A stretch of 64,000 bases of DNA from contig CAILEM010000048.1 in NCBI GenBank assembly GCA_903833215.1, forward strand, positions 1-64,000, written 5' to 3'. The translations under genes were made by a program, and so were the position numbers. This DNA comes from an uncultured Armatimonadota bacterium (GTDB taxonomy: Bacteria > Armatimonadota > Fimbriimonadia > Fimbriimonadales > Fimbriimonadaceae). Below are positions 1 to 64,000 of this stretch, piece after piece. Position 1 is the stretch's first letter, and the number at the start of each line of letters is the position of its first letter. The notes under the pieces were generated by a model. It was given only the letters and a program-made list of their open reading frames with translations. It searched no databases and was not told the DNA's origin.

Positions 1-1
1 C

Positions 2-139
2 ACCGAACTCGTGAATACGATCAACGACTACTTGAAACTCCACAACAGAGATGCCAAGCCGTTCAAGTGGACAGCTTCTGCAGAATCAATAATCGACAAG
101 GTAAATAGATGCCGAACGATTAATGACTCAGAACACTAG
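2..139 (+). pseudogene. IS630-type transposase, C-terminal end (cut by window edge)
   Basis: Reading from base 2 gives 45 codons ending at TAG 137-139. The sequence NDYLKLHNRDAKPFKWTASA followed by an AESIIDKV-like stretch is the usual C-terminal tail of IS630-superfamily DDE transposases, which have the form yl..hN.dpkPFvWtasad.Il.kv. The catalytic residues would lie left of the window. The last codons run straight into the RHS repeat that starts near 136, so the IS end itself (terminal inverted repeat, TA target) is not visible and has probably been lost. Whether the upstream part is intact cannot be seen. Confidence 0.7.
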
Positions 140-401
140 CTCTCACATAGAACCAATTCGCTGCCAAGTGGAAGTAATAGCCAAGAGTCCCAATGAATGT
201 GAAGGGAGTGGTGCTAGGGCCAGTGTGGCTTCGCAATTCGCCGTACGGCCAGTAAGTGAAGGTGTCTGTAACGGTCCCAGTCGAATCCAGCAGTAGAGCC
301 GTGGAGCCAAGGGTGTCGGGTGCATAATATCGCTCGACTCCAGCGCGATTTTCTTTAACGATGCGACCATTGAAGTTCGTGTAAACAACGCTCATTGCCA
401 T
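120..401 (-). pseudogene. Truncated RHS repeat-associated core fragment (copy 1)
   Basis: From the ATG at 401 the frame reads MAMSVVYTNFNGRIV, then RYYAPDTLGSTALLLD, and ends in FYVRASVLSH. It is nearly identical to the N-terminal 90 residues of the copy at 1136-1951. Copy 2 continues ARFYQQTLGR into the RHS core signature, whereas this one leaves the homology at the IS junction and stops. It therefore lacks the core terminus (DPSG) and any toxin domain and cannot be a working effector. A separate frame just upstream (404-535) encodes an SGDGLRR...WDGTDYLGEV RHS-type segment that ends in TAG, showing the same frame break as in copy 2. Confidence 0.75.
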
Positions 402-680
402 AGCTACTGCACCTCCCCGAGGTAGTCGGTTCCGTCCCAAATCTGAGTGAATACATGCTTGCCAGGGTCTTGGTATGTCCGACGAAGGCCATCGCCGGAA
501 TAAGTGGTTACGACGCCGTTACGTAAACACTGCATTGTTGGCTCCAGCAGCAAGTGCCCCGCACCCATATCATACGATGGGTCTGTGAAGAATCAAAGTC
601 TTTTTCATTTTTTGACATGTAGTACATGCTGAGCTTGTCGCTGTCGCGCAAACTCAGTGTTTTTTGTTCGTGTTCGCAGC
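136..680 (-). repeat. Direct repeat copy 1 (RHS tip and upstream region)
   Basis: This stretch matches 1686-2230 at a constant offset of about 1550 bases, with many substitutions and a few small indels. Both copies run in the same orientation and include the RHS tip plus about 150 bases of AT-rich upstream sequence. Homology starts abruptly at the shared CTAGCTCTCAC (136 and 1686) and fades near 680/2230. The left edge coincides with the join to the IS630 remnant, so copy 1 is a truncated duplicate. Confidence 0.85.
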
Positions 681-708
681 TTCCGGATCCTAGATGCATG
701 TGACGAAC

Positions 709-1182
709 TTAATGAAACAGACCCAAAATTATGTCAATCATTTGAACCTTGGATCGAATGATCGTGCACTGGGTCTCGGCCGGCTCCGGTGAATCCAAAC
801 TGTTTGGGTAAAAGGCTATGAATTGGGCGTCATCACGAACCCTTGTCCAAGTTGCGTCCCCCGCCGCGTCGGCGTCGATGAGTTGCCATCCACCGCAACG
901 AGACAATTCCTGTTCAAGCAGGTGCTTGATCTTGGGAGCATTATCTTTGATGAAAAATACTTCCCAGTCAACTCCTTCCTGAACGGAACTGTCAGTAGGT
1001 TGTTGACGGATGATGAAATTGGCACCCCTAAGAGCACTTAGGACCTCATCAGATCGGTGCAAACGCCTAGCACATAGCGTCATTCCGACGACTAGCGTCG
1101 CGAGTACTGCCGGGGCCCAAACGGAGCGGGTCGGGCTAGCAGCTCGCGATGGTTGAGATGCAGTCGAATGGCGGACTCCCAT
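709..1182 (-). CDS. Small membrane-anchored protein, candidate immunity protein of the RHS toxin
   Basis: The predicted protein is about 157 residues, with one hydrophobic segment near the N-terminus (VWAPAVLATLVVGMTL) and a soluble remainder (EVFFIKDNAPKIKHLLEQEL, then GGWQLIDADA and DDAQFIAFYPNSLD). I place the start at ATG 1182, preceded by AAAGGGGG at good Shine-Dalgarno spacing; an in-frame ATG at 1212 lies ten codons upstream without such a site. The start lies inside the last codons of the toxin gene (overlap 1136-1182), typical of a translationally coupled toxin-immunity pair. I recognise no family. The immunity role is inferred from position, size and membrane anchor only; another small RHS-associated protein is possible. 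Confidence 0.55.
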   Translation of the reverse strand: MGVRHSTASQPSRAASPTRSVWAPAVLATLVVGMTLCARRLHRSDEVLSALRGANFIIRQQPTDSSVQEGVDWEVFFIKDNAPKIKHLLEQELSRCGGWQLIDADAAGDATWTRVRDDAQFIAFYPNSLDSPEPAETQCTIIRSKVQMIDIILGLFH

Positions 1183-1951
1183 GTGTGTAACCCCCTTTAT
1201 GCATGAACTCATGAAGCATTAAGCAATGAAGTGGGCCGCTCCCAGGCCCAAAGGCGCTAGGACAGAGATGCATCGGGGGCCTTAAGCCTGGCAATTGCAA
1301 CCCATTTCTATTCTTACAACTCCACCCTGTGTCGCACTGTACGTTGATAGGCTCAGATTTAGAGGATTTATTGCACAGATAGCTTAAGAAATCACCCATT
1401 GAACCGCCGCTCCATGTACCAGACCTTGTACCCCCAATTTTGCAGCTAGATGCCGCCAAACAATCGGATAGGGCGGATGGGGTGCTATCGACCTTTCCAC
1501 AAATGAAATTCATCGCAGCAATAACTTGCTGCTGTTGTCCGGGATCGCAGTCTTGAAAGTGGATGTACCAAAGACCGCTGGGATCGACGTTAACGCCAGG
1601 GCTATTGGCACCATACAAATACGGAGGCTGAAACGGCCAAACGGGATCGACAGTAAGCCACCTGCCCAACGTCTGTTGGTAGAACCTAGCTCTCACGTAG
1701 AACCAATTTGCTGCGAGGCTGAAGTAATAGCCAAGAGTCCCGATGAACGTGAAGGGAGTTGTGCTGGTTCCGGTGTGGCTTCGAACCTCGCCGAACGGCC
1801 AGTAAGTGAAGGTGTCCGTGACGGTCCCAGTTGAATCGAGAAGTAGGGCGGTAGACCCAAGGGTGTCGGGCGCATAATATCGCTCGACTCCAGCGCGATT
1901 TTCTTTAACGATGCGTCCATTAAAGTTCGTATACACAACACTCATTGCCAT
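1136..1951 (-). CDS. RHS tip with C-terminal metallopeptidase-like toxin domain
   Basis: The protein has 271 residues. Residues 1-125 form the end of an RHS/YD-repeat shell: RYYAPDTLGSTALLLD, YVRARFYQQTLGRWLTVDPV, then NSPGVNVDPSGLW, which is the RHS core ending after which polymorphic toxins place a variable C-terminal domain. Residues 126-271 are that variable domain: cysteine-rich, with HEFMHKGGYTH near residues 247-257, an exact HExxHxxGxxH zinc-binding pattern as in metzincin peptidases. No Met-turn is visible because only 14 residues follow. The long RHS shell is absent: upstream coding (1942-2085) is in another frame. The protein is thus an orphan tip, perhaps a donor cassette for a full-length RHS gene elsewhere, or a relic. 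Confidence 0.65.
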   Translation of the reverse strand: MAMSVVYTNFNGRIVKENRAGVERYYAPDTLGSTALLLDSTGTVTDTFTYWPFGEVRSHTGTSTTPFTFIGTLGYYFSLAANWFYVRARFYQQTLGRWLTVDPVWPFQPPYLYGANSPGVNVDPSGLWYIHFQDCDPGQQQQVIAAMNFICGKVDSTPSALSDCLAASSCKIGGTRSGTWSGGSMGDFLSYLCNKSSKSEPINVQCDTGWSCKNRNGLQLPGLRPPMHLCPSAFGPGSGPLHCLMLHEFMHKGGYTHGSPPFDCISTIASC

Positions 1952-2230
1952 AGCTGCTGCACCTCTCGCTGATAATCCGTGCCGGCCCAGATCTGAGTGA
2001 ATACGTTCTTGCTGGAGTCCTGGTATGTCCGGCGAAGGCCGTCGCCAGAATAAGTTGCTACGACACCGTTACGTAAAATCTGCATTTTTGGCTCCGAGCA
2101 AGTGGACTCACAACCATATCATACGATGGACTGTGAAGAATCAAAATCTTTTTTCATTGTTTTGACATGTAATACGTGCTGAGCTTTTCGCATTCGCGAA
2201 AACTCGAGTGTGTTTGTGCGCCTTCGTAGC
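1686..2230 (-). repeat. Direct repeat copy 2 (RHS tip and upstream region)
   Basis: This is the partner of 136-680. The outer ~150 bases (about 2085-2230) have no convincing coding content of their own yet are conserved between the copies, including the shared motif CATATCATACGATGG and T-rich tracts. They may have carried the promoter of the tip gene or be part of a mobile cassette. Beyond 2230 up to the operator at 2386 I see no gene. Confidence 0.85.
1942..2085 (-). pseudogene. Upstream RHS segment in a different frame
   Basis: The frame from ATG 2085 reads MQILRNGVVATYSGDGLRRT, then QIWAGTDYQREVQQLWQ, and ends in TGA (1942-1944). The GDGLRR...DYxxEV pattern is what precedes the tip in intact RHS proteins, so this is the missing upstream part, out of frame with the tip by one base. 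The TGA overlaps an in-frame ATG of the tip as ATGA, which would allow reinitiation. The homologous segment of copy 1 lies at 404-535 and ends in TAG. Too little remains for a functional shell. Confidence 0.55.
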
Positions 2231-2385
2231 GCCTTGTCCTTCATTCCGTCCCTCGCTGAACTGCTTACTGTTCAATTCTGCGGGCGTGTTCCCGTCGGTA
2301 GTTAGTTCAGACGCTGTCTGATACAGTCTGGCCTGCCGCTATTGTCAACCTGGGAGCATCGGTGCCGGTTGAGTTGAGGTTCATT

Positions 2386-2410
2386 CCTTATTCCAGAATC
2401 TGGAATAAGG
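2386..2410. promoter_or_regulatory. Perfect 12-1-12 palindrome, probable autoregulatory operator
   Basis: CCTTATTCCAGA is followed by one A and then its exact reverse complement TCTGGAATAAGG, ending 12 bases before the ATG of the winged-helix gene at 2423. The symmetry and placement fit a dimeric repressor blocking its own promoter. No other copy was noticed in the window. Confidence 0.75.
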
Positions 2411-2422
2411 TACAGTGGCCTC

Positions 2423-2968
2423 ATGCTTGATTCGATAGACGTGTACGTTTTGCTCAAGCTTGTCGCCATTGACGAAACTTGCAGCTGGGTACAAAGCGGG
2501 TTGGCTCATGAAATTGGCGTTAGTTCCTCCATTGTTAATCGGTCTCTAAAGGAGGCAGAGCGACTCAAGCTTTACAGCCCGTCTTCCAAGCGAGTCAACA
2601 CTCCAGCGCTGGAAGGGGCTCTCGTTCATGGCGCACGATACTTCCTCGCGCCGAAGAGAGGCGGCGAGGTGCGAGGTATACCGACTGCCTGGGCAGCACC
2701 GCCTTTGGTTGACGAGATCGTCTCACTAGATGCACTACCGCCGGTATGGCCAGATCCGATGGGAGAAACTCGGGGATTATTCATCGAACCACTACATCCA
2801 AGCGCACCTCAGGCTGCGCTGCGTGACCGAAAATACTATGAGTTACTGGCGATAGTCGATGCTCTGCGCATTGGTGGGCCGAGAGAGCGGGTCCTGGCCG
2901 CAACACAACTTCACCGGCGATTTGGGCTAAAAGGAGCGGGCGAGTATGAGAGCTGTTCCACCCATTGA
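2423..2968 (+). CDS. Winged-helix DNA-binding protein (antitoxin/regulator of a nucleotidyltransferase pair)
   Basis: This 181-residue protein has a MarR-like helix-turn-helix in its first 60 residues (LLKLVAIDETCSWVQSGLAH, then EIGVSSSIVNRSLKEAERL). Proteins of this layout, with an ALR.GGPRER...A...L..R tail, are commonly encoded just before a nucleotidyltransferase-fold protein. Here the next gene starts at 2946, inside this one, in such a pairing. The perfect palindrome at 2386-2410 directly upstream suggests autorepression. The frame is intact. I infer the antitoxin or regulator role from layout; the partner is broken, so this may be a surviving solitary regulator. Confidence 0.6.
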   Translation: MLDSIDVYVLLKLVAIDETCSWVQSGLAHEIGVSSSIVNRSLKEAERLKLYSPSSKRVNTPALEGALVHGARYFLAPKRGGEVRGIPTAWAAPPLVDEIVSLDALPPVWPDPMGETRGLFIEPLHPSAPQAALRDRKYYELLAIVDALRIGGPRERVLAATQLHRRFGLKGAGEYESCSTH

Positions 2969-3324
2969 GTTACTGAACTATGCCGCCGAAAAGCTCGGCG
3001 ATCTCTGTCCCGAAGTGGTATTCCTCGGCGGTGCTGTCGTCAGCCTGCTCACCACGGAAAAGGGAGGACTTCCGCCCAGATTCACCAATGATGTTGACGT
3101 GGCCATTGAAATAAGTGGATTTCGGCGACATGATCCGGGTAATCGATGGTCGACGGACGATCTCCAGTGAGGTCATAGAAGCCCACCCAAGCCTGACCAA
3201 GTACATACAAGAGGAGTTCACCGCTCTTCTGAATGAACCTTACATTGATCATGCTGTCACTGAGCACGTTGATTCGGGGCGCGAAAGGTTGGTGTTTGAC
3301 CGCATTCGTGCTTTCACACCCTAA
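2946..3324 (+). pseudogene. Nucleotidyltransferase-fold gene with internal deletion
   Basis: The first part (2946 to about 3110) reads LLNYAAEKLGDLCPEVVFLG, then GAVVSLL and FTNDVDVAIE, the GG...D-x-D catalytic core of a nucleotidyltransferase. After ISG the frame becomes meaningless and stops at 3170. Another frame, from about 3113 to 3324, reads DFGDMIRVIDGRRTISSEV, then YIQEEFTALL and VFDRIRAF, which resembles the C-terminus of the same family. The middle, by my recollection of intact homologs roughly 150 residues, is missing and the ends are out of frame. The gene overlaps the regulator by 23 bases. It is almost certainly inactive. Confidence 0.7.
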
Positions 3325-3395
3325 TTCCAACAGCGTGGTTTTCCTTTCAAGAATCGTTGAGCTTTGATCCTTACGCTTTGCCTGTGGATTTGGAG

Positions 3396-4823
3396 CTATC
3401 CCAGCTTCGGCGGATACAACACCATTGCAGCCGCACCGTAGAGGCCAGCGTCGAGGCCGAAGGGGGTGGCGGTTAGGCCGGGGGAGCGGAGGTAGGGGGC
3501 GATCCAGTCGCTGAGGGCGACGGCACCGCAGGCTACGATTTGGTCGGGGAAGTACATTTCTTGGAGCACGATTCCGGCTTGGAAGAAGGCGCTGAGACCC
3601 TTTTGGATTTGCTCGGGAGTCGGATTGGGGCTGAGGCTGGCACCGCCGAGAAGCTCTTCGAAGGTTGCTCCACCAGGGGCGGGGAGGTCGTTGAGGCGAG
3701 GATATTCGCCGCGGGGGCCCATCAGGATTTTGCCTTCAGCGACGAATCCGCAGCCAACGCCGGTACCAAGGGCCAACGTTGCAACGCGCTTTCCTGCGAA
3801 TTGGGGAAGGCACGAGTGTCCCCAGGCGGTAGCCAATCCGTCGTTGAGGGCGGCTGTGGGTACTCCCAGAGTTTCCTCGGAAAACACCGAGCCCACGTGG
3901 TCGGGAATGATCGCTTTGGCCTCCCACAGTTCTCCCGTGCGTGGATCGACGGTACCGCCTGTGCTCACCCCGACGGCGGTGACGCCTTTGGCTTTGATCT
4001 GGGCTCGGATCCAGTCGATGCGGGCTTGGCGCTCTTCGAGCAGCGGCATCCGTTCGATTTCGAGCAGCTTCCAGCCGGGAGAGAAGGTTGCGAACCGCAT
4101 CCAGGTTCCGCCGATGTCGACCGCGCCGACATTGCCGGTTCGGCGCTTCGCTGGTATGAATCGGCGCGTGGTTTTGATCGGATCGTTGAGTGCGCCGCCA
4201 ATGATCACACCGCTTGCGCCGATGCGCAAAGCCGCCTCCACTTCCCAAGGCTCGGCAAAGCGTCCTTCGGCAAATACGGGGACCTTGACGCTTTGGACGA
4301 CCTGTCGAAGAAGTTCAAGATCGGGGCCGATGGTGCTTTTTCGTTCGTCGGTATATCCCGCGAGCGTCGTGCTGACAAGGTCGACACCCGCAGCAATTGC
4401 AGAAGATGCGTTCTCAAGTGAATCGATATCGGCCAAGACGAGGCAGCCACGCTGGTGGGCATGAGAAACGAGATCCGCAAGCATCGCACCGCCAGGGCGG
4501 GGTCTACCGGTTGCGTCGAGTGCGACAATTTCACACCCGGCGTCGATGACCTCGTCAATTTCTCGTAAGGTTGGTGTGATGTAGACCTTCGAGTCGTCGT
4601 AGGTGCGCTTGATCAGGCCGATGATGGGTTGTGTCGTTGCCGGACGAATCGCCTCGATGTTCGGTACACCCTGTAAGCGCAAGATGCGGACCCCTTCTTG
4701 GAGGCTGGCTTCGGCCAACTTGCGCAATACGGCTGGGTCGTCGACAGGCGAACCTTCGGAAGCTTGTACTGAAGCGACGAGGGGACACGACTTTAGGAGT
4801 TCAACGAGATCCGAAACGAGCAC
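3396..4823 (-). CDS. nanEK: Fused N-acetylmannosamine-6-phosphate epimerase and ROK-family ManNAc kinase
   Basis: This is a 475-residue two-domain protein. Residues 1-225 are a NanE TIM barrel (VASVQASEGSP, IIGLIKRTYDDSKVYITPT, VLADIDSLENA, VFAEGRFAEPWEVEAAL, GASGVIIGGALNDP). Residues 230-475 are a ROK sugar kinase (VGAVDIGGTWMRFA phosphate loop, ALNDGLATAWGH, TLALGTGVGCGFV). Together they would phosphorylate ManNAc and epimerise ManNAc-6-P to GlcNAc-6-P in sialic acid or amino-sugar catabolism in the cytoplasm. The zinc motif CxCGxxGC common in ROK kinases is absent from the kinase half. The start codon is GTG at 4823. No nanA or transporter lies nearby; the neighbours downstream are a membrane protein and a glycosidase. 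Confidence 0.88.
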   Translation of the reverse strand: MLVSDLVELLKSCPLVASVQASEGSPVDDPAVLRKLAEASLQEGVRILRLQGVPNIEAIRPATTQPIIGLIKRTYDDSKVYITPTLREIDEVIDAGCEIVALDATGRPRPGGAMLADLVSHAHQRGCLVLADIDSLENASSAIAAGVDLVSTTLAGYTDERKSTIGPDLELLRQVVQSVKVPVFAEGRFAEPWEVEAALRIGASGVIIGGALNDPIKTTRRFIPAKRRTGNVGAVDIGGTWMRFATFSPGWKLLEIERMPLLEERQARIDWIRAQIKAKGVTAVGVSTGGTVDPRTGELWEAKAIIPDHVGSVFSEETLGVPTAALNDGLATAWGHSCLPQFAGKRVATLALGTGVGCGFVAEGKILMGPRGEYPRLNDLPAPGGATFEELLGGASLSPNPTPEQIQKGLSAFFQAGIVLQEMYFPDQIVACGAVALSDWIAPYLRSPGLTATPFGLDAGLYGAAAMVLYPPKLG

Positions 4824-4856
4824 GATCCATTTTAGACTGTGGGGGAGCTGTCACTC

Positions 4857-5642
4857 TTACTCTCCGAACAGCTTCCGAAGGCGCTCTTGCTCGGCTCGTT
4901 CGGTTTCTCGGCGTTTGACTTCGTCGAAGTAACTCTGATCGTAGCGAACCTGGCCACGCGTGGTGGCCTCTTTCTCGTTGACCTTGATGCGCCGGCTAGA
5001 TCCATAAGTTGCGTTCCCTGGGCCGTACTGCCAGAACGGAAACTTGTCTGCCGCGTAGAGGGCAAAGATGATGAGGTGAAGGCAAGCGAGCACGCCCATT
5101 TGAGGTGCGCTGGCACCGTAGAGGAATAGGTTGATCAAGGCAGTCGCCCAGCCCAACCAATATCCGGTGAGGGGCAAGAATCCAAATAGATTCACGACAC
5201 TGGTTCGATTTCGAACGCACCAGACAACCGTGACCGCAGATTCTGGGAGATATGGGCTCCCGATAAGCGCGTTCAGGTGAAGGAGATTTGCTCCGACGAG
5301 CATGAAAACCCCTGCCAATAGGGTGGAACCAAACCAAACGAGCATGAACCGAGGTGTTCCGATTTCACGCTCAATGGTTGTCCCGACTTGGAACAGCCAG
5401 ATCAGCAGGAAAACAAAACAGGAAAGGGAAAGCCCGCCTCCAAATGGCCAGTTCGCCCACGGGTACGTCAGAAACGTCCAAACGCGCGATGGTGCGGCGG
5501 TACTCAGCATCAACTGGTCCATTCCCTGCATGCGCGTTAGCCAAAAGACGATGCTGCTGGCAATGAGCGATATGATGAGGAGCACCGTAAACGGTGCGCT
5601 TTTCTTTCGGGTCCAACTCAGGATGTCTTCGACTCGTCCCAT
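4857..5642 (-). CDS. Rhomboid-like polytopic membrane protein, probably not a protease
   Basis: This 261-residue protein has about six hydrophobic segments (FTVLLIISLIASSIVFWL, FVFLLIWLFQVGTTIE, FMLVWFGSTLLAGVFMLVG, VVWCV, LGWATALINLFLYG, LHLIIFALYAADKF) and a charged C-terminal tail rich in E, R and K. The topology and the WTFLTYPW...G...E...G segments recall the rhomboid fold. The catalytic GxSG is not present: the corresponding loop reads SPYLPESAVTVVW. The catalytic His is also uncertain. It is therefore best called rhomboid-like, perhaps a pseudoprotease. ATG at 5642; it lies between nanEK and a glycosidase gene on the same strand. Confidence 0.6.
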   Translation of the reverse strand: MGRVEDILSWTRKKSAPFTVLLIISLIASSIVFWLTRMQGMDQLMLSTAAPSRVWTFLTYPWANWPFGGGLSLSCFVFLLIWLFQVGTTIEREIGTPRFMLVWFGSTLLAGVFMLVGANLLHLNALIGSPYLPESAVTVVWCVRNRTSVVNLFGFLPLTGYWLGWATALINLFLYGASAPQMGVLACLHLIIFALYAADKFPFWQYGPGNATYGSSRRIKVNEKEATTRGQVRYDQSYFDEVKRRETERAEQERLRKLFGE

Positions 5643-5661
5643 AGGTGTCTTGTGATTATGG

Positions 5662-7989
5662 TTACTTACGCCGAATCAGCGTGATTCCTGCGATGGTAAC
5701 TGACTGCGGCATGCCGGATTTTCGTTGTGAGTCGATGAGTGCTAGCGTGTCGAGCCGGATTGGATAGTGGACCACGCCATCAGCCGCGCCACCCCACGTT
5801 CCACCCCAATTGCCAGCGGAGTCGTGATTGAGGTTGAACGGAACGAATTTCCATCCCTTCCAATCGATATTGCCAAATGTCGGTTGAAACGTCTGGCCGG
5901 TGGCGTCCACAAAACGCATTCGCAGTGCGTCGCCAGAAGCGTTGCCTTTCACCAGCATGTTTAGGCACTCGGGCTCACCGACAAGTGGCTTGGCCATGTC
6001 TCCTCTCGCATGGAGTTCTATGAACTTCCAACCGGGCTGGAACTGATAATTTATCTGCACAGCCTCAGCGCCTTGAAGCGGACCATCGCTTGCTACCGTC
6101 ACCTTCGCGTCCATTGCTAGTCCGACCTTCGCGTCTCCGTCTTGGGTGAAGCTCACTCGGGAGTCGTCCAGATGTCCACTGGAGTCCTTCGAGAACCTGT
6201 CGAGACTCATCGGAATGAAACCAGGTTCCGTGAAAGCGGGAACGTAGTCGAGATCGGGCGAAGAACCGACCGGCAGAAGGGGTTTGTTATTGCGCGTCAG
6301 AGTGATTTTGACGGAGGGGTCCATCAATCTCTCCTTTTCCGAGGCAATCGATATGAACTCGTCTTCGAACCAGATTGGAAAAGACGCAAGCGTCTTCTTG
6401 GGTTTGCTTGAATGCAATGTCGATAGGACCATCGAGCGTTTCCCAGGATTGTGAATCGAAGCCCACACCTGCCCTTTCGCTTTTATGATGCCGACCGAAA
6501 CGGGTTTTGACTGTGTGCATTCTACGGTCTGTGCGAAAGTCGCTCCTGATTTTGTGACAACACTGAATGTCAAGGTGAGAGGCGTCGCGGTCCAGTGGCT
6601 GTCGAGTTTGTCGGTCAGCATTCGGGCCAGCTTCTCGGAGGTTTTGCGAGTCACCCAAGCTTCAAGATCAGTTCCACTCAGTCGAACTCGAGCCTTGCGA
6701 TCATTCAACCTAGTCCAATCAAATCGGGCTAGGAGGTCAGAAACAAACGCCTGCGTTCTGCGTCGATCCTGGATGTCAAACGACATTGGCAGGTGGCGGC
6801 AAGATATCAGGAGAGAAGGATCCTTCGCGTCCCAAATCAAGGGAGTTTCCGTGAGCCATGATTTGGCGGAATCCGCGCCTAAGTGGAGGTCCGCCTGATG
6901 GATTTGCCGTGAGGTAGTCCAGCCGACGTATTTCACGCTCTGGCCCTTTTGGAATGCGAGGACGAAGTCCGCCTTTGAATCTTGGGCAAGGCGCATCCTG
7001 AATGCGTATCCCGCCAGCGCTTGACTGACCCGTTGAATTTCCTTGTATGCGGGTTTCGGAGTCAGATCGTGGGTCACCGTGCCGAAATGCTGTTCACCAT
7101 CATTGGGGTCTGTCCCGTCGTTCTTCCAGTCGTAGGCGATCGATAGGGGAGCCCCACACATGAGGTTGATCAAATACTGGCGGCAAAGGAATAGAGCTTG
7201 GCGTTGAATGCCAATTCCGCTGGCGACATCGGTGTAGCCCCACTCGCTAGAAATCATCCCAACCGAACGACCCTTTGGAACTTTGGAATCGATCATTCGG
7301 CGAAGCCTGGTCCAGTCCTCGATCACGGTCTCGGGTTCTGAGCCACGGTAGGGGTGAGTTGAGACCGCGTCCCAGTACTCAAGCATTCCCGCATCGATGC
7401 ACCGTTGGAGAAACGACCAATCGAAGGTTGAGACGCCAGGGCCGATGTACCACTCCTGTGGGGCGACTTGACGAATCGTCTTGCCGACCGCCTTTGCCAG
7501 AGCCACGTACTCTTCAACATCCGGTTTCGGCTGCCAGAAGCTGATATTTGGTTCGTTCCACATCTCCCACACGATCCCTTGCGCCTTGAAGTGGGTTATC
7601 GAGGCTTTGACAAAACGGCAAAAAGCGTCTCTCCCTGCCTGAGTACTCGGTGCGCCCTTGTCATAGAGATCGTTGCCGTAGTCGAAGATGAATAGGGGCC
7701 GAATGCTGACATCGCGAAGACTGGCCATCAGGCGGTCGTAAGCGGTGAAGTCGTAATGGCCCTTAGACTTCTCGATCCTATCCCATCCGAAATCCATCCG
7801 AATCCATTTGAAGCCTGCAGCGGCCAGCTTCTGCATTTCGCCCGGACCCGCGTCGGTGAAATGGATATTCACTCCCCATCCGCTGGGAACAATTTGGCTG
7901 GGAAGCGGGAATTTCTGACGGTAGTCAGAGCCCGAATTCGTCGCCAAAAGCGTCAGCAGAATCTTCGCGAAGTAAATCATGACGTCCAT
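5662..7989 (-). CDS. Secreted clan GH-A glycoside hydrolase (GH39/GH5-like)
   Basis: The protein has about 775 residues. The N-terminus MDVMIYFAKILLTLLATNSG looks like a short export signal. The catalytic TIM barrel spans about residues 30-350: FKWIRMDFGWDRIE, LFIFDYGN, then EMWNEPNISFW, whose Glu after Asn is the clan GH-A acid/base, and GMISSEWGYTD, whose Glu is the likely nucleophile. The C-terminal half is beta-rich with no recognised motif and could include a carbohydrate-binding region (VQINYQFQPGWKFIELHARG). I chose ATG 7989; a TTG 12 codons upstream (8025) is also open. The substrate cannot be told from sequence. Confidence 0.8.
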   Translation of the reverse strand: MDVMIYFAKILLTLLATNSGSDYRQKFPLPSQIVPSGWGVNIHFTDAGPGEMQKLAAAGFKWIRMDFGWDRIEKSKGHYDFTAYDRLMASLRDVSIRPLFIFDYGNDLYDKGAPSTQAGRDAFCRFVKASITHFKAQGIVWEMWNEPNISFWQPKPDVEEYVALAKAVGKTIRQVAPQEWYIGPGVSTFDWSFLQRCIDAGMLEYWDAVSTHPYRGSEPETVIEDWTRLRRMIDSKVPKGRSVGMISSEWGYTDVASGIGIQRQALFLCRQYLINLMCGAPLSIAYDWKNDGTDPNDGEQHFGTVTHDLTPKPAYKEIQRVSQALAGYAFRMRLAQDSKADFVLAFQKGQSVKYVGWTTSRQIHQADLHLGADSAKSWLTETPLIWDAKDPSLLISCRHLPMSFDIQDRRRTQAFVSDLLARFDWTRLNDRKARVRLSGTDLEAWVTRKTSEKLARMLTDKLDSHWTATPLTLTFSVVTKSGATFAQTVECTQSKPVSVGIIKAKGQVWASIHNPGKRSMVLSTLHSSKPKKTLASFPIWFEDEFISIASEKERLMDPSVKITLTRNNKPLLPVGSSPDLDYVPAFTEPGFIPMSLDRFSKDSSGHLDDSRVSFTQDGDAKVGLAMDAKVTVASDGPLQGAEAVQINYQFQPGWKFIELHARGDMAKPLVGEPECLNMLVKGNASGDALRMRFVDATGQTFQPTFGNIDWKGWKFVPFNLNHDSAGNWGGTWGGAADGVVHYPIRLDTLALIDSQRKSGMPQSVTIAGITLIRRK

Positions 7990-8273
7990 CGGATTATGGG
8001 GAGGTGGGGACGGTTTTGAGTTCAAAAGGACGAAGGAAATGAGCCTGCGTAGATATATATGGGTAAGTGAATCGACCTTGGGCCAAGATCAGACGCGGTT
8101 TGGGCCCGAACCCAAGGCGGTAAACTAGCCCCTTGACGTTAGGATGCTGAATGACGCAGGAAGGACCTCAATCGAATATGCCGACGAACGGCCCCTCGGC
8201 GGTCGCCTCCTCAATCGATGCCCTCATCAGGGATATCGCCAGCATGCCCGTCCTACAGGAGCAAGAACAGTTA

Positions 8274-9689
8274 ATGGCTAACGAAAACTTCGACGCAGAC
8301 CTTGTTGTGATTGGCGCTGGACCTGGAGGGTACGTCGCTGCCATCCGTGCCGCGCAACTGGGAGCGAAGGTCGTTGTCGTCGAGAAGGAATTTCTAGGTG
8401 GAACGTGTCTTAACTGGGGATGTATTCCCAGCAAAGCGCTCATCGCCAGCGTCGAGCGTCTGCAACATGTGAAGCACGCCGACAAGCTCGGGGTGAAGGT
8501 ATCCGGCGAAGCCACTATCGACTTCGACGCGATGATGGCGCGGAAGGACAAGATCGTTCAGACCCAGCGCGGCGGTGTTGGCATGTTGTTCAAGAAAAAC
8601 GGCATCAAGCACGTCGAAGGGTTTGCATCGTTCGTCGATGCCCACAACATCACCGTCACCAAAGACGGCAAGAAAGAAAACATCAGCGCCAAGAATTTCG
8701 TGTTGGCGATGGGTTCTTCGGTCATCCATATTCCCGTGCCTGGCCTCGAAGGCGGTCGTGAGCAGAACGTTTGGACCTCTGACGATGCCGTAAACGCTCC
8801 CTTCGTTCCCAAGCGAATGGCCATTCTCGGTGGTGGTGCCGTTGGCTGCGAATTCGGCTATGTTTTCAACGGCCTCGGCAGCGATGTCACGGTCATCGAA
8901 ATGATGCCTCAGCTTCTCCCAATGATGGATTCCGAACTTGGCGTCGAGCTTGGCAAGTTGCTTAGCCGCCAGGGACTCAAAGTTCGAACCGGCGCAACGA
9001 TCGAGAAGTGCGAGCGAAGCGGTGAAGCCTGGAAGGTCACGGTCAAGAAGGGCACCGACGTCGAAGTCATCGAAGTCGATGTAGTTCTGCTTGGCGTTGG
9101 GCGAAAAGCTAACACCGAGAACATGAACCTCGAGAAGATCGGCATTCAGCTTCACCGACGAGGAGTGTCCTTGCTCGATGACACGATGAAGACTCACGTG
9201 CCAAACATCTATGCGATCGGCGACGTCACCGGTCGAATTCAGCTTGCTCACGTCGCATCGGCAGAAGGCATCGTTGCCGTCACCAACGCCGTGACCGGCT
9301 CCGAGAAGAAGATGGACTACAAGGCAGTTCCGAACTGCGTTTACACTTCGCCTGAGGTCTCCTCCGTCGGTCTTACTCAGAGTGAGGCAGAGGCGAAGGG
9401 CTACGATGTCGCGATTGGTAAGTTCAACTTCCGACCTCTCGGCAAGGCGATGGCCACGACCGAGCAGGATGGTTTCGTCAAGGTTGTCTGCGACAAGAAG
9501 TACGGCGAAGTCCTCGGCGTGCACATGATCGGCGCTCACGTCACCGACATGATCCACGAAGGCGTCGTCGCCCTTAAGCTTGAAGCGACTCTTGAGTATA
9601 TGGTCGACTGCATCCACGCTCACCCAACCATGTCGGAAGCCGTCCTTGAAGCATTTGAAGATGCTCAGGGTCACGCGATCCACAAGTAA
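8274..9689 (+). CDS. lpd: Dihydrolipoyl dehydrogenase
   Basis: This is the E3 flavoprotein of 2-oxoacid dehydrogenase or glycine cleavage complexes: it reoxidises dihydrolipoyl groups with NAD+. Visible motifs are FAD-binding VVIGAGPGGYVAAIRAAQLG, redox pair GGTCLNWGCIPSKAL, NAD-binding AILGGGAVGCEFGYVF, the YAIGDVTG flavin segment, and the C-terminal CIHAHPTMSEAVLEA with the catalytic His. From ATG 8274 the length is 471 residues, the normal family size. An in-frame ATG at 8151 would add 41 residues with no family counterpart; AGGAG lies about 12 bases before 8274. No E1 or E2 gene is adjacent. Confidence 0.92.
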   Translation: MANENFDADLVVIGAGPGGYVAAIRAAQLGAKVVVVEKEFLGGTCLNWGCIPSKALIASVERLQHVKHADKLGVKVSGEATIDFDAMMARKDKIVQTQRGGVGMLFKKNGIKHVEGFASFVDAHNITVTKDGKKENISAKNFVLAMGSSVIHIPVPGLEGGREQNVWTSDDAVNAPFVPKRMAILGGGAVGCEFGYVFNGLGSDVTVIEMMPQLLPMMDSELGVELGKLLSRQGLKVRTGATIEKCERSGEAWKVTVKKGTDVEVIEVDVVLLGVGRKANTENMNLEKIGIQLHRRGVSLLDDTMKTHVPNIYAIGDVTGRIQLAHVASAEGIVAVTNAVTGSEKKMDYKAVPNCVYTSPEVSSVGLTQSEAEAKGYDVAIGKFNFRPLGKAMATTEQDGFVKVVCDKKYGEVLGVHMIGAHVTDMIHEGVVALKLEATLEYMVDCIHAHPTMSEAVLEAFEDAQGHAIHK

Positions 9690-9705
9690 GTCAGGGAATT
9701 CGAAC

Positions 9706-9748
9706 GGGCCGCCAACGCATTTGTCGTTGGCGGCCCCATTTTGTTTTT
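9706..9748 (+). terminator. Rho-independent terminator after lpd
   Basis: A perfect 12-bp stem, GGGCCGCCAACG at 9706-9717 and its complement at 9725-9736, has a 7-base loop and is followed by CATTTTGTTTTT. It closes lpd before the next gene at about 9805. Confidence 0.9.
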
Positions 9749-9804
9749 GAGGCACTTGCCTACCAAAGGCTGAACGGAATTTGGTTCTGCTATGTCAAAC
9801 AGTT

Positions 9805-11709
9805 ATGTTCTGGACCAAAGTGGGTTTGGCATATGCTTTTCTGGCTGGTCTCGCACAGGTCGGATGGTCACGGTCGGACCTTTCGACAGAGCCACGGCTT
9901 CAAGCGAAACTGGACGTACACCTGAAACGAGTTTTGTTGGCGGACTTCCTCAAATTCTTGCGTACCCACACGGACCAGAAGTTCATCTTAGCGAGAGAAC
10001 TTGAGCCGTTGATGATCTGCGCGTTCGTGAAGGATCGTCCGCTATGGCAAGTGATGGACGGGGTTGCTGAGGCACTCGGATGCCAGTGGAAAGACGTGCA
10101 GTCCGCTTGGCGCTTGGAACTGACGCCAGAGTCGAAACTCAAGCTCCCCGCCTATGTCGCAGCGGAGAAAGCGGCGCTTCGGGATGAGGTGTATCAAAAA
10201 GCCAGTGCCCTCGCCGAATTGGCAGCAACTCAGAAGTTCACCGGAGATATTGGAACCTCCAAAACCGCGGGAGCGGCGACGATCGAAGAATCCGCGCATG
10301 ATTGGGCAGCCCGTGTCATTCAGGATCCAGCCTATTACGTTGCGGGCTTGGCATTCGGCAGAACGCGAATTTTGTCTGATGACTGGATGAAATTCGACTG
10401 CCCAGTCCACTTTCTCTACAGCATGGTGCCAGTGGCGTACAAGCTTATCGAGCCACCCACGGCAGCGATTGCGGGCATGAATCAATGTAGCGCCCCCGGT
10501 CCGCTTGCCGAGCGATTGAGCGGGGTTCAGGTGAATTTTAGGAACGTAGGATGGGCAGGCACGATTCAGTCAGTGATGATTGGGCAAGGCGGCCTCCGAG
10601 CGCAAAAACCATTGGAACTGCTGCGGTTCCCGAGACCGGATAACCGCCTCAGCAAGACTCCGGGTGGGAAGTGGTTACTCGATTGGGAGAGCCCCCTCGA
10701 CAATCCGGACGAACCCATCTTGAGTCAGCCCATCGAGCATTTTGAATTGAAGCCATCCCCGTTCTTTCATGAGGGCAGAGGAATCGAGGACTACCTTGAG
10801 GGACTTGCAGACTCGACTGGGATTCCGATTGTTTCGGATGCATTCCGCATGCCCATTCGAGGGAAGGTGGCTGCGGCGGGAGACACGATTGGGAAGTGGC
10901 TTCAGTCGCTAAAGGAAGCCCAGAAGTGCTTCGTGAAGGTTCGCGATGGACGAATTGTTGTGCGTCATGGTGGTTTTTGGGATTTGCGGGAGTGGGAACC
11001 CCTTGAAGAATCGTTCTCCGCGATAGAGGCGCTCTCAAATCCTGGGCTGGATGACTACGCCGATTTCGCCTTCAAACTTGCCTTCAAGAGCCAAAATATC
11101 GACCAGCTTTTTGGTTGGCTTCCGTTCTTCGATAGTGAGCAAGTGCCGCTGACGCGATTTGATCCGACGCCCATTCGAGATAACTACCTTGCCTTGGCTG
11201 CCTTCGGCCAAATGGAGGAAGCTCAGCGGGTACACATCCTCTCAGGGGGATGGGTGAATGTCTATAGGAACGTGATGGACAGCACTCGTACCGTCTCGAC
11301 GCTCAATTACGCAAAGGACTCGAAGGGCCGAAAAATCCCCTACATGACCGACACCACAGAGGGCGCTACTGTCGGTGCGGACTTCTTTGTAAATATCAGC
11401 GCCGTTGTGGGCTCGTTCTACGGCGGGCATGCGGTGGGATTCGAGCCGAAACTTCTTGAGGCATGTTGGGAACCAGCAGTGTATCGTCACCTCTGGGGTG
11501 ATTCGCCTGACGATAATCCGGAATACGTGAAGAAATACGACCGAGTCTCTCTGTTTCACGCCCACTACTTTCGATTGTGGAGAGCGGCTACCGAAGGCGT
11601 TCCGAACCGGGCGTCTCGGCATCTCACCGGCACTTTCTCGTTCTTTTCGTCGGTCAACGATGTTGATGGCGTAGTGAATGAGGTGGCGATTCCAAGCTCC
11701 AAGAGCTGA
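9805..11709 (+). CDS. Exported protein with STN-like N-terminal domain, tandem paralog 1
   Basis: This 634-residue protein has a signal-like N-terminus (MFWTKVGLAYAFLAGLAQVG). Residues about 35-100 (KRVLLADFLKFLRTHTDQKF, then VKDRPLWQVMDGVAEALGCQW) match the pattern of an STN/secretin N-terminal short domain: a two-helix module with a final GCQW. A middle region carries DFLERAF-equivalent and VVRHGGFWDLREWEP, shared with the next gene. I recognise no enzyme motif. The function is unknown; the similarity to 11767-13497 shows tandem duplication. The ATG at 9805 is preferred over TTG 9781 because it gives a compact signal peptide. Confidence 0.6.
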   Translation: MFWTKVGLAYAFLAGLAQVGWSRSDLSTEPRLQAKLDVHLKRVLLADFLKFLRTHTDQKFILARELEPLMICAFVKDRPLWQVMDGVAEALGCQWKDVQSAWRLELTPESKLKLPAYVAAEKAALRDEVYQKASALAELAATQKFTGDIGTSKTAGAATIEESAHDWAARVIQDPAYYVAGLAFGRTRILSDDWMKFDCPVHFLYSMVPVAYKLIEPPTAAIAGMNQCSAPGPLAERLSGVQVNFRNVGWAGTIQSVMIGQGGLRAQKPLELLRFPRPDNRLSKTPGGKWLLDWESPLDNPDEPILSQPIEHFELKPSPFFHEGRGIEDYLEGLADSTGIPIVSDAFRMPIRGKVAAAGDTIGKWLQSLKEAQKCFVKVRDGRIVVRHGGFWDLREWEPLEESFSAIEALSNPGLDDYADFAFKLAFKSQNIDQLFGWLPFFDSEQVPLTRFDPTPIRDNYLALAAFGQMEEAQRVHILSGGWVNVYRNVMDSTRTVSTLNYAKDSKGRKIPYMTDTTEGATVGADFFVNISAVVGSFYGGHAVGFEPKLLEACWEPAVYRHLWGDSPDDNPEYVKKYDRVSLFHAHYFRLWRAATEGVPNRASRHLTGTFSFFSSVNDVDGVVNEVAIPSSKS

Positions 11710-11766
11710 TTCTCGTAGCTGGATCTCGTGCCATAACAAATATGGGTGCGAACCCACTCTGAAACC

Positions 11767-13497
11767 ATGACCTTTGATGAACGTCCCACCTCTGTGAGTA
11801 AGTTTGGATCCTTCCGATGTTTGGCTAGCCTTGGCTTGATGACGTGTATTTTCTGCGTCGCTCAGGCCCAGGTAAGTGATGTGACGACTGATCCAAGACT
11901 CCAAAAGCCCATCAGCATCCGGCTGAAGATCGCTTCGCTGCCACAGGCCCTGAAGCAGTTGTCAAAGCTTGATGGCGTGAGACTGGAGAATGTTCAGACA
12001 ATCAATGACCTTAAGGTCACGGTGTTTGCGCAGGACGTGCCGGCTGGGGTGCTGCTGAGCAAAATCGCCAGCGTCCTAGGATGTCAATGGAAGGCCGATG
12101 GGGATCTATTCCGCCTTGTGATGGACCCGGAAGAACGCGTTCGGAGGGATCGATACATAAGTGCCGAAGAGGCATTGGCGCGCAAAGAGACTGAGACGGA
12201 AATGAACACGTTGGCCCAGTTGGCCTCGTTTGACGCGGCTTCGGCGGCGCGCGAAGTGACGAATAGCTTGGTGAAAAATCGGGGAGGTGCGATACCCGCC
12301 GACGAGCCTTCCAAAGCCGAACTCTTGAAGCGCGCAGCGAACCCACAAGACGTCATGCTTGGCCGTTACTTGGCGAGCCTTGATGCCGGAAAGATCAACG
12401 CATTTTGGCGCGGGGATGTGATCGTGGGAGCCGCACCTGGTTTGCCATCGACCAGCCCAGGTACAGACGGCACCGATGCGACGGGAGCCGCGAATCCGAT
12501 TCAGGCGAGGCGCAGGCGCCCACCGGTGTCTACACCGATGTTCGTGCAATTCGACCCGCTCTTGTATCAAGTGCGAGTTGCCCAACGGGGCCAGGTTCGC
12601 GAGGTCGCAATTCGGCCGGCAAAAGTGGTAACACAGCCGCGCCCAACCGGCGAACTTGCGAAGCTCGCCTTTGGCAAAGAAGTGCTGGCATGGGATCAAC
12701 CCATCCCGACCGACGAAGCACTGTCCAAGCTCTCAGTACCACCTCCATCGCAGTCGTCGGGGCCCAATGGACCGAAACTCACGATTGCTGATTTCCTAGA
12801 ACGTGCCTTCGATGAAGCTGGAATCAACGTCGTTGCCGATGCATTTCGTGAACCTGCTGCAAGCAGAGACCTGAGCCACGGCACGGGTTCATTCCCCAAT
12901 TGGCTGAAAACACTGAAAGACGAGAACCACCTTTCCACGCGAGTGGAAGGCAGCACTCTCCTGGTTCGCCACGGTGGTTTCTGGCGACTTCGACGATTCG
13001 AGACGCCAGAAGAGGTTCTCGCTCCGTTCGAACTCAAGGCGGCCAAGGGAAGCTTGTCGATCGACGAATATGCCACGCTCCTGGCAAAGCTGACTCCGGA
13101 GCAGGCGAAGACGTTTAGCATCAAGAATGGCATCGCCACTCCGATCGATACCCGACCCATCGAAATGGCATTTCCAGCTTTGCAGTTCTATGCCTCCCTT
13201 GATGCGCGCTCGGTCAGTCGAGCGATGAAGGACGGTGTTTCGTCGGATCAATTGGGTGGAAATCAGCGGCAGTTATTTGTCGATGCCACGCTCCAAGGAG
13301 TGTTTTACGGGGCTGCGAGCATCGGTGCCAGTCAAATGCTGTTGCATTTAGCAGAGACGGGGGACATCCGTGGCCTAGGATTCCTCATGCGACGCGATTC
13401 GGTAGACGTCAACGGCGTCGCATCTGATGGCAGATCCTTGCTTTTTGGGATGAGCTTGAGCGAAGCTTCGACCTACAAAGTTCCTCTGTCAAATTAG
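11767..13497 (+). CDS. Exported protein with STN-like N-terminal domain, tandem paralog 2
   Basis: The protein has about 576 residues and a hydrophobic N-terminal export segment ([20 protein letters not shown]). The mature start ([19 protein letters not shown], then [16 protein letters not shown] and [10 protein letters not shown]) repeats the domain of the gene before it. Later shared blocks are [20 protein letters not shown] and [20 protein letters not shown]. It may assemble with, or replace, its neighbour; an adhesion, secretin-associated or cell-envelope role is possible but not shown. Distance to paralog 1 is 57 bases, suggesting one transcript. Confidence 0.6.
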
Positions 13498-13568
13498 GCT
13501 TGCTCAGAGGCGTGGCGAAGGGGCGAGTTTTCGGAGACTTGCCCAGACAAGCTACAATATTTGGCCCC

Positions 13569-13916
13569 ATGCCCGAGATTGAAGTTTTTCCGAACCCCGC
13601 TCCTTATCGCAATTTCACGATCAAACACACGTGTCCCGAGTTTACGAGCGTGTGCCCAAAGACGGGGCAGCCAGATTTTGCGACCATCGACTTGGAGTAC
13701 ATCCCTGCCGAGACTTGTATCGAACTCAAGTCGTTGAAGCTGTACTACTACTCGTTCCGCGATCAGGGAATTTATTACGAGGCCGTCACCAATCGGCTGC
13801 TTGACGAGCTGGCCGCAAGCTGTAATCCTCGCTGGATGCGCGTAACCGGGAACTTCAACGTTCGCGGCGGAATCAGCTCGATTATCGTCGCCGAGACAGG
13901 ACCGAAACCCGCATGA
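13569..13916 (+). CDS. queF: NADPH-dependent 7-cyano-7-deazaguanine reductase
   Basis: This 115-residue protein is of the short unimodular QueF type, which reduces preQ0 to preQ1 in queuosine synthesis. The signature [15 protein letters not shown] contains the nucleophilic Cys that forms the thioimide with preQ0, and [20 protein letters not shown] is the QueF substrate-binding motif. Start ATG 13569 gives the normal length; a further 23 codons are open upstream without support. It overlaps the following receiver-like gene by four bases (ATGA). I looked for a preQ1 riboswitch upstream and did not find one. Confidence 0.92.
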
Positions 13917-14251
13917 AAGTGCTTGTGTTCGAAGACAATCTGATGTGGAGCTCGAAGTTGATGCAGAGCCTCAAGGCGTTTGGCCACGAAGGATTGCTCC
14001 GAACCAAGCTTCCCAGCGAATCGGAAGGTGCCACCGTCGCGATTGTGAATTTGGGCTCCGAAAAGCTGCAGCCCGAATCCCTCATCCCAGCCCTGAAGTC
14101 GCTTGGCGTCCATGTGATCGGTCACGCCGGACACAAAGAAAAGGCACTCCTTGAATTCGGCAAAGACGCCGGTTGTGACACTTTGGCAACCAATAGCGAA
14201 CTCACCTTCAAGATCGAATCCTTGCTAGCAAAGGTCCCCGAACAAGCCTGA
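13913..14251 (+). CDS. Degenerate CheY-like receiver domain protein
   Basis: These 112 residues look like a single receiver fold: [20 protein letters not shown] with an acidic pair at strand 1, VAIVNLG where the phosphoacceptor Asp should sit, and [20 protein letters not shown] resembling strand 4 and helix 4. The acceptor Asp is replaced by Asn, so phosphorylation in the usual way is unlikely. It is coupled to queF by an ATGA overlap. The partner is unknown, and the link to queuosine metabolism may be coincidental. Confidence 0.6.
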
Positions 14252-14315
14252 GTAGATGTAGAATGTCTCAGCGGACGAGGATGACCGCTTCTCCTTATTG
14301 CGCCGCGGAGGTTGA

Positions 14316-15017
14316 ATGCAGAAGGTTTTTCCAGACCCTCAGTCGGCGTTGAATGGGTTGCTCTTTGATGGCATGACCATCATGGCGGGTGGCTTTGGTC
14401 TATGTGGCATCCCAGAGAGCCTGATCGTCGCTATTCGTGACTCAGGCGTTCAGAATCTGACCGTCATTAGCAATAACTGCGGAGTCGACGACTTTGGCCT
14501 CGGGCTTATGCTCCAGACGCGCCAGATCAAGAAGATGGTCTCGTCGTATGTGGGTGAGAATGCCGAATTTGAACGGCAATACCTAAGCGGCGAACTCGAA
14601 CTTGAGTTCAATCCCCAAGGAACGTTGGCCGAGCGAATTCGAGCCGGAGGGGCCGGAATCCCAGCCTTTTACACCAAGACCGGTTACGGCACCTTGATCG
14701 CCGAAGGTAAAGAAGCCCGGGAATTTGATGGGGAGATGTACGTGATGGAGACGGGGCTCAAAGCCGATCTATCGATTGTAAAAGCCTGGAAAGGTGATCG
14801 ATCTGGCAACCTTGTCTATCGTAAGACGGCACGTAATTTCAATCCGATGATTGCTACGGCGGGCAAAGTCTGCGTCGCCGAGGTTGAACAGTTGGTTGAG
14901 GTTGGCGAACTCGACGGAGACTCCATTCACACCCCCAGCATATTTGTGAAGCGAATGATCCAAGGCACGGCATACGAAAAGCGGATCGAGCGAAGAACCG
15001 TAAGGAAGAAGGAGTAG
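14316..15017 (+). CDS. scoA: 3-oxoacid CoA-transferase subunit A
   Basis: This 233-residue protein begins [20 protein letters not shown] and contains [13 protein letters not shown] (glycine-rich CoA loop), [13 protein letters not shown] and [15 protein letters not shown]. It matches the alpha subunit of succinyl-CoA:3-ketoacid CoA-transferase, which swaps CoA between succinyl-CoA and acetoacetate. GGAGG lies just before the ATG. It is followed after four bases by the B subunit. Confidence 0.92.
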
Positions 15018-15021
15018 ATCG

Positions 15022-15678
<657 letters not shown>

Positions 15679-15682
15679 CCCG

Positions 15683-17134
15683 CTAACCTTTGCCGTCGGC
15701 TGGCTTTGCTGGCGGCGTAACTACCTCTGCATAGATCGAAACCTGGGCGACCTTGTTTTGTGGGGTCCAGACGAAGGAAGCGATAAAGCTCTGGGTGCCG
15801 CTTGAGATGCGGTAGACGAGAACGGTATCCGTACCCTGAACTCGCGAACCCCCGAATGTCAGGCTGTCCACCGTCTTGAGTTGGTTCCATGTGCTTCGCG
15901 CGGCCGATTTCACGCGGCCAGTTTTCATAGGCAAGACCATTTCCGGTTCCATCAGCGCCTCATCCGGTTTCCCTTCCGCAAGCGCGGCAATGACGAGTTT
16001 TATTTTCTCGGTGAGTTTTGGATCTGGATCGGGAACGGGTGCAAATGGCGGATTCGACAGTGTCGGATCAAATAATTCGGCGATGTGCTTGGTCATCGCC
16101 TCCGCGGGAAGTGGATAGAGATTCGACAAAAGGATGACCGAGAGCTTCATGCCTGGGAATCGACTGATTCCTGCGCTGTAGCCGGCGCTGTTACCGCTAT
16201 GCCCCATGTAACCCTTGGTACCGGGTTGGTTGAGATACCAACCCATTCCGTAGGCATGGGTTCTTCCGCTAGTTAGCTTGGTTCGCGTCCAGATGGTTTG
16301 ATAGGACTTGCGATTGAGTAGCCGCAGATCGTTGAGGGCGGCATCCCATTTCACGAGATCCGGGATGTTTGAGATCAGCCCACCATCGGCTTTGATGCTT
16401 GCGGCCCCCTTTGGCGTAGGCATGAGCGCCCGCCGACGAATCACATAACCGCGTGCTTCACCGGGAACGGGGCCTGTCCCCTCCGAGAATATCGTGTGCG
16501 TCATGCCGAGCGGGCGAAGGATGTTCTCTTGTACGAACTTCGTGTAGGGTTCTTTGATCAGATCTTCAATCAGCCACCCCAGCAAAGCGTAGTTGGTATT
16601 GCTATACGCCCATGCCTGCTCTGGGGGGAAATCTAGAGGAAGCTTTCCAACGTTTTCGATGAACTGTGCACGTGTGAATTTGTCGAGCAGCCCCAAACCA
16701 GGGAGCGACACATACTCAGGCAAGCCAGAGTCCTGATTCAGGAGGTTGCGAACCTTGATTGGACTCCAACTAGGTGGGGCATCGGAAAGGTACTTCGAAA
16801 TCGAATCGTCGAGGTTGATGCGTCCAGCTTCGACAAGGATCATGATCGCCATCGAAGTGAACTGCTTGGTAAGCGATCCGATTTCAAACAGATCGTCGAT
16901 TTTTGCGAGGCGCTTCTCGCGAATATCAGAAAGTCCAGACGCTCCTGATCGTACGATCTGGCCGTTCTTGACGATTGCGAAGGCTATCTCCGGAATCTGC
17001 CGCTTTTGCATTTCCGACCTTAAGTAGTCGTCGATCGAATCTGCCTTAGCGAGACACGCGATTCCAGCAAGCACTAAAAACGATGCTAGTTTCGCAACGG
17101 GACAACCTGCAATTCCGAGCATCGATGTTCTCAT
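15683..17134 (-). CDS. Secreted class C beta-lactamase-fold serine hydrolase
   Basis: The protein has 483 residues with an N-terminal export signal (LASFLVLAGIACLAKA). Active-site motifs are SLTK (SxxK) near residue 87, YSNTNY (YxN), and GHSGNSAGY (HxG in place of KTG), the set found in family S12 esterases, D-aminopeptidases and AmpC-like enzymes. The last ~110 residues after LFDPTL form an extra domain of the DUF3471 or cystatin-like kind seen in many environmental members. It is most likely a peptidase or esterase of the envelope and not a resistance enzyme. Divergent from deoB, with 18 bases between the starts. Confidence 0.8.
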   Translation of the reverse strand: MRTSMLGIAGCPVAKLASFLVLAGIACLAKADSIDDYLRSEMQKRQIPEIAFAIVKNGQIVRSGASGLSDIREKRLAKIDDLFEIGSLTKQFTSMAIMILVEAGRINLDDSISKYLSDAPPSWSPIKVRNLLNQDSGLPEYVSLPGLGLLDKFTRAQFIENVGKLPLDFPPEQAWAYSNTNYALLGWLIEDLIKEPYTKFVQENILRPLGMTHTIFSEGTGPVPGEARGYVIRRRALMPTPKGAASIKADGGLISNIPDLVKWDAALNDLRLLNRKSYQTIWTRTKLTSGRTHAYGMGWYLNQPGTKGYMGHSGNSAGYSAGISRFPGMKLSVILLSNLYPLPAEAMTKHIAELFDPTLSNPPFAPVPDPDPKLTEKIKLVIAALAEGKPDEALMEPEMVLPMKTGRVKSAARSTWNQLKTVDSLTFGGSRVQGTDTVLVYRISSGTQSFIASFVWTPQNKVAQVSIYAEVVTPPAKPADGKG

Positions 17135-17152
17135 AGCGTCTATAACCTACCC

Positions 17153-18295
17153 ATGAAGCGCGTGATTCTGATTGTTTTGGATGGATGTGGAGTTGGCGAG
17201 GCACCTGATGCCTCGCTGTTTAACGACAATGATCATCCTTCAACCATCAAGCACGTATGGGAAGCTGCAGGGCCACTGAACGTGCCAAACCTCAGGGCGT
17301 GCGGATTGCTGGCCGCCGCCGGTGTTGATGGTGAGACGGGCGGCCCCCCTTCTGGTTTCGGTGTTCGCTATGGCCGATTACGAGAACTGTCGATGGGCAA
17401 GGATTCTGTTACTGGCCACTGGGAAATGATGGGTGTCGTCACCGAGATCCCGTTTCCTACCTACCCAAACGGATTTCCTAGCGACTTGGTGGCTGAATTC
17501 GAACAGAGAATTGGTTCCAAGGTTATTGGGAATAAACCCGCCAGTGGAACGGCGATCATCGCCGAACTTGGTGCCGAGCACGTTGCCACCGGTAATCCAA
17601 TCCTGTACACAAGCGCTGATAGTGTTTTTCAGGTCGCATGTCATGAAGGCGTGGTGCCGATTGAACGGCTTTACGAGATGTGCGAGATTGGGAGACAGAT
17701 ATGCACAACACCCAACAATGTACAGCGAGTGATTGCACGCCCATTCGAAGGGGATGTCACCTCAGGATTTTCTCGAACGGGACGGCGAAAAGACTTTCCG
17801 CTGGTTGCGCCTACCAACCTCATTGACAAGATTAACGAGGTTTACGGTATTGGGCCGGTGCCAGAGTTGTTTGGTGGACGTGGCTTTATTCATGTGCCAC
17901 GAAGTCAGAACAATGCAGAACATGAGCTGGCACTTTGGGTTGCGATGGACTCTGGAAATCCGTTTATCTTCGCCAACTTCGAGGATTTCGACATGTTGTT
18001 TGGACACCGCAACGACCCCGTCGGCTTTGCCGGTGCCCTAACCCGTTTTGACGAGACGCTTGGCAAAGTTCTTGAACGTCTGACCGACGAGGATTTGCTG
18101 ATCCTTACCGCTGATCACGGCAATGATCCTACGACGGTGTCGACGGACCATTCGCGGGAATATGTGCCCATCTGTGTGGTTGGAAAGCACGTAACTTCGG
18201 CAAACCTTGGCGATCTCGACGGAATTACGACGGTTGGGGCCACGGTTGCGGCCCATCTCGGAGTGGAGTGGTTGATCGGCGCGAGTGCGCTTTAA
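17153..18295 (+). CDS. deoB: Phosphopentomutase
   Basis: This 380-residue enzyme interconverts (deoxy)ribose 1- and 5-phosphate in nucleoside salvage. It has the alkaline-phosphatase-superfamily metal and phosphate sites: VILIVLDGCGVGEAPDA at the N-terminus, GKDSVTGHWEMMG, NKPASGTAIIAELG, YTSADSVFQVACHE, and the late LILTADHGNDPTT and STDHSREYVPI. Length is normal for DeoB. No other nucleoside genes are adjacent. It is convergent with the pseudopilin gene, with only 18 bases between the stops. Confidence 0.93.
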   Translation: MKRVILIVLDGCGVGEAPDASLFNDNDHPSTIKHVWEAAGPLNVPNLRACGLLAAAGVDGETGGPPSGFGVRYGRLRELSMGKDSVTGHWEMMGVVTEIPFPTYPNGFPSDLVAEFEQRIGSKVIGNKPASGTAIIAELGAEHVATGNPILYTSADSVFQVACHEGVVPIERLYEMCEIGRQICTTPNNVQRVIARPFEGDVTSGFSRTGRRKDFPLVAPTNLIDKINEVYGIGPVPELFGGRGFIHVPRSQNNAEHELALWVAMDSGNPFIFANFEDFDMLFGHRNDPVGFAGALTRFDETLGKVLERLTDEDLLILTADHGNDPTTVSTDHSREYVPICVVGKHVTSANLGDLDGITTVGATVAAHLGVEWLIGASAL

Positions 18296-18313
18296 TCGGC
18301 CACACAAGCGCAT

Positions 18314-19006
18314 CTACCAACAGGGCTTCGAAGGGTCTCCCGATGTGATCCCGATGAAGTTGTCCCGTGCGTGTGAGATTTTTGCGTGCGCATCGGTAAA
18401 CAGAATCGCGGTCCCGCCCGCATGCCACTGCGAGAAGCCATCCACGGCCGGATTCAGAAATCCGTCATTTGTTCCGCCTTGGTTTTGTTGCCAAGGGACG
18501 AAGCTGTTGAATGTGCCTTCTTCACCCAGCAACATCATGCCGGATGGATTTGCGATGGAGCTGAGGGGGCCGCCCACATTAATGCCGGTTGTCACGAACG
18601 GTGCCACGATGAGGCATCCGTTGTAAGCAAAGGAGAGACCCGACTGTTGTGATGACCCGTCGTTTGGAGATGTGAAGACCTTCTTACTGGTGACGTAAGG
18701 GAACAGGACTCCTTTGGTGACGTCGAAATGGCCAGGGCCACCCGTGCCAAACTCGTCGTAATACACCCACCCTCCGACCATTCCAGTGCCTGGCTGCCCA
18801 TCCGTGACGCCTGGCAGTCGGTCGTCGTTGTCGCTAGTGTAGAGCCCAAATGCCGCTCCAAGTTGCTTTAGGTTTGAAATCGTGACAGAGTCATTCGCTG
18901 CTGCTTTTGCCCGGGCAAAAACAGGGAAGAGGAGTGCCGCCAATATCCCGATAATGGCGATCACGACCAACAATTCAATCAGGGTGAATCCCGAATTACG
19001 CTTCAT
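18314..19006 (-). CDS. Type II/IV pseudopilin-like protein with DUF1559-type body
   Basis: This 230-residue protein has a class III signal: [19 protein letters not shown] with the conserved Glu5, then [11 protein letters not shown]. The body holds KLFVT-free sequence with [30 protein letters not shown] and a late [17 protein letters not shown], the pattern of the large pseudopilin families that are amplified in Armatimonadota and Planctomycetes. It would be cleaved by a prepilin peptidase and assembled at the inner membrane. A structured leader (19026-19114) precedes it. Its precise role in a secretion or pilus machine is unknown. Confidence 0.8.
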
Positions 19007-19025
19007 TACTTCGCCCGGTTCTTGG

Positions 19026-19114
19026 CTGGGAAATTGGCGTAACGCGCTATTTCCCAGTCCCGTGTTTTACACGAATAAGGTCTGCGTTAGGTTTCGATTG
19101 GCGACCCAATCGAA
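19026..19114 (-). other. Two hairpins between the EAL gene and the pseudopilin gene
   Basis: A 9-bp perfect stem (CTGGGAAAT at 19026-19034 with its complement at 19049-19057) and a second 9-bp stem (TTCGATTGG at 19093-19101 with CCAATCGAA at 19106-19114) lie in the leader of the pseudopilin and just after the EAL gene. No U-tract follows, so neither is a classical terminator on the minus strand. They could be a folded leader or a processing site. They do not match the c-di-GMP riboswitch consensus that I know. Confidence 0.45.
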
Positions 19115-19122
19115 CTTGAGTG

Positions 19123-19956
19123 CTAGACCAGTATGTGTCGAATGTTCTTTCGGCGATTAAGTATCCAGTCACCCGTTTCCTCTGCTTTTAGAGGTTGAGT
19201 GACCAAGAATCCGTGGACAAAATCGCATCCAAGCTGTCGAAGATAGTCAAGCGTGGGCTTGTCCTCAATGCCCTCGGCAACGACGCTTAGTCCGAGGCTG
19301 TGGCTCATTTGGATGGTCGACTTAATAAAGGCACGTGCCTCAGCAGACTGGCCCGCAGCGATTCCAAACGATTTGTCGATCTTGACTTCGGTAAATGGCA
19401 GCCGAGCGAGTAGGGACAGCGATGAGTTACCCAATCCAAAGCCATCGATTGCAACTCGGAAGCCCTTCGTTCGAAGGCGGTTGAACATATCCAAGGCATG
19501 GAGTCGCTCACCCAATACGGCAGTCTCCGAAATTTCAAGGATGATAGCGTCGAATCGAATTCCTGACTGGCCGCACTTGTGCTTCAGCCAGTCGGCGAAG
19601 TCAAGGTCGCTAAGTCGCTTGGCGGAGATATTGATAGAAAGGGAAAGACCAGGCACTCCGGATGTGGTCACGTACCATCGGAAAGACTCGTCAACAACAA
19701 ATTCTGTAATCGCCCCGATCAGGCCGTTGTCTTCAGCGATGGGAATGAAGTCGACTGGAAGTACCAATCCACGCGTCGGATGATCCCATCGAATGAGTGC
19801 CTCAAATCCCTTTAAGCCTAGGGTTTCGCAATCGAGCTTGGGCTGATACCTCAGGCTAAATTGCTTAGAATTCAAAGCAGTTTGAATTTCTGCGGCTGAG
19901 ATGGGAGTGTCGCCTGCGCTGTTCCCCATTGTTGCTTCCGGTTCCATCGGGCTCAT
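19123..19956 (-). CDS. EAL-domain cyclic di-GMP phosphodiesterase
   Basis: This 277-residue single-domain protein carries the EAL signature as FEALIRWDHP, then ISETAVLG (a metal-binding Glu), VAIDGFGLGNSSL (canonical DDFGTG, here DGFGLGN), VKIDKSF and VVAEGIEDKPTLDYLRQLGC. The DDFG loop is altered from DD to DG, which may weaken catalysis. It has no sensory or GGDEF domain. I chose ATG 19956, which has AAGGA nine bases upstream, over the TTG at 20019. It lies upstream of the pseudopilin gene on the same strand, so a link to surface motility is plausible. Confidence 0.8.
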   Translation of the reverse strand: MSPMEPEATMGNSAGDTPISAAEIQTALNSKQFSLRYQPKLDCETLGLKGFEALIRWDHPTRGLVLPVDFIPIAEDNGLIGAITEFVVDESFRWYVTTSGVPGLSLSINISAKRLSDLDFADWLKHKCGQSGIRFDAIILEISETAVLGERLHALDMFNRLRTKGFRVAIDGFGLGNSSLSLLARLPFTEVKIDKSFGIAAGQSAEARAFIKSTIQMSHSLGLSVVAEGIEDKPTLDYLRQLGCDFVHGFLVTQPLKAEETGDWILNRRKNIRHILV

Positions 19957-20215
19957 AATATGATTCCTTGAGGCAATGCTGTTTCGCCCAGCTATTCTGA
20001 GCGAATCTCGCACAGCCAATTGAGCATTCGGACCTAGTGCAGCTTATTCGAACGTGGTTTGACTCCAAAATGGCACCCGAATTCCGTCAACAGATCCTGC
20101 CAACCTAATTATCCTCGATTTTAGGACTGTTTTAGGTGGCAGATAAGTCGCCGGAGCGCGACTCGCATCAAATCAGGGCTTTTGAGACCCCAGATAAATC
20201 CGACTTTCCGGCCGG

Positions 20216-20959
20216 TTAGTGCAGCATCTCAGCCAAGCGGTCGACTCCGACGCCGTCGAGGGTCTCAAACCTTGCATTGGCAGCCGAAAGATCGAGCGAA
20301 GATGTTTGTGAATTGGGCACGGCGATCACAAATATTCCTGCGCTGACCGCAGCCGCAATTCCGTTAGGAGAATCTTCAAAGGCTATGACTTCGTCTGTTC
20401 CGACCTTAAGCAAACTTGCCGCCTTCATATAGAGGTCTGGGTACGGCTTTGCGCGTAGAACATCATCTGCACACACGATGTGGCTGAAATACTGGAAGAG
20501 CCCAAGCCTCTGAAGGTGACCATCTACCCACCAATGCTTGGAACTCGAGGCAACCCCAAGTCGGATTCCCAGCGCTTTGGCTTCTTTGAGAAGTGGGACG
20601 ACACCGCGGCGTGGCTGCTCCGCGTAGATCATATTCATCAGTCGCTTCTTGCGCAACGTGTCAATCTCTTCAAGATCAAGCCCTCCCCCGACCAACCTAT
20701 CGAGCGCTTCCAACGGATCTTCCTTCATTTCTTCAGCTCCTCGCCCAATGGAATGAATCCACTGTTCATCGGAGAAGACCTGTCCGTAGTCACGATAGAG
20801 CTCGCGCCAAACAAGCACTTCTGGAGTTTCGGTATCAAGGATGAGACCGTCGAAGTCAAAGATAAGGGCGTCTAGAGGCACAGAAAGAGAATAACAGGTT
20901 TCAGGCAATGGGAAGACGTCGATTATCCGTTTGTGATATCGCGCCATCCAAGGGTGCAT
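20216..20959 (-). CDS. HAD-superfamily phosphatase or phosphomutase (subfamily IA)
   Basis: HAD motif I is ALIFDFDGLILDTE, motif II is GVASSSKHWWVDGHL, the conserved Lys lies in RAKPYPDLYMKAA, and motif IV is IAFEDSPNGIAAAVSAG. The helical cap sits between motifs I and II. This arrangement is that of beta-phosphoglucomutase and of sugar-phosphate phosphatases; the substrate is not predictable. The initial 28 residues before VPLDALIFDFDG are not conserved in the family, so translation may start at the GTG of VPLDA. The gene runs away from rnj, which starts 61 bases from its start. Confidence 0.82.
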   Translation of the reverse strand: MHPWMARYHKRIIDVFPLPETCYSLSVPLDALIFDFDGLILDTETPEVLVWRELYRDYGQVFSDEQWIHSIGRGAEEMKEDPLEALDRLVGGGLDLEEIDTLRKKRLMNMIYAEQPRRGVVPLLKEAKALGIRLGVASSSKHWWVDGHLQRLGLFQYFSHIVCADDVLRAKPYPDLYMKAASLLKVGTDEVIAFEDSPNGIAAAVSAGIFVIAVPNSQTSSLDLSAANARFETLDGVGVDRLAEMLH

Positions 20960-21019
20960 ATCCTGCGGCGAGTGCTATCTTCCGAGACGACTGCGGGTTA
21001 GCAGGTACCCTGTTACCTT

Positions 21020-22669
21020 ATGGGATTGGTTCAAGTTATTGCCTTAGGGGGCGTTGGAGAGATTGGTAAGAACTGCACAGTGGTTCGCGAGGATGACGAC
21101 ATCGTCGTTGTCGACTGTGGCCTAAGCTTTCCGAACGAGGAGATGCTCGGCATCGATATCGTCGTTCCTGATTTCACGTATTTGGTTCAGAACCAATCAA
21201 TGGTCCGGGGCGTGTTCATCACCCATGCCCACGAAGATCACGTTGGAGGGTTGCCGTACCTTCTCAACCAGATCGATGTACCGATCTACTGCACCGAATT
21301 CACCCAAGCGCTGATTCGCTCCAAGCTCGAAGAGAAGTTGCCGCACAAGAAGATCGATATTCGAATCTTCAAGCACGGAGATCGTATTGCGGCTGGCAAG
21401 ATGGAAATTGAGCCAGTGAGGGTGACTCACTCGATTCCAGAAAACTGCTCGATGGCGGTGCGAACATCGCATGGAATCGTTTTCTTCACCGGCGACTTTA
21501 AGTTTGACTTCACTCCGGTCGATGGCAAGCTTGCCAACATCACGCGAATAGGTGAGATGGGACTTGAGGGAGTTCTCCTCCTTCTGAGCGACTCGACCAA
21601 CGTCGAGCGTCCAGGCTGGGGACCTAGCGAGCGAGCTGTTACCGCGGGTCTGAGAAATGTATTCGCCGAAGCGGAGGGTCGTGTCCTTCTCACAACTTTT
21701 GCTAGCAACATCCACCGAATGCAGCAGGTGTATGAAGTTGCCGCCGAAATGGGCCGTAAGGTCGCTGTGGTCGGTCGCAGAATGGAACAGAATCTCGACG
21801 TTTGCGAGCGAATGGGCTACGTAAAAGTGCCCAAGGGTACGCGCATCCGACTCGACGAAATGCGGATGTATTCCGATAAGCAGCTCGCGATCTTAACCAC
21901 AGGTAGCCAAGGCGAACCGATGTCAGCGCTGGTTCAGATGTCGAAGGGCGAATACGGAAGACTTCAGGTTAAACAGGGAGATACGCTCATCTACTCTGCT
22001 CGACCCATTCCAGGTAACGAGGGTGCGATTTGGCGCACGATCAACCGCCTCTTTAATCAGGGCTGTAAGGTCATTTACGAATCTCCGACTCCTATCCATG
22101 TAAGCGGCCACGCCTACCAAGAAGAGCTGAAGATGATGATCAACCTCACCCGGCCGTACTACATTGCACCTGTTCATGGCGAGCCACGTCATCAGTATCT
22201 GTACAACAAGATCGCCTCCCAAATGGGATATCCAGATCACCGTCTTTTCACGATGAAAGACGGCATTCCGCTCTGCATGGATGATACGAGTGCCCACTTC
22301 GGTGAGCAAGTGCCCTGCGGAAGGGTTCTCGTGGATAACAGCGGCACCATGGACGGCGTCCCCGATGAAGTCCTACGAGATCGATTTAACGTCGCCAATG
22401 ACGGAATCGTTGTCATCACGGTTCCTGTCGACACAACTGCCGGCGAAATGGCGGGAGATCCTGTCATTCAAGCGCGAGCCTTCTCAGGCCCTGCCGGAAT
22501 CTTGGATGCAGCATATGACGTGCTGTTCGATGCACTAGCCGCCCTAAGCAAGGACGAACTTAAGGACACCGCTCGTGTCAAGCATGACGCATCCGACGTT
22601 GTACGCCGGTTGATCCAGAAGCGAACGGGACTGCGACCGCTCGTATTGCCAATCGTCGTCGAAGTCTAA
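21020..22669 (+). CDS. rnj: Ribonuclease J
   Basis: This 549-residue metallo-beta-lactamase/beta-CASP RNase has endo- and 5'-3' exonuclease activity in mRNA decay and rRNA maturation. Motifs: GGVGEIGKNC, motif 2 FITHAHEDHVGG (zinc ligands), FTGDFKFD, SDSTNVERPGWGPSE, TTGSQGEPMSAL, IPVHVSGH-like PTPIHVSGHAYQEEL and YIAPVHGEPRHQ. The length matches RNase J1/J2. It is an independent transcription unit; a hairpin near 22681-22711 separates it from the convergent mntR-like gene. Confidence 0.93.
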   Translation: MGLVQVIALGGVGEIGKNCTVVREDDDIVVVDCGLSFPNEEMLGIDIVVPDFTYLVQNQSMVRGVFITHAHEDHVGGLPYLLNQIDVPIYCTEFTQALIRSKLEEKLPHKKIDIRIFKHGDRIAAGKMEIEPVRVTHSIPENCSMAVRTSHGIVFFTGDFKFDFTPVDGKLANITRIGEMGLEGVLLLLSDSTNVERPGWGPSERAVTAGLRNVFAEAEGRVLLTTFASNIHRMQQVYEVAAEMGRKVAVVGRRMEQNLDVCERMGYVKVPKGTRIRLDEMRMYSDKQLAILTTGSQGEPMSALVQMSKGEYGRLQVKQGDTLIYSARPIPGNEGAIWRTINRLFNQGCKVIYESPTPIHVSGHAYQEELKMMINLTRPYYIAPVHGEPRHQYLYNKIASQMGYPDHRLFTMKDGIPLCMDDTSAHFGEQVPCGRVLVDNSGTMDGVPDEVLRDRFNVANDGIVVITVPVDTTAGEMAGDPVIQARAFSGPAGILDAAYDVLFDALAALSKDELKDTARVKHDASDVVRRLIQKRTGLRPLVLPIVVEV

Positions 22670-22680
22670 ATATCGCTAGT

Positions 22681-22711
22681 CGGTACCGGGTTCAGGGATT
22701 CCTCGCCCGGT
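22681..22711. terminator. Hairpin between convergent rnj and mntR-like genes
   Basis: GGTACCGGG and CCCGGTATC can pair across a loop of about 15 bases, between stops that face each other. No clear U-tract follows on either strand, so it is a probable but weak convergent terminator. Confidence 0.4.
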
Positions 22712-22732
22712 ATCGAGTTCAAACCCAGTCCT

Positions 22733-23167
22733 CTACGATTTCAGCTTGCCGCACTTATCGAGGAACTGCTTCATTGCATCCAAGGTCTGCGAACTTACGT
22801 GGTGTTCGATGCCTTCGGCGTCGGCTTCCGCATTTTCTTCATCGACACCCAGCGCAATGAGAAAGTCGTGGACAAGGGCATGACGGATTCTTGCCGATTG
22901 AGCTAACTCGGTGCCCTTCTCGGTTAGAAAAATACTCCGGTACGGCTGCGACTTCACGTAGCCTTCGCGTTGAAGCCTTTGCACCGTCTTTGACACCGTG
23001 ACATGGCTGATGCCGAGGACGTCGGCGAGATCAACGGCTCTTGCTTCGCCAGACTCCTTGATGAGCGAGTCGATCAACTCGACGTAATCCTCCGCCTTCT
23101 CACGACTGTGGTCGTCTCTCGTTCGCTGAAATCGGTTGGTCGGCATGGTTTGTGGCTGGAGGGGCAT
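22733..23167 (-). CDS. mntR: DtxR/MntR-family metal-dependent transcription regulator
   Basis: The protein has 144 residues. The winged helix (VDLADVLGISHVTVSKTVQR, LQREGYVKSQPYRSIFLTEK) is followed by a helical metal-binding and dimerisation domain (HALVHDFLIALGVDEENAEA, DAEGIEHHVSSQTLDAM). The EGIEHH motif supplies metal ligands in MntR. It has no C-terminal SH3-like domain, which points to the MntR branch (manganese sensing) and not to IdeR. ATG could be 23167 or 23146 (MPTNRFQR). No Mn transporter gene is adjacent, so its target lies elsewhere. Confidence 0.85.
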   Translation of the reverse strand: MPLQPQTMPTNRFQRTRDDHSREKAEDYVELIDSLIKESGEARAVDLADVLGISHVTVSKTVQRLQREGYVKSQPYRSIFLTEKGTELAQSARIRHALVHDFLIALGVDEENAEADAEGIEHHVSSQTLDAMKQFLDKCGKLKS

Positions 23168-23331
23168 TGCCGATTTCTCGGTGGGAATACTATTACCCTT
23201 AATTCTGTCGCGCTGGCTTGAGCCTTCGCTCTTCAGGCTAAATTCGCATAATCAATTGCGTTTGGCGCAACGATATCCCCTGGTCGTACCTTCCGTGGTA
23301 GGCTCAGTTTACGCCGATTGGCATCACAACC

Positions 23332-24336
23332 TTGACTGAGGCCCTTTCCCCCTACATCGAATATAAAGACGTTCAGGTTGAATACCCCGGATATGTCACC
23401 GGCCTGAGCGATGTCTCTTTGCGCATTCAAAAGGGTGACTTTGTGTTTTTCGTGGGAAAAACGGGGGCAGGAAAGAGCACTTTAATCAAGCTCCTAACCC
23501 GCGAGGTACGGCACACCAAGGGAATCGTGACGCTTCAAGGCAAAGATTTGGGCCGCCTCCGATCTCGTGACATTCCTATTCTTCGCCGCGAGATGGGCAT
23601 CGTGCCCCAAGATTTTGCGCTTCTGCCTCGCAAGCGAGTGTGGGAGAACGTCGCATACGCGATGCGAGCGGTTGGGCACACGCGTTCGGCAGTACGTCGT
23701 AAGGTGCCCGAGATTCTCGATCAGGTCAACATTGGCCATCGAGCCGATGCCTATCCACATCAACTCTCGGGAGGGGAGCAGCAGCGTGTCGCCATTGCTC
23801 GAGCCCTGATCAACAATCCTCCGTTGCTCATCGCCGATGAACCCACCGGAAATCTCGACCCTGATCACTCGTGGGAGATCATGGAGTTGCTCAAGGCGCT
23901 CAATCTGAAGGGTACGACGGTGCTCGTGGCGAGTCACGACATCATGGTGATCCATCGTGTTGGTCGAAGAATCGTCACGCTGGACGGTGGGAGGATTTCC
24001 CATGATACTGAGACCTCCGAGACACTTTCTCCCGTAGAGCATTCCGCAGCCTTTGTGCCTCAGAGCCCCATCGAAGTGCGAAGCTCGGTCGAAACCCGTG
24101 CGCCGGTTGAGGAGCAATCACCTGTTGATGGAGATGTTCCTGTCGCGATCGAAGTTCCTGTGGCGCATTTGGAACCCACGGCAGTCACGGCCCCAGAAGA
24201 AGTCGAAACGGTGAGCGACGAAGTTCAAACCCATGAAATCTCTGCTCCAGTTCCAATTCAACCTACTCTAGAGCTTTCGGAGATTTTGGAAGCGGCATCC
24301 GAACTAACGGTCGAGGAGCCAAAGCAGGATGTTTGA
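23332..24336 (+). CDS. ftsE: Cell-division ABC ATPase FtsE with long acidic C-terminal tail
   Basis: Residues 1-225 are FtsE: Walker [17 protein letters not shown]-loop [10 protein letters not shown], signature [15 protein letters not shown], Walker [13 protein letters not shown] and switch His in VASHDIMV. It energises FtsX to switch on the periplasmic amidase activator at the septum. Residues about 230-334 form an unusual P/V/E-rich low-complexity tail ([38 protein letters not shown]) with no counterpart in standard FtsE. The start is TTG at 23332. It overlaps ftsX by eight bases. Confidence 0.92.
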
Positions 24337-25204
24337 TCGCATCAGCTTTGTCATCGGCGAGGCGATGTCGGCACTTCGGCGCAATGGTTTTATGACCTTT
24401 GCGTCGGTGAGCACCGTTGCCGTTTCGCTTTTCTTGCTCGGTGGCCTCGGCTATTCCTACATGCGAGCTGTCGACTACGCCCGATCCATTCCTGGCAAAT
24501 TCGACATGCGAGTGTTCCTCAAAGTTGGGACGACCAACGAGAAGATTTCAGAGGCGGCGGGCAAAATCCGGAAAATTCCCGGAGTCGCGTCCGTTCAGTG
24601 GATTCCTCGAGATAAGGCCTGGCAAAAAGAGATGCGGGATGACCCGGCGAACACGGCCGGGCTCGATAATCCCTATCCTGATGGCCTTAAGATTAGGATC
24701 AAGACCCTGAAAGACGGAGATCCTGTTGCCCGACAAATTAGCGCCATCGCTGAGGTGGACCCAGACCCCGGCGTCATTTATCTCAAGGAAGAGCAGCATC
24801 TCATTGATGACGGCCTTCAGGTGATGCGTTGGTTGGGACTGGTGATTGCTGGTCTCCTCTTCCTGACTGCGGGCGTTCTGATCTTTAACGCGATCAAACT
24901 GACCATCACCAATCGCAGGCGTGAAATCAGGATTATGCAACTCGTCGGAGCCTCTGGTTTCACGGTCAAGATGCCATTTCTGATCGAAGGGATCGTTCAG
25001 GGGATGCTCGGGGGAATGCTCTCGACACTGATGCTCTTCGGTACCCAGCACGTTTTTCAGAACTTCTTGATGACGCTGTCAAGCAGGACGCAACTCTCGG
25101 CTTTTCCCTCGCTCCAAGCCATGCTTATTCTCGGAGGAGTTGGCGGCATCTACGGTCTGATCTGTTCAGGACTTGCCGTGGCTTCAACTAGCGGCTCTCA
25201 ATGA
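24329..25204 (+). CDS. ftsX: Cell-division permease FtsX
   Basis: This 291-residue permease has four predicted membrane helices (FASVSTVAVSLFLLGGLGYS near the N-terminus; LGLVIAGLLFLTAGVLIFNA, then MPFLIEGIVQGMLGGMLSTL, and AMLILGGVGGIYGLICSGLA at the end) and an extracytoplasmic domain between helices 1 and 2 (MRVFLKVGTTNEKISEAAGK). TNRRREIRIMQLVGAS is the conserved FtsX cytoplasmic loop. It is cotranscribed with ftsE and with the M23 activator, whose ATG overlaps its TGA (ATGA). Confidence 0.93.
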   Translation: MFDRISFVIGEAMSALRRNGFMTFASVSTVAVSLFLLGGLGYSYMRAVDYARSIPGKFDMRVFLKVGTTNEKISEAAGKIRKIPGVASVQWIPRDKAWQKEMRDDPANTAGLDNPYPDGLKIRIKTLKDGDPVARQISAIAEVDPDPGVIYLKEEQHLIDDGLQVMRWLGLVIAGLLFLTAGVLIFNAIKLTITNRRREIRIMQLVGASGFTVKMPFLIEGIVQGMLGGMLSTLMLFGTQHVFQNFLMTLSSRTQLSAFPSLQAMLILGGVGGIYGLICSGLAVASTSGSQ

Positions 25205-26376
25205 GAAACTGGCAAGCATGGGCTCTGCTAGTGTTGATGCTTCTTAGTCTCTCGGTATCGACTCAGGCGCAACACCGTTCGAGTCGTCGGCATTCTACTC
25301 GCGGATCCAAGTCAGCTGGCCAGCTGAAGAAGGACCTTGAAAACCTTCGACTCCAAAAGGAGCGGCTGCGCCTGCAGTTGAGGCAAACCAAGCATCAAAC
25401 CCATGCCGTGTTAGGAGACATCTACACGGTTGACGCCCAGCTGGAGCAAGTTCAAGACCAACTTGATCACACGACGACTCGACTTGGTGAAAGCCGGGAA
25501 GAGCAAAAGCGGTTGGTTGTTGAGTTGAAGGAAGCGACGGCCAAACTCGACGAAACGAGAGAGCAAGTCCGCAAACGACTTCGGCACATGTACGTCCACG
25601 GGAATGCTTCCTCCATCTCGGCACTGGTTGGGACCAAGAGTGTTGGGGACATCGCCGCTCGACGGTCACTGCTAAAAATGATCGCGAAGCGGGACCGCCA
25701 GCTATTCACGGATTACCAGAATCTCCGCAATCTCGTCGCCTCTCGGAAAAAGCGGCAAGATGACCTCGTTGTGCGTATCGGCGGACTCGTGCGGCAACAG
25801 GCCAATCAGCAGGCACAACTGCAGGATAAGCGTGATGAAAAAGGCGAGGTGTTGCAGTCCCTCCGAAGTAAGCAAGGCAAGCTCACGGAGATGCTGCAAC
25901 AGTATGAATCTGACGAGCGTGATATTGCCGCCCAGATTGCGGCATTTGCGCGTCGAAAGAGGAAGCCTGGACAGAAAGAACTTCCAGCGTTTCATGGTCA
26001 CTTCGAAAGACCCGTCCCAGGGGCGGTGACGAGTGGCTATGGGATGCGATATCACCCAGTGCTTCACATCAGTCGCATTCATGCTGGCGTCGATTTCCAC
26101 GCTGGGTCGGGGACGCCAATCCATGCTGGTGCCGACGGCGAAGTCATCTCCGCGAGATACTCGACAAGCTTTGGCAATGTCGTGCTCATCTACCACGGAG
26201 GTGGTATTTCAACGCTCTATGCGCACTGCTCGCGATTCATGGTCAGCAGTGGGCAAACCGTTCATCGAGGCCAAGTCATTGCCCTATCTGGCGCCACGGG
26301 ATTGGTCGCTGGACCCCACCTCCATTTTGAAGTGCACGTCAACAACCATGCCGTCAATCCGGCTGGCTGGTTCTAG
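25201..26376 (+). CDS. envC: Murein hydrolase activator, EnvC-like coiled coil with LytM (M23) domain
   Basis: The protein has 391 residues. A signal peptide (AWALLVLMLLSLSVSTQAQ) is followed by a long coiled coil (about residues 40-250; repeated L/Q/K/E heptads) and a C-terminal M23 domain (ERPVPGAVTSGYGMRYHPVL, IHAGVDFHAGSGTPIHAGAD, LIYHGGGISTLYAHCS, GPHLHFEVHVNNHAVNP). The zinc ligands appear present (HAGVD, HLH), so it may be an active endopeptidase, unlike E. coli EnvC. It would be held by the FtsX extracytoplasmic loop. Its place directly after ftsEX supports this. Confidence 0.9.
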   Translation: MRNWQAWALLVLMLLSLSVSTQAQHRSSRRHSTRGSKSAGQLKKDLENLRLQKERLRLQLRQTKHQTHAVLGDIYTVDAQLEQVQDQLDHTTTRLGESREEQKRLVVELKEATAKLDETREQVRKRLRHMYVHGNASSISALVGTKSVGDIAARRSLLKMIAKRDRQLFTDYQNLRNLVASRKKRQDDLVVRIGGLVRQQANQQAQLQDKRDEKGEVLQSLRSKQGKLTEMLQQYESDERDIAAQIAAFARRKRKPGQKELPAFHGHFERPVPGAVTSGYGMRYHPVLHISRIHAGVDFHAGSGTPIHAGADGEVISARYSTSFGNVVLIYHGGGISTLYAHCSRFMVSSGQTVHRGQVIALSGATGLVAGPHLHFEVHVNNHAVNPAGWF

Positions 26377-26465
26377 CGCGGATGCTCAGTGTGTCATCTG
26401 TTTATAGGACGCTGGACTGTGGACAAGCGGGGAATCCGTGTTAGCTCGTAGAATCAAAGAGCAAC

Positions 26466-27395
26466 ATGAAAGCACTCAGATTTCATCAATATGGAGGTCC
26501 AGAGGTTCTTCGCTTTGACGAAGATGCTCCGGTACCGGAACCTGGTGATGGGCAGGTTCAAGTAAAGGTTTCCGGCGCTGGAGTCAACCCAGTCGACTGG
26601 AAATTACGACAAGGATATTTAGAGGGATTTTTCCCGTTGGAACTTCCGGCCACTGTTGCCTGGGAATTCTCAGGAACCATTTCAAAGCTTGGTCCTGGAG
26701 TTACTCAGTTTGCTGTCGGTGATGAAGTCTACGGTCACTCTCACTACGGAACCACGGCCGAGTACACCGTCGCGTCGGTTGAAGGCGTTGCGCTCAAGCC
26801 ATTCAGCATGGATTTACCGGACGCGGCCGCAATCCCGTTAGCATGTTCCACCGCATATCAAGCTCTCTTTGATGTCGCAAATCTTCATGCCGGTCAGCGG
26901 GTGTTCATCCAAGCAGCGGCAGGAGGAGTCGGAACCTATGCTATTCAGCTTGCGAAATGGGCTGGAGCCTACGTTATCGGCACGGCCTCTGCAAAGAACC
27001 ACCACCTGCTGAAGGAACTCGGATGCGACGAAGTCATCGACTATCGTACAACGGCATACGAGACGGTGGTTAAGGACGTCGATGTCGTTTTGGAGTCGGT
27101 GGGTGGCGACGAGAATATGGCGAAGTCGCTCTCCATTCTCAAGCCAGGGGGAATCCTGGTGTCGATCAGTTCTCCAGAGCCAACCGAAGCTGCCGAGGCC
27201 CAAGGCAAGCGCGCGGCATATCTGTTTATGAAGCAGAATTCTGCCCAATTAACGATCATCGCTAACCTCGTTCAGGATCTCAAAATTCGTCCCGTCATCG
27301 ATGCTGTCGTGCCGTATCGAGAGGCAATCGATGCGCAGAACGAGTGCCAAGCCGGTCACGTGGTTGGAAAGCTCGTTGTCGACGTTCGAAGATAA
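26466..27395 (+). CDS. Zinc-free MDR-family NADP-dependent oxidoreductase
   Basis: This 309-residue enzyme is quinone-reductase-like: MKALRFHQYGGPEVLRFDED, GVNPVDWKLRQGYLEG, AWEFSGTISKLGPGV, a cofactor-binding VFIQAAAGGVGTYAIQLAKW, GTASAKNHHLLKELG and VVLESVGGDENM. The structural zinc cysteines of classical alcohol dehydrogenases are missing. It most likely reduces quinones or enones. It stands alone, ends just before a strong bidirectional terminator, and has no evident regulator nearby. Confidence 0.85.
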   Translation: MKALRFHQYGGPEVLRFDEDAPVPEPGDGQVQVKVSGAGVNPVDWKLRQGYLEGFFPLELPATVAWEFSGTISKLGPGVTQFAVGDEVYGHSHYGTTAEYTVASVEGVALKPFSMDLPDAAAIPLACSTAYQALFDVANLHAGQRVFIQAAAGGVGTYAIQLAKWAGAYVIGTASAKNHHLLKELGCDEVIDYRTTAYETVVKDVDVVLESVGGDENMAKSLSILKPGGILVSISSPEPTEAAEAQGKRAAYLFMKQNSAQLTIIANLVQDLKIRPVIDAVVPYREAIDAQNECQAGHVVGKLVVDVRR

Positions 27396-27423
27396 GTGGA
27401 TTGACCTGTCAAAAATGAAAAAA

Positions 27424-27455
27424 GCCCCGGTTACCCGGGGCAAGTTTATTATTTT
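27424..27455. terminator. Strong terminator hairpin
   Basis: GCCCCGG (27424-27430), loop TTAC and CCGGGGC (27435-27441) form a GC-rich stem. It is followed by AAGTTTATTATTTTA and preceded by AAAAATGAAAAAA, so it could work in both directions. It closes the MDR gene. The remaining bases up to the MOSC start hold no recognised element. Confidence 0.85.
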
Positions 27456-27626
27456 ATGATGTCAAATGGCCTGCATCGGGGTGAGGGGTATGAGGGTCCC
27501 GTGCATTCCAATTCTTTTGACTCCGATTCTGGGCAAATGTCACAGAAATCCTTGCGGCTCTGAGCGCAATAAACGTAGGGAGCGTTCAGTGTCGCAGTCA
27601 TGCAATTAAGCAATAATCAGAGCCTC

Positions 27627-28421
27627 ATGTCTGATGTGGTTGTCTCCAGCCTCTTCGTCTATCCGATCAAATCCTTTGGTGGCGTGCCCCTAGACCGTTC
27701 CAACGTTGGGAAGCGTGGCCTAGATTTTGATCGCAGATGGATGTTGGTCGATGCAGACGGGCAATTCATGACTCAGCGAACGGATACACGCCTTGCCCTA
27801 TTCCGGATCACCATCGAAGAGGATGGACTTAGGGTTCGTACACCATCCGGACACGAAACCCTCGTACCGTTTGACCCAAGCGGCGATCCCGTATCGGTAC
27901 GCGTGTGGAAAGATACGTGTGAGGCAATCCAGGTGTCAACCGAAGTGGATGCCTGGTTCTCGAAGGGGCTTCACCAAAAGTGTTCGTTGGTTTATATGCC
28001 TGAAACGACGCTGAGGCCCACTCATCCGAATTTCACCGAGCCTGGTGATGTCGTCGGATTTGCGGATGCCTTCCCGGTTCTGGTTGTGAGCGAAGCCTCG
28101 CTCGAAAACCTAAACGGCAAGCTACAAGTCCCTCTGCCGATCAATCGGTTTCGACCAAATATCGTTGTGAAGGGCTGGGAGCCGCACCAAGAGGACACCT
28201 TTTCGCGACTGCAGGTTGGGGATTTACCTTTGCGGTTCGCGAAGAACTGTGGTCGCTGCTCCGTCACCACAACAGATCAGGACACAGGGGTGGTTGGAAC
28301 CGAGCCACTTCGAACATTGGCATCCTATCGCCTGAACGGTCAGGCAGTTGAGTTCGGGGCTTACTATGTTCCGGAAGCAACAGCTCAAATCGCCGTTGGC
28401 GATGTCGTTCTGGTTCCGTAA
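27627..28421 (+). CDS. MOSC-domain protein (YcbX-like)
   Basis: This 264-residue protein has an N-terminal MOSC_N beta-barrel (VVSSLFVYPIKSFGGVPLDR, GLDFDRRWMLVDADGQFMTQ) followed by a MOSC domain (DAFPVLVVSEASLENLN, INRFRPNIVVKGWEPHQEDT, FAKNCGRCSVTTTDQDTG). The NCGRC cysteine is the position of the catalytic or Mo-binding Cys in mARC and YcbX. A molybdenum-cofactor-dependent reductase of N-hydroxylated compounds is therefore likely. ATG 27627 was chosen because the fold starts there; an ATG nine codons upstream is possible. Confidence 0.85.
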   Translation: MSDVVVSSLFVYPIKSFGGVPLDRSNVGKRGLDFDRRWMLVDADGQFMTQRTDTRLALFRITIEEDGLRVRTPSGHETLVPFDPSGDPVSVRVWKDTCEAIQVSTEVDAWFSKGLHQKCSLVYMPETTLRPTHPNFTEPGDVVGFADAFPVLVVSEASLENLNGKLQVPLPINRFRPNIVVKGWEPHQEDTFSRLQVGDLPLRFAKNCGRCSVTTTDQDTGVVGTEPLRTLASYRLNGQAVEFGAYYVPEATAQIAVGDVVLVP

Positions 28422-28458
28422 GGCCAATAGGTTCCTCAAGGAGAGGAATCTATTGGCC
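28422..28458. terminator. Hairpin between convergent MOSC and secA genes
   Basis: A 16-bp stem with one G-T pair (GGCCAATAGGTTCCTC at 28422-28437 against 28443-28458) lies between the two facing stops. There is no clear T-tract, but the stem length and position make it a likely shared terminator. Confidence 0.6.
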
Positions 28459-28468
28459 CTACGGATTA

Positions 28469-31400
28469 TTAGATAACGCCTTCTTGACGTAGGGTCGGAT
28501 AGTGGCAGGCCTTGAACTTCTTGCCACTGCCGCAAGGGCAGACGTCATTACGTCCAACGCGCTTCCAATCGACGTTGCCGAGGGCAACCGGTGATAGCGG
28601 CGTTGGAGCGGCCTCTGTGGGCACTCCGTGCTGTTCCTGCAGTTCCGGTGGCAGGTCGTCCATGTTAAACATCAACGGCGTGGAATCCTGCTCTTCGGCG
28701 TACTGCTCGATCTCTTGCTGCTGCTTTGCCTGAAGGTGGAAGATCATTCGCGAGGCTTGATCGCGGATGTTCTTGAGGGTTGTCTGGAACGTGTTGTACG
28801 TTTCCTTCTTGTACGCGATGAGCGGGTCTGTTTGACCGTAGCCGCGAAGGCCGATGCCTTCTCGGATGTATTCGATGGTCTGCAAGTGCTCCATCCATCG
28901 ATCGTTGACCGCTCTGAGAAGAACATGCTTTTCGAGGAGCTTCATCGTGTCACCGGACTCAATGGTCTTTGCCTCGTAGGCTTGGTCTGCAACCGACTGC
29001 AAGAATTTGATGAGTTCGGGCCCGGGCTTATAGGCCTCAAGCTCGGATATCGTCGCGTAGTCCACGAGCGGGAAGACCTCGTTGAGATCTTCGTACAGAA
29101 CGGAGTGGTCGTAGACTCTGGTTCCGTCTTCTTCCACCATCCAAGCGTTGTCGACGACTTCGACGATCAGGTCTCGGATGTAGGTCCTTAATTCAAGCTG
29201 AGTGTCCTTACCGAGAAGGATCTCTCTTCGCAAGCCATAAATGTGCTCACGCTGAGCATTCAAAACGTCGTCGTATTCAAGAACGTTCTTTCTTGCTTCG
29301 AAGAAGTGGTTCTCGATTCGCTCCTGTGTCTTCTGGATCATTCGGCTGAGGAATCCAGCGGTCACCTCTTCCATCGGTGGCCACATCTTCAGGACCGGAT
29401 TCTCCATCATGTTCGCGTTGAAGATCGTCCATAGCTGGTCCTCAAGTGCGACGAAGAATCGGCTTTCGCCGGGGTCACCCTGTCGACCGGCACGTCCACG
29501 AAGCTGGTTATCAATACGTCGGCTTTCGTGTCGTTCGGTTCCAAGGATGAACATTCCACCAAGTGCGCGGACCTCTTCGGCTCGCTCACGTCGCTCTTGG
29601 TCATCAAGAGGAAGCGGAGGCGCTGCTCGCTCCTTTCCACCGCGACGGTAGCTGACAAAAGTGTCGCCATAGGCGTCCAATGAGCCTTCATGGTGGTCGG
29701 CATCCTCGTCACCGCGCGCCATCTTAACGATGTCGTCTTCCACACGTCCGCCGAGGAGAATATCGACACCTCGTCCGGCCATGTTCGTGGCGATGGTTAC
29801 CTGACCCTTTCGTCCCGCTTCGGCGATGATGACGGCTTCCTGCTCATGGAACTTGGCGTTCAAAACGTTGTGGGGGATACCGTGCTTGAGCGCCTCCTCA
29901 AGATTCTCGAGGTCGTCTTTCTTGAGCTTCCACTCGGTGATGCACCACTCCATCCAGTCACCACGCAGTACGTCGCCAGTGAGCCCGATTTTGCTCAAAA
30001 GGCTTGATACGGCCTGGCGGTCCATATCCTGAAGGTCGGTGTTATAGAGCCTGAGGGCTTCGTCTTTGTTATCGCCCTTGAGGTCTTTCTTGATCTCAAG
30101 TCGATCCTTGAGCCGCTGTGAAATGACGAGCCGCTGGAGCAGGTCTGCGCTCAATCGTGAAGAAACTTTCTCCGACATTTCAATCGAACGCGTTCCAACC
30201 AAAACTGGCTGCTGCTTCGTGAAGAGCCTGAGGATTTCCCAACCGATGCCACGGAACTTTGCCTCAAGCGTCTTGTAAATGATGTCGGGCTGGTCGACAC
30301 GAACCATTGGACGGTGGGTCGGTACCGACACAACGTCAAGACCGTAGATCTTGCGGAATTCGTCTTCTTCTGTCTTGGCGGTACCGGTCATACCAGCGAG
30401 CTTGTTATAAAGGCGGAACAGGTTTTGGAACGTGATGGTCGCGATTGTTTGGCTCTCACGTTGAACCGCAACTCGTTCCTTCGCTTCAAGTGCCTGGTGG
30501 AGTCCATCACCATAGCGGCGACCAAACATCATGCGTCCAGTGTTTTCGTCGACAATAACGACTTCGCCACTTCGGACGACGTAGTCGATGTCCTTGTCGA
30601 AAAGCGCATACGCCTTGACCGCAGCATTTACGTGGTGGAAAAGCTTCGGGTCAGCGGCAATATTGTCGATCCCGAGCAGTTCCTCAAGAAAGTCCATGCC
30701 TTCCTCGGTAAGGGAAGCGGAGTGGTTTTTCTTGTCGGACGTCCAGTGGACTTCTTTCTCAAGCTTGCGGACAACCTCATCGACGACTTTGTACACCGAC
30801 GTGTCTTCCATCGAAGGTCCGGAGATGATATGCGGTGTTCTCGCCTCGTCGATAAGAATCGAGTCGACTTCGTCAATCATCGCGTAGTTCAGCTCGCGCA
30901 TGACAAGGTCAGTCTCGTCGAACGCCATGTTGTCGCGCAGGTAGTCAAAACCGAACTCGTGGTTGGTTCCGTAGGTGATATCGCAACCGTAAGCTTCTCG
31001 CCGTGTACATGGCACGAGGTTCATGTAGCGCGGATCTTCGTGCTCAGCTCCTGGTTGGTAATAGTAAGAGCCGCCAAGCTCGTCAGAGTCGGGGGACTGC
31101 CCTTGAATGATGCCGACGCTCAGGCCCATCGTGTGGTAGATCGGACCCATCCAAACCGCGTCACGTCGAGCAAGGTAGTCGTTAACGGTAACGAGGTGCG
31201 CGCCCCTGCCGGAGAGTGCATTGAGGATGATCGGCGCGACGGCGACTAGGGTCTTACCTTCACCGGTCTTCATCTCAGAGATACGGCCCTGATGAAGAAC
31301 GGCGCCTCCAGTCAACTGTACGTCGAACAAGCGCATACCCATGGTTCGCTTGCCGACTTCGCGTACGACGGCAAAGACTTCCACGAGCAAAGAGTCAAGG

Positions 31401-31567
31401 TTTGCCCCACCCTTGGCGCGCTCACGGAGTTCACCGGCTTTTGCGAGTAGTTGGTCGTCAGACCAAGAAGAAATCTGTGGTTCGAGAGCGTTGATCTGTT
31501 CGACGATCGGGAGCAGTGCCTCGACGTCCTTCTTGCTGGTGTCAAAAAGTTTTCTTAAAAAATTCAC
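28469..31567 (-). CDS. secA: Preprotein translocase ATPase SecA
   Basis: This 1032-residue motor drives Sec-dependent export. NBD1 has the Walker A EMKTGEGKTLVAVAP and DEVDSILIDEARTP; NBD2 has ATNMAGRGVDILLGG and QLRGRAGRQGDPGESRF. The preprotein-crosslinking and helical-scaffold regions follow, with a linker ending in the zinc-binding tail GRNDVCPCGSGKKFKACHY. It is longer than E. coli SecA because of insertions around HEGSLDAYGDTFVSYRRGGK and near LKDRLEIKKDLKGDNKDEAL. ATG 31567. A possible small exported-protein gene lies upstream on the same strand. Confidence 0.95.
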   Translation of the reverse strand: MNFLRKLFDTSKKDVEALLPIVEQINALEPQISSWSDDQLLAKAGELRERAKGGANLDSLLVEVFAVVREVGKRTMGMRLFDVQLTGGAVLHQGRISEMKTGEGKTLVAVAPIILNALSGRGAHLVTVNDYLARRDAVWMGPIYHTMGLSVGIIQGQSPDSDELGGSYYYQPGAEHEDPRYMNLVPCTRREAYGCDITYGTNHEFGFDYLRDNMAFDETDLVMRELNYAMIDEVDSILIDEARTPHIISGPSMEDTSVYKVVDEVVRKLEKEVHWTSDKKNHSASLTEEGMDFLEELLGIDNIAADPKLFHHVNAAVKAYALFDKDIDYVVRSGEVVIVDENTGRMMFGRRYGDGLHQALEAKERVAVQRESQTIATITFQNLFRLYNKLAGMTGTAKTEEDEFRKIYGLDVVSVPTHRPMVRVDQPDIIYKTLEAKFRGIGWEILRLFTKQQPVLVGTRSIEMSEKVSSRLSADLLQRLVISQRLKDRLEIKKDLKGDNKDEALRLYNTDLQDMDRQAVSSLLSKIGLTGDVLRGDWMEWCITEWKLKKDDLENLEEALKHGIPHNVLNAKFHEQEAVIIAEAGRKGQVTIATNMAGRGVDILLGGRVEDDIVKMARGDEDADHHEGSLDAYGDTFVSYRRGGKERAAPPLPLDDQERRERAEEVRALGGMFILGTERHESRRIDNQLRGRAGRQGDPGESRFFVALEDQLWTIFNANMMENPVLKMWPPMEEVTAGFLSRMIQKTQERIENHFFEARKNVLEYDDVLNAQREHIYGLRREILLGKDTQLELRTYIRDLIVEVVDNAWMVEEDGTRVYDHSVLYEDLNEVFPLVDYATISELEAYKPGPELIKFLQSVADQAYEAKTIESGDTMKLLEKHVLLRAVNDRWMEHLQTIEYIREGIGLRGYGQTDPLIAYKKETYNTFQTTLKNIRDQASRMIFHLQAKQQQEIEQYAEEQDSTPLMFNMDDLPPELQEQHGVPTEAAPTPLSPVALGNVDWKRVGRNDVCPCGSGKKFKACHYPTLRQEGVI

Positions 31568-31635
31568 GATGTTGCCTTGTGGGAAATTGGAAAGGCGGGC
31601 ATGTTAAGTCCGCAGGACGACCAAAAGCGGAGGCG

Positions 31636-32016
31636 TCAGAAGCTGACGCAGATCGCCTTTGGACCGTCTCGAGTGCGCTGATTGAGCGCAAAGCCTTCCT
31701 CGGGTGGAGGCGAATATCCAGTCGGGAACACCCGCACGTTTTCGGGATCTTCGCTGACAACAGTCCCACGAGAAGGTTCTTCTTCACACCACAGGAATGA
31801 AAGAAGCGCGTGTGAAAGCTGTGATGCCGCCCCTGATGCTATCAGGGTTGCTAATGCTTGCTCTTGCCGCTCGGAAAGCTGCGCACCGCCAGGTTGAGCC
31901 ATCTGACGATGGATCACTTCGAGTGCAGCCGGTAACCTGCCTTCTACTGCAAGCCGCTCGAAGTTCGAGGGCCCTTGGAGGAGCATCAGTATGAGGGCTG
32001 GGAGGAGCGGGAGCAT
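31636..32016 (-). CDS. Hypothetical small exported protein upstream of secA
   Basis: The open frame encodes 126 residues beginning MLPLLPALILMLLQGPSNFE, a short signal-peptide-like hydrophobic stretch, then a helical segment (AALEVIHRQMAQPGG, LSERQEQALATLIASGAASQ, LSHALLSFLWCEEE) and a Pro-rich tail. I recognise no family. It lies 68 bases from secA on the same strand and would share a transcript. Coding status is likely because the helical middle has amphipathic regularity, but it is not proven. Confidence 0.45.
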   Translation of the reverse strand: MLPLLPALILMLLQGPSNFERLAVEGRLPAALEVIHRQMAQPGGAQLSERQEQALATLIASGAASQLSHALLSFLWCEEEPSRGTVVSEDPENVRVFPTGYSPPPEEGFALNQRTRDGPKAICVSF

Positions 32017-32213
32017 TCAGAATTTAGTCAACTTCGATTATAGACGCTCGCCTATACCGGATCATCGTTCTACGGGTTTCGTACGCCATTAATTACGTCG
32101 CACGAATGTCCGTTGAACTCTCGTCCAGAACGTGTTGACGAATTCGCTGGGGGCTCACATGCCTTGAATTTGCTGCACACCAACATGGGCTTGAGCCATG
32201 CTTACTACAGGAT

Positions 32214-33953
32214 ATGAATTTATACAGACTGTCGGTTATCATTGCCGCTTTGGGGGTACTCGCTTCCACGCCCGCTATCCTTTTGGGTCATGGGATAACG
32301 GCAAGGACACCGCTGACTCTTCCTGCTCCGAAAGGGGAATCGGTTGATGCTTTGCTTTACTCAACGATGCCCTCAACGCGGGAACATCGGCCTGAGATGG
32401 TCCTTGATGGTGATCAAACCACGTCCTTTCAATCCACGGCGGGAATGAGTGATGGCGACGACTTTCTTGTTCTACTATCTCGACCGATTCCTGTGCAATC
32501 GCTCACAGTGACAACGGGAGATGCCGAGAACCACGACCTGTTAGGCAATGCCTTGCTTGAGACGTCGACCGATGGAATCGCGTTCAAGAAGGTGTCCTCC
32601 TTCGATTCACACGGAGTCGCGGCGGCACAAATGTTTAACAAGCCGGTCATGGCGATTCGAATTCGGCTAGAAGCTCGTCGCGGTGCGCCAAAGTTGATCA
32701 TCCGGGAAATCTCGATCAAGTCGAAAGTTGCCATATCTCATGTGCTTTATGGTCCTGGTCGAGGGTTCGTGGATGTGAGCCAAGCGCCTGACCTGAAGGG
32801 ATGGGCTGACACTGCTGAGAAGCAGATGGAATCGTTCTGGGCTGACACCGCCGCGATGCTGTACTCCTTCGGCCTGATTACTCCGAACGCTGTTAATGTC
32901 ATTTACACAACGGGGCCTGGAGTGACTGGCGTTGCTGCTACGGGTGGTGGCGTGATGACAGTCAACACCAAATGGTGCCGAGCCCACCCTGACGACACTG
33001 GACTGGCGGTACACGAGATGGCCCATGTCGTGCAGTCGATCAACGCCGCTGCCCCCGGCTGGCTCGTCGAAGGAACCGCAGACTACATCCGTTGGGTGAA
33101 ATTTGAACCAGAGCATTTCACCCCAAGAATCAACGTCGAAAAATCCACTTACCACGACGCCTACCGTACGAGCGCTACGTTTCTTGCATGGTGTGCCCTT
33201 AATTACGATGAACTGATCGTAACGAAATTGAACGATGCCGCACGCGCAGGCACCTATAAGAACGACCTATTTCGGAAATACTGCGGTAAGGACGTCGACA
33301 CGTTATGGGCTGAGTTCATCGCTGCCTACAAGGCAGATCCAACCCACCTGTTGCAGACTCCGACTTCGCCTGCCATGATGCCTCGCAACTTGCCTCAAGT
33401 TCAGGCTGGAACAAGTGAATCGGTCGATCTCTCTCGGCTGTTTAATTTGGTGGGGATTGTCGCCGACGGATCTAAGTTTGCTGGCGATGGTGGTTTTGAT
33501 GCCGAAGGATCTGCGTTTTCAGCAACTGTGCTGGGCGGCTACGCGAGTTCCAGGGACGTTCGCTTCAAATTCGGAAAGGCAGGCACTGCAAACGTGCTCG
33601 CATGCGCAGGAAATACAATTGCGGTCACCGGAACCGGCCTCAAATCCTTTTGGCTGTTGGCCTCTTCGATCGAAGGATCACACAAAGATCAGGAGATCAC
33701 AGTAACGTACACCGACGGGTCGGTCGTCCACTTCGCTCAGAATTTCAGCGACTGGTACGTGCCTGAGAAGTTCCCTGGTGAGAGCCGAGCCATTCGTACC
33801 GACTACAGGAATATCTCTGATGGCGGAAAAGACACCCGGCCTTTCTTCGTGTACAGCTACGGCTATCCACTGGATCCTTCGAAGACGTTGAAGAGTGTAA
33901 CGTTGCCGAACGATCCGCAGATCCGGGTCTTAGCAATTTCGACCGCGAAGTAG
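32214..33953 (+). CDS. Secreted basic secretory protein (BSP)-family metallopeptidase with discoidin-like domain
   Basis: The protein has 579 residues. A signal peptide (LSVIIAALGVLASTPAILLG) precedes a beta-rich F5/8-type domain (about residues 50-175; MVLDGDQTTSFQSTAG, TVTTGDAENHDLLGNALLET). The BSP domain (about residues 185-385) holds GLAVHEMAHVVQSINAAAPG, an HExxH zinc motif, followed by WLVEGTADYIRW, the gluzincin-type second site typical of plant-like BSP proteins. A C-terminal beta domain (FNLVGIVADGSKFAGDGGFD) resembles the NPCBM or fucosidase-associated kind. A cell-wall or extracellular protein substrate is likely; none is known. Confidence 0.8.
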   Translation: MNLYRLSVIIAALGVLASTPAILLGHGITARTPLTLPAPKGESVDALLYSTMPSTREHRPEMVLDGDQTTSFQSTAGMSDGDDFLVLLSRPIPVQSLTVTTGDAENHDLLGNALLETSTDGIAFKKVSSFDSHGVAAAQMFNKPVMAIRIRLEARRGAPKLIIREISIKSKVAISHVLYGPGRGFVDVSQAPDLKGWADTAEKQMESFWADTAAMLYSFGLITPNAVNVIYTTGPGVTGVAATGGGVMTVNTKWCRAHPDDTGLAVHEMAHVVQSINAAAPGWLVEGTADYIRWVKFEPEHFTPRINVEKSTYHDAYRTSATFLAWCALNYDELIVTKLNDAARAGTYKNDLFRKYCGKDVDTLWAEFIAAYKADPTHLLQTPTSPAMMPRNLPQVQAGTSESVDLSRLFNLVGIVADGSKFAGDGGFDAEGSAFSATVLGGYASSRDVRFKFGKAGTANVLACAGNTIAVTGTGLKSFWLLASSIEGSHKDQEITVTYTDGSVVHFAQNFSDWYVPEKFPGESRAIRTDYRNISDGGKDTRPFFVYSYGYPLDPSKTLKSVTLPNDPQIRVLAISTAK

Positions 33954-33970
33954 TTTGAATTTCGGGCAGA

Positions 33971-34300
33971 TTAGTGTTCTTCGACGTTGACCTTGATGCC
34001 GCGCGCCTGCGTGTAAAGGGAGATTCCACGGTTGGCAATCCATGAGCCAACGATGCCCATGACGAGCAGTAGCAGGATTCGAATCATCACGCCAAAGAGC
34101 GAAGTCAAGCCAGCGTTAAGGTCGATTTTCTTGGCACCTTCGAATCCCAAGGTCTTCGCTGGCGGCGTGTTGAACATTTCATAGGCAAGTTTGAAGACGA
34201 GCACCAATAACGCGACGCCGCCCAAAAAAGCGACGATGCCTATCAACGATCCGAAGAAATCGCGATGGGTTCGCACCGTTGTTGGAGGATTAGAACTCAT
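33971..34300 (-). CDS. Small two-helix membrane protein
   Basis: These 109 residues include two hydrophobic segments (FFGSLIGIVAFLGGVALLVLV and MIRILLLLVMGIVGSWIANR) separated by a short soluble loop (NTPPAKTLGFEGAKKID). No catalytic motif is visible and I do not recognise a named family. ATG 34300. It is convergent with the BSP gene. The bases from 34301 to 34544 hold no gene that I can support. Confidence 0.6.
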   Translation of the reverse strand: MSSNPPTTVRTHRDFFGSLIGIVAFLGGVALLVLVFKLAYEMFNTPPAKTLGFEGAKKIDLNAGLTSLFGVMIRILLLLVMGIVGSWIANRGISLYTQARGIKVNVEEH

Positions 34301-34544
34301 TGGTGTTGATGCTTCCTTGATTTCAGCTTTGAATCTACCTTTGACTGACGGGTTCCTTGAAACCGAGAAAATGTTGACTCAGGGTAGCCAAAGCTACCTC
34401 GCACGTCGCTGCCTTTCAAACATAGTGGCTGAAAAACGGTTTTCCGCGCACCTTTCGCTGAAATAGACGCCGATGAATGAGTCTTTGATTGCATTTGACT
34501 CATCGATACTGAGCAAGTTCTCAGTGGGGCGGTAAAACACGAGG

Positions 34545-35201
34545 ATGTGCTCAGCCGGATACATCGCGTCCCGTTCTCGAGTCGGAAGGGAAGTGTCCGA
34601 GTTCTTCCAAACGATTGAGAAGATGGCAGATCTGCCTCGACGGGTTATTCGACCCACAAACTTGAGCCCGTTCGTTAGGCTGGATGCTGATGGAAACTGG
34701 CACCTCTCCGATTTGCATTGGGGTCTGATACCGTTTTGGGCGAAGGACAAGAAGATCGCTTACCAGACCTTCAATGCCCGCAGCGAGACCATCGCTGAAA
34801 AGCCTTCCTTTCGAGATCCATTCAAAAAGAGACGAGGGATTCTTGCATGGTCTGGATATATCGAGTGGCGGGAAGAGAACAAGGTCAATGTGCCTTACGA
34901 ATTCATGCTGGCCTCGGGTGAGCCCATCTGCTTTGCCGGGCTCTGGGATACTTGGGGGAGCGGAGATCAAGCGATTCAGTCTTGCACCATGGTTACCACG
35001 GTGCCCAATGAGTTGGTTGTGGACTACCAAGACCGGATGCCCGTCATCCTGAGGCCCTCTGACTTTGATGCCTGGCTTGATCCCGAGGCGAACCCAAAAG
35101 ACTTACTCGCGTTGCTCACGCCTTTTCCAGCTGAGGAGATGATCTGCGACTTGGCTGATCCTGACGACTTCAGACGGAAGAAGCAGGGAACTCTCTTCTA
35201 G
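34545..35201 (+). CDS. SRAP-family abasic-site processing protein (YedK/HMCES-like)
   Basis: This 218-residue protein would shield abasic sites in single-stranded DNA by a thiazolidine crosslink through Cys2. The start MCSAGY provides Cys2 after Met removal. Other family landmarks are HWGLIPFWAKDKKIAYQTFN, NARSETIAEKPSF, GYIEW (catalytic Glu) and YQDRMPVIL. In YedK the last motif is usually HDRMPVIL; the His is Gln here, an odd change at a residue that affects crosslink chemistry. There is no obvious Shine-Dalgarno site. Its stop overlaps the end of the next, oppositely oriented gene. Confidence 0.85.
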   Translation: MCSAGYIASRSRVGREVSEFFQTIEKMADLPRRVIRPTNLSPFVRLDADGNWHLSDLHWGLIPFWAKDKKIAYQTFNARSETIAEKPSFRDPFKKRRGILAWSGYIEWREENKVNVPYEFMLASGEPICFAGLWDTWGSGDQAIQSCTMVTTVPNELVVDYQDRMPVILRPSDFDAWLDPEANPKDLLALLTPFPAEEMICDLADPDDFRRKKQGTLF

Positions 35202-35953
35202 GGACTTTCGACGAATTCTCTTGGGCTCGTCCACTCGAAGAAGCCTTCGCTTTGGGTGACGTGAAGGCACAACTTTCTCGCCGCCGCAAGCCGATCTTCA
35301 AAAGGAAGATCAGCCGCACTTCCAATCGCAAGGTCGGCTGCCGTGGCGTCAATGTCTCTGAGCCGATTGACGAGGTCCTTGGCCCTTGGGGCCCAGCCTG
35401 GAGAGTGGGCAATCCTGCACTCGCAAAGCCGTCGAACAACGGCCCCCAATAAGATGGAAGCACTTGGGGTGTCCCTCTCCGCGAGATCCAATACGTCTTC
35501 GAACTCGGTTGCGACCGAATACCTGAGTAAGGTCGATGTAAATTCAGATGGCGCTGTAGGATGATTGGCAAGGTCCGACCGCGCAATATCGACCAGCTTT
35601 TCGATTTCGCCTTGAGGGTCAAAGGCAATGATGCCTGTAGCAAACATGTGTTGGCTCACCGGTCGTCGGTCCTCTCGGTCTTCGGTGAAGTAAGCAGGGA
35701 TGCGATGGGGCGGGTTCACGAAGATTTCGCAGGGGACTCCGTTGAACCACAGTTGCACACGTTCTCGGAATGAATCGAGATGGAGAACGTGGATGTCGAG
35801 GTCGCTTCGAGCGTCTCCGGTCCCTCGGATAACCGTTCCTGTCGCCAGCACACCGACGACTTGGTAGGTTCTGAAAACGTGCCCCATGCACTCGCGGAAA
35901 GCGGTTGCATAGGGATCAGACAGCGATGGGAATACCAATCCCGGCGGTAGCAT
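35198..35953 (-). CDS. Nucleotidyltransferase-domain protein
   Basis: This 251-residue protein has the minimal nucleotidyltransferase motif GVLATGTVIRGTGDARSDLD, where the hG[GT]...DxD pattern binds NTP and metal. A helical second half (LLRYSVATEFEDVLDLAER, SASILLGAVVRRLCECRI) follows. This resembles predicted aminoglycoside-type or housekeeping nucleotidyltransferases. The substrate is unknown. It is tail-to-tail with the SRAP gene and overlaps it by four bases. Confidence 0.65.
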   Translation of the reverse strand: MLPPGLVFPSLSDPYATAFRECMGHVFRTYQVVGVLATGTVIRGTGDARSDLDIHVLHLDSFRERVQLWFNGVPCEIFVNPPHRIPAYFTEDREDRRPVSQHMFATGIIAFDPQGEIEKLVDIARSDLANHPTAPSEFTSTLLRYSVATEFEDVLDLAERDTPSASILLGAVVRRLCECRIAHSPGWAPRAKDLVNRLRDIDATAADLAIGSAADLPFEDRLAAARKLCLHVTQSEGFFEWTSPREFVESP

Positions 35954-35976
35954 CGTCAGAGCATATCCGACACCAA

Positions 35977-36519
35977 CTAGATTTGAAAGCCTTTCAAAAC
36001 TCGCTGACTAAAGCCGTCTTGGAGGATGCCTTGGTAGTCATGTCCGCAATCTGCCGGCCATGCGCAGAGGAATTCGAGGGGTTCATCGCCAATATTCACG
36101 GTTCGGTGAGCGGTATGTCCCGGCACATAGTGGGTTGAGCCAGGAGTCATTTTCTCGAATCGCGTCACGCGGTCTTCATCCATGAGGACGAGCAGACCCT
36201 CACCACTGGTTGTGACACACAACTCGCCGCGACTACGTTTTTCGTGCCAGTGGCCGCGGGTCATGAAATACTCCTCGCCGACAAAGCCGGGCATGAGGAC
36301 GGTGTTGCCCCATAGAATCGCCCCTTCTTCGCCTTCTGGAGCAGGAAACCAGCTCTGGGTGACATATAGGAGTTCATCCCGCATTTCTTGGGCGGCCGAT
36401 TCATCCTGCCAATACCCCGCCAAATCACCCACCGTTCGCCGAACTTCAACCACATTGGGTCCAAGAAGGGTGCCTGTGATCAGGTTGGTTGTGATGGGAG
36501 TGTTGGGGCTATCAAACAT
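35977..36519 (-). CDS. pgi: Cupin-type glucose-6-phosphate isomerase
   Basis: The protein has about 180 residues. Its cupin metal site reads GHWHEKRSRGELCVTTSGEG with the HxHxxxxxxE pattern, followed by VPGHTAHRTVNIGDEPLEFL, which supplies the fourth His. This is the cupin phosphoglucose isomerase first known in archaea, interconverting glucose-6-P and fructose-6-P; it is unrelated to classical Pgi. I prefer ATG 36519 (MFDSPNTPITTN) over TTG 36564. It diverges from the ccm operon, leaving about 60 bases for both promoters. Confidence 0.85.
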   Translation of the reverse strand: MFDSPNTPITTNLITGTLLGPNVVEVRRTVGDLAGYWQDESAAQEMRDELLYVTQSWFPAPEGEEGAILWGNTVLMPGFVGEEYFMTRGHWHEKRSRGELCVTTSGEGLLVLMDEDRVTRFEKMTPGSTHYVPGHTAHRTVNIGDEPLEFLCAWPADCGHDYQGILQDGFSQRVLKGFQI

Positions 36520-36582
36520 TGCGTTCGAAGGGTACCTGTCGCTATTCGCAATGCGGAGCCTCAACTGCCATACTGTTTTGCA

Positions 36583-37164
36583 GTGCTTAAGGTGGATCGG
36601 CTGGGGAAGAAGTACAGCGGACGTTGGATTTTTCGGGGCCTAACGTTTGAACTCGGACAAGGTGACCGTTTGGTTATCTTGGGAAGAAACGGGTCGGGTA
36701 AATCGACGCTACTTCGAACCATTGCAGGATTGACCGACAAGACGGAAGGCACCGTGACTCTTCCCGATGGCGATCCGCGCCATATGCTCGGACTTTGCGC
36801 GCTGGAGCAATCGGTTTACGCTCAACTTACGGTTGAGGAACACCTCGAACTCACTGCCGATCTTAGGGGCTGTCCGGCGAGGATCGAAGAATTGCTTGAG
36901 AAGATTGATCTTGCTTACGCCCGAGATGTCCTTGCGAGTCACCTCTCCACCGGTATGAAAGCACGACTCAAGCTCGCGATGGCGATTCAAGCGAACCCCG
37001 TAGCTTTACTCCTCGATGAGCCAGGAGCTGGACTTGATGAGGCGGGCAGAAATCTCGTTGCGAGAATTACCGCAGAACAGGCGGAGCGGGGATGCTTAGT
37101 TGTAGCCACAAACGACCCTATTGAAAGGAGGTTAGCGAATCTTGAACTCGAGCTGGCAGTCTGA
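36583..37164 (+). CDS. ccmA: Heme-exporter-type ABC ATPase CcmA
   Basis: From GTG 36583 the protein is 193 residues, the usual CcmA size: LKVDRLGKKYSGRWIFRGLT, Walker A ILGRNGSGKSTLLRTIAGL, signature LSTGMKARLKLAMAIQANP, Walker B ALLLDEPGAGLDEAG. The signature has STGM in place of SGGQ, as in CcmA. It powers heme handling for c-type cytochrome maturation with CcmB and CcmC. An open frame continues upstream to 36388 but would overlap the divergent pgi gene and has no family similarity. It overlaps ccmB by 23 bases. Confidence 0.85.
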   Translation: MLKVDRLGKKYSGRWIFRGLTFELGQGDRLVILGRNGSGKSTLLRTIAGLTDKTEGTVTLPDGDPRHMLGLCALEQSVYAQLTVEEHLELTADLRGCPARIEELLEKIDLAYARDVLASHLSTGMKARLKLAMAIQANPVALLLDEPGAGLDEAGRNLVARITAEQAERGCLVVATNDPIERRLANLELELAV

Positions 37165-37819
37165 AATCACCGCCATATTTCGAAAGGAATGGCGCACTGA
37201 AATGCGCTCGATGAGCGGCCTCGTGACGGGGTTCTTGTTTAGTGCCGTCACCGTTTTCGCTATTTCTTTTGCGTCGCTGAACACTAAACTCTCGGGGACG
37301 GTTGTGGCTGGGATGTTGTGGGTCGCCCTTCTATTCTCGGCGGCATCATCGCTCCCAAGAACTTTCCTTGCTGAAGAAGAGATGGGTACCGCGGATCTTC
37401 TGAGGCTGGTGGCCAGGCCCCACGCCGTGTTTTGGGGCAAAGCACTCTTCAATATCTTTCAGTGTGTGGTCACAAGCACCTTACTGAGCATTCTTTACCT
37501 CGGATTCACCTCCGCGGCGGTGCCGATTCCTTGGCTCTTCGGGCTATCGTTGTTCGCTGGCTGCGTTTCTCTGGCAGGCGCGGTAACCTTATGCGGAGCG
37601 ATCGCTGCGCAAGCAGCGAATCGAGCCATGCTTGCCGCGGCAATTGCTGTGCCCTTGTTGCTTCCTTTGGTCGCAATCGGAGTTGGTGGAATGCGGACGT
37701 CATTGGGTGACGGTGCCCTCTCCTCAGGAGGAAGTGCCTCAGCGATTGGCTTAATTGGGTATGCGGTTGCTACTTTGGCGACGGGCCCTTATATCTTTGC
37801 GGCGGTCTGGAAAACTTGA
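37142..37819 (+). CDS. ccmB: Heme exporter permease CcmB
   Basis: This 225-residue membrane protein has six helices and the CcmB features IFRKEWRTEMRSMSGLVTG near the start and LARPHAVFWGKALFN (here RLVARPHAVFWGKALFN). The start is TTG 37142, served by the strong Shine-Dalgarno AAAGGAGG about 11 bases ahead, inside ccmA. Its TGA overlaps the TTG of ccmC. It forms the ABC complex with CcmA. Confidence 0.85.
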   Translation: MNSSWQSEITAIFRKEWRTEMRSMSGLVTGFLFSAVTVFAISFASLNTKLSGTVVAGMLWVALLFSAASSLPRTFLAEEEMGTADLLRLVARPHAVFWGKALFNIFQCVVTSTLLSILYLGFTSAAVPIPWLFGLSLFAGCVSLAGAVTLCGAIAAQAANRAMLAAAIAVPLLLPLVAIGVGGMRTSLGDGALSSGGSASAIGLIGYAVATLATGPYIFAAVWKT

Positions 37820-38592
37820 AAACCATCCTAAAAGCCATTTTTGCCCTCCTGATGGGTGTTGCTACCGTCTGGAGCTACAAGGTTCCCGACATAGCGCAGT
37901 TTCAGGCGCCAGGATTTGCTCGAATCTTCTTGTGGCACTTCCCATGTCCGATGCTGTTTACATTCTTGCTGCTTTCAGCAAGCTGGTTTAGCATCCGCAT
38001 CTTCCAACGCATCACCCTCAAGCCGTTTGCTTTCGGACCCGAGACGAACGCTGAAGCCAAAGCGAAGTGGGACATTCGCGCAGTGGCGTGCATGGAACTC
38101 AGTTATATCTATGCGCTGCTAACAATGGCCACCGGAGTCCTCTTTTCCGAGATCCAGTGGGGAGCGTGGTGGAGTTGGGACCCTCGGCAAACATCGTTCC
38201 TTATCGTCCTGCTGATCTACGCCGCCTACTTTGCACTCAGGTTTGCCTACGTTGACCCAGCAAAGAAGGCTGCCCACAGCGCTGCCTATGGCCTTCTGGC
38301 TCTGTTGCCCACACTCTTTCTTGAGTTTAAATTTCCTAGATTGCCTCAGATTGAGCAGTTGTCGCTTCACCCGACAGACAGTATTCTCGCCGGAAAGATC
38401 AAAGGGGAATATGCACAGTGCGTCATTCTCATTCTGGTCTTGTTCGCGATCATGACCGTGTATCTGTATAACCTTCGCGTCCGTGCGGGGTTCGCCGAAA
38501 TCGAATTGGAAAAATACTATGGAAACTTGGAAACTAATGGCAGCGATCCCACCCCTACTGGTGTGGTTCGTCCTGTTTCTCTATCTGAATAG
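37816..38592 (+). CDS. ccmC: Heme-handling membrane protein CcmC
   Basis: This 258-residue protein has about six helices and the tryptophan-rich heme signature SEIQWGAWWSWDPRQTSFLI, with flanking His positions typical for CcmC (heme delivery to CcmE). The C-terminal ~25 residues (NLETNGSDPTPTGVVRPVSL) overlap the coding region of ccmD in another frame. TTG start at 37816, overlapping the ccmB stop. No ccmE, ccmF or ccmH lies in the window. Confidence 0.88.
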   Translation: MKTILKAIFALLMGVATVWSYKVPDIAQFQAPGFARIFLWHFPCPMLFTFLLLSASWFSIRIFQRITLKPFAFGPETNAEAKAKWDIRAVACMELSYIYALLTMATGVLFSEIQWGAWWSWDPRQTSFLIVLLIYAAYFALRFAYVDPAKKAAHSAAYGLLALLPTLFLEFKFPRLPQIEQLSLHPTDSILAGKIKGEYAQCVILILVLFAIMTVYLYNLRVRAGFAEIELEKYYGNLETNGSDPTPTGVVRPVSLSE

Positions 38593-38638
38593 AGTTGAGA
38601 AGCGTCTCATCTCGGTCGAAAACAAACTGAAGCGGTGA
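38519..38638 (+). CDS. ccmD: CcmD-like small membrane protein (39 residues)
   Basis: The frame from ATG 38519 reads METWKLMAAIPPLLVWFVLF, then LYLNRVEKRLISVENKLKR. That is one transmembrane helix followed by a basic tail, the exact plan of CcmD, and it follows ccmC as in other ccm operons. It overlaps the last 74 bases of ccmC in a different frame, and its TGA (38636-38638) overlaps the GTG start of the methyltransferase. CcmD would stabilise the CcmC-CcmE heme complex. Confidence 0.75.
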   Translation: METWKLMAAIPPLLVWFVLFLYLNRVEKRLISVENKLKR

Positions 38639-39372
38639 CATCTTCGTTCGGTCCGGTCGCGCCTTATTACGACGACCTCATGAAGTTTGTGCCGTACCGA
38701 ATGTGGATCGGATATTACTTCCTGCTCCTTACTCAACAAGACGTTCACCCCGAGAAGATCCTCGACATCTGTTGTGGCACCGGCACAATGTGCCAGATGC
38801 TTAATCGGGAGGGGTTTGAGACGTCCGGCTTTGACATGTCGCCCGGGATGATCGAAGAGGCAAGGCGCAAAGCTGCCCTCAAGAAACTCGATATCCGTTA
38901 CGAAGTGATGGATGCCGCTGAAGCGGATATGGGCGAGGTCTACGACTCCGCGTATTCGTTTTTTGATAGCCTAAACAACATCCTCGACAAAGATCGGCTG
39001 CAGATGGCATTTGACCGCGCTGCCGACCACCTGCGTCCAGGTGGGTCATTCATCTTCGACATGAATACGGCGGTTGCATTCGAAGAGCAGATGTTCGATC
39101 AAGAGAACCTTCGGAGCAACGCGAAGTTGCGATACAAGTGGATCGGCGACTGGAACGAAAATACACGCATCATTACGGTCGACATGCGGTTTTGGCATAA
39201 GGGCGAAGAGTTTCGCGAAACCCACACCCAACGGGCGTATGACATGGAAGAGGTGTTGGAGATGCTAGGTGATGCCGGATTCGAAGACGTTCGGGCGTAT
39301 CACAGCTACACCCTGAATCCACCCCGTCAGAAGAGTGACCGCCTACATTACACTGCGATCAAATCGGGCTAA
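38635..39372 (+). CDS. Class I SAM-dependent methyltransferase
   Basis: This 245-residue protein has the SAM motif I ILDICCGTGTMCQMLNREGF, motif II-like SGFDMSPGMIEEARRKA, acidic DAAEADMGEVYDSAYSFFDS and motif RPGGSFIFDMNTAVAFEEQM. The small-molecule methylase type is likely; the substrate is unknown. The GTG start overlaps the ccmD stop, so it is translationally coupled to the cytochrome c maturation genes. Confidence 0.85.
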   Translation: MTSSFGPVAPYYDDLMKFVPYRMWIGYYFLLLTQQDVHPEKILDICCGTGTMCQMLNREGFETSGFDMSPGMIEEARRKAALKKLDIRYEVMDAAEADMGEVYDSAYSFFDSLNNILDKDRLQMAFDRAADHLRPGGSFIFDMNTAVAFEEQMFDQENLRSNAKLRYKWIGDWNENTRIITVDMRFWHKGEEFRETHTQRAYDMEEVLEMLGDAGFEDVRAYHSYTLNPPRQKSDRLHYTAIKSG

Positions 39373-39520
39373 TCCGGTCTCCATTACGGGAGATTTTGTT
39401 GACTCAGGGGAGGTTATAGAACTCTCACCGACTTCAAACGTCTGTTTAATCCAAGGAGACCACACTACGTTTAGGTGGTAGGGCTGTCCAAATTTGCCCT
39501 AACGTGGTCTAATTGAAACG

Positions 39521-40195
39521 TTGAATGTACTAATAGTTGAAGATGATGAGAGCGTCGCACGTTTTTTGAGGCAGGCGATGCTAGAGGCTGGGTATGCCCC
39601 CCAGGTTGCAGAGGACGGATTGACCGGCTATCACTTAGCCAAGACAAATCCATTTGATCTGATTTTGCTCGACGTGATGTTGCCTGGGTTAACCGGCTTT
39701 GAGGTCTGTCGACGCCTACGTGGTGACGGCATCTCGACGCCAATTCTGATCCTGACCGCCAAAGATTTACTTGATGATAAAGTCATGGGCTTGGACAGCG
39801 GTGCTGACGACTACCTCGTCAAACCGTTCCAGATTGCCGAGCTTTTGGCCCGAGCCCGAGCCCTTCTGCGTCGCCGAAATCTAGGCACGACAAGCCTGAA
39901 AGTGGGCGATTTGAGTTTGGAACCCACGTCTCGTCAGATTGTCCGTGGTGGAAAAGCAATTTCTCTTTCCGCAACTGAATACGCACTGCTTGAATATCTG
40001 ATGCGAAATTCGGGTCGAGTTTTGACTCGCGCGATGATCCTGCAGCACGTTTGGCAGTACGACTTTGACGGCAACGACAAAGTTCTTGACGTCTACATCA
40101 GTTACCTCCGCCGAAAGATTGATCGCGGGCACCAGAACTCCTTAATCCAAACCGTTCGTGGTGTTGGATATTGCATGGAGAACCAAGATGCTTAA
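39521..40195 (+). CDS. OmpR/PhoB-family response regulator
   Basis: This 224-residue protein has a receiver domain with NVLIVEDDESVARFLRQAML, the acceptor Asp in LILLDVMLPGLTGFEVC, ILTAKD and the conserved Lys in DDYLVKPFQIAELLAR, and a winged-helix output domain (LSLEPTSRQIVRGGKAISLS, ILQHVWQYDFDGNDKVLDVY, ISYLRRKID). TTG start at 39521. Its last codons overlap the start of the sensor kinase gene. Confidence 0.92.
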   Translation: MNVLIVEDDESVARFLRQAMLEAGYAPQVAEDGLTGYHLAKTNPFDLILLDVMLPGLTGFEVCRRLRGDGISTPILILTAKDLLDDKVMGLDSGADDYLVKPFQIAELLARARALLRRRNLGTTSLKVGDLSLEPTSRQIVRGGKAISLSATEYALLEYLMRNSGRVLTRAMILQHVWQYDFDGNDKVLDVYISYLRRKIDRGHQNSLIQTVRGVGYCMENQDA

Positions 40196-41573
40196 ATCGA
40201 TGCGGAGCCGCATGACCACATGGTTCGTGCTGCTGCTTGCACCGTTTCTGCTGGTGACCTCTTACTTCCTGCTTACTGTTACGAAGACTGCTGCTGAAAA
40301 CGACGCCCAAGAATCTCTCGATAAGTTAAGGGACCAGGCGGTTGTCGCCATGAAGAGCCCCGATTGGAAGACCATAAAGCTTGAGCAACTGGCGGAAGGG
40401 AAGCCATTTCGCGATCAGCAAGTTGGGATTATCGTAAGGGATGCGCAGCGTGAAGTCGTATTTCGCTCCGTCACAAACGCCCCACCGATCGATTTGGACC
40501 CACGCAAGAAAGAGGTTCGCGAAAAGTGGCGCGCAAGCTTTGGACGAGTCGAGAATGGCAAATATGGTGTGATTCTCATTGAGCCGAGAAAGCCCGTCAA
40601 TCGTGCATTGCCAAACATGATGTTTGGCCTGAGCATCATCGTCATCGGTGCAGTCGGTGCTGGGGCCTGGCTCATGGTAGGAAGGGTGCTTTCACCGATT
40701 CGAGCGCTTGCCAGACAGACGAGTCACGCATCTGCCGACCAATTGAGCGTCCGCCTTGAGTCGCCGTCCAAAGACGTTGAGATGTGCGACTTGGTGGATA
40801 CGATGAACGGATTACTTGAGCGTGTTTACGAAACCGCCGAGATCAAAGGGCGCTTTTACGCTGCTGCTTCCCATGAACTCCGAACACCACTCCAAGCCTT
40901 ATCCGGGCATCTAGAGCTTGCGTCTAGTCGCAAGCGATCTGCCGAAGAGTATGAGGCAGTTGTCAAAGAGTCGTACACCCAGACTCGCCGTTTGATTTCC
41001 CTCGTGCAGGGGCTGCTTTTCCTGCATCAAGTGGACAGTCGAACCCACTCCTCCCAATCGACTGTGAATCTCTCCGAATCGTGTGAGAGTGCGTTAGAAA
41101 TGATGACGAACCTTATGGTGAGTCGTAATCTTCAGCTTAAGGAATCGCTTGAACCAAACATCGAGATTTCGGCAGTGCCGAGCCATGCCGAGGTTCTCGC
41201 TCGGAACCTGATTGAGAATGCGGTCAAGTACGGCACTGAAGGCGGCGAGATTTCGATCACCTTGAAGTCGGATAGCGACCAAATCCTCCTTGAAGTCATT
41301 AACGACCATCCAGACAACGTGAAGATTGCGACCGAAAACGTATTTGAGCCTTTCTATCGGGATGACACTTCCCGTAACAGCAAGACGGGTGGAAATGGAC
41401 TAGGGCTCGCCATTTGCCGAGCGGTATCCAACGCGAATGGATGGGAAGTTTCACTTCACCAAGAAAACGGAAAGATCAGGGCGACCGTGAATTTCGGAGC
41501 ACCCATGTCCTCAAACGATCCCAAAACAAAGAAGAAGGCAGTCACGGGCGTCGGCCGACCGGCGACGGTTTAG
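40188..41573 (+). CDS. Membrane sensor histidine kinase, partner of the OmpR regulator
   Basis: This 461-residue protein has two membrane helices (MTTWFVLLLAPFLLVTSYFLL and MMFGLSIIVIGAVGAGAWLMV) enclosing a short sensor domain, then HAMP, HisKA with AAASHELRTPLQALSGHLEL (phospho-His), and HATPase_c with an N-box LARNLIENAVKYG and G-box GGNGLGLAICRAVS. ATG 40188 overlaps the regulator stop by eight bases. The signal is unknown. Confidence 0.92.
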   Translation: MLKSMRSRMTTWFVLLLAPFLLVTSYFLLTVTKTAAENDAQESLDKLRDQAVVAMKSPDWKTIKLEQLAEGKPFRDQQVGIIVRDAQREVVFRSVTNAPPIDLDPRKKEVREKWRASFGRVENGKYGVILIEPRKPVNRALPNMMFGLSIIVIGAVGAGAWLMVGRVLSPIRALARQTSHASADQLSVRLESPSKDVEMCDLVDTMNGLLERVYETAEIKGRFYAAASHELRTPLQALSGHLELASSRKRSAEEYEAVVKESYTQTRRLISLVQGLLFLHQVDSRTHSSQSTVNLSESCESALEMMTNLMVSRNLQLKESLEPNIEISAVPSHAEVLARNLIENAVKYGTEGGEISITLKSDSDQILLEVINDHPDNVKIATENVFEPFYRDDTSRNSKTGGNGLGLAICRAVSNANGWEVSLHQENGKIRATVNFGAPMSSNDPKTKKKAVTGVGRPATV

Positions 41574-41679
41574 GCGCGCGCGAAGTTCTGCTCTTTGTGT
41601 ACATGCCTGCAACCTTCGTCTTAACAGGCTAATATGTACTCGTTAGCAGACGGAATCTCCGCTTGCTGGGTGTGATTCA

Positions 41680-42861
41680 ATGAAGTTCTTACTTCGTAGT
41701 GCGCTTCTGACTGCGATTGCAGCCGCATCGATAGCCTTTGGATCCGATAGCGATCCAGCAAAGACGCTTAAGGCTCTGAACAAAGAACTCGCCGCGGCGA
41801 AGTCGCCCCAGGATCGCCAGATGGCTCGCCAGAAGGTCATCGCCAAGGCAAAGGAGGCCGTCTTAGGGGTCGATGCGAATAAAGTTGAGCCGAAAGACGG
41901 CTTCCAATGGGCTCAAGTCTTTAGGCTAGCGAACATGCCAGCGGAGGCGACGACTTCCGCTGAGAGGTTTTTGACGACCTCGCCAACAGAGGATCGCTTT
42001 GCAGCCCAGTTATTGGTGATTGGACTCTACATCGAACAAAAGCAGACCCAAAAGGCGCTCGATCTTTTGAGGCAGGCCAGTCCCAGCACAACGGCACAAA
42101 GATCACAGTTGGCGTCGACGACGCTTCGGTTTGCGAGTTCAGGGGTATCTTCTGAGGAGTCTCTCCAAGCTATCAGCGCCGTCCAAAAGTTCATCACGCT
42201 GGATGGTATCACCGACCCGAAGCAGAGAACAGCCGAGGAATCCGCACTCAACACGCTCGTCACGGCTAAAGTGGCGATCTACAAAGCTGACAAAAAGACG
42301 GATATGGTCTTGCAGACCATTGATGAAGCTCTCAAGCAAGTCAGCCCGGATACCAAATTTGCGATTCACTTCAGAACTCTGCGAAACCAATTCACGGTAG
42401 TCGGTACACCTGCACCAGAGCTTGTCAGTGACCGCGCCTACGGATTTTTCAGCGGAATACAACAGTGGAAAGGCAAAGTCATCGTGATTGATTTCTTCGC
42501 ACATTGGTGCGGCCCATGCAAAGCGGCGTTCCCGGATATGGAGAAGCTGTATGCCGACCTTCATCCAAAAGGACTGGAGATCGTGGGATCGTCGACTTAC
42601 TACGGATTTTACGGCGATGAGAAGGGAATCACCGAAGATCAAGAATTTGCGCGGATGGAGGGCTTCGTTAAGGAGTTTGGAATTCCCTGGCCGGTCCAAT
42701 TTGGAAATCGCTCAAATTTTGAGAAGTACGGTGTCACCGCGATTCCTCAAGTCGTAGTAATTGACAAGTCGGGCATCGTCCATGACCTTCACATTGGATA
42801 CAGCAAGTCGCTGTTTGCAGAATTTCGAGCAGCCATCGAGAAGCTGCTGGCACAACCATAA
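41680..42861 (+). CDS. Secreted TlpA-like thioredoxin-fold protein
   Basis: This 393-residue protein has a signal sequence (LLRSALLTAIAAASIAFG). Residues 25-240 form a helical, TPR-like region (AAKSPQDRQMARQKVIAKAK, LLVIGLYIEQKQTQKALDLL). Residues 245-393 are a thioredoxin-like domain with VIDFFAHWCGPCKAAFPDME, where CGPC is the redox centre and the cis-Pro motif is VTAIPQVVVID. It probably acts as a periplasmic thiol reductase or oxidase. The final A of its TAA is the first base of the hemolysin III start. Confidence 0.85.
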   Translation: MKFLLRSALLTAIAAASIAFGSDSDPAKTLKALNKELAAAKSPQDRQMARQKVIAKAKEAVLGVDANKVEPKDGFQWAQVFRLANMPAEATTSAERFLTTSPTEDRFAAQLLVIGLYIEQKQTQKALDLLRQASPSTTAQRSQLASTTLRFASSGVSSEESLQAISAVQKFITLDGITDPKQRTAEESALNTLVTAKVAIYKADKKTDMVLQTIDEALKQVSPDTKFAIHFRTLRNQFTVVGTPAPELVSDRAYGFFSGIQQWKGKVIVIDFFAHWCGPCKAAFPDMEKLYADLHPKGLEIVGSSTYYGFYGDEKGITEDQEFARMEGFVKEFGIPWPVQFGNRSNFEKYGVTAIPQVVVIDKSGIVHDLHIGYSKSLFAEFRAAIEKLLAQP

Positions 42862-43499
42862 TGTCAAACCACAGGCTGAAGGAACCATTCTCTGCGATCT
42901 CTCATTACGTCGGTGCTGGCGCAGCACTGTCGGGCCTCATGTACCTTATGTACGTTGTGTGGAACCACACCGTAGCCGTCGTATCGTTTGCCATCTACGG
43001 TGCGTGCCTGATTCTCCTGTACGTTGCCAGTGGAATTTACCACTCGGTTGAGACGCGGTCAAAGTGGCTGCAGCGACTGGATCACATGGCGATCTACCTG
43101 ATGATTGCCGGTACCTACACTCCCCTTTGTCTGTTAGCTGTGAAGGGCGCTACTGGCTACGCAATGCTGGCCGCTGAGTGGACAATGGCCTTAATTGGCA
43201 TCGCCGCGAATATTTTCTGGGGCGGTGGTCCGAAGCGCCTGCGCTTGACCTTATATCTATTGATGGGTTGGCTTGTCGTTGCCGATATTCCCGGCTTACT
43301 AAAGGTTCTCCCTGCCTCAGCGATGCTATGGATGCTCGCTGGCGGCCTCACTTTCACAGTAGGCACCGTGATCTACGCCACTGGTCGTCCCAAACTGTGG
43401 CCAGGCAAATTCGGTTCGCACGACCTCTGGCATCTATTCGTTCTTGGCGGAAGCGCGTGCCACTACCTTCTCATGCTCGCGACCGCGCGATTGGCATGA
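42861..43499 (+). CDS. Hemolysin III family membrane protein (YqfA/PAQR-like)
   Basis: This 212-residue protein has seven predicted helices and the PAQR pattern: FSAISHYVGAGAALSG, LYVASGIYHSVETRSKW, LQRLDHMAIYLMIAGTYTPL and a late HDLWHLFVLGGSACHYLLM. The Ser/His/Asp residues of the family's putative zinc hydrolase site are visible (SGIYHS, RLDHMAIY, HDLWH, SACHY). The true activity is uncertain. Start overlaps the previous gene by one base. Confidence 0.85.
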   Translation: MSNHRLKEPFSAISHYVGAGAALSGLMYLMYVVWNHTVAVVSFAIYGACLILLYVASGIYHSVETRSKWLQRLDHMAIYLMIAGTYTPLCLLAVKGATGYAMLAAEWTMALIGIAANIFWGGGPKRLRLTLYLLMGWLVVADIPGLLKVLPASAMLWMLAGGLTFTVGTVIYATGRPKLWPGKFGSHDLWHLFVLGGSACHYLLMLATARLA

Positions 43500-43528
43500 G
43501 AGGGTACGGGTTCTAGCCAGACATCTGC

Positions 43529-43768
43529 CTAGGTTCCAGTCAAGCTGAGATTAGGTGCCAGCACTGGATGCATTTGCCGTTTTGGCCGAACTCTGTGGCC
43601 ACCGTGCTTAGAGTGGTTGTTGCTTGCCCAGATGATGCCGGCCAAGTCGAGGACCATGAACGTTGCGACGCTGACCCATCGGGCAGGTATGCCGGAGATG
43701 AGAGCAACGATGGCTAGAATCCCGAGAGCGATGACGAGATCCGCAAACGATTTTGATAATTGCTTCAT
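43529..43768 (-). CDS. Small membrane protein
   Basis: The preferred ATG 43768 follows AAGGAA and five T's, a good ribosome site, and yields 79 residues: FADLVIALGILAIVALISGI and WVSVATFMVLDLAGIIWASN are hydrophobic, followed by a basic tail (HSKHGGHRVRPKRQ). I recognise no family. A longer open frame upstream (to 43924) lacks a ribosome site and is not preferred. Confidence 0.55.
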   Translation of the reverse strand: MKQLSKSFADLVIALGILAIVALISGIPARWVSVATFMVLDLAGIIWASNNHSKHGGHRVRPKRQMHPVLAPNLSLTGT

Positions 43769-44026
43769 AAAAATTCCTTGTGTCCCTGCGGTGGGGGCAT
43801 GCCTGTTTGACATGGAATTCCGCAGACGCAGTTGAGGAATGGAAGAGAAGTGAGCGCGAAGTGGGCCTTTCGCCTGCAATACACCGCGGTATCTCCGTCT
43901 ATGGTCACGTGTTCGCGTGACCACAGACAGGGGAAAGCGTAATGGTGACTGGAGGGCGAACCATTACCGTGGCAATCTATTCTCAGCAGGCAGGAACAAC
44001 TGCCCGATCAAGCTAGGAACTAAAAA

Positions 44027-44398
44027 ATGAAAAACAACAACCGCAAGGGTTTCACCCTCATCGAACTTCTCGTCGTCGTTCTGATCCTCGGCATCCTGAC
44101 TGCCATCGCTCTTCCTTCGTACCTCAGCTCGGTTAACGCCAGCCGACAGGGCGCAGCGAACACCAACGCTCGAGCACTCGCAACAGCAGTTCAGGGCAAG
44201 GCTATCACAGCTAACGCATACGACACGACACTTGCTAACTACGCAACCGACATGGGCGGCTCCTTGCCAACTAATCCTTGCACAGGTAACACCACGGGCT
44301 ACACGATCACTGCTTCCGGTACCACTGCAACAGTTGCTGCTGGCGCTGGTACGGCCTGCGGAACTTGGACACCAGCTACCTTCTCGCTCGTTCTGTAA
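44027..44398 (+). CDS. pilA: Type IV pilin (major pilin-like)
   Basis: This 123-residue protein has the class III signal [21 protein letters not shown] with Glu5, cleaved after Gly. The C-terminal part is small, Thr- and Ala-rich, and has a two-Cys loop (NPCTGNT ... GTACGTW) typical of pilins. AGGAAC precedes the ATG. Its own terminator follows at 44423. It is short and seems to be a fibre-forming pilin, unlike the larger pseudopilins at 18314 and 57466. Confidence 0.85.
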   Translation: MKNNNRKGFTLIELLVVVLILGILTAIALPSYLSSVNASRQGAANTNARALATAVQGKAITANAYDTTLANYATDMGGSLPTNPCTGNTTGYTITASGTTATVAAGAGTACGTWTPATFSLVL

Positions 44399-44422
44399 GC
44401 TTGATTAGGACAGTTTAACTGA

Positions 44423-44458
44423 GAGACGGTTGGGTTTTTCCCGACCGTCTCTTCTTTC
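44423..44458 (+). terminator. Terminator after the pilin gene
   Basis: GAGACGGTTGGG (44423-44434), loop TTTTT, and CCCGACCGTCTC (44440-44451) form a 12-bp stem with one G-T pair, followed by TTCTTTC. It is a clear intrinsic terminator. Confidence 0.85.
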
Positions 44459-44625
44459 GTCTTCCAGCAAGAGCGAACGGACGGGAAAGCCGCGTTTAAG
44501 TTCATGTTCCGGAGTTTTGACGACACTGGCCTCTATGAGACCAGTCGAGGTCGTTCGCGTTTCCATTTGCCAGGTGTGGAAATTCATTCGGAGAATTCAG
44601 TTTCTCTGAGGGTTCTTACGGTTGA

Positions 44626-46230
44626 ATGAAGATACAACTCATGTCGATGCTCACGCTCTTGGCAACAACGTATTCCATATTCGCTTTTCCGACTCAAGGT
44701 AGCGTACCAATAACGATTGATGCTACGAAGAAGTCGAAAATCTCTCCGTATATCTACGGCGTGAACTACCCGGACACGTGGATTTACGAATGGCTGGAGG
44801 AGTGGCGGCATAGTCGAGTTGGATTTACTCTCGCCCGTGAGGGCGGAAATCGGTTCACCGCTTATAACTGGGAAACCAACGCGAGCAACGCCGGAAACGA
44901 TTACTTCTTCGAGAATGATGATTACCTTGGGCTCACTAACGAGCCTGGATGGACGGTGAAGAAGTTTTTGTCTTACGTCCAGTCTTCAGGAGCCGCTGTG
45001 TTGTTGACGGTGCCAACGTTAGGCTACGTTTCCGCGGATAAGGATACGAATCGCGATGGTGGAAGGGATGTGAATCATTCCAAGGACTATCTCAATACTC
45101 GTTTCTTTCGGTCTTTCCCGCGGAAGCCGGGTCGTCATTTTGAGTATCCTCCGAATCGCGACGACCGATCCGTTTATCAGGACGAATTCGTGCATTGGGT
45201 TCAGTCAACGAAGTCGAACCGGTCTCCAGTGTGGTTTTCATTGGACAATGAGCCCGACCTTTGGCATGGAACTCATTTGCGTATTAGTCCTATCGCTCCA
45301 ACCTACGCGGATATCATTCAGAACAACATAGAGTATGCGTCGGCCATAAAGGGCGTCGCTCCAGACTCAGTCATTTTTGGCCCCGTGAACTATGGTTGGT
45401 ACGGCTTTAGAGCATTTCAAGGTGCGCCAGATGCCAAGGGAAGAGTGTTTGTCGACGCCTATCTTGATGCCATCCGGGGTGCATCGGCCAAGGCGGCGAA
45501 ACGCCTTGTGGATGTATACGATTTCCACTGGTATCCCGAAGCAAAGGGCGAAGGGGTTCGCATTGTTTACAACCAAGCCCCGGATAAGCCGGGTACGGTG
45601 ACGGCGCGAATTCAAGCCCCAAGGTCGCTTTGGGACCCAAGCTATGTCGAAGACAGTTGGATCACTGAGTCGAACGGTAAGAAGCCCGTTCGTTTGATCC
45701 CTGACATGCAGGACCGAATCAAAGCTCACTATCCGGGAACCAAATTGGCCATATCAGAATACGATTTCGGTGGAAGAAATTCGATAAGCGGGGCCCTTGC
45801 ACAAGCAGATGCACTGGGAGTCTTTGGCAGGGAAGGACTCTTTGCTGCCTGCCATTGGGGGCTGAACAGCAAAGATAAGGCCGCGCTGGCGGGCTTTCAG
45901 TCATTCACAAATTTCGATCGCATGGGACAGAGATTCGGTGACATTGGGCTGAAGGTGATGGGCGAAACCCCAAGTGAGAACTCGATCTATGCTGCCCTGG
46001 ATTCAGCAAATCCGGAAAGAATGACGATTGTCGCTATCAACAAGACTTCGACTGTTCAGTCGCTTTCTATCCAAACGCGAGGATTTCGGCCAAAGTCTGC
46101 AATGGCATTTGCTGTAAAGGAGGGAGTTTACGAAATACCTCAGACCTGGAATTGCGAATGTGGCCCGAAGGGGCTGCAAATCGCCTTTCCACCTATGAGC
46201 GTTACGACGATTGCAGCGAGAAGGTCCTAG
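44626..46230 (+). CDS. GH44-family glycoside hydrolase (endo-beta-glucanase or xyloglucanase type)
   Basis: The protein has 534 residues. A signal peptide (MLTLLATTYSIFAFPTQG) precedes a GH44 domain: ISPYIYGVNYPD, LAREGGNRFTAYNWETNASN, VWFSLDNEPDLWHGTH with the acid/base Glu, DFHWYPEA, and KLAISEYDFGG with the nucleophile Glu. The family cleaves beta-1,4-glucan, xyloglucan or mannan. No separate carbohydrate-binding domain is seen. A LacI-type remnant on the opposite strand follows, probably the ancestral regulator. Confidence 0.85.
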   Translation: MKIQLMSMLTLLATTYSIFAFPTQGSVPITIDATKKSKISPYIYGVNYPDTWIYEWLEEWRHSRVGFTLAREGGNRFTAYNWETNASNAGNDYFFENDDYLGLTNEPGWTVKKFLSYVQSSGAAVLLTVPTLGYVSADKDTNRDGGRDVNHSKDYLNTRFFRSFPRKPGRHFEYPPNRDDRSVYQDEFVHWVQSTKSNRSPVWFSLDNEPDLWHGTHLRISPIAPTYADIIQNNIEYASAIKGVAPDSVIFGPVNYGWYGFRAFQGAPDAKGRVFVDAYLDAIRGASAKAAKRLVDVYDFHWYPEAKGEGVRIVYNQAPDKPGTVTARIQAPRSLWDPSYVEDSWITESNGKKPVRLIPDMQDRIKAHYPGTKLAISEYDFGGRNSISGALAQADALGVFGREGLFAACHWGLNSKDKAALAGFQSFTNFDRMGQRFGDIGLKVMGETPSENSIYAALDSANPERMTIVAINKTSTVQSLSIQTRGFRPKSAMAFAVKEGVYEIPQTWNCECGPKGLQIAFPPMSVTTIAARRS

Positions 46231-46293
46231 TGTCTCAACCGAATCGAACTGGCTAGCCGCCAGTGGGTGCAGGAGCCAGCTGACCTGATACTC

Positions 46294-46715
46294 CGCCTTT
46301 CGAAATGCTTCCATCCGATCTGTGGCTAACTGTTGTCTGTATGACGATTGCTTGACGAGAACTTGACGATGTCCCAGCGTTGCCAGGTGCCGTGCAAGAA
46401 TGGTGCCGCCCGCAGCATCGTCGGCAACAACCGACGGAAGCGCGTCAACGCGGTCAACAAGAGCTACGGCGGGGATTCGAAGTTCCCCCAGCAGGGGAAG
46501 GATCGGATCTTCTTGGGTTGCGAGGACGATCAGTCCGTCGACTGATAGATTGGACACGAGATCAAGCAACTGGTTTTCTCTGCCGACACTCACGTCCCAG
46601 ACCGTGCTCCGTTCAAAACTACAGACGCTGCGGACTGGCTAACACCCGCCAGTTTTGCCACGTCTTGCATCGTGACCTGGTGCTTATCTACCCAAGAATG
46701 ACGATCTTGCTCCAT
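46294..46715 (-). pseudogene. LacI-family regulator, internally deleted and frame-shifted
   Basis: From ATG 46715 the frame reads HQVTMQDVAKLAGVSQSAAS, then VVLNGARSGT, a perfect LacI helix-turn-helix with hinge-like end, and stops at 46590. A new frame from GTG 46593 resumes at VGRENQLLDLVSNLSVDGLI, VALVDRVDALPSVVADDAAG and RHLATLGHRQVLV, the periplasmic-binding-like core. Around 90 residues between these are missing. The core then leaves the homology after EAFRKA. It is non-functional; it sits next to the GH44 gene and tail-to-tail with it. Confidence 0.75.
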
Positions 46716-46848
46716 TGCTGTCGTCTTCGGAGAGTACGTGAATATTCATATTCAATCTGTGATTGAGGGGCCGTATTAGAAATAATTGGCGTTAAAGGGG
46801 CCTCGTAAGGCACTGTCTTTACGAGCGTTGAGTCGGTACCTTTAAAGA

Positions 46849-47529
46849 ATGTTCGCAGTTGCTGTGTTCGCCCTTTGGTCGCATATTGGTTTTGTTCAGC
46901 GAATCCCGTCCGACACTCCTGCACCAGTGCCATTCGCCCAGGATGTCACTGCATTTCGGCAGGCAGATAAGCAAAACCCACCGGCTAAAGGACAGATCCT
47001 ACTTATCGGCAGTTCCTCTTTCACACGATGGACTGACGTGGCTTCGTACTTCCCCGATCGCAAAATCTTGAACCGAGCCTTCGGTGGATCGAGTTTGCCC
47101 GACGTTATCCGGTTTGTTGATGACGTGGTGACGCCCTATTCTCCTAAGCAAGTTGTGATTTACTGTGGTGAAAACGACTTTGCCGGGAATCCGAAGTTAG
47201 CAGCTTACGTCGTTGCCAACCGCTTCAAGCACTTATTCTATGAGATTCGGCGTCGCTTCCCTGAGGTTCCTATTGCCTATGTATGCATGAAGCCAAGTCC
47301 GAGTCGGTGGTACATGCGAGCAAAATTTGTGGCGGGAAATCATTGGATATCAGAATTTCTGTCTAGCCAGAAGAAAGCCGCCTTCATTGATGTTTGGAGT
47401 TCAATGCTTGATGAGCGGGGTCGCCCCAAAGCATCCATCTTCGTTGGAGACCAACTTCACATGAATGCTTCCGGCTACAAGATTTGGCAACCGATTATTG
47501 AGCGTGTACTCGCGAAATTCGGGTCTTAA
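46849..47529 (+). CDS. SGNH/GDSL-type hydrolase
   Basis: This 226-residue protein has an N-terminal hydrophobic segment. Block I is QILLIGSSSFTRWTDV with the Ser nucleophile, block II has the oxyanion Gly in NRAFGGSSLPDVI, block III is YCGENDFAGN with Asn, and block V is GDQLHMNASGYKIWQPI with Asp and His. It is likely an acetylesterase or lipase acting on cell-surface or polysaccharide acyl groups, which fits the neighbouring GH44 gene. Confidence 0.85.
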   Translation: MFAVAVFALWSHIGFVQRIPSDTPAPVPFAQDVTAFRQADKQNPPAKGQILLIGSSSFTRWTDVASYFPDRKILNRAFGGSSLPDVIRFVDDVVTPYSPKQVVIYCGENDFAGNPKLAAYVVANRFKHLFYEIRRRFPEVPIAYVCMKPSPSRWYMRAKFVAGNHWISEFLSSQKKAAFIDVWSSMLDERGRPKASIFVGDQLHMNASGYKIWQPIIERVLAKFGS

Positions 47530-47713
47530 CAGTTGCCTTTTTACTTTCTGAGGAAGATGCTCTCAAGAGAACGTGTGTTTTGCGCTTCGGAACACATGGT
47601 CGGCGAACTGTGGACTTGTAATGAGTTGCGATGCAGTATATTGGCGGTAAACTTTGTTTGCCGTAATTGGTTAGCAACTCACAAGGGCGAATTTGGTTCG
47701 CCGAAGGATAGAC

Positions 47714-49273
47714 ATGTTCACATTACACAGTCGTCTTGCCACTCCAATTTGCAGGCTGATCGCCTCTGCAAGTTGCACGGTCCTCTTCTGCGGGGCTGCG
47801 TCTGCGCAGGTCGTCACGAAGATCACCTTTACGCCAACATCTGTCGTCGGTGGAACTTCCGCCAAAGGAACGGTTACGATCTCCAAAAAAGCGGGTGTTG
47901 ATGGTGTAACCGTCACGTTTACCTCATCCAGTTCCGCTGTGTCACTCCCGCAAATCGTTTCCATCCCGAAAGGTAGTACGTCGGCGGCCTTTACCGTAGC
48001 CACGCTTCCGGTTGGCACAAACACTTCCGTTCAGATCAGTGGAAAACCAAGCAATCAGCCAGTCTCTGGTGTGCTCAAGATCACCGCCCCAACACTAAAG
48101 GCGCTAACTCTCAGCGCATCCAGTGTTGCTGCTGGGGCTGGTTTTACCGGGACAGTAAAGGTCTCTTCTCCGGCACCAGCAGGTGGGCTTCCCATCAAAC
48201 TGTCCGCAGATAAACCAAATGTCGGAGTTCCTCAGAGCTTTTCGATTCCGAGTGGAGCGTTGACGGCAACATTCGACGGATCCACAACGGGTGGAGGCAA
48301 CAAGATCACGGCCAAAGTCACGGCAACATTGGGAACGTCTTCAATCGGTGTACCCATCACGGTAGTTCCGCCAACGCTAAAATCTCTGACGTTTAATCCA
48401 TCTAGCGTGGTCGGAGGAAATTCTTCCACGGGAACGCTCACGATTAGTGGACCTGCCCCGAGCGGTGGACTCTCAGTGGTGATAGTGGCGGATTCCTCTA
48501 ACCCCGTGGTTCCAACAAATCTCCTGGTACCTGCCGGTTCCTCCTCGGTCACTTTCATTGTTACCACGAGACCGGTTACGGTAAAGACGCCTGTGACGTT
48601 AACCGCAAAGTTGGGAACCGCATCGGTCAAGGGGACGCTTACAATCGTTGTTGGCGCGGCGAGCAAATTTGCTGGCTCTTACACGGGGGTTTACTACACA
48701 CCTACATCCGATCTCGGCACATTGACCATTTCGATCAGTGCGACAGGCTATCTCACCGGCAGCTCCACGGACGATCTCGCCTCAGGCCCAACGACGGTAT
48801 CGGGGACAGTCAGTTCAGAAGGGAGTGCGATCGTCACGACCACTTCAGGTGGGGTTAGCAAGAGCCATCAAGGGACATTCTCCTTCAATGCTGCCGGCTA
48901 CCTGGTGGGCACGTTCTTCGGTTCTGACCAGACACAGACGATCATAACACTTGCACCGTCCGGTAAATTGTTGCCTTTCTCAGGCAAGTACACAGGAACG
49001 TTCAGCAGTGCTGGGGGAGATTCAGGAACCGTGTCGATCACGATATCAGCCACTGGTGCGTTAACAGGAACGGCTAATCCGTCTAAAGGCGGTCTAACTA
49101 CCCTTCAGGGCACCGTGAGCACTTTGGGGGTCGTGGTGATCAACGTGACGAGTAACGGGCAGACGGAGAAAAACACTGGAGGAGCTGCGTTTGATGCGAG
49201 TGGCAAGGTCATCGTCATTGTCAAGAACCCCGCTGGAGATTCTGTCACCACGGTAACTCTGACCAAATCTTGA
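47714..49273 (+). CDS. Exported Ig-like repeat surface protein
   Basis: The protein has 519 residues. From ATG 47714 (AAGGA six bases ahead, in a leader holding a small hairpin at 47687-47703) a signal peptide (FTLHSRLATPICRLIASASC, then LFCGAASA) is followed by three repeats of about 90 residues, each opening with a phrase such as KSLTFNPSSVVGGNSSTGTL and ending GTASVKGTLTIVV. Two related C-terminal domains follow (AGSYTGVYYTPTSDLGTLTI and FSGKYTGTFSSAGGDSGTVS). It has no enzyme motif. Probably an adhesin or matrix component. Confidence 0.75.
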   Translation: MFTLHSRLATPICRLIASASCTVLFCGAASAQVVTKITFTPTSVVGGTSAKGTVTISKKAGVDGVTVTFTSSSSAVSLPQIVSIPKGSTSAAFTVATLPVGTNTSVQISGKPSNQPVSGVLKITAPTLKALTLSASSVAAGAGFTGTVKVSSPAPAGGLPIKLSADKPNVGVPQSFSIPSGALTATFDGSTTGGGNKITAKVTATLGTSSIGVPITVVPPTLKSLTFNPSSVVGGNSSTGTLTISGPAPSGGLSVVIVADSSNPVVPTNLLVPAGSSSVTFIVTTRPVTVKTPVTLTAKLGTASVKGTLTIVVGAASKFAGSYTGVYYTPTSDLGTLTISISATGYLTGSSTDDLASGPTTVSGTVSSEGSAIVTTTSGGVSKSHQGTFSFNAAGYLVGTFFGSDQTQTIITLAPSGKLLPFSGKYTGTFSSAGGDSGTVSITISATGALTGTANPSKGGLTTLQGTVSTLGVVVINVTSNGQTEKNTGGAAFDASGKVIVIVKNPAGDSVTTVTLTKS

Positions 49274-49314
49274 GGGGAAGGTTCAACCCAGAGCTGGCCT
49301 GATTTCACGACAAG

Positions 49315-49356
49315 AAAGGCTTGGTTCTTTCCCAATTTGGGATGAACCGGGCCTTT
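49315..49356 (+). terminator. Hairpin after the Ig-like protein gene
   Basis: AAAGGCTTGGTTC (49315-49327) pairs with GAACCGGGCCTTT (49344-49356) with G-T pairs, with a nested CCCAA/TTGGG inner stem. Only a weak pyrimidine run follows. Together with its location it is a probable terminator. Confidence 0.6.
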
Positions 49357-49508
49357 ACCTTTCTAGGTTCCCTTCTCAGTCTTAGCATGCATATCGGGCC
49401 TATCGTCATCCAAGAAAATCAAATGGCTGAGTTGGGCTTTTGGTGGATAATGTTGGTCATTGCTTGCAGCAAGAAATTTCGATAGCTCGTCTCGAGTCGA
49501 GGTGATCC

Positions 49509-50984
49509 ATGGCCCCTTCCCGTAAAACCATTTCCTACGCATTGCTGATCAGTGCTCTCGTCCTCGGCACGACAGGATGTGGCGGTTCCGGCGGAGGGTC
49601 ACCTGCCAAACCGATCAATCCCGTCATCTCGATCTCCTGGCCAGCACGCGCACTGGCATTTCAGGGACCTTCATCGGCTCAGTCCGCAGTGATAGAACTC
49701 AGGGGAGCATCCACTTCCGGAAAAGACGTTGCATTTATTGCTAACCGAATCAGTTCCTCACAATCTGTCCAGAGTTATACATGTCCCCTTGCCGTGAAGC
49801 CAGGAATTCATCCTTTGGTTATTCATTTTGATGCCGCGCTGAACGGTGTTGGCGGAGAAGTCGCTACGGCGGCAGCGACGGTCCAAGTTAGCCCCACTGG
49901 TAGTGTCCTGCGCTCGGATGGCAAACCGCTTGGCAACATTGGCTTCACCACTGCGATTGGCTCTGTGTACGTGCTCCAGAGCCAAATTGCTACGCTTGGC
50001 AAGCCATATGCGATCCAGGTGGGAGCCACCGACAAGAATAATTACATCCTTGCGATCTCGCCGGGGTCTGCGACATTCAAAATCGTCCAAGGCAACCAAG
50101 CGAGCATTGATGCATCGCAGAATCTTGTTGCACTGAGTCTTGGTGCAGTTACGGTCCAGGCAACGATTGATGGTGTTTCCAGCGGCTATGTGGACGTTGG
50201 AGTTCAGCCACCGCTTGCAACACTTCGGTCTATGCTAATCGCCACGAACGCCCTCGTGGCCGAGCCTCAAAGTGGGACGTTGTGGGCGAGCCTACCCTCG
50301 ACGGCAGGATCACTCGGAAACGAGGTCATTGAAATCGATCCGCAAGCCGGGTCTATCCTAGGAGGAGTCTTTGCTGGAAGCGAGCCTGGACCGCTTGGCA
50401 TATCTGGCGATGGCTCGACCCTATTTGTGGGCTTGACGGGTGCCTTGGCGATTCAGCCTGTAAAGACAGCTACGAGAACTTTGGGTTCGATGTTCAGCTT
50501 AAGCAACCCAGAATCGAGCTACGATCCCCCCGCGACTCAAATTCAAGTGCAGCCCGGGAGTACGAACACGATTGCAGTCGTACGCAATCCCAACTCTCCG
50601 CTTGGCCCAGAACTCTACATCGCTGGAGTCCAAACACCCAATGCACTAGGGGGATATTCGGGGACCTCGGTGACGTTTAGCTCGCCCAGCGAGCTCTTTA
50701 GCTATGACGGATACACAAGCGGTTACGAACTGATTGATTCATCGATCGACGGACAAGGAATTACTCAGCAGAGTTCAACTCAAGGATTGATCAACGGTTA
50801 TGGAGTGACCATCGGTTTCTTTGGCGGTCGACTGTATGCATCCGATGGCAGCATTGTCGATCCTGCGTCGAAGACCCGGATCGGCCAATTCAATCTGTCG
50901 GGAGGAGGTAACACCTCTTCAGCCGCAATTTCGTTCACGGTCGATGTTAGCAACCACCGCGCATTTTTCCTTTCCAATAGCTGA
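49509..50984 (+). CDS. Lipoprotein of unknown function, stop codon remade by an IS
   Basis: This 491-residue protein has a lipoprotein signal (ISALVLGTTGCGGSGGGSP), then an Ig-like domain (about residues 130-235; VLQSQIATLGKPYAIQVGAT), and a beta-propeller-like region (VAEPQSGTLWASLPSTAGSL, GDGSTLFVGLTGALAIQPV). No enzyme motif is visible. The gene ends in AGC TGA at the very edge of the IS. Removing the IS and one AGCT copy gives AGC TAA, so the encoded protein is unchanged. The spacing from the previous gene, 235 bases, holds only a terminator. Confidence 0.7.
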   Translation: MAPSRKTISYALLISALVLGTTGCGGSGGGSPAKPINPVISISWPARALAFQGPSSAQSAVIELRGASTSGKDVAFIANRISSSQSVQSYTCPLAVKPGIHPLVIHFDAALNGVGGEVATAAATVQVSPTGSVLRSDGKPLGNIGFTTAIGSVYVLQSQIATLGKPYAIQVGATDKNNYILAISPGSATFKIVQGNQASIDASQNLVALSLGAVTVQATIDGVSSGYVDVGVQPPLATLRSMLIATNALVAEPQSGTLWASLPSTAGSLGNEVIEIDPQAGSILGGVFAGSEPGPLGISGDGSTLFVGLTGALAIQPVKTATRTLGSMFSLSNPESSYDPPATQIQVQPGSTNTIAVVRNPNSPLGPELYIAGVQTPNALGGYSGTSVTFSSPSELFSYDGYTSGYELIDSSIDGQGITQQSSTQGLINGYGVTIGFFGGRLYASDGSIVDPASKTRIGQFNLSGGGNTSSAAISFTVDVSNHRAFFLSNS

Positions 50985-52352
50985 GCCAATTTCAAAACCC
51001 TCTTTAATTTGGCCTTGAGACCAGCCGGGAGGGAGCGATCAGCGCCGGTTGGATGTATGGAGGAGGTTGCTAAGCTGGTTTGGTCGATTGTTGACGTTTA
51101 GGTGCTGTAAGCAGGCGTATTCAAGTAGTCCCTGTGCTTTTGAGGGTTGCCTTTTGAGCTTTTTCTCGTAAGAATTTCAGATTCTCAAAATTCGGAGGGC
51201 GAATATGGTCAGCACACCGAACATGAGATGGGCGTGGACCTTTGGGGCTCCTCGAACGAAGATGAAGTTGCCTCCGTGATTGTCCTTGAGGTCAGAGTTA
51301 AATCTCTCGACCGTCGTTCGGTTCTCAAACCGTTTAGCCCGATCTGGAGTCATTTTAGAAGCGGGCTGGTCTTTGTGGTTTTTCTTGGGTGCGACGATTG
51401 CGACCTGGTCAAGAGCTTTGGCGGTACGCAGGATGGGCTCTCCCGGGTAGCCGCGGTCGAACAGGTTATAGAAGACTTGTCCGGTCCGCTCGGAGACCGC
51501 TTTCATCAAAGGGATCGCCCCAAGCGAATCGCTCATGCTCGCTGATGTAGTGAAGAATATCAAAGGAACTCCGCCGTCTCCCACGCTCACATGTCCCTTG
51601 TAGCCTCGCCAGTAGGATGGAAACCCCATTGAGCCGATCTTCACGCCGAAGTCACAAGCAGACGGAAACGCGGCAGCCGACTCTTGCCAGGTGCGAAGCT
51701 CTTGGAGTTCTTGTACCTTTGGAGGCAGGGGATACTCTTTGCGTCGCCGCTTACCTTGCTTGCGCTCGACCTTGGCTTTGGGCTTTGCCTTGGGCTTACG
51801 TACGGCTTGCTCACGCGCTGGCAACGCAGTTGAATCGTGAGAGACATGGTGAATGATGTCTTGACCAAGGTGGTGCCGCACATTCGCTTCTAACGTCTGG
51901 TCCAAGACGCCTGAGATCGAAAACTCCTCCAGCGCACGGCTGAAAGTCGATTCGCTCGGTACACCTCCCGTGAATCCGCAGATGCGCCGAAGCCGAGAAT
52001 CTACACCAAGACGTTCCACCAAGTCCTTGGTCGTTGGGATGTTCAAAACGGCTTTGGCAATAAACGCACGAGCAATCTGTTTCCGTGGAAGTTGGGGGCG
52101 ACCAAATGGCAAACAAGTTTGCGTGACTCGCTCCTCAATGCGAACGACTTCTAAGACCATTGCAACCTGCTGATGAGAAGGAAGAAGAGGGCCTGTCTCC
52201 TCCTCCAAGTAGCCAAACAGAGATCTTTGCAAATCCAGCCAAAACCGTGCTAATCTCCATCCAAGCTCGGACGCGTCCTGATCTATTTTCACAAAAATAT
52301 GGACGTGCCGGGCCTACCTAAAGACCCCATTATCGACTTCTGAAATTGGCTC
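50983..52352. mobile_element. Complete insertion sequence, DDE family, 12-bp inverted repeats, AGCT target duplication
   Basis: The element runs from GAGCCAATTTCA (50983-50994) to its exact inverse TGAAATTGGCTC (52341-52352), about 1370 bases. It is flanked by AGCT on both sides (50979-50982 and 52353-52356), a four-base target duplication. It carries one transposase gene (51177-52292, minus strand). Since AGCT is its own complement, the same data can be read as a 16-bp inverted repeat without duplication. The remaining ends (50995-51176 and 52293-52340) show no other gene. Confidence 0.8.
51177..52292 (-). CDS. IS4/IS5-superfamily DDE transposase
   Basis: This intact 371-residue transposase has the catalytic triad visible as IIHHVSHDSTALPAREQA (first Asp), YNLFDRGYPGEPIL (second Asp), and TTVERFNSDLKDNHGG (Glu). 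A KPKAKPKAKVERKQGKRRRK basic stretch lies between. GFTGGVPSESTFSRALEEF is the family's helix before the first Asp. The ends (12-bp inverted repeats and AGCT duplication) fit this superfamily, in which 4-bp duplications are common. The intact frame suggests recent insertion. Confidence 0.88.
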   Translation of the reverse strand: MKIDQDASELGWRLARFWLDLQRSLFGYLEEETGPLLPSHQQVAMVLEVVRIEERVTQTCLPFGRPQLPRKQIARAFIAKAVLNIPTTKDLVERLGVDSRLRRICGFTGGVPSESTFSRALEEFSISGVLDQTLEANVRHHLGQDIIHHVSHDSTALPAREQAVRKPKAKPKAKVERKQGKRRRKEYPLPPKVQELQELRTWQESAAAFPSACDFGVKIGSMGFPSYWRGYKGHVSVGDGGVPLIFFTTSASMSDSLGAIPLMKAVSERTGQVFYNLFDRGYPGEPILRTAKALDQVAIVAPKKNHKDQPASKMTPDRAKRFENRTTVERFNSDLKDNHGGNFIFVRGAPKVHAHLMFGVLTIFALRILRI

Positions 52353-52365
52353 AGCTAAGGTAAGG

Positions 52366-53748
52366 TTGAAGATTGTCACGTTCCGTAGTCTCTTGGATTA
52401 CTTTATGAACCGCAAAACCGAAGCCGATGAGTCACCGAAAATCGCCGTGATGGGGGTCTTCGCCAACTTAGATCGGGTGTATTCAGTTGCGGGAATAGTA
52501 ACCGATCAGTTGAAGCTGCTAACCGACGAGGGGCATAAGCTTGTCTTTTTGACAACCACGGATTTTAGGGACCAGGAGTTGATTCCCGTAGGCGTCGAAG
52601 TGAGGACGTACCCCAGGTTTACCGGCGCCGTACCCTTTCCGGAAGACAATTTGGATGCGTTCAATGTCTATGTCGCGGAAACCGGTGTTATCTTGGCTGA
52701 ACTGCTCAAGGATTGTTCGATCTGCATCACCCACGACGTGATGTTTCTGCTCGACTACCTGCCGATCAACTGGGCTTTACGAACGGCGGCGGAATCTCTG
52801 CCGGATCTGAGATTCCTACACTGGATCCATTCGGCGCCATTTGCGCGAGCGAAAGAGATCGAGTATCCCATCACCGGCTTTTACCAACCGTTGAAGAACT
52901 CGCAGTACGTTTACCTCAATCGAACGGATGTGTCACGCCTTGCGGAAATGGTTGGCGTCGCGGAAGGACTGGTCAGGCTTGTCCACAATCCCATCGATTT
53001 GTGCGCCTACAAAAACGTCCATCCGCTTGCCCAAGAGATTCTCGAGAAGATTGATTACTTCATGGCGGACACGATCTGCATCTATCCCATCCGTTTGAAT
53101 CCGGCAAAGCAGGCGGATAAGGTGATCAAATTGGTAGCCGCGTTGAAACAGCACGGACAAAGCGTTCGCTTGATTGTTTGCAACAGTTACAACAGCTTGG
53201 CGTGGAAGAAGAACGTCGACCCGGACGAGAAGTATCTCTCGGAGCTCAAGGAGACTGGCGAAAAATGGGGCCTCACCGAAACCGAGCTTATCTTCACCTC
53301 CAAATTCGAGAGCCAGTGGGCAAAGGAAGCTAATCACAACATGGAATTGGGTTTGCCGCGGGAGGCCATTTCAGGGCTAATGGCGGCAAGCGATCTGTTT
53401 GTACTGCCTAGTTTGACGGAAGCATGCTCCCTGATCATGTTGGAGGCGGCAATCTCTAAGAACTTGGTCGTTTTGAACGAAGATTTGGAAAGTCTGCACG
53501 AATTCGGCGGACTTAAGAACGAGCCGACGGGTTCCCGGCGAGCCGTTTACATCCCGTTTGGAAACCTTTACCGGCCAATCGAGCAGTACAACCCCAGCGA
53601 ACCCGAATGGTACGTGGAGTACGCGAGAGTCCTTATCGACATGCAGAGCCGGGACAAGGCCGTCCAGTTCTTCAAGTACGTTCGCAAGCGCCACCATCCT
53701 AAGTGGATTTATCAGCATCAGATTCAGCCCCTGCTTGGCGACAAATGA
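52366..53748 (+). CDS. GT4-family glycosyltransferase
   Basis: This 460-residue protein has a GT-B fold: N-terminal KIAVMGVFANLDRVYSVAGI, and the C-terminal donor site ISGLMAASDLFVLPSLTEACS followed by MLEAAISKNLVVLNEDLESL, the E-x7-E motif area of GT4. It likely transfers an activated sugar to an unknown acceptor in the cytoplasm. The start is TTG 52366 or ATG 52405. It begins 14 bases after the IS, so its promoter may come from the IS end or have been shifted. It lies directly before the cluster of the cysteine-rich protein, 118 bases ahead. Confidence 0.8.
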   Translation: MKIVTFRSLLDYFMNRKTEADESPKIAVMGVFANLDRVYSVAGIVTDQLKLLTDEGHKLVFLTTTDFRDQELIPVGVEVRTYPRFTGAVPFPEDNLDAFNVYVAETGVILAELLKDCSICITHDVMFLLDYLPINWALRTAAESLPDLRFLHWIHSAPFARAKEIEYPITGFYQPLKNSQYVYLNRTDVSRLAEMVGVAEGLVRLVHNPIDLCAYKNVHPLAQEILEKIDYFMADTICIYPIRLNPAKQADKVIKLVAALKQHGQSVRLIVCNSYNSLAWKKNVDPDEKYLSELKETGEKWGLTETELIFTSKFESQWAKEANHNMELGLPREAISGLMAASDLFVLPSLTEACSLIMLEAAISKNLVVLNEDLESLHEFGGLKNEPTGSRRAVYIPFGNLYRPIEQYNPSEPEWYVEYARVLIDMQSRDKAVQFFKYVRKRHHPKWIYQHQIQPLLGDK

Positions 53749-53866
53749 ACTTGTCAACTAAGTCATTGCCTTCCCCGCAAAGATTTCTCAAATTATCCAG
53801 ATATTTAACCGGGTATTGCTGGTTTTGCCCCTATACTGGTTGTTATCGCGGTCCCCGGATTCAACA

Positions 53867-54889
53867 ATGGTCCCGAAACCGATTCTGGCTCCTAGCCTCC
53901 TTCTCTTAGTTGCCTGTGCTTCGCCGCAGGCCTCTCCCCCTTCGAACGTCGACACAAACTCTTGGATTACCCGAGCTGTTGCAATCTGTCGTGCGCGTGA
54001 GTCGGTCTATGACAGGGCCAGAATTGAGTTCAAAACCTGGACACCGTCCACCGGCGAAGGCCGGTTTATTTGTGAGAACTGGCCAGGCCGACTCAATCTC
54101 TGGGAAGTAGAAAAAGGAAACCGCCGGTTAATCCTCAAATGCGAAGAGGGAAAGGTCTGGACAACGATGCCGGGCGCTATGAATGAGGGTCGCTTCGCCC
54201 TTTACTACGGAACGGAAGATCAAGGAAAAATCTCCCAAGTCTCGTCCATTATCCTCAACCCGCTCGTAACCGGGTGCCTGCTGGCGCCGGGCGTTACCGC
54301 TATGAGTCGTGCAATCTCAAGCGTGAAAGGTGCCAATGCAGAGGTCTCCGCTGGCCGCCTCACCTGCAATTTCACGCCATCGCCCGGGCTCTTTCCCAGG
54401 CAAACCCATTATCAACTTGAGCTTCCGTCAAATGGCGGTCCAGGCATCGTCACCTTTACGATTTCGACGGTGGGACTGCCTTCGCGCAAATACGTCAGCC
54501 GGTACTCGATCGACGGAAGGTTAAGCGGCAATGAACTTGAGGTGTCCGGTGGAAAATCGACAATCCTGTCCAAGGTCGAAATCCTCTCAGTTACCAAAAT
54601 GGCTGAGCCGCCGGCTCGATTGACGATGACCCACGGCCACCCATACTACGACACGGTCGTTCAAACGTACAGATATTGGGGCCTAAAGGCTGTCTTCCAA
54701 ACCAAAGAAGCAGAAAAGGTCTTGGCTGCGGCGAAGTTAAAGAAGCAGCTTACTTTGTCCAACGAGACGGCAAACCTCAATTGTGGCCAAGAGTCCCTTT
54801 ACTACCTTTCGAAGTTTATCGGCAAGCAGGGACTTGACGTAGACCAAAATCCGGCACCATTTGGGACGACCCTTGGCGACGTGGCTTAA
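53867..54889 (+). CDS. Lipoprotein with N-terminal half of a C39-like cysteine peptidase domain (stops early)
   Basis: The 340-residue product begins MVPKPILAPSLLLLVACASP, a lipobox LVAC with the lipidated Cys at residue 17. The middle part is beta-rich and LolA-like in style (FICENWPGRLNLWEVEKGNR), with no enzyme motif. From residue 300 the sequence ANLNCGQESLYYLSKFIGKQ reads as the N-terminal Cys-Gly motif of a peptidase C39-like domain. The frame meets TAA at 54887-54889 right after TTLGDVA, but the same frame then continues with the rest of the domain. The upstream part is intact and starts 118 bases after the GT4 gene. Confidence 0.65.
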   Translation: MVPKPILAPSLLLLVACASPQASPPSNVDTNSWITRAVAICRARESVYDRARIEFKTWTPSTGEGRFICENWPGRLNLWEVEKGNRRLILKCEEGKVWTTMPGAMNEGRFALYYGTEDQGKISQVSSIILNPLVTGCLLAPGVTAMSRAISSVKGANAEVSAGRLTCNFTPSPGLFPRQTHYQLELPSNGGPGIVTFTISTVGLPSRKYVSRYSIDGRLSGNELEVSGGKSTILSKVEILSVTKMAEPPARLTMTHGHPYYDTVVQTYRYWGLKAVFQTKEAEKVLAAAKLKKQLTLSNETANLNCGQESLYYLSKFIGKQGLDVDQNPAPFGTTLGDVA

Positions 54890-55120
54890 TTAGGCAGATC
54901 TAAAGGGTGGGACTGCCAAATTCTTCGATATGCGACCAGTGACTTGAGCTCCGTGGAGTTGCCCGCACTTTTCTCGGTCTCGCCGTCACACTTCGTCGTC
55001 GTTACGTCCCGAGATAGAGAAGGATATCTCCTCATAAGTCCTCCGTACGCCGTGCAAAGGCTAACGGCGGACAACCTCCAAGCGGTTTGGTCCGGATACG
55101 TGATGAGGATTCTCAATTGA
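54890..55120 (+). pseudogene. C-terminal half of the C39-like domain, in frame after the TAA
   Basis: In the same frame as the lipoprotein, after one TAA, come LGRSKGWDCQILRYATSDLS, then SPSHFVVVTSRDREGYLLIS and ADNLQAVWSGYVMRILN, ending TGA at 55118. HFVVV is the His strand of C39-like peptidases (His at 54989-54991); the usual DP after it is SP here. The TTG start of the next gene overlaps this TGA, as in a coupled operon. The simplest reading is one gene of about 416 codons cut by a single nonsense change, or a sequencing error. Stop-codon readthrough is a less likely possibility. Confidence 0.7.
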
Positions 55121-56019
55121 AGGCAAAAGCTCTAGTTTGGCCCATATTGGCGTTTTGCGTCGGATGTGTCGGGATGGTTGTCGCGACACGGTTGCACGCA
55201 AATCCAAGCGGGATGGTGAGAAGAGAATTCGGAACTGTGCCCCCGCTGAAAGATCTGGTCTTCAAGACCGCAGTGAACAACCCGAACAGTTTTCCGCTGA
55301 TCTTGGAGGGCTTTGATAAGGCTTGCGGATTGAGGGTCACCGTCGATGGCGGCGGGATCGTCCCCCCGAAAGGGAGGGTCGAAATGACGCTGACCGCTCG
55401 GACCAACACACTCGCCGGCCCAGGCGGAGCAACCTTCGAACTTACCGAGAATAAGCTTGGAAAACGAACAGTTGTCCCTTACGTCCTCTCGTGGCTGGTC
55501 GCGCCACATCCTTCCCTGTCTCAAGGTGAGATCTGGTTCTCAGGCGACGATGTTTCTCCCAAAGTGCTCCAGTTGATGAACGCCGACAGTGGAGACCGAG
55601 TCCTGTCTGTCCACGCGCCAAGCTGTTATTCAATTAGCGTGGAAAAAGAAGGAGTTACTGTGACTCCTTCCACCAAGTTTGAGGATCTCGTGCCGGGAAC
55701 CTTGGAGGTCGCGCTGCAAACCAGTGTCGGACCGGTCAACCTTTCGATACCCATTGATCGGGTGCCCATCCGCAGCAACGCAGTAAGTCCCGGCTACATC
55801 TTCCTTACTCCCGGAGAGACCAAGCTGGCGCAATTTGATCACGGAGATGAGACCTGGAAGGTTGAAAAGCAAGGACCCTACGCGACGGCTGAGATCCGCG
55901 GGAACACGATCACAGTAAAGGGTGGTCGCGCCGGAGACGATCATGAAGCGGCGATCTTCTTCCGCAGCTCCAAGGGTCAAACAGCGGAGTTGCACGCGTT
56001 TGTTGAAGGCTCCAAGTGA
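55117..56019 (+). CDS. DUF1573-like membrane-anchored protein
   Basis: From TTG 55117 the protein has 300 residues. One N-terminal helix (ALVWPILAFCVGCVGMVVAT) anchors an extracytoplasmic part whose start (MVRREFGTVPPLKDLVFKTA, then NNPNSFPLILEGFDKACGLR) fits a DUF1573/ASH-type Ig-like domain. Two such domains may be present, the second near LLQLMNADSGDRVLSVHAP. DUF1573 proteins often accompany secreted, disulfide-containing products in Planctomycetes and relatives. The start overlaps the previous TGA; its own TGA overlaps the GTG of the VKOR gene. The role is unknown. Confidence 0.7.
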   Translation: MKAKALVWPILAFCVGCVGMVVATRLHANPSGMVRREFGTVPPLKDLVFKTAVNNPNSFPLILEGFDKACGLRVTVDGGGIVPPKGRVEMTLTARTNTLAGPGGATFELTENKLGKRTVVPYVLSWLVAPHPSLSQGEIWFSGDDVSPKVLQLMNADSGDRVLSVHAPSCYSISVEKEGVTVTPSTKFEDLVPGTLEVALQTSVGPVNLSIPIDRVPIRSNAVSPGYIFLTPGETKLAQFDHGDETWKVEKQGPYATAEIRGNTITVKGGRAGDDHEAAIFFRSSKGQTAELHAFVEGSK

Positions 56020-56972
56020 AAATAGCCCGTTCCCTTGTTCTCGGCCTCCTTGGGATCTTTCTGATCTTGGCGTTCTGCGACCACTTCGGGATCGGATCAT
56101 TAACTTGCGGTGAAGGTTGCTCCGCCGCGACATCCGGATGGTTTGGATCGTTCGTGTTGGTTTTAGGCGCGGTTGCGCAGGGCGGATTAGTCTATTTGTT
56201 GGTCACGAACAAGGACCACGAGTTCAAAATCTTCTCCGGAATATGCGCTGCCGGCGGAGTTGCGCTCATCGGTCTGATGATCTTCTCCTTTCACTCGGTC
56301 TGTCAGACTTGTGCAGGATTTGACGTGACGATGCTCATTCTATGGGTGTCAAATTGGTGGTCCGGAAAGGCGAAGTTCGCGCTGATCCCGACAGCATTGA
56401 TCCTTTCCGTCCTACCCGGCATTGTGCTCTTTGAAAGGTTCGCACCCAAATCGGCGGCTGCGAACGAATCTCCCGACATCGCAAGGTACGAGGGAGAGAC
56501 CCTTGATCCGATGCGCACCAACCTCATCGTCTTCGCAGACCCTAATTGCCTTCATTGCCGAAAGCTTGTTGAAAAGCTACTTGCCAATAACAAGCAATAC
56601 CAAGTGTTTGATCGCTGGGTGGTGTTTGAGCCACCGATGGAAAGCGGAAGACGCGTCGCTGCAATTATCGCTGCTTTACAATCCCGCGGTGACCGTTTTG
56701 CAACACCCTTGCTGCGCGATCTTTCGTCGTCGCAAGGTGAGTTTACGGATCATCAACTCGTCACTTTTGCCGAGAACATCGGCATCTCCGAAAAAATGAA
56801 AGCGATGCTTGTGAATCTTCCGCAGGACGGTGTAAATCGGCTAATGGAAGACGCCAAGAGCGCATCGCAGTGCAGGATCACCAAGGTACCTGCCGTTTAC
56901 TTAATATTAGGAGAAGGTGGTTCAGGTAAAGGCTGGAACATCGTGCCTGACGATCAAGTTGTTAGCGAATAG
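56016..56972 (+). CDS. VKOR-like/thioredoxin fusion, disulfide-forming membrane enzyme
   Basis: This 318-residue protein begins at GTG 56016. The N-terminal half has four hydrophobic helices with loop cysteines (LTCGEGCSAATSGWFG) and a redox motif FHSVCQTCAGFDV, the CxxC of vitamin-K-epoxide-reductase homologs that pass electrons to quinones. The C-terminal half is a DsbA/thioredoxin-like domain (NLIVFADPNCLHCRKLVEKL with CLHC; cis-Pro region ITKVPAVYLI). Such fusions oxidise proteins in the periplasm by themselves. It lies 22 bases before the gene of an 8-Cys small protein, which is its most obvious substrate. Confidence 0.82.
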   Translation: MKIARSLVLGLLGIFLILAFCDHFGIGSLTCGEGCSAATSGWFGSFVLVLGAVAQGGLVYLLVTNKDHEFKIFSGICAAGGVALIGLMIFSFHSVCQTCAGFDVTMLILWVSNWWSGKAKFALIPTALILSVLPGIVLFERFAPKSAAANESPDIARYEGETLDPMRTNLIVFADPNCLHCRKLVEKLLANNKQYQVFDRWVVFEPPMESGRRVAAIIAALQSRGDRFATPLLRDLSSSQGEFTDHQLVTFAENIGISEKMKAMLVNLPQDGVNRLMEDAKSASQCRITKVPAVYLILGEGGSGKGWNIVPDDQVVSE

Positions 56973-56994
56973 CGATCGACAAGGAAATTGACAA

Positions 56995-57405
56995 ATGAAG
57001 AAGTCTATGAACGTCTTCAGCGCCTTGGGCGCTGGGTTGGTAGTGGGTGCCGGAATGATGGTGGGTGCAGCGAATATGCATTCGCGTCCACAAGTGGTAG
57101 GCGACAAAGAGGCTGGCAAGGTCAAGGGGGGAGACATATTCTCCGCCTGCAGCTTCCCTACCTGCAACTCATACGGAACCTGCAGTACCGGATTTGGCGG
57201 TGAATACTATTCAGACCCGGTCAGCACTACAAAGAGCTGTACGGCTGCCTCATACCCTTACTGCGGCGATCAGCCGAAGAAGGTGACTTGCGTTTACCAG
57301 GTGTACTCTGATAGATTGTGCACTGTTCATAGCGGTACGCAGTCGATAACCAGTCCCTACTGCGCACTCCTGACGGCTACTGCAACGTCAACTGTAGCAG
57401 GCTAA
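56995..57405 (+). CDS. Small cysteine-rich exported protein with double-glycine leader
   Basis: This 136-residue protein has a good ribosome site (AAGGAAA). Residues 1-30 form a Sec-like signal (MKKSMNVFSALGAGLVVGAG...). Residues 35-46 read VGDKEAGKVKGG, which matches the double-glycine leader rule: hydrophobic at -12, Glu at -8, small hydrophobic at -7, Val at -4 and GG at -2/-1. The rest, about 90 residues, has eight Cys (FSAC, PTC, GTC, KSC, YPYC, VTC, DRLC, SPYC) and is rich in Ser, Thr and Tyr. I know no family. Its place after the VKOR fusion and the C39-like gene suggests oxidative folding and proteolytic maturation outside the cell membrane. Confidence 0.75.
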   Translation: MKKSMNVFSALGAGLVVGAGMMVGAANMHSRPQVVGDKEAGKVKGGDIFSACSFPTCNSYGTCSTGFGGEYYSDPVSTTKSCTAASYPYCGDQPKKVTCVYQVYSDRLCTVHSGTQSITSPYCALLTATATSTVAG

Positions 57406-57465
57406 TTAGCAGTGGGCTTTGACAAAACTTCGTTCCGCTCAAGGCCCAGGTGCTCGCTGGACAAC

Positions 57466-58122
57466 ATGATGATTAAACAGAACCCACAAATAGGAGCTAG
57501 TCGAGCCTTTACGTTGATTGAGCTCATGGTAGTAATGGCGATTATTGCCATACTTGCCTCTATCTTGATGCCGGTCTTTGCCAGCGCTCTCGAACGTGGC
57601 AAGCAGGCGTCGTGCCTGGAGAATCTCCATCAATTAGATCTCTCAATAACCCTTTACTCAAATGATTCGGATGGATTTGCTCCATGCTATACGTCGAACG
57701 AACTGTTTCTTTCTAACGGCGGTCCGCTGCCTTCGAACTCCGATGATCCGAAGCTGCTTACACAAGTCATAAATCCGTATCTAAAGTCGAAGCAGGCTTG
57801 GTTCTGCCCAAGCGATAGGATGGTGAGCAAGCCTGTTTTCTATCTCGGAATCGTCCACACCTACATGAGCTACAACGTAGTTACATTCGATCCCGTTGAC
57901 CGCGGCGGATTACCTCATTTGAACCTCGATTCGGCGCCTACCGGCAAATTCCTCGTTGGCGACGCGGTCGCCCCATTGTTCGACTCCGATTCGGTGTTCG
58001 TTACCGGCGAACCCCCGTATCCATCGCTTTCCAACCACGGTGCCACGATTTCCCAATACGTTAATGTTGGAGGTTCAGCTTTGCGTGTGAGCCCACGATT
58101 CCTTTCAGGCGCGTTGTACTAA
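57466..58122 (+). CDS. Pseudopilin-like protein next to the cysteine-rich protein gene
   Basis: From ATG 57466 the protein has 218 residues: a short leader, SRA/FTLIELMVVMAIIAILASI with Glu5, and PVFASALERGKQASCLENL. The body contains FCPSDRM and SLSNHGATISQYVNVGG, as in DUF1559-type or H-x9-DG-like pseudopilins of this phylum. The cleavage residue before Phe is Ala in place of the usual Gly, which some peptidases accept. It follows the cysteine-rich gene by 60 bases and may be a substrate or scaffold in the same export process. Confidence 0.7.
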   Translation: MMIKQNPQIGASRAFTLIELMVVMAIIAILASILMPVFASALERGKQASCLENLHQLDLSITLYSNDSDGFAPCYTSNELFLSNGGPLPSNSDDPKLLTQVINPYLKSKQAWFCPSDRMVSKPVFYLGIVHTYMSYNVVTFDPVDRGGLPHLNLDSAPTGKFLVGDAVAPLFDSDSVFVTGEPPYPSLSNHGATISQYVNVGGSALRVSPRFLSGALY

Positions 58123-58221
58123 TCATCAGAGCGTGTAGATTGATTGCTGCTTTCAGCGGAGCCGTTTTTCACAACGCACGGCCATGGATCAACTCGCAGT
58201 ATTACTAAGGAGCCATTCAGA

Positions 58222-59112
58222 TTGAGGTTTGTTGTAACCGGTGGTTCGGGCTTTATCGGCAATCGACTGGTGAGGGGCCTATTAGCACAGGGCCTTAGGG
58301 TTCAGGTCCTCGACGAGTCGATGTCAGGATTGGCAGACATCTGCTCCCCGCTTTTGGGTTTGCATTGCGGGTCCGTTCTCGACTCTTACTTAATTTCATC
58401 CCTGGTCAAAGAGAGCGACGTTCTCATTCATTTGGCAGCGTTCTCGAGTTTGAACCGATGTAAGGAAGACCCCATCCACTCAAGACGAGTGAACGTAGAA
58501 GGCACAAAGCTGATTGGCGATATCGTCAATAGGTTCAGAAAGCTGGTTATCTTTACTTCATCAGCCGCCGTTTATGGGAGCAATCCTCCTCCGCATAGCG
58601 AAAACATGGACGTCAACCCCTTATCGCTCTATGCTGAGCAAAAAGTAGAAGCTGAGGAGCACCTCATAGAATCTGGATCAAGCCTGATATTGCGGTTGTT
58701 TAACGTGTATGGACCCTCTTGTCCAGGCAATAACTCGAACGAAGGCGTCATTTCAAAGTTCCTAAAGGGCGCCTTAGAGAATACGCCAGTGTCTGTTTCT
58801 GGCGACGGGGGCCAACTGAGAGATTTCGTTTACATTGACGAAGTTGTCAGAGCCTTGATCTTAGGTAGCAGATTTGCCGGAACATCGAGTGTGTTCAATG
58901 TCGGTACAGGTGTGAATTCTAGTGTGAACGAGTTGGTGCGCCTCATCAGCAGGGTTACCGGAAGGAATGTAGAAACTAGGGGCTGCCAGGGCAAAGGCGA
59001 TGAGGTTAGGATTAGCTTGGCAGAGACAACGAAGGCGTCCAATGTCTTAGGATTCACAAGCACTGTTCCACTCGTCGATGGGCTTGCGCGAACGTACCGG
59101 GCCCTTCAATGA
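58222..59112 (+). CDS. NAD-dependent sugar-nucleotide epimerase/dehydratase
   Basis: This 296-residue protein from TTG 58222 has AAGGAG about 11 bases ahead. Extended SDR features are RFVVTGGSGFIGNRLVRGLL (NAD loop GxxGxxG), IHLAAFSSL, VIFTSSAAVYGSN (Ser), LYAEQKVEAEEHL (active-site YxxxK written as YAEQK), LRLFNVYGP and GDGGQLRDFVYIDEVVRA. It resembles UDP-glucose 4-epimerases. It may supply a nucleotide sugar, possibly for the GT4 enzyme of the same region. The upstream open frame to 58144 shows no family similarity. Confidence 0.85.
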   Translation: MRFVVTGGSGFIGNRLVRGLLAQGLRVQVLDESMSGLADICSPLLGLHCGSVLDSYLISSLVKESDVLIHLAAFSSLNRCKEDPIHSRRVNVEGTKLIGDIVNRFRKLVIFTSSAAVYGSNPPPHSENMDVNPLSLYAEQKVEAEEHLIESGSSLILRLFNVYGPSCPGNNSNEGVISKFLKGALENTPVSVSGDGGQLRDFVYIDEVVRALILGSRFAGTSSVFNVGTGVNSSVNELVRLISRVTGRNVETRGCQGKGDEVRISLAETTKASNVLGFTSTVPLVDGLARTYRALQ

Positions 59113-59217
59113 CGATCCGCAGAAACCACCAGGGATTTCGCGCAAAATTACATGCTCCGACAACACCCGCTTTGCAGACGGGTCCGGTTCCATGAATTCT
59201 TGTTTGCTTGCGGTGCT

Positions 59218-59700
59218 ATGCAAGGAATTAGAATCCGTGCAAAGGTGCACTCCACGTCCAAGCTAAAATCCTGGTGTCAACTAGCTTGCTCTTTCGTCGC
59301 TTGCGCGGTTGGCATTTGCGCCGAGGAGGCTCAAGGGCCTCCTAACACGTTGTGGCAGAGGGGCGCGTTTGCAGGGGCGCCCGTCGCGGTGGCGTACTCC
59401 CACGATGGCACGATGCTTGCGACGGGAACAGCTGGTGAGGGTTCGGCAGAACTGGCGATTAAGATTTGGCGGATCGCGGATGGCCAATTGCTGCACTCAT
59501 ATTTCCGCCAGGGAGCAGTATTAGCAGTAGCGTTCACTCCAGACGACACTTCAGTCATCGCGGCCGACAGCGCTCGCGAAATCGTCCGGGTAGCAGTGAA
59601 GCCGTACGCCGCAACCGTTGTCACAAATGCAATTTCGGCAAGTTTTCATGCCGCCGCGATCTCGCTGGACGCGTCACTAGTAGCGACCGACAACGACTGA
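59218..59700 (+). pseudogene. WD40-repeat exported protein, truncated
   Basis: The frame from ATG 59218 has 160 residues: a hydrophobic signal (CQLACSFVACAVGICAEEAQ) and the start of a WD40 propeller (VAVAYSHDGTMLATGT, ELAIKIWRIADGQLLHS, VLAVAFTPDDTSVIAADS). It ends in TGA 59698-59700 after barely two blades, where a propeller needs around seven. An IS3-type remnant begins 55 bases later, so the gene was probably cut by transposition and later deletion. Confidence 0.65.
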
Positions 59701-59755
59701 CGGGTTCCCCTTAGATTGACCCATTTGGAGTGCAAGATCCGTCTGGAATCACATT

Positions 59756-59854
59756 CATGGGAAAGGTAAGCGTTACACCGAGGATGATCTCCTCAAGGTG
59801 CTTGAGGAGATCGAAGCCGGCGGCGCCGTTGCGCCGGTGGCCCGCGCGCATGGT
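59756..59854 (+). pseudogene. IS3-type orfA fragment
   Basis: Thirty-three codons read GKGKRYTEDDLLKVLEEIEA, then GGAVAPVARAHG, the N-terminal helix-turn-helix of an IS3/IS911-type OrfA (rYteeqi..vl.e.eaG..v..var.hg). The similarity stops at about 59854. No orfB and no matching ends are seen. Confidence 0.6.
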
Positions 59855-60421
59855 AATGAATGCCCCCCAGAGAAGTTTGCACCCACAAAGCCCATGTTCG
59901 GAATGCGGCATTGTCTCATTCCGAAGAAGGAGTTCTTTGCCAAGAAGTCAAATCATGCCCTGCCTTTTCTTTTCTGCCCAAACTTTGGGCAGACACACCG
60001 ATATTAGGCGGCATTTCAGAGCACTGTAAAGACGGACTTAGGTTCAAATTGGCCACTTTGCCCGACCAAAAGCCTCCGTCCTAAGGAGGGCGCCGGGGGT
60101 TCGCGGGCGAGGAGTTTATCCCGCCGAAGGGGAATGGAGCACGGCGGAATCGGGATGGCCGCCAAAATCATAGGTGAATTAGGTTCAAATATGGGCCAAA
60201 TTACCTCTGATTACGAGGCCCTTCTTTTCACCGGAATTGGCTTTTGCGCTGGGTGGCCGGGATTTGGTTGACCCAAACTACACCATAGCTTCACTGCGGT
60301 ATTGCAGACATATTGATGGAGCATCCAGTAATCCTGCCATCGGCAAGGTAGCGGGGGTGCTCTATATCAGTGAGATTGCGATTCGAGATTGCGATCCGAA
60401 CTAAGGCTATTGCGTTGTTTC
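59855..60421. other. Gene-poor decayed stretch
   Basis: I see no supported gene in this interval. It holds a perfect 21-bp inverted repeat at 59973-59993 (TCTGCCCAAA, C, TTTGGGCAGA), two copies of TTAGGTTCAAAT (about 60036 and 60180), and a 13-base near-tandem GAGATTGCGATTC/GAGATTGCGATCC around 60370-60398. These look like residues of former mobile elements. Confidence 0.5.
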
Positions 60422-61105
60422 CTATTCTTCAAATAGATTGCGTTGTTGGGCAGGCTCTCTCCTTCCCGGCACAATATTTTGAGGGACATCATAGCCAAGT
60501 TTTTGAAACGTTTTAAGTCGGCTCCGATGCATCTTTAGCAAAACCCCACAGCTGGCATCTACATAATCGAATACTTCGACCCCCGCTTTTCCCTCAGCGG
60601 CACGATCCAAACGACCGACGTACTGAACGAGCCTTCCTTCGAACGAAATTGGGGAAGCCAGAAACAGCGTATCTAGATCCGGAAGGTCGAAGCCCTCGCC
60701 CACCAACGAGGCGGTCGCCAGAAGAACGGTCGGTTTCCCGTCCTTTCTCGTTGTCGAGATATCTGCCAGCATCTGGCGACGCCGCTTTGGCGACATAAGT
60801 CCTTCCAGACAGAAGATCCCATACATGGCGTCGCTTGATTTTCGCACCATCGATTCCAAGGTCTTGATCTGATCCTTCCTGTCAGCTAAAACCAGTGCAA
60901 AGCTTCCGTGACCGAGCACTTCAACAATGTCGTCAGCAATCATTCTATTTCTGTCTTCGTCGGTAGCGAGCAACTCTGCAATCAGGTGATATGGCGGCTT
61001 TTGGCCAAGTTCATCCGGGACTCTGAAGGCCGTTTGACGAACATTCAACGATTTCGAGAGGGCATGGCCTTCTCCGATCTTGATTTCGTGAAAGAGGGCG
61101 GCCAA
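60422..61105 (-). pseudogene. C-terminal half of a DEAD/DEAH helicase (TOTE-system-like)
   Basis: The frame of 227 residues carries only helicase domain 2: LHEIK-like start, HLIAELLATDEDRNRMIADD, FALVLADRKDQIKTLESMV, LATASLVGEGFDLPDLDTLF, LASPISFEGRLVQYVGRLDR and VEVFDYVDASCGVLLKMHRS. The GEGFD and Q..GR..R motifs (V and VI) are complete, while Walker A, DEAH and motif III are missing; a TAG lies shortly upstream in frame. The layout is what I recall of the helicases of TOTE conflict systems (primase-helicase-nuclease defence). It is a fragment, so non-functional. Confidence 0.6.
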
Positions 61106-61393
61106 GTAAAAGGTAAATTGCGGCGACTAAGATAAAGACGCCTATGAGTGTTAGGAGAAATGCGTTGACTGCTAACAAGTAATTGAGCTCAGCCGAATGT
61201 TGAATTTCTTCAACTGCGCCTCCGAGAAGACATACGAGACGCTCCTTTGAAAGGATGCGGATGGCTAATAACCTCGTATTTCCTTGAGGTTTTCTTTATG
61301 TTGGAACGATCAAGTCCGTTCCAGTGCCCGATTTCGTCTGCTTGCTTAATGGGTATTTCCGATCGTTTGGTTCAAGAGAAGGTTTCGGCGGCC

Positions 61394-62623
61394 ATGTTTC
61401 GCGACACTGCACTTGACCTGCTTGAGGAGCACTCTCGCCGTACCGATAGTGATCCGAGTTCAGCTACCCAAGATGAGGCGTTTTGGATGGGTGTGCGAAG
61501 TGCGTTCGCGCTGGATTCCGATACGATCAACTTCAATAACGGTGGATGCTCGCCGTCTCCGAGAGTCGTTGCCGATAGCTTGAAACAACAGATCGACTAC
61601 GCGAACAAAGCACCCAGCATCTTCATGTGGCGAGACCTTGACCCTAAAATCGAGGGTGTGCGCAAGAGACTAGCAAGTCTATTCGGGGCAGACTCCGAGG
61701 AGATCGCGATCACCCGCAATGCCAGTGAGTCGCTGATGACGTGCCTGTTTGGTCTGCCTATGTCGCCAGGTGATGAACTTCTTACGACGTCCCAAGACTA
61801 TCCGCGTATGATCAATGCGATTCGCCAACGGGAGCGCCGAGAGGGAATCAAGATGGTGGCGATCGATGTTCCTGTTGCCCCGAGCGACGCCGCCGGAGTA
61901 GTTGAAGCATTTGAGCGGGCGATAACTTCAAGGACCAAGCTCATTCTGATTTCTCACGTAGTGTTTATGACGGGCCAAATCAATCCGGTACGCGAAATAT
62001 GCGACTTGGGAAAGAAGCATGGAATTCCGGTTGTTGTTGATGGAGCCCACGCCATCGCTCAGTTTGCATTTGGGCAGCCAGATCTCAACTGTGATTACTA
62101 CGGCTCATCGCTCCATAAGTGGTTGATGGCTCCCATCGGAACTGGGTTGCTCTATGTGAAGCGTGAACTTATCGACGACCTTTGGGCTCTGATGGCACCC
62201 GGGCCAACCCAGGATCCTGACATCCGCAAGTTCGAAGAGATTGGAACCCACCAGGCCGCGGTTCATAACGCGATCGACGAAGCACTCACATTTCATGAGA
62301 TGCTCGGAATCGAGCGGAAGTCAGCAAGGCTCCGTTATCTGCGATCTCGTTGGACCGACCGTGTCTCCGAACTCTCAAATGTGAAGTTCCACACAAATCT
62401 TGCCCCCGATCACTCATGCGGGATTTGTACCGTGGAAATTGAGGGCATTGAGGTTGGAGACCTAGCAGGGTGGCTCGAGAAGAATTATCAGATTGTGGTC
62501 GCACCGATCGAACATCACCAGTTTCGTGGGCTCCGAATTTCACCTCAGGTCTACACGTCTTTGGCCGAAGTCGATAGATTTGCCGAAGCAATCATCATGG
62601 CTGCGATTCATGGCATTTCGTAG
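61394..62623 (+). CDS. Class V (cysteine-desulfurase-fold) PLP aminotransferase, isopenicillin-N-epimerase-like
   Basis: The protein has about 409 residues. Features: INFNNGGCSPSPRVVADSLK, AITRNASESLMTCLFGLPM, DYPRMINAIRQRERREG, VVVDGAHAIAQFAFGQPDLN (Asp for the pyridine N), and YYGSSLHKWLMAPIGTGLLY with the PLP-binding Lys in HKW. The family includes isopenicillin N epimerases and cysteine desulfurase-like enzymes; the substrate is not evident. ATG 61394 follows AGAAGG; the open frame extends to 61247 with no similarity. Divergent from the helicase fragment. Confidence 0.85.
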   Translation: MFRDTALDLLEEHSRRTDSDPSSATQDEAFWMGVRSAFALDSDTINFNNGGCSPSPRVVADSLKQQIDYANKAPSIFMWRDLDPKIEGVRKRLASLFGADSEEIAITRNASESLMTCLFGLPMSPGDELLTTSQDYPRMINAIRQRERREGIKMVAIDVPVAPSDAAGVVEAFERAITSRTKLILISHVVFMTGQINPVREICDLGKKHGIPVVVDGAHAIAQFAFGQPDLNCDYYGSSLHKWLMAPIGTGLLYVKRELIDDLWALMAPGPTQDPDIRKFEEIGTHQAAVHNAIDEALTFHEMLGIERKSARLRYLRSRWTDRVSELSNVKFHTNLAPDHSCGICTVEIEGIEVGDLAGWLEKNYQIVVAPIEHHQFRGLRISPQVYTSLAEVDRFAEAIIMAAIHGIS

Positions 62624-62661
62624 GTTTCCGAGTGATTTCGAGTGCGCACTATTGAAGGACC

Positions 62662-64000
62662 TCATTGGGGAAGTGTGAGAAAGAACGTGCTGCCTTGATC
62701 AGGTTCACTTTCAACCCAAATTCGACCGCCATGTGCCTCGGTTACCAATTTGCAGAATGTCAAGCCGAGGCCGGTTGACATTTTCTTTCCGGCTTTACGG
62801 GTTTCAACTTGTTCGAATTTCTCGAAGATTCGCTCAAACGCTTCCCTTGGAATGCCTTCACCCGTATCTTGGACGCCAATGGTGATGTCGCCAGTAAGCA
62901 CATTGCGATTTGCAATCACTGTTATCTGACCCTTGGCGGGAGTGAATTTCACTGCGTTGCCCAGCAGATTAACAAGGACACGTCTCAATTTTTCGGCATC
63001 AGCAGTGATAGATCCGACGAGAGGCGATATTTCCAACTTCAGAGCGAGATTTTTATCGTTGGCAAGCCATGCAACTTGAGAAATTGCCTGTTCGGCAATT
63101 TGGGCCAAGTCAAATGTGGTCTGTTCAAGAATGAGTAATCCTTCTTCCATTTTGCTGACGTCCAGAAGGTCGTTGATCATTTCCAGAAGGCTATTTCCTC
63201 CCCCGATCGATATTTCCAGCAACTCTCGATTATCATCGGTCGGCTCGATGGACTCGATTCCCCCCAGCAGCGAAGTCAGAGGCGTGCGAAGGTCGTGAAC
63301 GATCATGTGGGTCAAGTCATTCTTCGCCTTGTCCAAAGATTTGAGTTGCTCGTAGAGTGCTTCGATAATCTTCCGGCGGCTGATGTCATGAAATAGGCAA
63401 ACGCATCCGATGGTTGCCCCCAAATAGTCGCGAAGTAGTACTGCGCTAACGGCGACTTGAGTGACATCACCGCGAGTGCTTTCAATAACAGATTCATGCT
63501 CTATCGCATCCCTGCCGTCCAGGGCCGATTGGAAGGCATCCACCGTACAACGGGAGGCTGTGTCGCCAAGGACGGATGCGAACTTTTGGCCTATCAACTC
63601 GACATCCTGTTTGCCAAGCATGTCACAGAGCGCCTGGTTGGTCGTGGTGATTTCGTTGTTAAGGTCAATCGTCAAAACACCGTCGCGGAGATTCTGCAGC
63701 ACTGTTTTAAGTTCGATCCGCCCAACGGTTGCCAGGTAGAGTTCGTCGTCCATGAGGGCGCAAACATTGCCCAGGATTTCCTCTGCGCTTGGAGTATCTA
63801 GGTGGACTTTTGCTACTTCAGGAGCATTGGGCGTTTGATCATCCCGTTCAAGAAGGCGTTGAATCATAGCCAGTAGCTCGGATGGTTCTGAACTTTTGAC
63901 GATGAATGCGTTTGCACCCGTGCTGAGACTCCAAAACTCAGTGCCGCGTACATCAACCGAGGTGAGAATAATCACAGGAATATAGGCAACTCGGGGGTCG
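62662..64000 (-). CDS. Hybrid receiver-PAS-histidine kinase (cut by window edge)
   Basis: The frame is open to the right edge. It starts within a receiver domain (YIPVIILTSVDVRGTEFWSL, then STGANAFIVKSSEPSELLAM with the conserved Lys), then PAS (LQNLRDGVLTIDLNNEITTT), HisKA with THMIVHDLRTPLTSLLGGIE (phospho-His) and HATPase_c (VLVNLLGNAVKFTPAKGQIT, TGLGLTFCKLVTEAHGGRIW). A receiver before the kinase suggests it is itself controlled by another kinase. No membrane helix is visible, so it is cytoplasmic. The acceptor Asp lies outside the window. Confidence 0.85.
   Translation of the reverse strand, partial: DPRVAYIPVIILTSVDVRGTEFWSLSTGANAFIVKSSEPSELLAMIQRLLERDDQTPNAPEVAKVHLDTPSAEEILGNVCALMDDELYLATVGRIELKTVLQNLRDGVLTIDLNNEITTTNQALCDMLGKQDVELIGQKFASVLGDTASRCTVDAFQSALDGRDAIEHESVIESTRGDVTQVAVSAVLLRDYLGATIGCVCLFHDISRRKIIEALYEQLKSLDKAKNDLTHMIVHDLRTPLTSLLGGIESIEPTDDNRELLEISIGGGNSLLEMINDLLDVSKMEEGLLILEQTTFDLAQIAEQAISQVAWLANDKNLALKLEISPLVGSITADAEKLRRVLVNLLGNAVKFTPAKGQITVIANRNVLTGDITIGVQDTGEGIPREAFERIFEKFEQVETRKAGKKMSTGLGLTFCKLVTEAHGGRIWVESEPDQGSTFFLTLPQ

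What the first reader, a model, noticed from the sequence alone, without database searches (positions are those of the whole stretch)
53867..57405. Possible new export and folding system for a GG-leader, 8-cysteine protein
Four tightly packed genes, three joined by start/stop overlaps, encode a lipoprotein with a C39-like cysteine-peptidase domain, a DUF1573-like anchored protein, a VKOR-thioredoxin fusion and an 8-Cys exported protein with a canonical double-glycine leader. C39 peptidases normally cleave GG leaders in the cytoplasm as part of an ABC exporter. Here no such transporter is present and the peptidase domain is on a lipoprotein, so cleavage would happen outside the membrane, on the same side as disulfide formation. 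Such a layout is not one I know. A glycosyltransferase and an epimerase flank the set, which recalls glycocin clusters.
Basis: partly seen in the sequence, partly recalled or inferred. Interest (0 to 1): 0.9.

Follow-up and report, generated by a model that had tools for sequence, protein, structure and literature searches.

The report
Exported double-glycine peptidase set, one gene interrupted
A four-gene set in a Fimbriimonas-like bacterium pairs a protein-cutting enzyme normally found inside the cell, on an export pump, with a small disulfide-rich protein that is exported by its own signal and carries the enzyme's cut site; relatives across the phylum show the same pairing outside the cell membrane, although in this genome the enzyme gene carries a stop codon.

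Summary
The four genes are real and conserved: two other Fimbriimonadaceae (L010/G037, L012/G012) keep the same order, often with 4-bp overlaps. The product made here ends before the catalytic His, so this copy is either broken or a base error; both relatives are intact. The interpretation generalises. Across Armatimonadota, exported transporter-free C39 proteins (often C39-DUF1573 fusions) sit beside small Cys-rich proteins whose signal sequence runs into a canonical GG leader (L-12 18/20, T/S-11 18/20, E/D/Q-8 17/20, hydrophobic -4 19/20, G-2 18/20). The same site lies in trans on RHS proteins next to TPR-C39 genes, and in cis just after a C39 domain in other RHS proteins. The window genome has no C39-ABC exporter. 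Best reading: a Sec-dependent, transporter-free variant of double-glycine maturation acting outside the cytoplasmic membrane, here with a VKOR-thioredoxin partner. Cleavage is inferred, not shown, and these C39 domains lack the usual Gln before the Cys. The glycocin comparison is not supported. I found no literature describing the arrangement, in an open-access library only.

The parts
53867..54889 (+). Gene 1 as it would be translated: lipoprotein signal (MVPKPILAPSLLLLVAC), unassigned N-terminal domain, first part of the C39 domain with the catalytic Cys codon at 54782-54784; ends at an in-frame TAA
54887..54889 (+). In-frame TAA inside the C39 domain of gene 1
   Evidence: 1 TAA inside; 1 TAA inside
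54890..55120 (+). Rest of the C39 domain in the same frame, with the catalytic His codon at 54989-54991 and Ser in place of Asp at 55037-55039; not translated unless the stop is read through or is an error
55117..56019 (+). Gene 2: membrane helix plus DUF1573-like (HYDIN/PapD-like) Ig domains; TTG start with 4-bp overlap, as ATGA in L010; an upstream TTG at 55087 is also possible
56016..56972 (+). Gene 3: VKOR-thioredoxin fusion (Cys pair, CxxC, Trx CxxC)
56995..57405 (+). Gene 4: small exported protein with 8 Cys after the GG site
57097..57132 (+). GG leader of gene 4, positions -12 to -1 (VGDKEAGKVKGG), proposed cut after 57132
57412..58122 (+). Prepilin-like protein (N_methyl) following the set; one also follows the set in L010, and one lies beside the cassette in L105

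Best explanation
The set encodes a Sec-dependent, transporter-free maturation pathway. Gene 4 is exported by an N-terminal signal sequence. The propeptide that remains is a short GG leader (hydrophobic at -12, acidic at -8, hydrophobic at -7 and -4, G at -2/-1), which is read and cut by a C39 peptidase that is itself exported (gene 1). The VKOR-thioredoxin fusion (gene 3) forms disulfides in the Cys-rich core on the same side of the membrane, and the DUF1573-like Ig protein (gene 2) anchors or presents the peptidase or its substrate. Shown by sequence: the genes, their conserved order, the leader signature, the C39 fold, and the absence of a C39-ABC exporter in this genome. Inferred: cleavage at the site, its location, disulfide formation, the role of gene 2, and the fate of the product. 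In the window genome the peptidase gene carries an in-frame TAA, so this copy is probably inactive or recently broken, unless the base is an assembly error.
For: Same gene order in G037 and G012; in G012 the VKOR gene overlaps the small gene by 4 bp. Twenty small Cys-rich proteins next to exported C39 genes in 11 genomes carry the site directly or shortly after an N-terminal hydrophobic segment: L-12 18/20, T/S-11 18/20, E/D/Q-8 17/20, M/L-7 15/20, V/I/A/L-4 19/20, G-2 18/20. This matches the published C39 consensus L-12-X3-E-8-L-7 and the -4/-7/-12 pockets of LahT (PMC6363468; PMC10885120). All 20 sites are the best window of their protein under leave-own-genome-out scoring. Of 40 exported stand-alone C39 genes, 21 (one doubtful) have a same-strand signal-bearing neighbour scoring >=9 within 2.5 kb; none has one on the opposite strand among the listed top neighbours, and none of the 4 C39-ABC genes has one. 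A profile of the leader alone found further members in genome-wide scans, most beside the same companion genes. C39 plus GG site occurs in cis in RHS proteins and in trans on RHS proteins in the window genome itself. No PF03412 hit in G000 is an ABC exporter. The AF2 model of the intact relative's C39 domain matches 6mpz, a double-Gly protease with bound leader: Z 16.8, 119 residues, rmsd 2.0.
Against: The TAA at 54887 removes the catalytic His from the product in this genome. Exported C39 domains lack the Gln six residues before the Cys that all four C39-ABC proteins here keep (Q in 3 of about 48 against 4 of 4); that Gln may be dispensable (4.3 A from the oxyanion in LahT), but activity is unproven. 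The sites of the window set and its two nearest relatives are among the weakest (leave-out scores 7.1-8.6 against 13-25 for most), and L012 has GQ. No signal-peptide predictor was available. Seed proteins were first picked by eye near C39 genes, so the PSSM is not fully independent. VKOR next to the set is restricted to these three genomes, so the disulfide step is lineage-specific at best.
Confidence: 0.72

Rival explanations
1. The exported C39 domain binds the leader helix but does not cut it, acting as a docking or chaperone module like the C39-like domain of HlyB; the GG signature is then a binding tag.
For: Loss of the Cys-6 Gln in nearly all exported C39 domains; Asp replaced by Ser or Asn in several, the window included; the -1 residue varies (G, A, T, Q, R).
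Against: Cys and His are kept in nearly all exported C39 domains, whereas C39-like docking domains lose the Cys (own knowledge of HlyB). Small residues at -2/-1 are conserved, which matters for cutting more than for helix binding.
Confidence: 0.15
2. In this genome the set is a decaying remnant: the peptidase is dead and the small protein is exported but not matured at the GG site.
For: Single in-frame TAA before the catalytic His; weak leader score; a transposase gene nearby. Compatible with the best explanation as a statement about this copy only.
Against: The frame is open to its natural end with an unchanged codon-position GC profile; genes 2-4 are intact; a single-base assembly error in a 168-contig draft is possible.
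Confidence: 0.55
3. A glycocin-like or other bacteriocin cluster whose exporter lies elsewhere in the genome.
For: Glycosyltransferase and epimerase genes flank the set; Cys-rich product with a GG leader.
Against: No C39-ABC protein in G000; the glycosyltransferase is a generic group 1 family member; L010 has no sugar genes next to the set; a Sec-type hydrophobic segment precedes the leader.
Confidence: 0.04
4. A general envelope disulfide operon in which the GG-like stretch is chance.
For: The leader matches of the window and its two nearest relatives are modest (9, 16 and 32 of 2000 shuffles).
Against: Position-specific conservation across 20 proteins in 11 genomes, unseen members found by the profile, and the cis arrangement in RHS proteins.
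Confidence: 0.06

Closest known systems
Peptidase-containing ABC transporters (PCAT/AMS: ComA, PCAT1, LahT, CvaB) with GG-leader peptides
   Same: C39 fold (6mpz Z 16.8), Cys and His, and a leader signature at -12/-8/-7/-4/-2/-1
   Different: No ABC transporter; peptidase and substrate each appear to be exported by their own signal; the usual Gln before the Cys is missing; often fused or coupled to DUF1573; also paired with RHS proteins
Extracellular leader peptidases of lanthipeptides (NisP, CylA; subtilisin family)
   Same: Leader removal outside the cytoplasm by an exported protease (PMC10885120)
   Different: Serine proteases acting on peptides exported by ABC transporters; different cut motifs
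VKOR-DsbA disulfide-forming fusions
   Same: Gene 3 has the VKOR Cys pair and CxxC plus a thioredoxin domain
   Different: Divergent; no Pfam VKOR match; coupled to a single small-protein gene
Glycocin clusters
   Same: Cys-rich product, GG leader, a glycosyltransferase nearby
   Different: No PCAT; generic glycosyltransferase; not conserved in relatives

Membership tests
Peptidase C39 (PF03412) domain family | Profile match over the curated cut-off and C39 fold | tested here: met
   31.4 bits against 22 on the read-through translation; fold of the intact relative Z 16.8 to 6mpz
Peptidase C39 (PF03412) domain family | Catalytic Cys and His in one translated product | tested here: not met
   In the window the His lies after an in-frame TAA; met in L010 and L012
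Peptidase C39 (PF03412) domain family | Gln six residues before the Cys (oxyanion) | tested here: not met
   3 of about 48 exported C39 domains against 4 of 4 C39-ABC proteins
PCAT/AMS exporter | C39 fused to ABC transmembrane and ATPase domains | tested here: not met
   Gene 1 and the other three C39 proteins of the genome lack them
Double-glycine leader peptides | Hydrophobic -12, -7 and -4, acidic -8, small -2/-1 | tested here: met
   Window V-12 by the alignment is G-12 with V at -13, E-8, A-7, V-4, G-2, G-1; family table; window weaker than most
Double-glycine leader peptides | Leader at the N-terminus, no Sec signal before it | tested here: not met
   Hydrophobic signal-like segment before the leader in the window and nearly all relatives
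VKOR-DsbA fusion | VKOR-type membrane domain with Cys pair and CxxC, plus Trx with CxxC | tested here: met
   hhalign Prob 99.7, E 9e-26 over 270 columns; conserved Cys
DUF1573 (PF07610) | Pfam match over the cut-off | tested here: not met
   No Pfam match for gene 2; profile-profile Prob 96.3, E 1.9e-9 and HYDIN/PapD-like fold Z 9.5 make it a remote relative
Glycocin cluster | Dedicated glycosyltransferase conserved with precursor and PCAT | tested here: not met
   Group 1 glycosyltransferase not conserved beside the set; no PCAT
Functional double-glycine protease | Cleavage after the GG site | not testable with these tools
   Needs biochemistry or mass spectrometry

The most novel reading that the evidence does not exclude
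Armatimonadota, and perhaps other phyla, run a second, topologically inverted double-glycine pathway: Sec-exported C39 peptidases without any transporter mature Sec-exported substrates outside the cytoplasmic membrane, in trans on disulfide-rich small proteins and RHS proteins and in cis within C39-RHS fusions.
Probability: 0.62. Interest if true: 0.85.

Novelty: new variant of a known kind. Interest (0 to 1): 0.76.

Why it matters
C39 peptidases and double-glycine leaders are treated as a cytoplasmic, transporter-coupled process. A phylum-wide set in which the same leader code sits directly or shortly after a Sec-type signal, with the peptidase also exported, would separate leader cleavage from ABC transport. 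It would give a sequence signature for finding a hidden class of secreted, disulfide-rich proteins and processed RHS proteins, and would supply stand-alone GG proteases that can be tested in the periplasm of laboratory E. coli.

Tried and rejected
Glycocin reading: rejected (no C39-ABC exporter, flanking sugar genes not conserved). The catalytic Asp to Ser change as a sign of decay: rejected, because Asp, Asn and Ser all occur in intact relatives. LolA/RseB-like assignment of the gene 1 N-terminal domain: not supported (hhalign E 0.11; AF2 of that part had pLDDT under 50); left unassigned. Companion proteins in other cassettes look LolA-like, but Pfam is below its cut-off (18.3 against 30 bits). 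VKOR as a general partner: rejected, found beside the set in only three genomes; MauE replaces it in G002. Paper searches on C39 with DUF1573, VKOR, RHS, Armatimonadota or export found nothing on the arrangement.
Full report
OBSERVATION. The window is the first 64 kb of a 114-kb contig of a 6.2-Mb, 99.97% complete genome. The region holds, in order, a C39-domain gene, a DUF1573-like gene, a VKOR-thioredoxin fusion, a small 8-Cys protein and a prepilin-like gene. Genes 1/2 and 2/3 overlap by 4 bp (TTGA, GTGA), genes 3/4 are 22 bp apart, and the prepilin gene follows 6 bp later.

CORRECTION. Gene 1 is interrupted. Its ORF ends at TAA 54887-54889, and the reading frame then continues, open and homologous, to 55120. 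The catalytic Cys codon (54782) lies before the stop and the catalytic His codon (54989) after it. Relatives have Ser or Thr at the stop column. Codon-position GC is the same before and after (0.54/0.48/0.61 and 0.53/0.46/0.61), so this looks like one recent nonsense change or a base error, not an eroded gene. The Asp-to-Ser change downstream is within family variation.

IS THE SET CONSERVED? In 101 relatives genes 1-3 each found clear counterparts in G012 (same genus) and G037 (same family), side by side. Their small genes are too divergent for a sequence search but lie at the expected place: L010 9367-9762 (AELDLVVGG, 8 Cys) and L012 2492-2866 (EDEAGNIAGQ, 9 Cys; 4-bp overlap with the VKOR gene). 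By record title G012 and G037 are Fimbriimonas sp. MAG_BO249 and 'Chthonomonadaceae' H1_ARM1. The only scan of the genome collection returned just these two.

THE WIDER PATTERN. A profile of gene 1 hit C39 domains in 50 of 291 Armatimonadota genomes, and most are not exporters. Many are exported C39-DUF1573 fusions, with both Pfam cut-offs exceeded. About 1 kb upstream on the same strand stands a small Cys-rich protein whose N-terminal hydrophobic segment is followed, usually at once, by LTxxEMxxVxGG. Examples: ASVLTIDDMAKVEGG|C, SAILSTADMESIQGG|C, ARLLTSEDLAALHGG|T, MELLTDEQLAVVRGT|D, SRPLTRAEMNLTRGA|G. Over 20 such proteins the positions match the C39 leader code. The published code is Leu-12-X3-Glu-8-Leu-7 with hydrophobic pockets for -4, -7 and -12 (PMC6363468; PMC10885120). 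In the window itself the site reads V-13 G-12 ... E-8 A-7 ... V-4 ... G-2 G-1, a weaker match than most.

CONTROLS. With a matrix trained without the protein's own genome, the assigned site is the best one in all 20 proteins. Most exceed nearly every one of 2000 shuffles; the window's score is reached by 9 shuffles, L010 by 16 and L012 by 32. Among 214 other signal-like ORFs in the fetched loci, most of the highest scorers turned out to be further C39-adjacent proteins (two of the list are seed proteins with another start codon). Of 40 exported stand-alone C39 genes, 21 (one doubtful; several of the rest at contig edges) have a same-strand neighbour at score >=9. No opposite-strand neighbour in the listed top pairs reaches it, and none of four C39-ABC genes has one. 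A genome-wide search with the leader profile alone found unseen members beside the same companion genes in G282, G206, G288 and G259, and a Cys-rich one at a contig end in G099. The seed set was picked near C39 genes, so only these later hits are independent of that choice.

RHS PROTEINS. In the window genome the other three C39 proteins are TPR-C39 proteins. Two adjoin RHS/YD-repeat proteins whose N-terminal region carries RLLSNHEMAQRHGR or RRMTDKELTTLQGR. In other Armatimonadota TPR-C39 is the N-terminal part of the RHS protein itself, and shortly after the C39 domain comes LSQQELASAWGG, LSMADLENAWGG or LSPEELRNAWGG; 5 of 8 score >=9. Peptidase and site in one exported chain is hard to explain unless the site belongs to the peptidase.

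STRUCTURE. The C39 domain of the intact L031 protein was modelled at pLDDT about 67-84 and its best PDB matches are 6mpz (double-Gly protease with leader, Z 16.8), ComA and PCAT1; the N-terminal 290 residues were not modelled reliably. Gene 2 is a membrane helix followed by Ig domains, the first closest to HYDIN/PapD-like folds (Z 9.5). Gene 3 matches VKOR-DsbA relatives.

MECHANISM. Shown: gene content, order, leader code, fold, and no C39-ABC exporter in this genome. Inferred: Sec export of both partners, cutting after the GG site outside the membrane, oxidation by the VKOR-Trx protein, and scaffolding by the DUF1573-like protein. The main caution is that exported C39 domains lack the Gln six residues before the Cys that all C39-ABC proteins here keep. 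In LahT that Gln is 4.3 A from the oxyanion and the His may take its role, so its absence does not rule out activity.

KNOWN OR NEW. The review read here describes C39 leader cleavage in transporters. Searches for C39 together with DUF1573, VKOR, RHS or Armatimonadota returned nothing on this arrangement; the library holds open-access papers only, so absence there is weak evidence. I file it as a new variant of double-glycine maturation.

VERDICT.

Noticed in passing
L136 6448-7584 and 2245-6441; L137 1641-2633 and 2630-6844 (window genome, other contigs): TPR-C39 exported proteins next to RHS/YD-repeat proteins that carry a GG-type leader motif near the N-terminus, with a Gly-rich protein gene on the other side.
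   Followed up: partly
L068, L075, L090, L091, L093, L097, L102: RHS/YD-repeat proteins with an internal TPR-C39 domain followed at once by a GG site (often GGCCG): possible self-processing in cis.
   Followed up: partly
L067, L069, L071: cNMP-binding domain fused to C39-ABC exporters of about 1000 aa, the true PCATs of the phylum, which keep the Gln before the Cys.
   Followed up: no
L105 8279-8722: MauE gene beside the cassette of G002 (same genus), where the window set has VKOR-Trx.
   Followed up: partly
L012 6008-7294 and 346-2400: TPR protein with a sub-threshold GT9 match overlapping the C39 gene by 4 bp, and a TPR-sulfotransferase downstream: possible sugar or sulfate modification near the set.
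   Followed up: no
window 51177-52292: DDE transposase gene just upstream of the glycosyltransferase gene.
   Followed up: no
L010 6200-6300: The start of the C39 gene in G037 lies in a short tandem repeat (GCATTGGGC...), so its export signal may be hidden by a frameshift or assembly error.
   Followed up: partly

Follow-up and report, generated by a model that had tools for sequence, protein, structure and literature searches.

The window, a 64,000-nucleotide stretch from an uncultured Armatimonadota bacterium of the family Fimbriimonadaceae, carries on its plus strand a frame at 53867-55120 that comprises 417 residues when read through and is interrupted by a sole inner stop, a TAA at 54887-54889. 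On direct reading of the sequence, this TAA is codon 341, in frame with the ATG at 53867 and the TGA at 55118-55120. The residues upstream of it end in GTTLGDVA, those downstream run LGRSKGW...SHFVVV...MRILN, and the terminal TGA overlaps the start TTG of the next gene (55117-55119) as TTGA. The part 5' of the stop (53867-54889, plus) encodes a product of 340 amino acids with a hydrophobic N-terminus ending in LLLLVAC, which, judged by eye, is a possible lipobox, and the part 3' of the stop (54890-55117, plus) holds 76 codons. The initial annotation had described a single TAA that splits an otherwise continuous C39-like frame; the Pfam match of the tail and the intact relatives presented below bear this out, and the flanking residues and the TTGA overlap that it gave were found to be correct on re-reading.

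The interrupted frame is the first gene of a four-gene cassette (53867-57405), followed by a pseudopilin-like gene. Gene 2 (55117-56019, plus) encodes an exported or membrane-anchored protein without a Pfam match, which looks DUF1573-like by eye and is 32% identical over 178 amino acids to the gene at the same place in a genome of the same family (G079). Gene 3 (56016-56972, plus; 25% identity to the G079 gene) encodes a membrane protein with a thioredoxin/DsbA-like C-terminal part, for which the Pfam matches to Thioredoxin_4 (8.6e-4) and DSBA (1.1e-3) are both slightly below the curated cut-offs; by eye, its N-terminal part appears VKOR-like. Gene 4 (56995-57405, plus) encodes a peptide of 136 amino acids with a hydrophobic N-terminus, a KGG step and then 8 Cys residues, and has counterparts in G079 and in a second genome, of the same genus (G012). 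The adjoining pseudopilin-like gene (57412-58122, plus; Pfam N_methyl, 1.3e-7) occupies the same place in G079. The gene order is kept for all five genes, the pseudopilin included, in G079 and for the first four in G012. The three cassette peptides contain 8, 8 and 9 Cys residues with a GG or AG step ahead of the Cys-rich part, and the window peptide matches that of G012 at 4e-5 and that of G079 at only 0.75. In the window, all cassette genes other than the C39 gene are open. Among the genomes searched, the combination of a C39 gene, gene 2, a DsbA-like gene and a Cys-rich peptide gene was seen only in three Fimbriimonadaceae genomes, and a literature search found no publication on a cassette of DUF1573 plus VKOR. 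From gene position, it is likely that leader removal from the peptide is the task of the C39 protein and the formation of its disulfides that of the DsbA-like protein.

The read-through frame matched the Pfam family Peptidase_C39 (PF03412) at 1.4e-7 and 31.9 bits, with a curated cut-off of 22 bits, and the 76 residues 3' of the stop matched the same family by themselves (3.8e-7, 30.4 bits). The 340 residues 5' of the stop had no Pfam match on their own, PF03412 included. A sequence search of the PDB with the C39 protein returned no match, whereas a fold search with an AlphaFold2 model of the read-through protein did. The N-terminal part of this model is poor, with pLDDT mostly below 50, and residues 304-417 are better (block means of 60-92, and of 77-92 from residue 331 on). 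Residues 279-417 matched the peptidase domains of ComA (Z 13.7), PCAT1 (Z 13.5) and LahT (Z 13.2), and residues 45-257, where the model is of low confidence, gave weak LolA/RseB-like matches with Z of about 6.2. The stop falls within a predicted helix of the C39 domain (residues 336-345), and all predicted C39 beta strands as well as the catalytic His375 are located downstream of it. The 340-residue product contains an N-terminal part of uncertain fold and the first C39 helices with Cys306. As judged from the model, the product as encoded would keep only that side of the active site which contains the Cys and cannot be a C39 peptidase, because the stop removes the beta strands and the catalytic His. 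This agrees with the consequence drawn in the initial annotation that the peptidase step is lost if the mutation is real.

The codon of the catalytic Cys306 lies at 54782-54784 and that of His375, 3' of the stop, at 54989-54991 (both plus); Cys and His are found at these positions in all of the 29 homologues. Where the catalytic Asp would lie (55037-55039, plus), the window protein has Ser391, and thus neither the Asp present in 23 of the 29 homologues nor the Asn present in two; the Asp is also absent from a few other homologues in this alignment. The spacing of 16 residues from His to the third residue is the same as that between His101 and Asp117 in LahT, the triad of which is Cys27, His101 and Asp117 (PMC6363468). 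The change from Asp to Ser suggests that catalysis had possibly been relaxed or altered by the time the stop appeared, which is not proof of inactivity. The window protein can thus be regarded as C39-related by sequence and fold and, even when read through, as a putative active peptidase only. It resembles the C39 domains of ComA, PCAT1 and LahT in family, fold, Cys, His, His-to-third-residue spacing and the presence of a GG-type peptide gene nearby, and differs from them in the Ser at the Asp position and in the interrupting stop. Moreover, the window protein stands alone and is probably exported, instead of forming the N-terminal part of an ABC transporter.

Whole-genome searches identified only two full-length relatives, those of G012 (431 amino acids) and G079 (410 amino acids), with 22-26% identity to the window protein. 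Both are encoded by single ORFs without an inner stop in the same cassette. The relative loci lie at 7240-10762 of one contig segment (L006) and, on the minus strand, at 2492-6011 of another (L005); the two relative contigs in the contig scan are those of Fimbriimonas sp. isolate MAG_BO249 and Chthonomonadaceae bacterium isolate H1_ARM1. A scan of genome contigs with the single C39 protein as query gave no matches. Within the C39 part, 18 of 62 residues 5' of the stop are identical in G012 and 16 of 62 in G079; 3' of the stop, the identities are 20 of 72 and 22 of 76, respectively, where about 5 are expected and none of 20,000 shuffles reaches the observed values. As the tail alone matches PF03412 and its identities to the relatives exceed those of the shuffles, the continuation after the stop is not a chance frame. 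The aligned sequences reveal no decay 3' of the stop, with equal conservation on both sides. The initial annotation had held that two separate genes at this place in relatives, or unrelated sequence after the stop, would contradict its reading; neither is the case in G012 and G079, and the comparison of the codon that it proposed found no stop there in either. Two separate genes can be rejected for the window as well, since the relatives carry one ORF at the same place, and so can a downstream restart, which would put the Cys half on a different chain; the first in-frame start codon 3' of the TAA is a TTG at 54944, 18 codons in. The statement that there is no further fault is correct for the frame, which has no other stop, but does not extend to the protein, which has Ser at the catalytic Asp position and, preceding GTTL, a loop that is 4 residues shorter than in G012 and G079. 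The codon-usage score 3' of the stop is at the 5th percentile of coding windows, and a scan built on that score missed the C39 case itself.

We consider a recent, ordinary nonsense mutation that ended the peptidase function of the cassette to be the probable explanation. On this view, a single nonsense substitution would have disrupted the first gene of the conserved four-gene cassette. When intact, this gene would encode an exported C39 peptidase with the Cys-rich peptide of gene 4, three genes downstream, as its substrate, from which it would cleave the GG-type leader; the DsbA-like protein would presumably introduce the disulfides of this peptide. The stop would limit synthesis to the 340-residue product, and leader removal by the C39 enzyme would be lost. 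The loss would be recent, given the equal conservation on either side of the stop, and the change from Asp to Ser suggests that the catalytic constraint may already have been relaxed or altered earlier. The undecayed sequence 3' of the stop is in line with the "fresh" mutation of the initial annotation, which the Ser residue qualifies. The residues at the alignment column of the stop are variable among the homologues, as expected for a site able to take a random substitution. The case resembles the single-internal-stop pseudogenes of bacteria, in which likewise one stop interrupts an otherwise intact homologous frame of a dispensable gene (PMC11017572), and the stop-free intact orthologues by which such a pseudogene is recognized exist in G012 and G079.

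Read-through that relies on programmed recoding or on a suppressor tRNA, with some full-length protein being made, would account for a post-stop frame that is open and conserved. However, the 47 tRNA matches of the genome have canonical anticodons and none for UAA, UAG or UGA, a test that does not extend to leaky near-cognate reading, and TAA is a normal terminator, ending 20 of 57 selected ORFs of the window (the C39 one counted) and 31 of 114 long ORFs. The T that follows the stop creates a UAAU context, which has been proposed as the most efficient termination signal in bacteria (PMC5289835). The RNA 3' of the stop is as structured as its shuffles (z = 0), and a recoding signal was rejected on finding no excess of structure. 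Relatives have no stop at that place: among the 40 C39 matches listed from 291 genomes of the phylum, the inner stop of the window is the only one, the other 39 having none. With no stop-reading tRNA, a normal terminator in the UAAU context and unremarkable RNA, read-through is very unlikely, and we give it almost no credence. Nonsense mutation and sequencing error are what remains of the three alternatives named in the initial annotation.

Alternatively, the assembly may show an incorrect base at this site, or one carried by only a minority of a mixed population, the gene being intact in the living cells and yielding the full-length protein. The TAA is known from the sequence of a draft assembly of 168 contigs, and in publicly available genomes an internal stop is frequently an artefact of assembly, with base miscalls as a common source of false ones (PMC11017572). 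The lack of decay 3' of the stop and the open cassette genes are also consistent with this possibility. So is the fact that the contig carries another inner stop. This one came from a homology-based survey that covered about 1.02 Mb of the genome and in which 50,663 codons were well aligned to a non-self homologue; the criteria of the survey do not reach the C39 gene, the relatives of which are too distant. The survey flagged three stops, and inspection by eye attributed two of them to alignments in frames that do not code. This leaves as genuine one TAG, at C48:100985-100987, in a gene for a TPR-containing membrane protein (G000:C48:99806-101680, minus; L087, TAG at 16986-16988), for which 15 other matches in the genus, 4 in this genome, are all without an inner stop. 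It could reflect local decay or locally poor base calls. On the other hand, inner stops are rare in the sampled genome, none being found in its ABC_tran (n = 73) and GT2 (n = 17) domains (0/90), which indicates that false stops do not pervade the assembly, and a single base error at the stop leaves the changed catalytic Asp unexplained. Hence, an error or minority variant is possible but less likely than a genuine mutation. If the stop is real, the 340-residue product might keep a non-proteolytic role, such as binding of the Cys-rich peptide, or of lipoproteins, by a LolA/RseB-like N-terminal part. The already lost Asp, the weak fold matches of residues 45-257 and the open remainder of the cassette point in this direction; yet that fold match lies in the part of the model with pLDDT mostly below 50, no relative is known to end at that place and the leftover C39 helices would have no sheet, which makes such a role quite improbable. 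It is unlikely, too, that the locus represents an undescribed maturation system for Cys-rich peptides, made up of an exported GG-leader peptide, a stand-alone C39 protein and a partner dedicated to disulfide formation, that remains in use although the peptidase lost first its Asp and later its C-terminal half, with the N-terminal part acting without proteolysis.

As a stop codon, the TAA is of little weight, since nonsense changes of this single kind and base errors occur frequently; most likely, no new decoding mechanism is involved. The cassette itself, in which a stand-alone C39 gene and gene 2 are joined by genes for a DsbA-like protein and a Cys-rich GG-leader peptide, is conserved in a little-studied bacterial group, and its interruption under a genuine nonsense mutation would provide a natural test of whether the Cys-rich peptide depends on its peptidase.

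A search of the genome for a second intact copy of the family of this C39 protein found none. Three other C39 genes of the genome (L090, L091 and L092, on contigs C78, C104 and C32) are intact and diverged and keep the Asp, and each lies directly upstream of a large RHS-like gene. A mobile or phage origin was rejected, as neither a match to phage DNA nor a viral-contig match of a 24-mer was found, and a plasmid search for the C39 gene gave weak C39 matches only. A DDE transposase gene at 51177-52292 on the minus strand, the only copy in the genome, is located 5' of the C39 gene, at a distance of about 1.6 kb. Further downstream, an ORF at 60422-61105 on the minus strand encodes a Helicase_C domain alone and looks like the leftover end of a larger helicase gene.

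What the first reader, a model, noticed from the sequence alone, without database searches (positions are those of the whole stretch)
56995..57405. Double-glycine leader placed behind a Sec-type signal
Residues 35-46 (VGDKEAGKVKGG) satisfy every position of the bacteriocin GG-leader rule, yet they follow a hydrophobic N-terminal signal of 30 residues. Combining the two signals in one precursor is unusual and suggests a two-step maturation: Sec export then GG cleavage. The mature ~90-residue, 8-Cys part is too long for most bacteriocins and has no known family.
Basis: seen in the sequence. Interest (0 to 1): 0.78.

Follow-up and report, generated by a model that had tools for sequence, protein, structure and literature searches.

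The report
Sec-exported cysteine-rich GG-leader precursor
This gene appears to encode a small disulfide-rich protein that is first exported by the general secretion route and then trimmed outside the cytoplasm by a protease of the kind that normally trims bacteriocins inside the cell, and related gene sets recur in other bacteria of the same phylum.

Summary
The motif E...V.GG behind a signal is not significant on its own. But the gene sits in a cassette with a C39 peptidase (the family that cuts double-glycine leaders) that has a lipoprotein-type signal and no ABC transporter. The cassette recurs in related genomes. Homologs share seven cysteines. Across 80 C39 loci of the phylum, profile-scoring leaders behind signals occur in 31 of 222 nearby signal-bearing ORFs against 1 of 172 in control regions, on cysteine-rich small proteins and on very large, partly RHS, proteins. 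Best reading: Sec export, disulfide formation, then extracytoplasmic C39 cleavage after GG. FapD is the nearest precedent, with its substrate unresolved. Caveats: no experiment; the window's own C39 gene has an in-frame TAA; two homologs have degenerate leaders; the mature protein's role is unknown.

The parts
56995..57405 (+). Small precursor gene, 136 aa: signal, GG-type leader, 90-aa part with 8 Cys
   Evidence: homologs
56995..57075 (+). Sec-type N-terminal signal (residues 1 to about 27; cleavage site not predicted by a dedicated program)
   Evidence: sequence shown; hydropathy inference
57097..57132 (+). Double-glycine-type leader VGDKEAGKVKGG, residues 35-46
   Evidence: profile from other loci 10.6 bits, 0.4% of shuffles
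57133..57402 (+). Predicted mature part, 90 aa, 8 Cys; 7 Cys columns invariant in 7 aligned homologs
53867..55120 (+). Lipoprotein-type protein with C-terminal C39 peptidase domain (Cys codon 54782-54784, His codon 54989-54991); reading frame interrupted by TAA at 54887-54889
   Evidence: Pfam PF03412 E 8.4e-5, 22.8 bits against cut-off 22, with the stop read as X; alignment with intact relatives; genome search over cut-off
55117..56019 (+). DUF1573-like protein (start overlaps the stop of the C39 gene)
   Evidence: no Pfam hit for the window protein; homolog in G037 weak DUF1573 (E 0.0043); profile-profile with DUF1573 domains prob 95.9, E 5.4e-9
56016..56972 (+). Membrane protein with C-terminal thioredoxin-like CxxC domain, predicted thiol oxidoreductase
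   Evidence: PF13462 E 8.6e-4 below cut-off; six Cys invariant in three homologs
57412..58122 (+). Type II pseudopilin-like protein (N-methylation motif); likely start at 57466
   Evidence: PF07963 E 1.3e-7; pseudopilin-like neighbour also in G037 (two loci), G002 and G171

Best explanation
The gene encodes a pre-pro-protein. Step 1 (inferred): the N-terminal signal takes it through Sec and signal peptidase removes the signal, leaving a pro-segment that ends in GG. Step 2 (inferred): in the periplasm the cassette's membrane thioredoxin-like protein (in other genomes a MauE protein takes this place) helps set the disulfides of the Cys-rich part. Step 3 (inferred from co-occurrence and leader conservation): a membrane-anchored C39 peptidase outside the cytoplasm recognises the leader (E at -8, a hydrophobic residue at -7 and/or -4, G at -2) and cuts after GG, releasing a disulfide-rich protein of about 90 residues. 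The product is most likely a secreted or surface protein, perhaps linked to the neighbouring pseudopilin; its activity is unknown. In this strain the C39 gene has an in-frame TAA, which is an assembly error or a real loss, so maturation here is uncertain.
For: C39 domain in the cassette, conserved Cys and His with intact relatives. Same gene order in G037 and G012 at 22-28% identity. Further homologous precursors next to a C39 gene in G002, G019, G171 and a second locus of G037. Independent leader profile: significant in 4 of 7 distinct homologous sequences, window included. Phylum-wide: 31 of 222 signal-bearing ORFs near C39 against 1 of 172 in control regions at 9 bits or more, leave-one-locus-out; shuffles 0.9%. 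Strict consensus 7 of 387 against 0 of 172, shuffle mean 0.24. Twelve of those 31 ORFs are small proteins with 8-15 Cys after the leader. C39 fused to DUF1573 in 8 of 8 tested C39 proteins of Cys-type loci, while the window has the two as neighbouring genes. All four C39 regions of the window's genome lie in open frames of 368-452 aa, so no C39-bearing ABC exporter was found there. Redox partner: thioredoxin-like in three loci, MauE in G002.
Against: No cleavage or localisation data. The window C39 reading frame contains TAA, and its third catalytic position is Ser instead of Asp; Ser or Asn also occurs there in relatives with an uninterrupted domain. The profile match is weak in G012 (p 0.097) and absent in G171 and G038, though all three keep the cysteines. 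50 of 80 fetched C39 loci show no ORF at 9 bits or more within 3.5 kb. The loose motif alone is at chance level. Signal peptides were called by hydropathy only.
Confidence: 0.7

Rival explanations
1. The GG match is chance: the protein is an ordinary Sec-secreted Cys-rich protein, trimmed only by signal peptidase, and the C39 gene acts on something else.
For: The loose motif occurs at chance rate; homologs in G171 and G038 lack a clear leader; most C39 loci have no detected leader nearby.
Against: A profile from other loci singles out exactly this site here and significantly scores the matching site in three homologs, strongest in same-genus genomes G002 and G019; a C39 gene is in the cassette in 7 of the 8 family loci seen.
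Confidence: 0.14
2. The C39-like domain binds the leader as a chaperone or targeting factor and does not cut, as proposed for some C39-like domains.
For: Non-cutting C39-like domains are described (PMC5557850 passages); the third catalytic residue varies (Ser/Asn); an Omnitrophota relative has Ser at the Cys position.
Against: Cys and His are kept in all aligned Armatimonadota members; GG/GA/GS-type ends in several precursors fit cleavage.
Confidence: 0.12
3. The window copy is decaying: the protease gene is truly broken and the precursor is no longer matured, although the system is functional in relatives.
For: In-frame TAA in the C39 domain; no other match to this C39 protein in the genome at E 0.01 or better.
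Against: The domain after the stop is still collinear with relatives, and the other cassette genes are open; an assembly error cannot be excluded; three other C39 genes exist in the genome.
Confidence: 0.35
4. It is a conventional class II bacteriocin exported and cut by a C39-bearing ABC transporter.
For: The GG leader shape and Cys-rich small product.
Against: A Sec-type signal precedes the leader; all four C39 matches of the genome are in frames too short for a C39-ABC exporter; no such exporter is in the cassette.
Confidence: 0.03

Closest known systems
Pseudomonas Fap system: FapD, a periplasmic C39 peptidase (NCBIfam NF058616)
   Same: C39 peptidase exported by a Sec signal, acting in the periplasm on a Sec-exported system; catalytic Cys required (PMC5557850, passages read).
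   Different: Fap proteins are reported to lack canonical C39 sites and the FapD target was unresolved. No FapF channel or amyloid subunits were recognised here. The G037 C39 matches the FapD model only at 29.7 bits against a cut-off of 330; the window's does not match it.
Peptidase-containing ABC transporters (PCAT) with GG-leader bacteriocins
   Same: C39 domain and leader consensus E(-8), hydrophobic -7 and -4, GG.
   Different: Leader lies behind a Sec signal; peptidase is not fused to a transporter and is predicted extracytoplasmic.
Neisseria nap island (NapP C39, NapF, Nap peptides)
   Same: C39 peptidase, FapF-like channel and GG-motif peptides in one island (PMC11798529, passages read).
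   Different: Peptides are under 10 kDa and cationic; no Sec signal is mentioned in the passages read; no Cys-rich part or DUF1573/redox partner is mentioned there.
FilB, 'putative pilus system C39 family peptidase' (NCBIfam NF050078)
   Same: A C39 peptidase annotated outside ABC exporters; pilus context is reminiscent of the neighbouring pseudopilin.
   Different: Similarity is negligible (E 0.069 for the G002 C39); no paper describing its substrate was found (listing).

Membership tests
C39 peptidase (PF03412) for the 53867-55120 gene | Match over the Pfam cut-off with catalytic Cys and His | tested here: met
   22.8 bits against 22 with the stop read as X; Cys and His aligned. Third residue Ser; frame interrupted.
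GG-leader precursor | L-S-x2-E-L-x2-I-x-G-G shape at the cleavage site | tested here: inconclusive
   5 of 7 key positions match or are conservative in the window; profile p 0.004; near-canonical in same-genus homologs G002 and G019.
GG-leader precursor | Cleavage after GG | not testable with these tools
   Needs protein chemistry.
PCAT / class II bacteriocin system | C39 fused to an ABC transporter in the genome | tested here: not met
   Only four C39 matches, in frames of 368-452 aa.
FapD | Match to the NCBIfam FapD model over cut-off | tested here: not met
   Window: no match; G037: 29.7 bits against 330; G012: no match.
DUF1573 (55117-56019) | Pfam match over cut-off | tested here: not met
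   None for the window protein; distant relation by profile comparison.
Sec substrate | Signal peptide by a dedicated predictor | not testable with these tools
   Hydropathy only; no SignalP available.

The most novel reading that the evidence does not exclude
Armatimonadota run a general second maturation step outside the cytoplasm: double-glycine leaders moved behind Sec signals and read by anchored or soluble periplasmic C39 peptidases, serving at least two unrelated cargo classes (disulfide-rich small proteins with DUF1573 and thiol-redox partners, and giant RHS-repeat proteins). The window cassette would be one branch of this pathway.
Probability: 0.65. Interest if true: 0.8.

Novelty: new variant of a known kind. 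Interest (0 to 1): 0.68.

Why it matters
C39 peptidases are known mainly as cytosolic partners of ABC exporters. The one studied periplasmic case seen here, FapD, was reported without a canonical recognition site or a settled substrate. These loci supply candidate substrates with a near-canonical leader placed behind a Sec signal, so what periplasmic C39 enzymes recognise becomes directly testable. They also give a neighbourhood for the uncharacterised DUF1573 domain (fused to C39 in 8 of 8 tested Cys-type proteins) and a set of unannotated disulfide-rich secreted proteins. Ten literature searches of the held library listed no paper that I recognised, from title and abstract start, as describing this arrangement; the library lacks most subscription journals.

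Tried and rejected
Direct sequence search with the window protein over 101 genomes gave only noise apart from itself (best other E 0.005, with stops); it was replaced by searching with the neighbouring genes, which found the cassette.

AlphaFold2 on the 90-aa part (pLDDT 49) and on the DUF1573-like protein (pLDDT 42), both without an alignment, gave no usable model; no fold search was run.

The idea that the Ser in place of the third catalytic residue marks a dead enzyme was dropped: relatives with uninterrupted domains have Ser or Asn there. The idea that the loose motif alone is evidence was dropped. Conventional ABC-exported bacteriocin was rejected.

A whole-collection scan with an 11-row C39 alignment gave 11 loci, ten Armatimonadota and one Omnitrophota. 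It finds only close relatives of that subgroup and says nothing on other phyla. The Omnitrophota locus showed no leader-bearing precursor in the ORF list read.

Rows dropped before counts: one search listed about 150 places; 80 loci were fetched, chosen down the ranking, with two rows of 1000 aa or more and two of 730-740 aa left out near the top and several lower rows skipped (some were already held). One search counts only ORFs within 3.5 kb of C39, not overlapping it, found by a simple ORF caller (which missed the G019 precursor, recovered). One search uses one of the two near-identical G171/G037 copies. G174 (E 0.048), a Cys-rich protein with GG close to its signal and no acidic residue, and other weak rows were not counted as homologs.

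Full report
OBSERVATION. The ORF 56995-57405 (+) encodes 136 aa with a hydrophobic N-terminus, VGDKEAGKVKGG at residues 35-46, and a 90-residue remainder with 8 Cys. A loose motif (acid, 3 residues, aliphatic, 1 residue, G, G/A/S) within 100 residues behind a hydrophobic N-terminus is at chance level: 24 of 387 ORFs in C39 loci against a shuffle mean of 15.0, and 7 of 172 in control regions against 6.9. So the motif by itself proves nothing.

THE NEIGHBOURHOOD. Upstream lies a gene with a lipoprotein-type N-terminus (MVPKPILAPSLLLLVAC) whose C-terminal part is a C39 peptidase domain (PF03412, E 8.4e-5, 22.8 bits against a cut-off of 22, in-frame stop read as X). C39 is the family that cuts double-glycine leaders. 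Then follow a DUF1573-like protein (profile-profile prob 95.9, E 5.4e-9 against DUF1573 domains from other loci; no direct Pfam hit), a membrane protein with a thioredoxin-like CxxC domain (sub-threshold Pfam), the precursor, and a pseudopilin (PF07963 E 1.3e-7). Start and stop codons overlap or nearly abut through the first four genes.

THE CASSETTE IS CONSERVED. Of 101 related genomes, the C39 protein was found at E 0.01 or better in 6 and the thioredoxin protein in 8, own genome included in both. In G037 the five genes lie in the same order, and in G012 the first four, each with a small Sec-type Cys-rich protein that has a GG-type site at the same place: NAELDLVVGG then IFTEC, and EDEAGNIAGQ then AAC. 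A profile of four small proteins over 85 genomes of the family added homologs in G019, G171, G038 and a second locus of G037; G002 had come from the C39 survey. Seven distinct sequences align with seven invariant Cys. G002 carries pseudopilin, MauE (PF07291 E 1.6e-19), precursor, a 344-aa protein and C39 (E 4.9e-13). G019 has precursor, partner and C39 (E 3.6e-13) on a short contig. G171 and the second G037 locus have pseudopilin-like, MauE-like (by eye), precursor, a 328-aa protein and a C39-like gene (in G171 tested: just under the cut-off, E 1.9e-4). G038 has MauE-like (by eye), precursor and partner; no C39 was found in that genome. Pseudopilin-like ORFs are rare in control regions (2 of 369 ORFs).

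THE LEADER TEST. A 12-column profile from 16 strict leaders of other loci was applied to the seven sequences: window 10.6 bits (p 0.004), G037 7.3 (0.0014), G012 2.2 (0.097), G002 13.0 (0.0006), G019 18.1 (0.0002), G171 and G038 no match (0.60, 0.38). In the first five the best site is the one after the signal. Fisher p for the six homologs without the window is 4.8e-7. G002 and G019, of the window's own genus, have near-canonical leaders (LTRAEMNLTRGA then GSTC; LTLGEMKAAQGA then GSVC).

A WIDER PATTERN. PF03412 was found in 116 of 291 genomes of the phylum. Matching records name the phylum as Armatimonadota. In 80 fetched C39 loci, leave-one-locus-out scoring at 9 bits gave 31 of 222 nearby signal-bearing ORFs (30 loci) against 1 of 172 in twenty 20-kb control regions from some of the same genomes, and 0.9% of shuffles. 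The stricter consensus gave 7 of 387 against 0 of 172 (shuffle mean 0.24), and 17 of 387 against 0 of 172 when the last residue may also be R or Q and -4 may be A (0.34). Of the 31, twelve are small proteins with 8-15 Cys after the leader, fifteen are proteins of over 800 aa, four are others. Three of those fifteen were tested by Pfam: two are RHS-repeat proteins (L106, L128) and one matched only DUF6531 (L131); a further RHS match (L061) is from the window's genome. Eight of eight tested C39 proteins of the Cys-type loci carry a DUF1573 domain, which ties the window's separate DUF1573-like gene to the peptidase. In the window's genome three more C39 genes each lie upstream of a large protein with a similar N-terminal arrangement, and no C39-ABC exporter was found.

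MECHANISM. Shown: gene content, conservation, leader profile, Cys conservation. Inferred: Sec export, signal-peptidase cleavage, disulfide formation by the redox partner, C39 cleavage after GG outside the cytoplasm, release of a disulfide-rich protein. Its activity is unknown; a structural or surface role near a pseudopilin and an antagonistic role are both open.

WEAK POINTS. The window's C39 frame has TAA at 54887-54889, with the conserved His motif beyond it still in register. It may be an assembly error or a real loss. Signal peptides were judged by hydropathy. 50 of 80 C39 loci had no ORF at 9 bits or more within 3.5 kb. The C39 partner protein of about 300 aa has no clear family: one fused example matches LolA_like at E 0.002, below cut-off.

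COMPARISON WITH THE KNOWN. FapD is a periplasmic C39 needed for Fap secretion; its target was unclear and Fap proteins lack canonical sites (PMC5557850 and PMC6173800, passages). The nap island pairs a C39 with GG peptides and a FapF-like channel (PMC11798529, passages). MAM is proposed as a PCAT substrate (PMC12184118, passages). Ax21 was re-assigned to Sec and found to lack a GG motif (PMC3897388, passages), a warning against reading leaders too freely. The window C39 does not match the FapD model. I file it as a new variant of C39/GG processing, not as a member of the Fap, PCAT or bacteriocin systems.

Noticed in passing
window 54887-54889: In-frame TAA inside the C39 domain of the cassette's peptidase gene, with conserved sequence continuing in the same frame after it.
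   Followed up: partly
L060 3245-8584, L061 1641-6844, L062 7303-11325 (window's genome): Three further non-ABC C39 genes, each upstream of a large protein with a Sec-type N-terminus and a leader-like LTxxE..LQG[AR] or similar segment.
   Followed up: partly
L103 5062-5703, L110 5235-5768, L126 5243-5779 (coordinates as oriented): Another possible substrate type next to C39: proteins with a motif like SDxxLDxVYAAG just behind the signal.
   Followed up: no
L155, L167, L171 and other C39 hits in frames of 1300-1900 aa: C39 domains inside very large single ORFs, possibly substrate and protease in one chain.
   Followed up: no
L219 2167-8687, L220 1911-8431: The precursor cassette sits between genes that look like EF-G and EF-Tu, an unusual place inside a probably highly expressed region (genes named by eye).
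   Followed up: no
L200 1193-2647: Omnitrophota C39-DUF1573-like protein with Ser at the position of the catalytic Cys, suggesting a non-cutting version.
   Followed up: no
window 51177-52292: Transposase gene (PF05598, PF01609) a few kb upstream of the cassette.
   Followed up: no
L218 1759-2172 (G038): Homologous precursor with a degenerate leader in a genome without detected C39: possible joint loss of leader and protease.
   Followed up: partly
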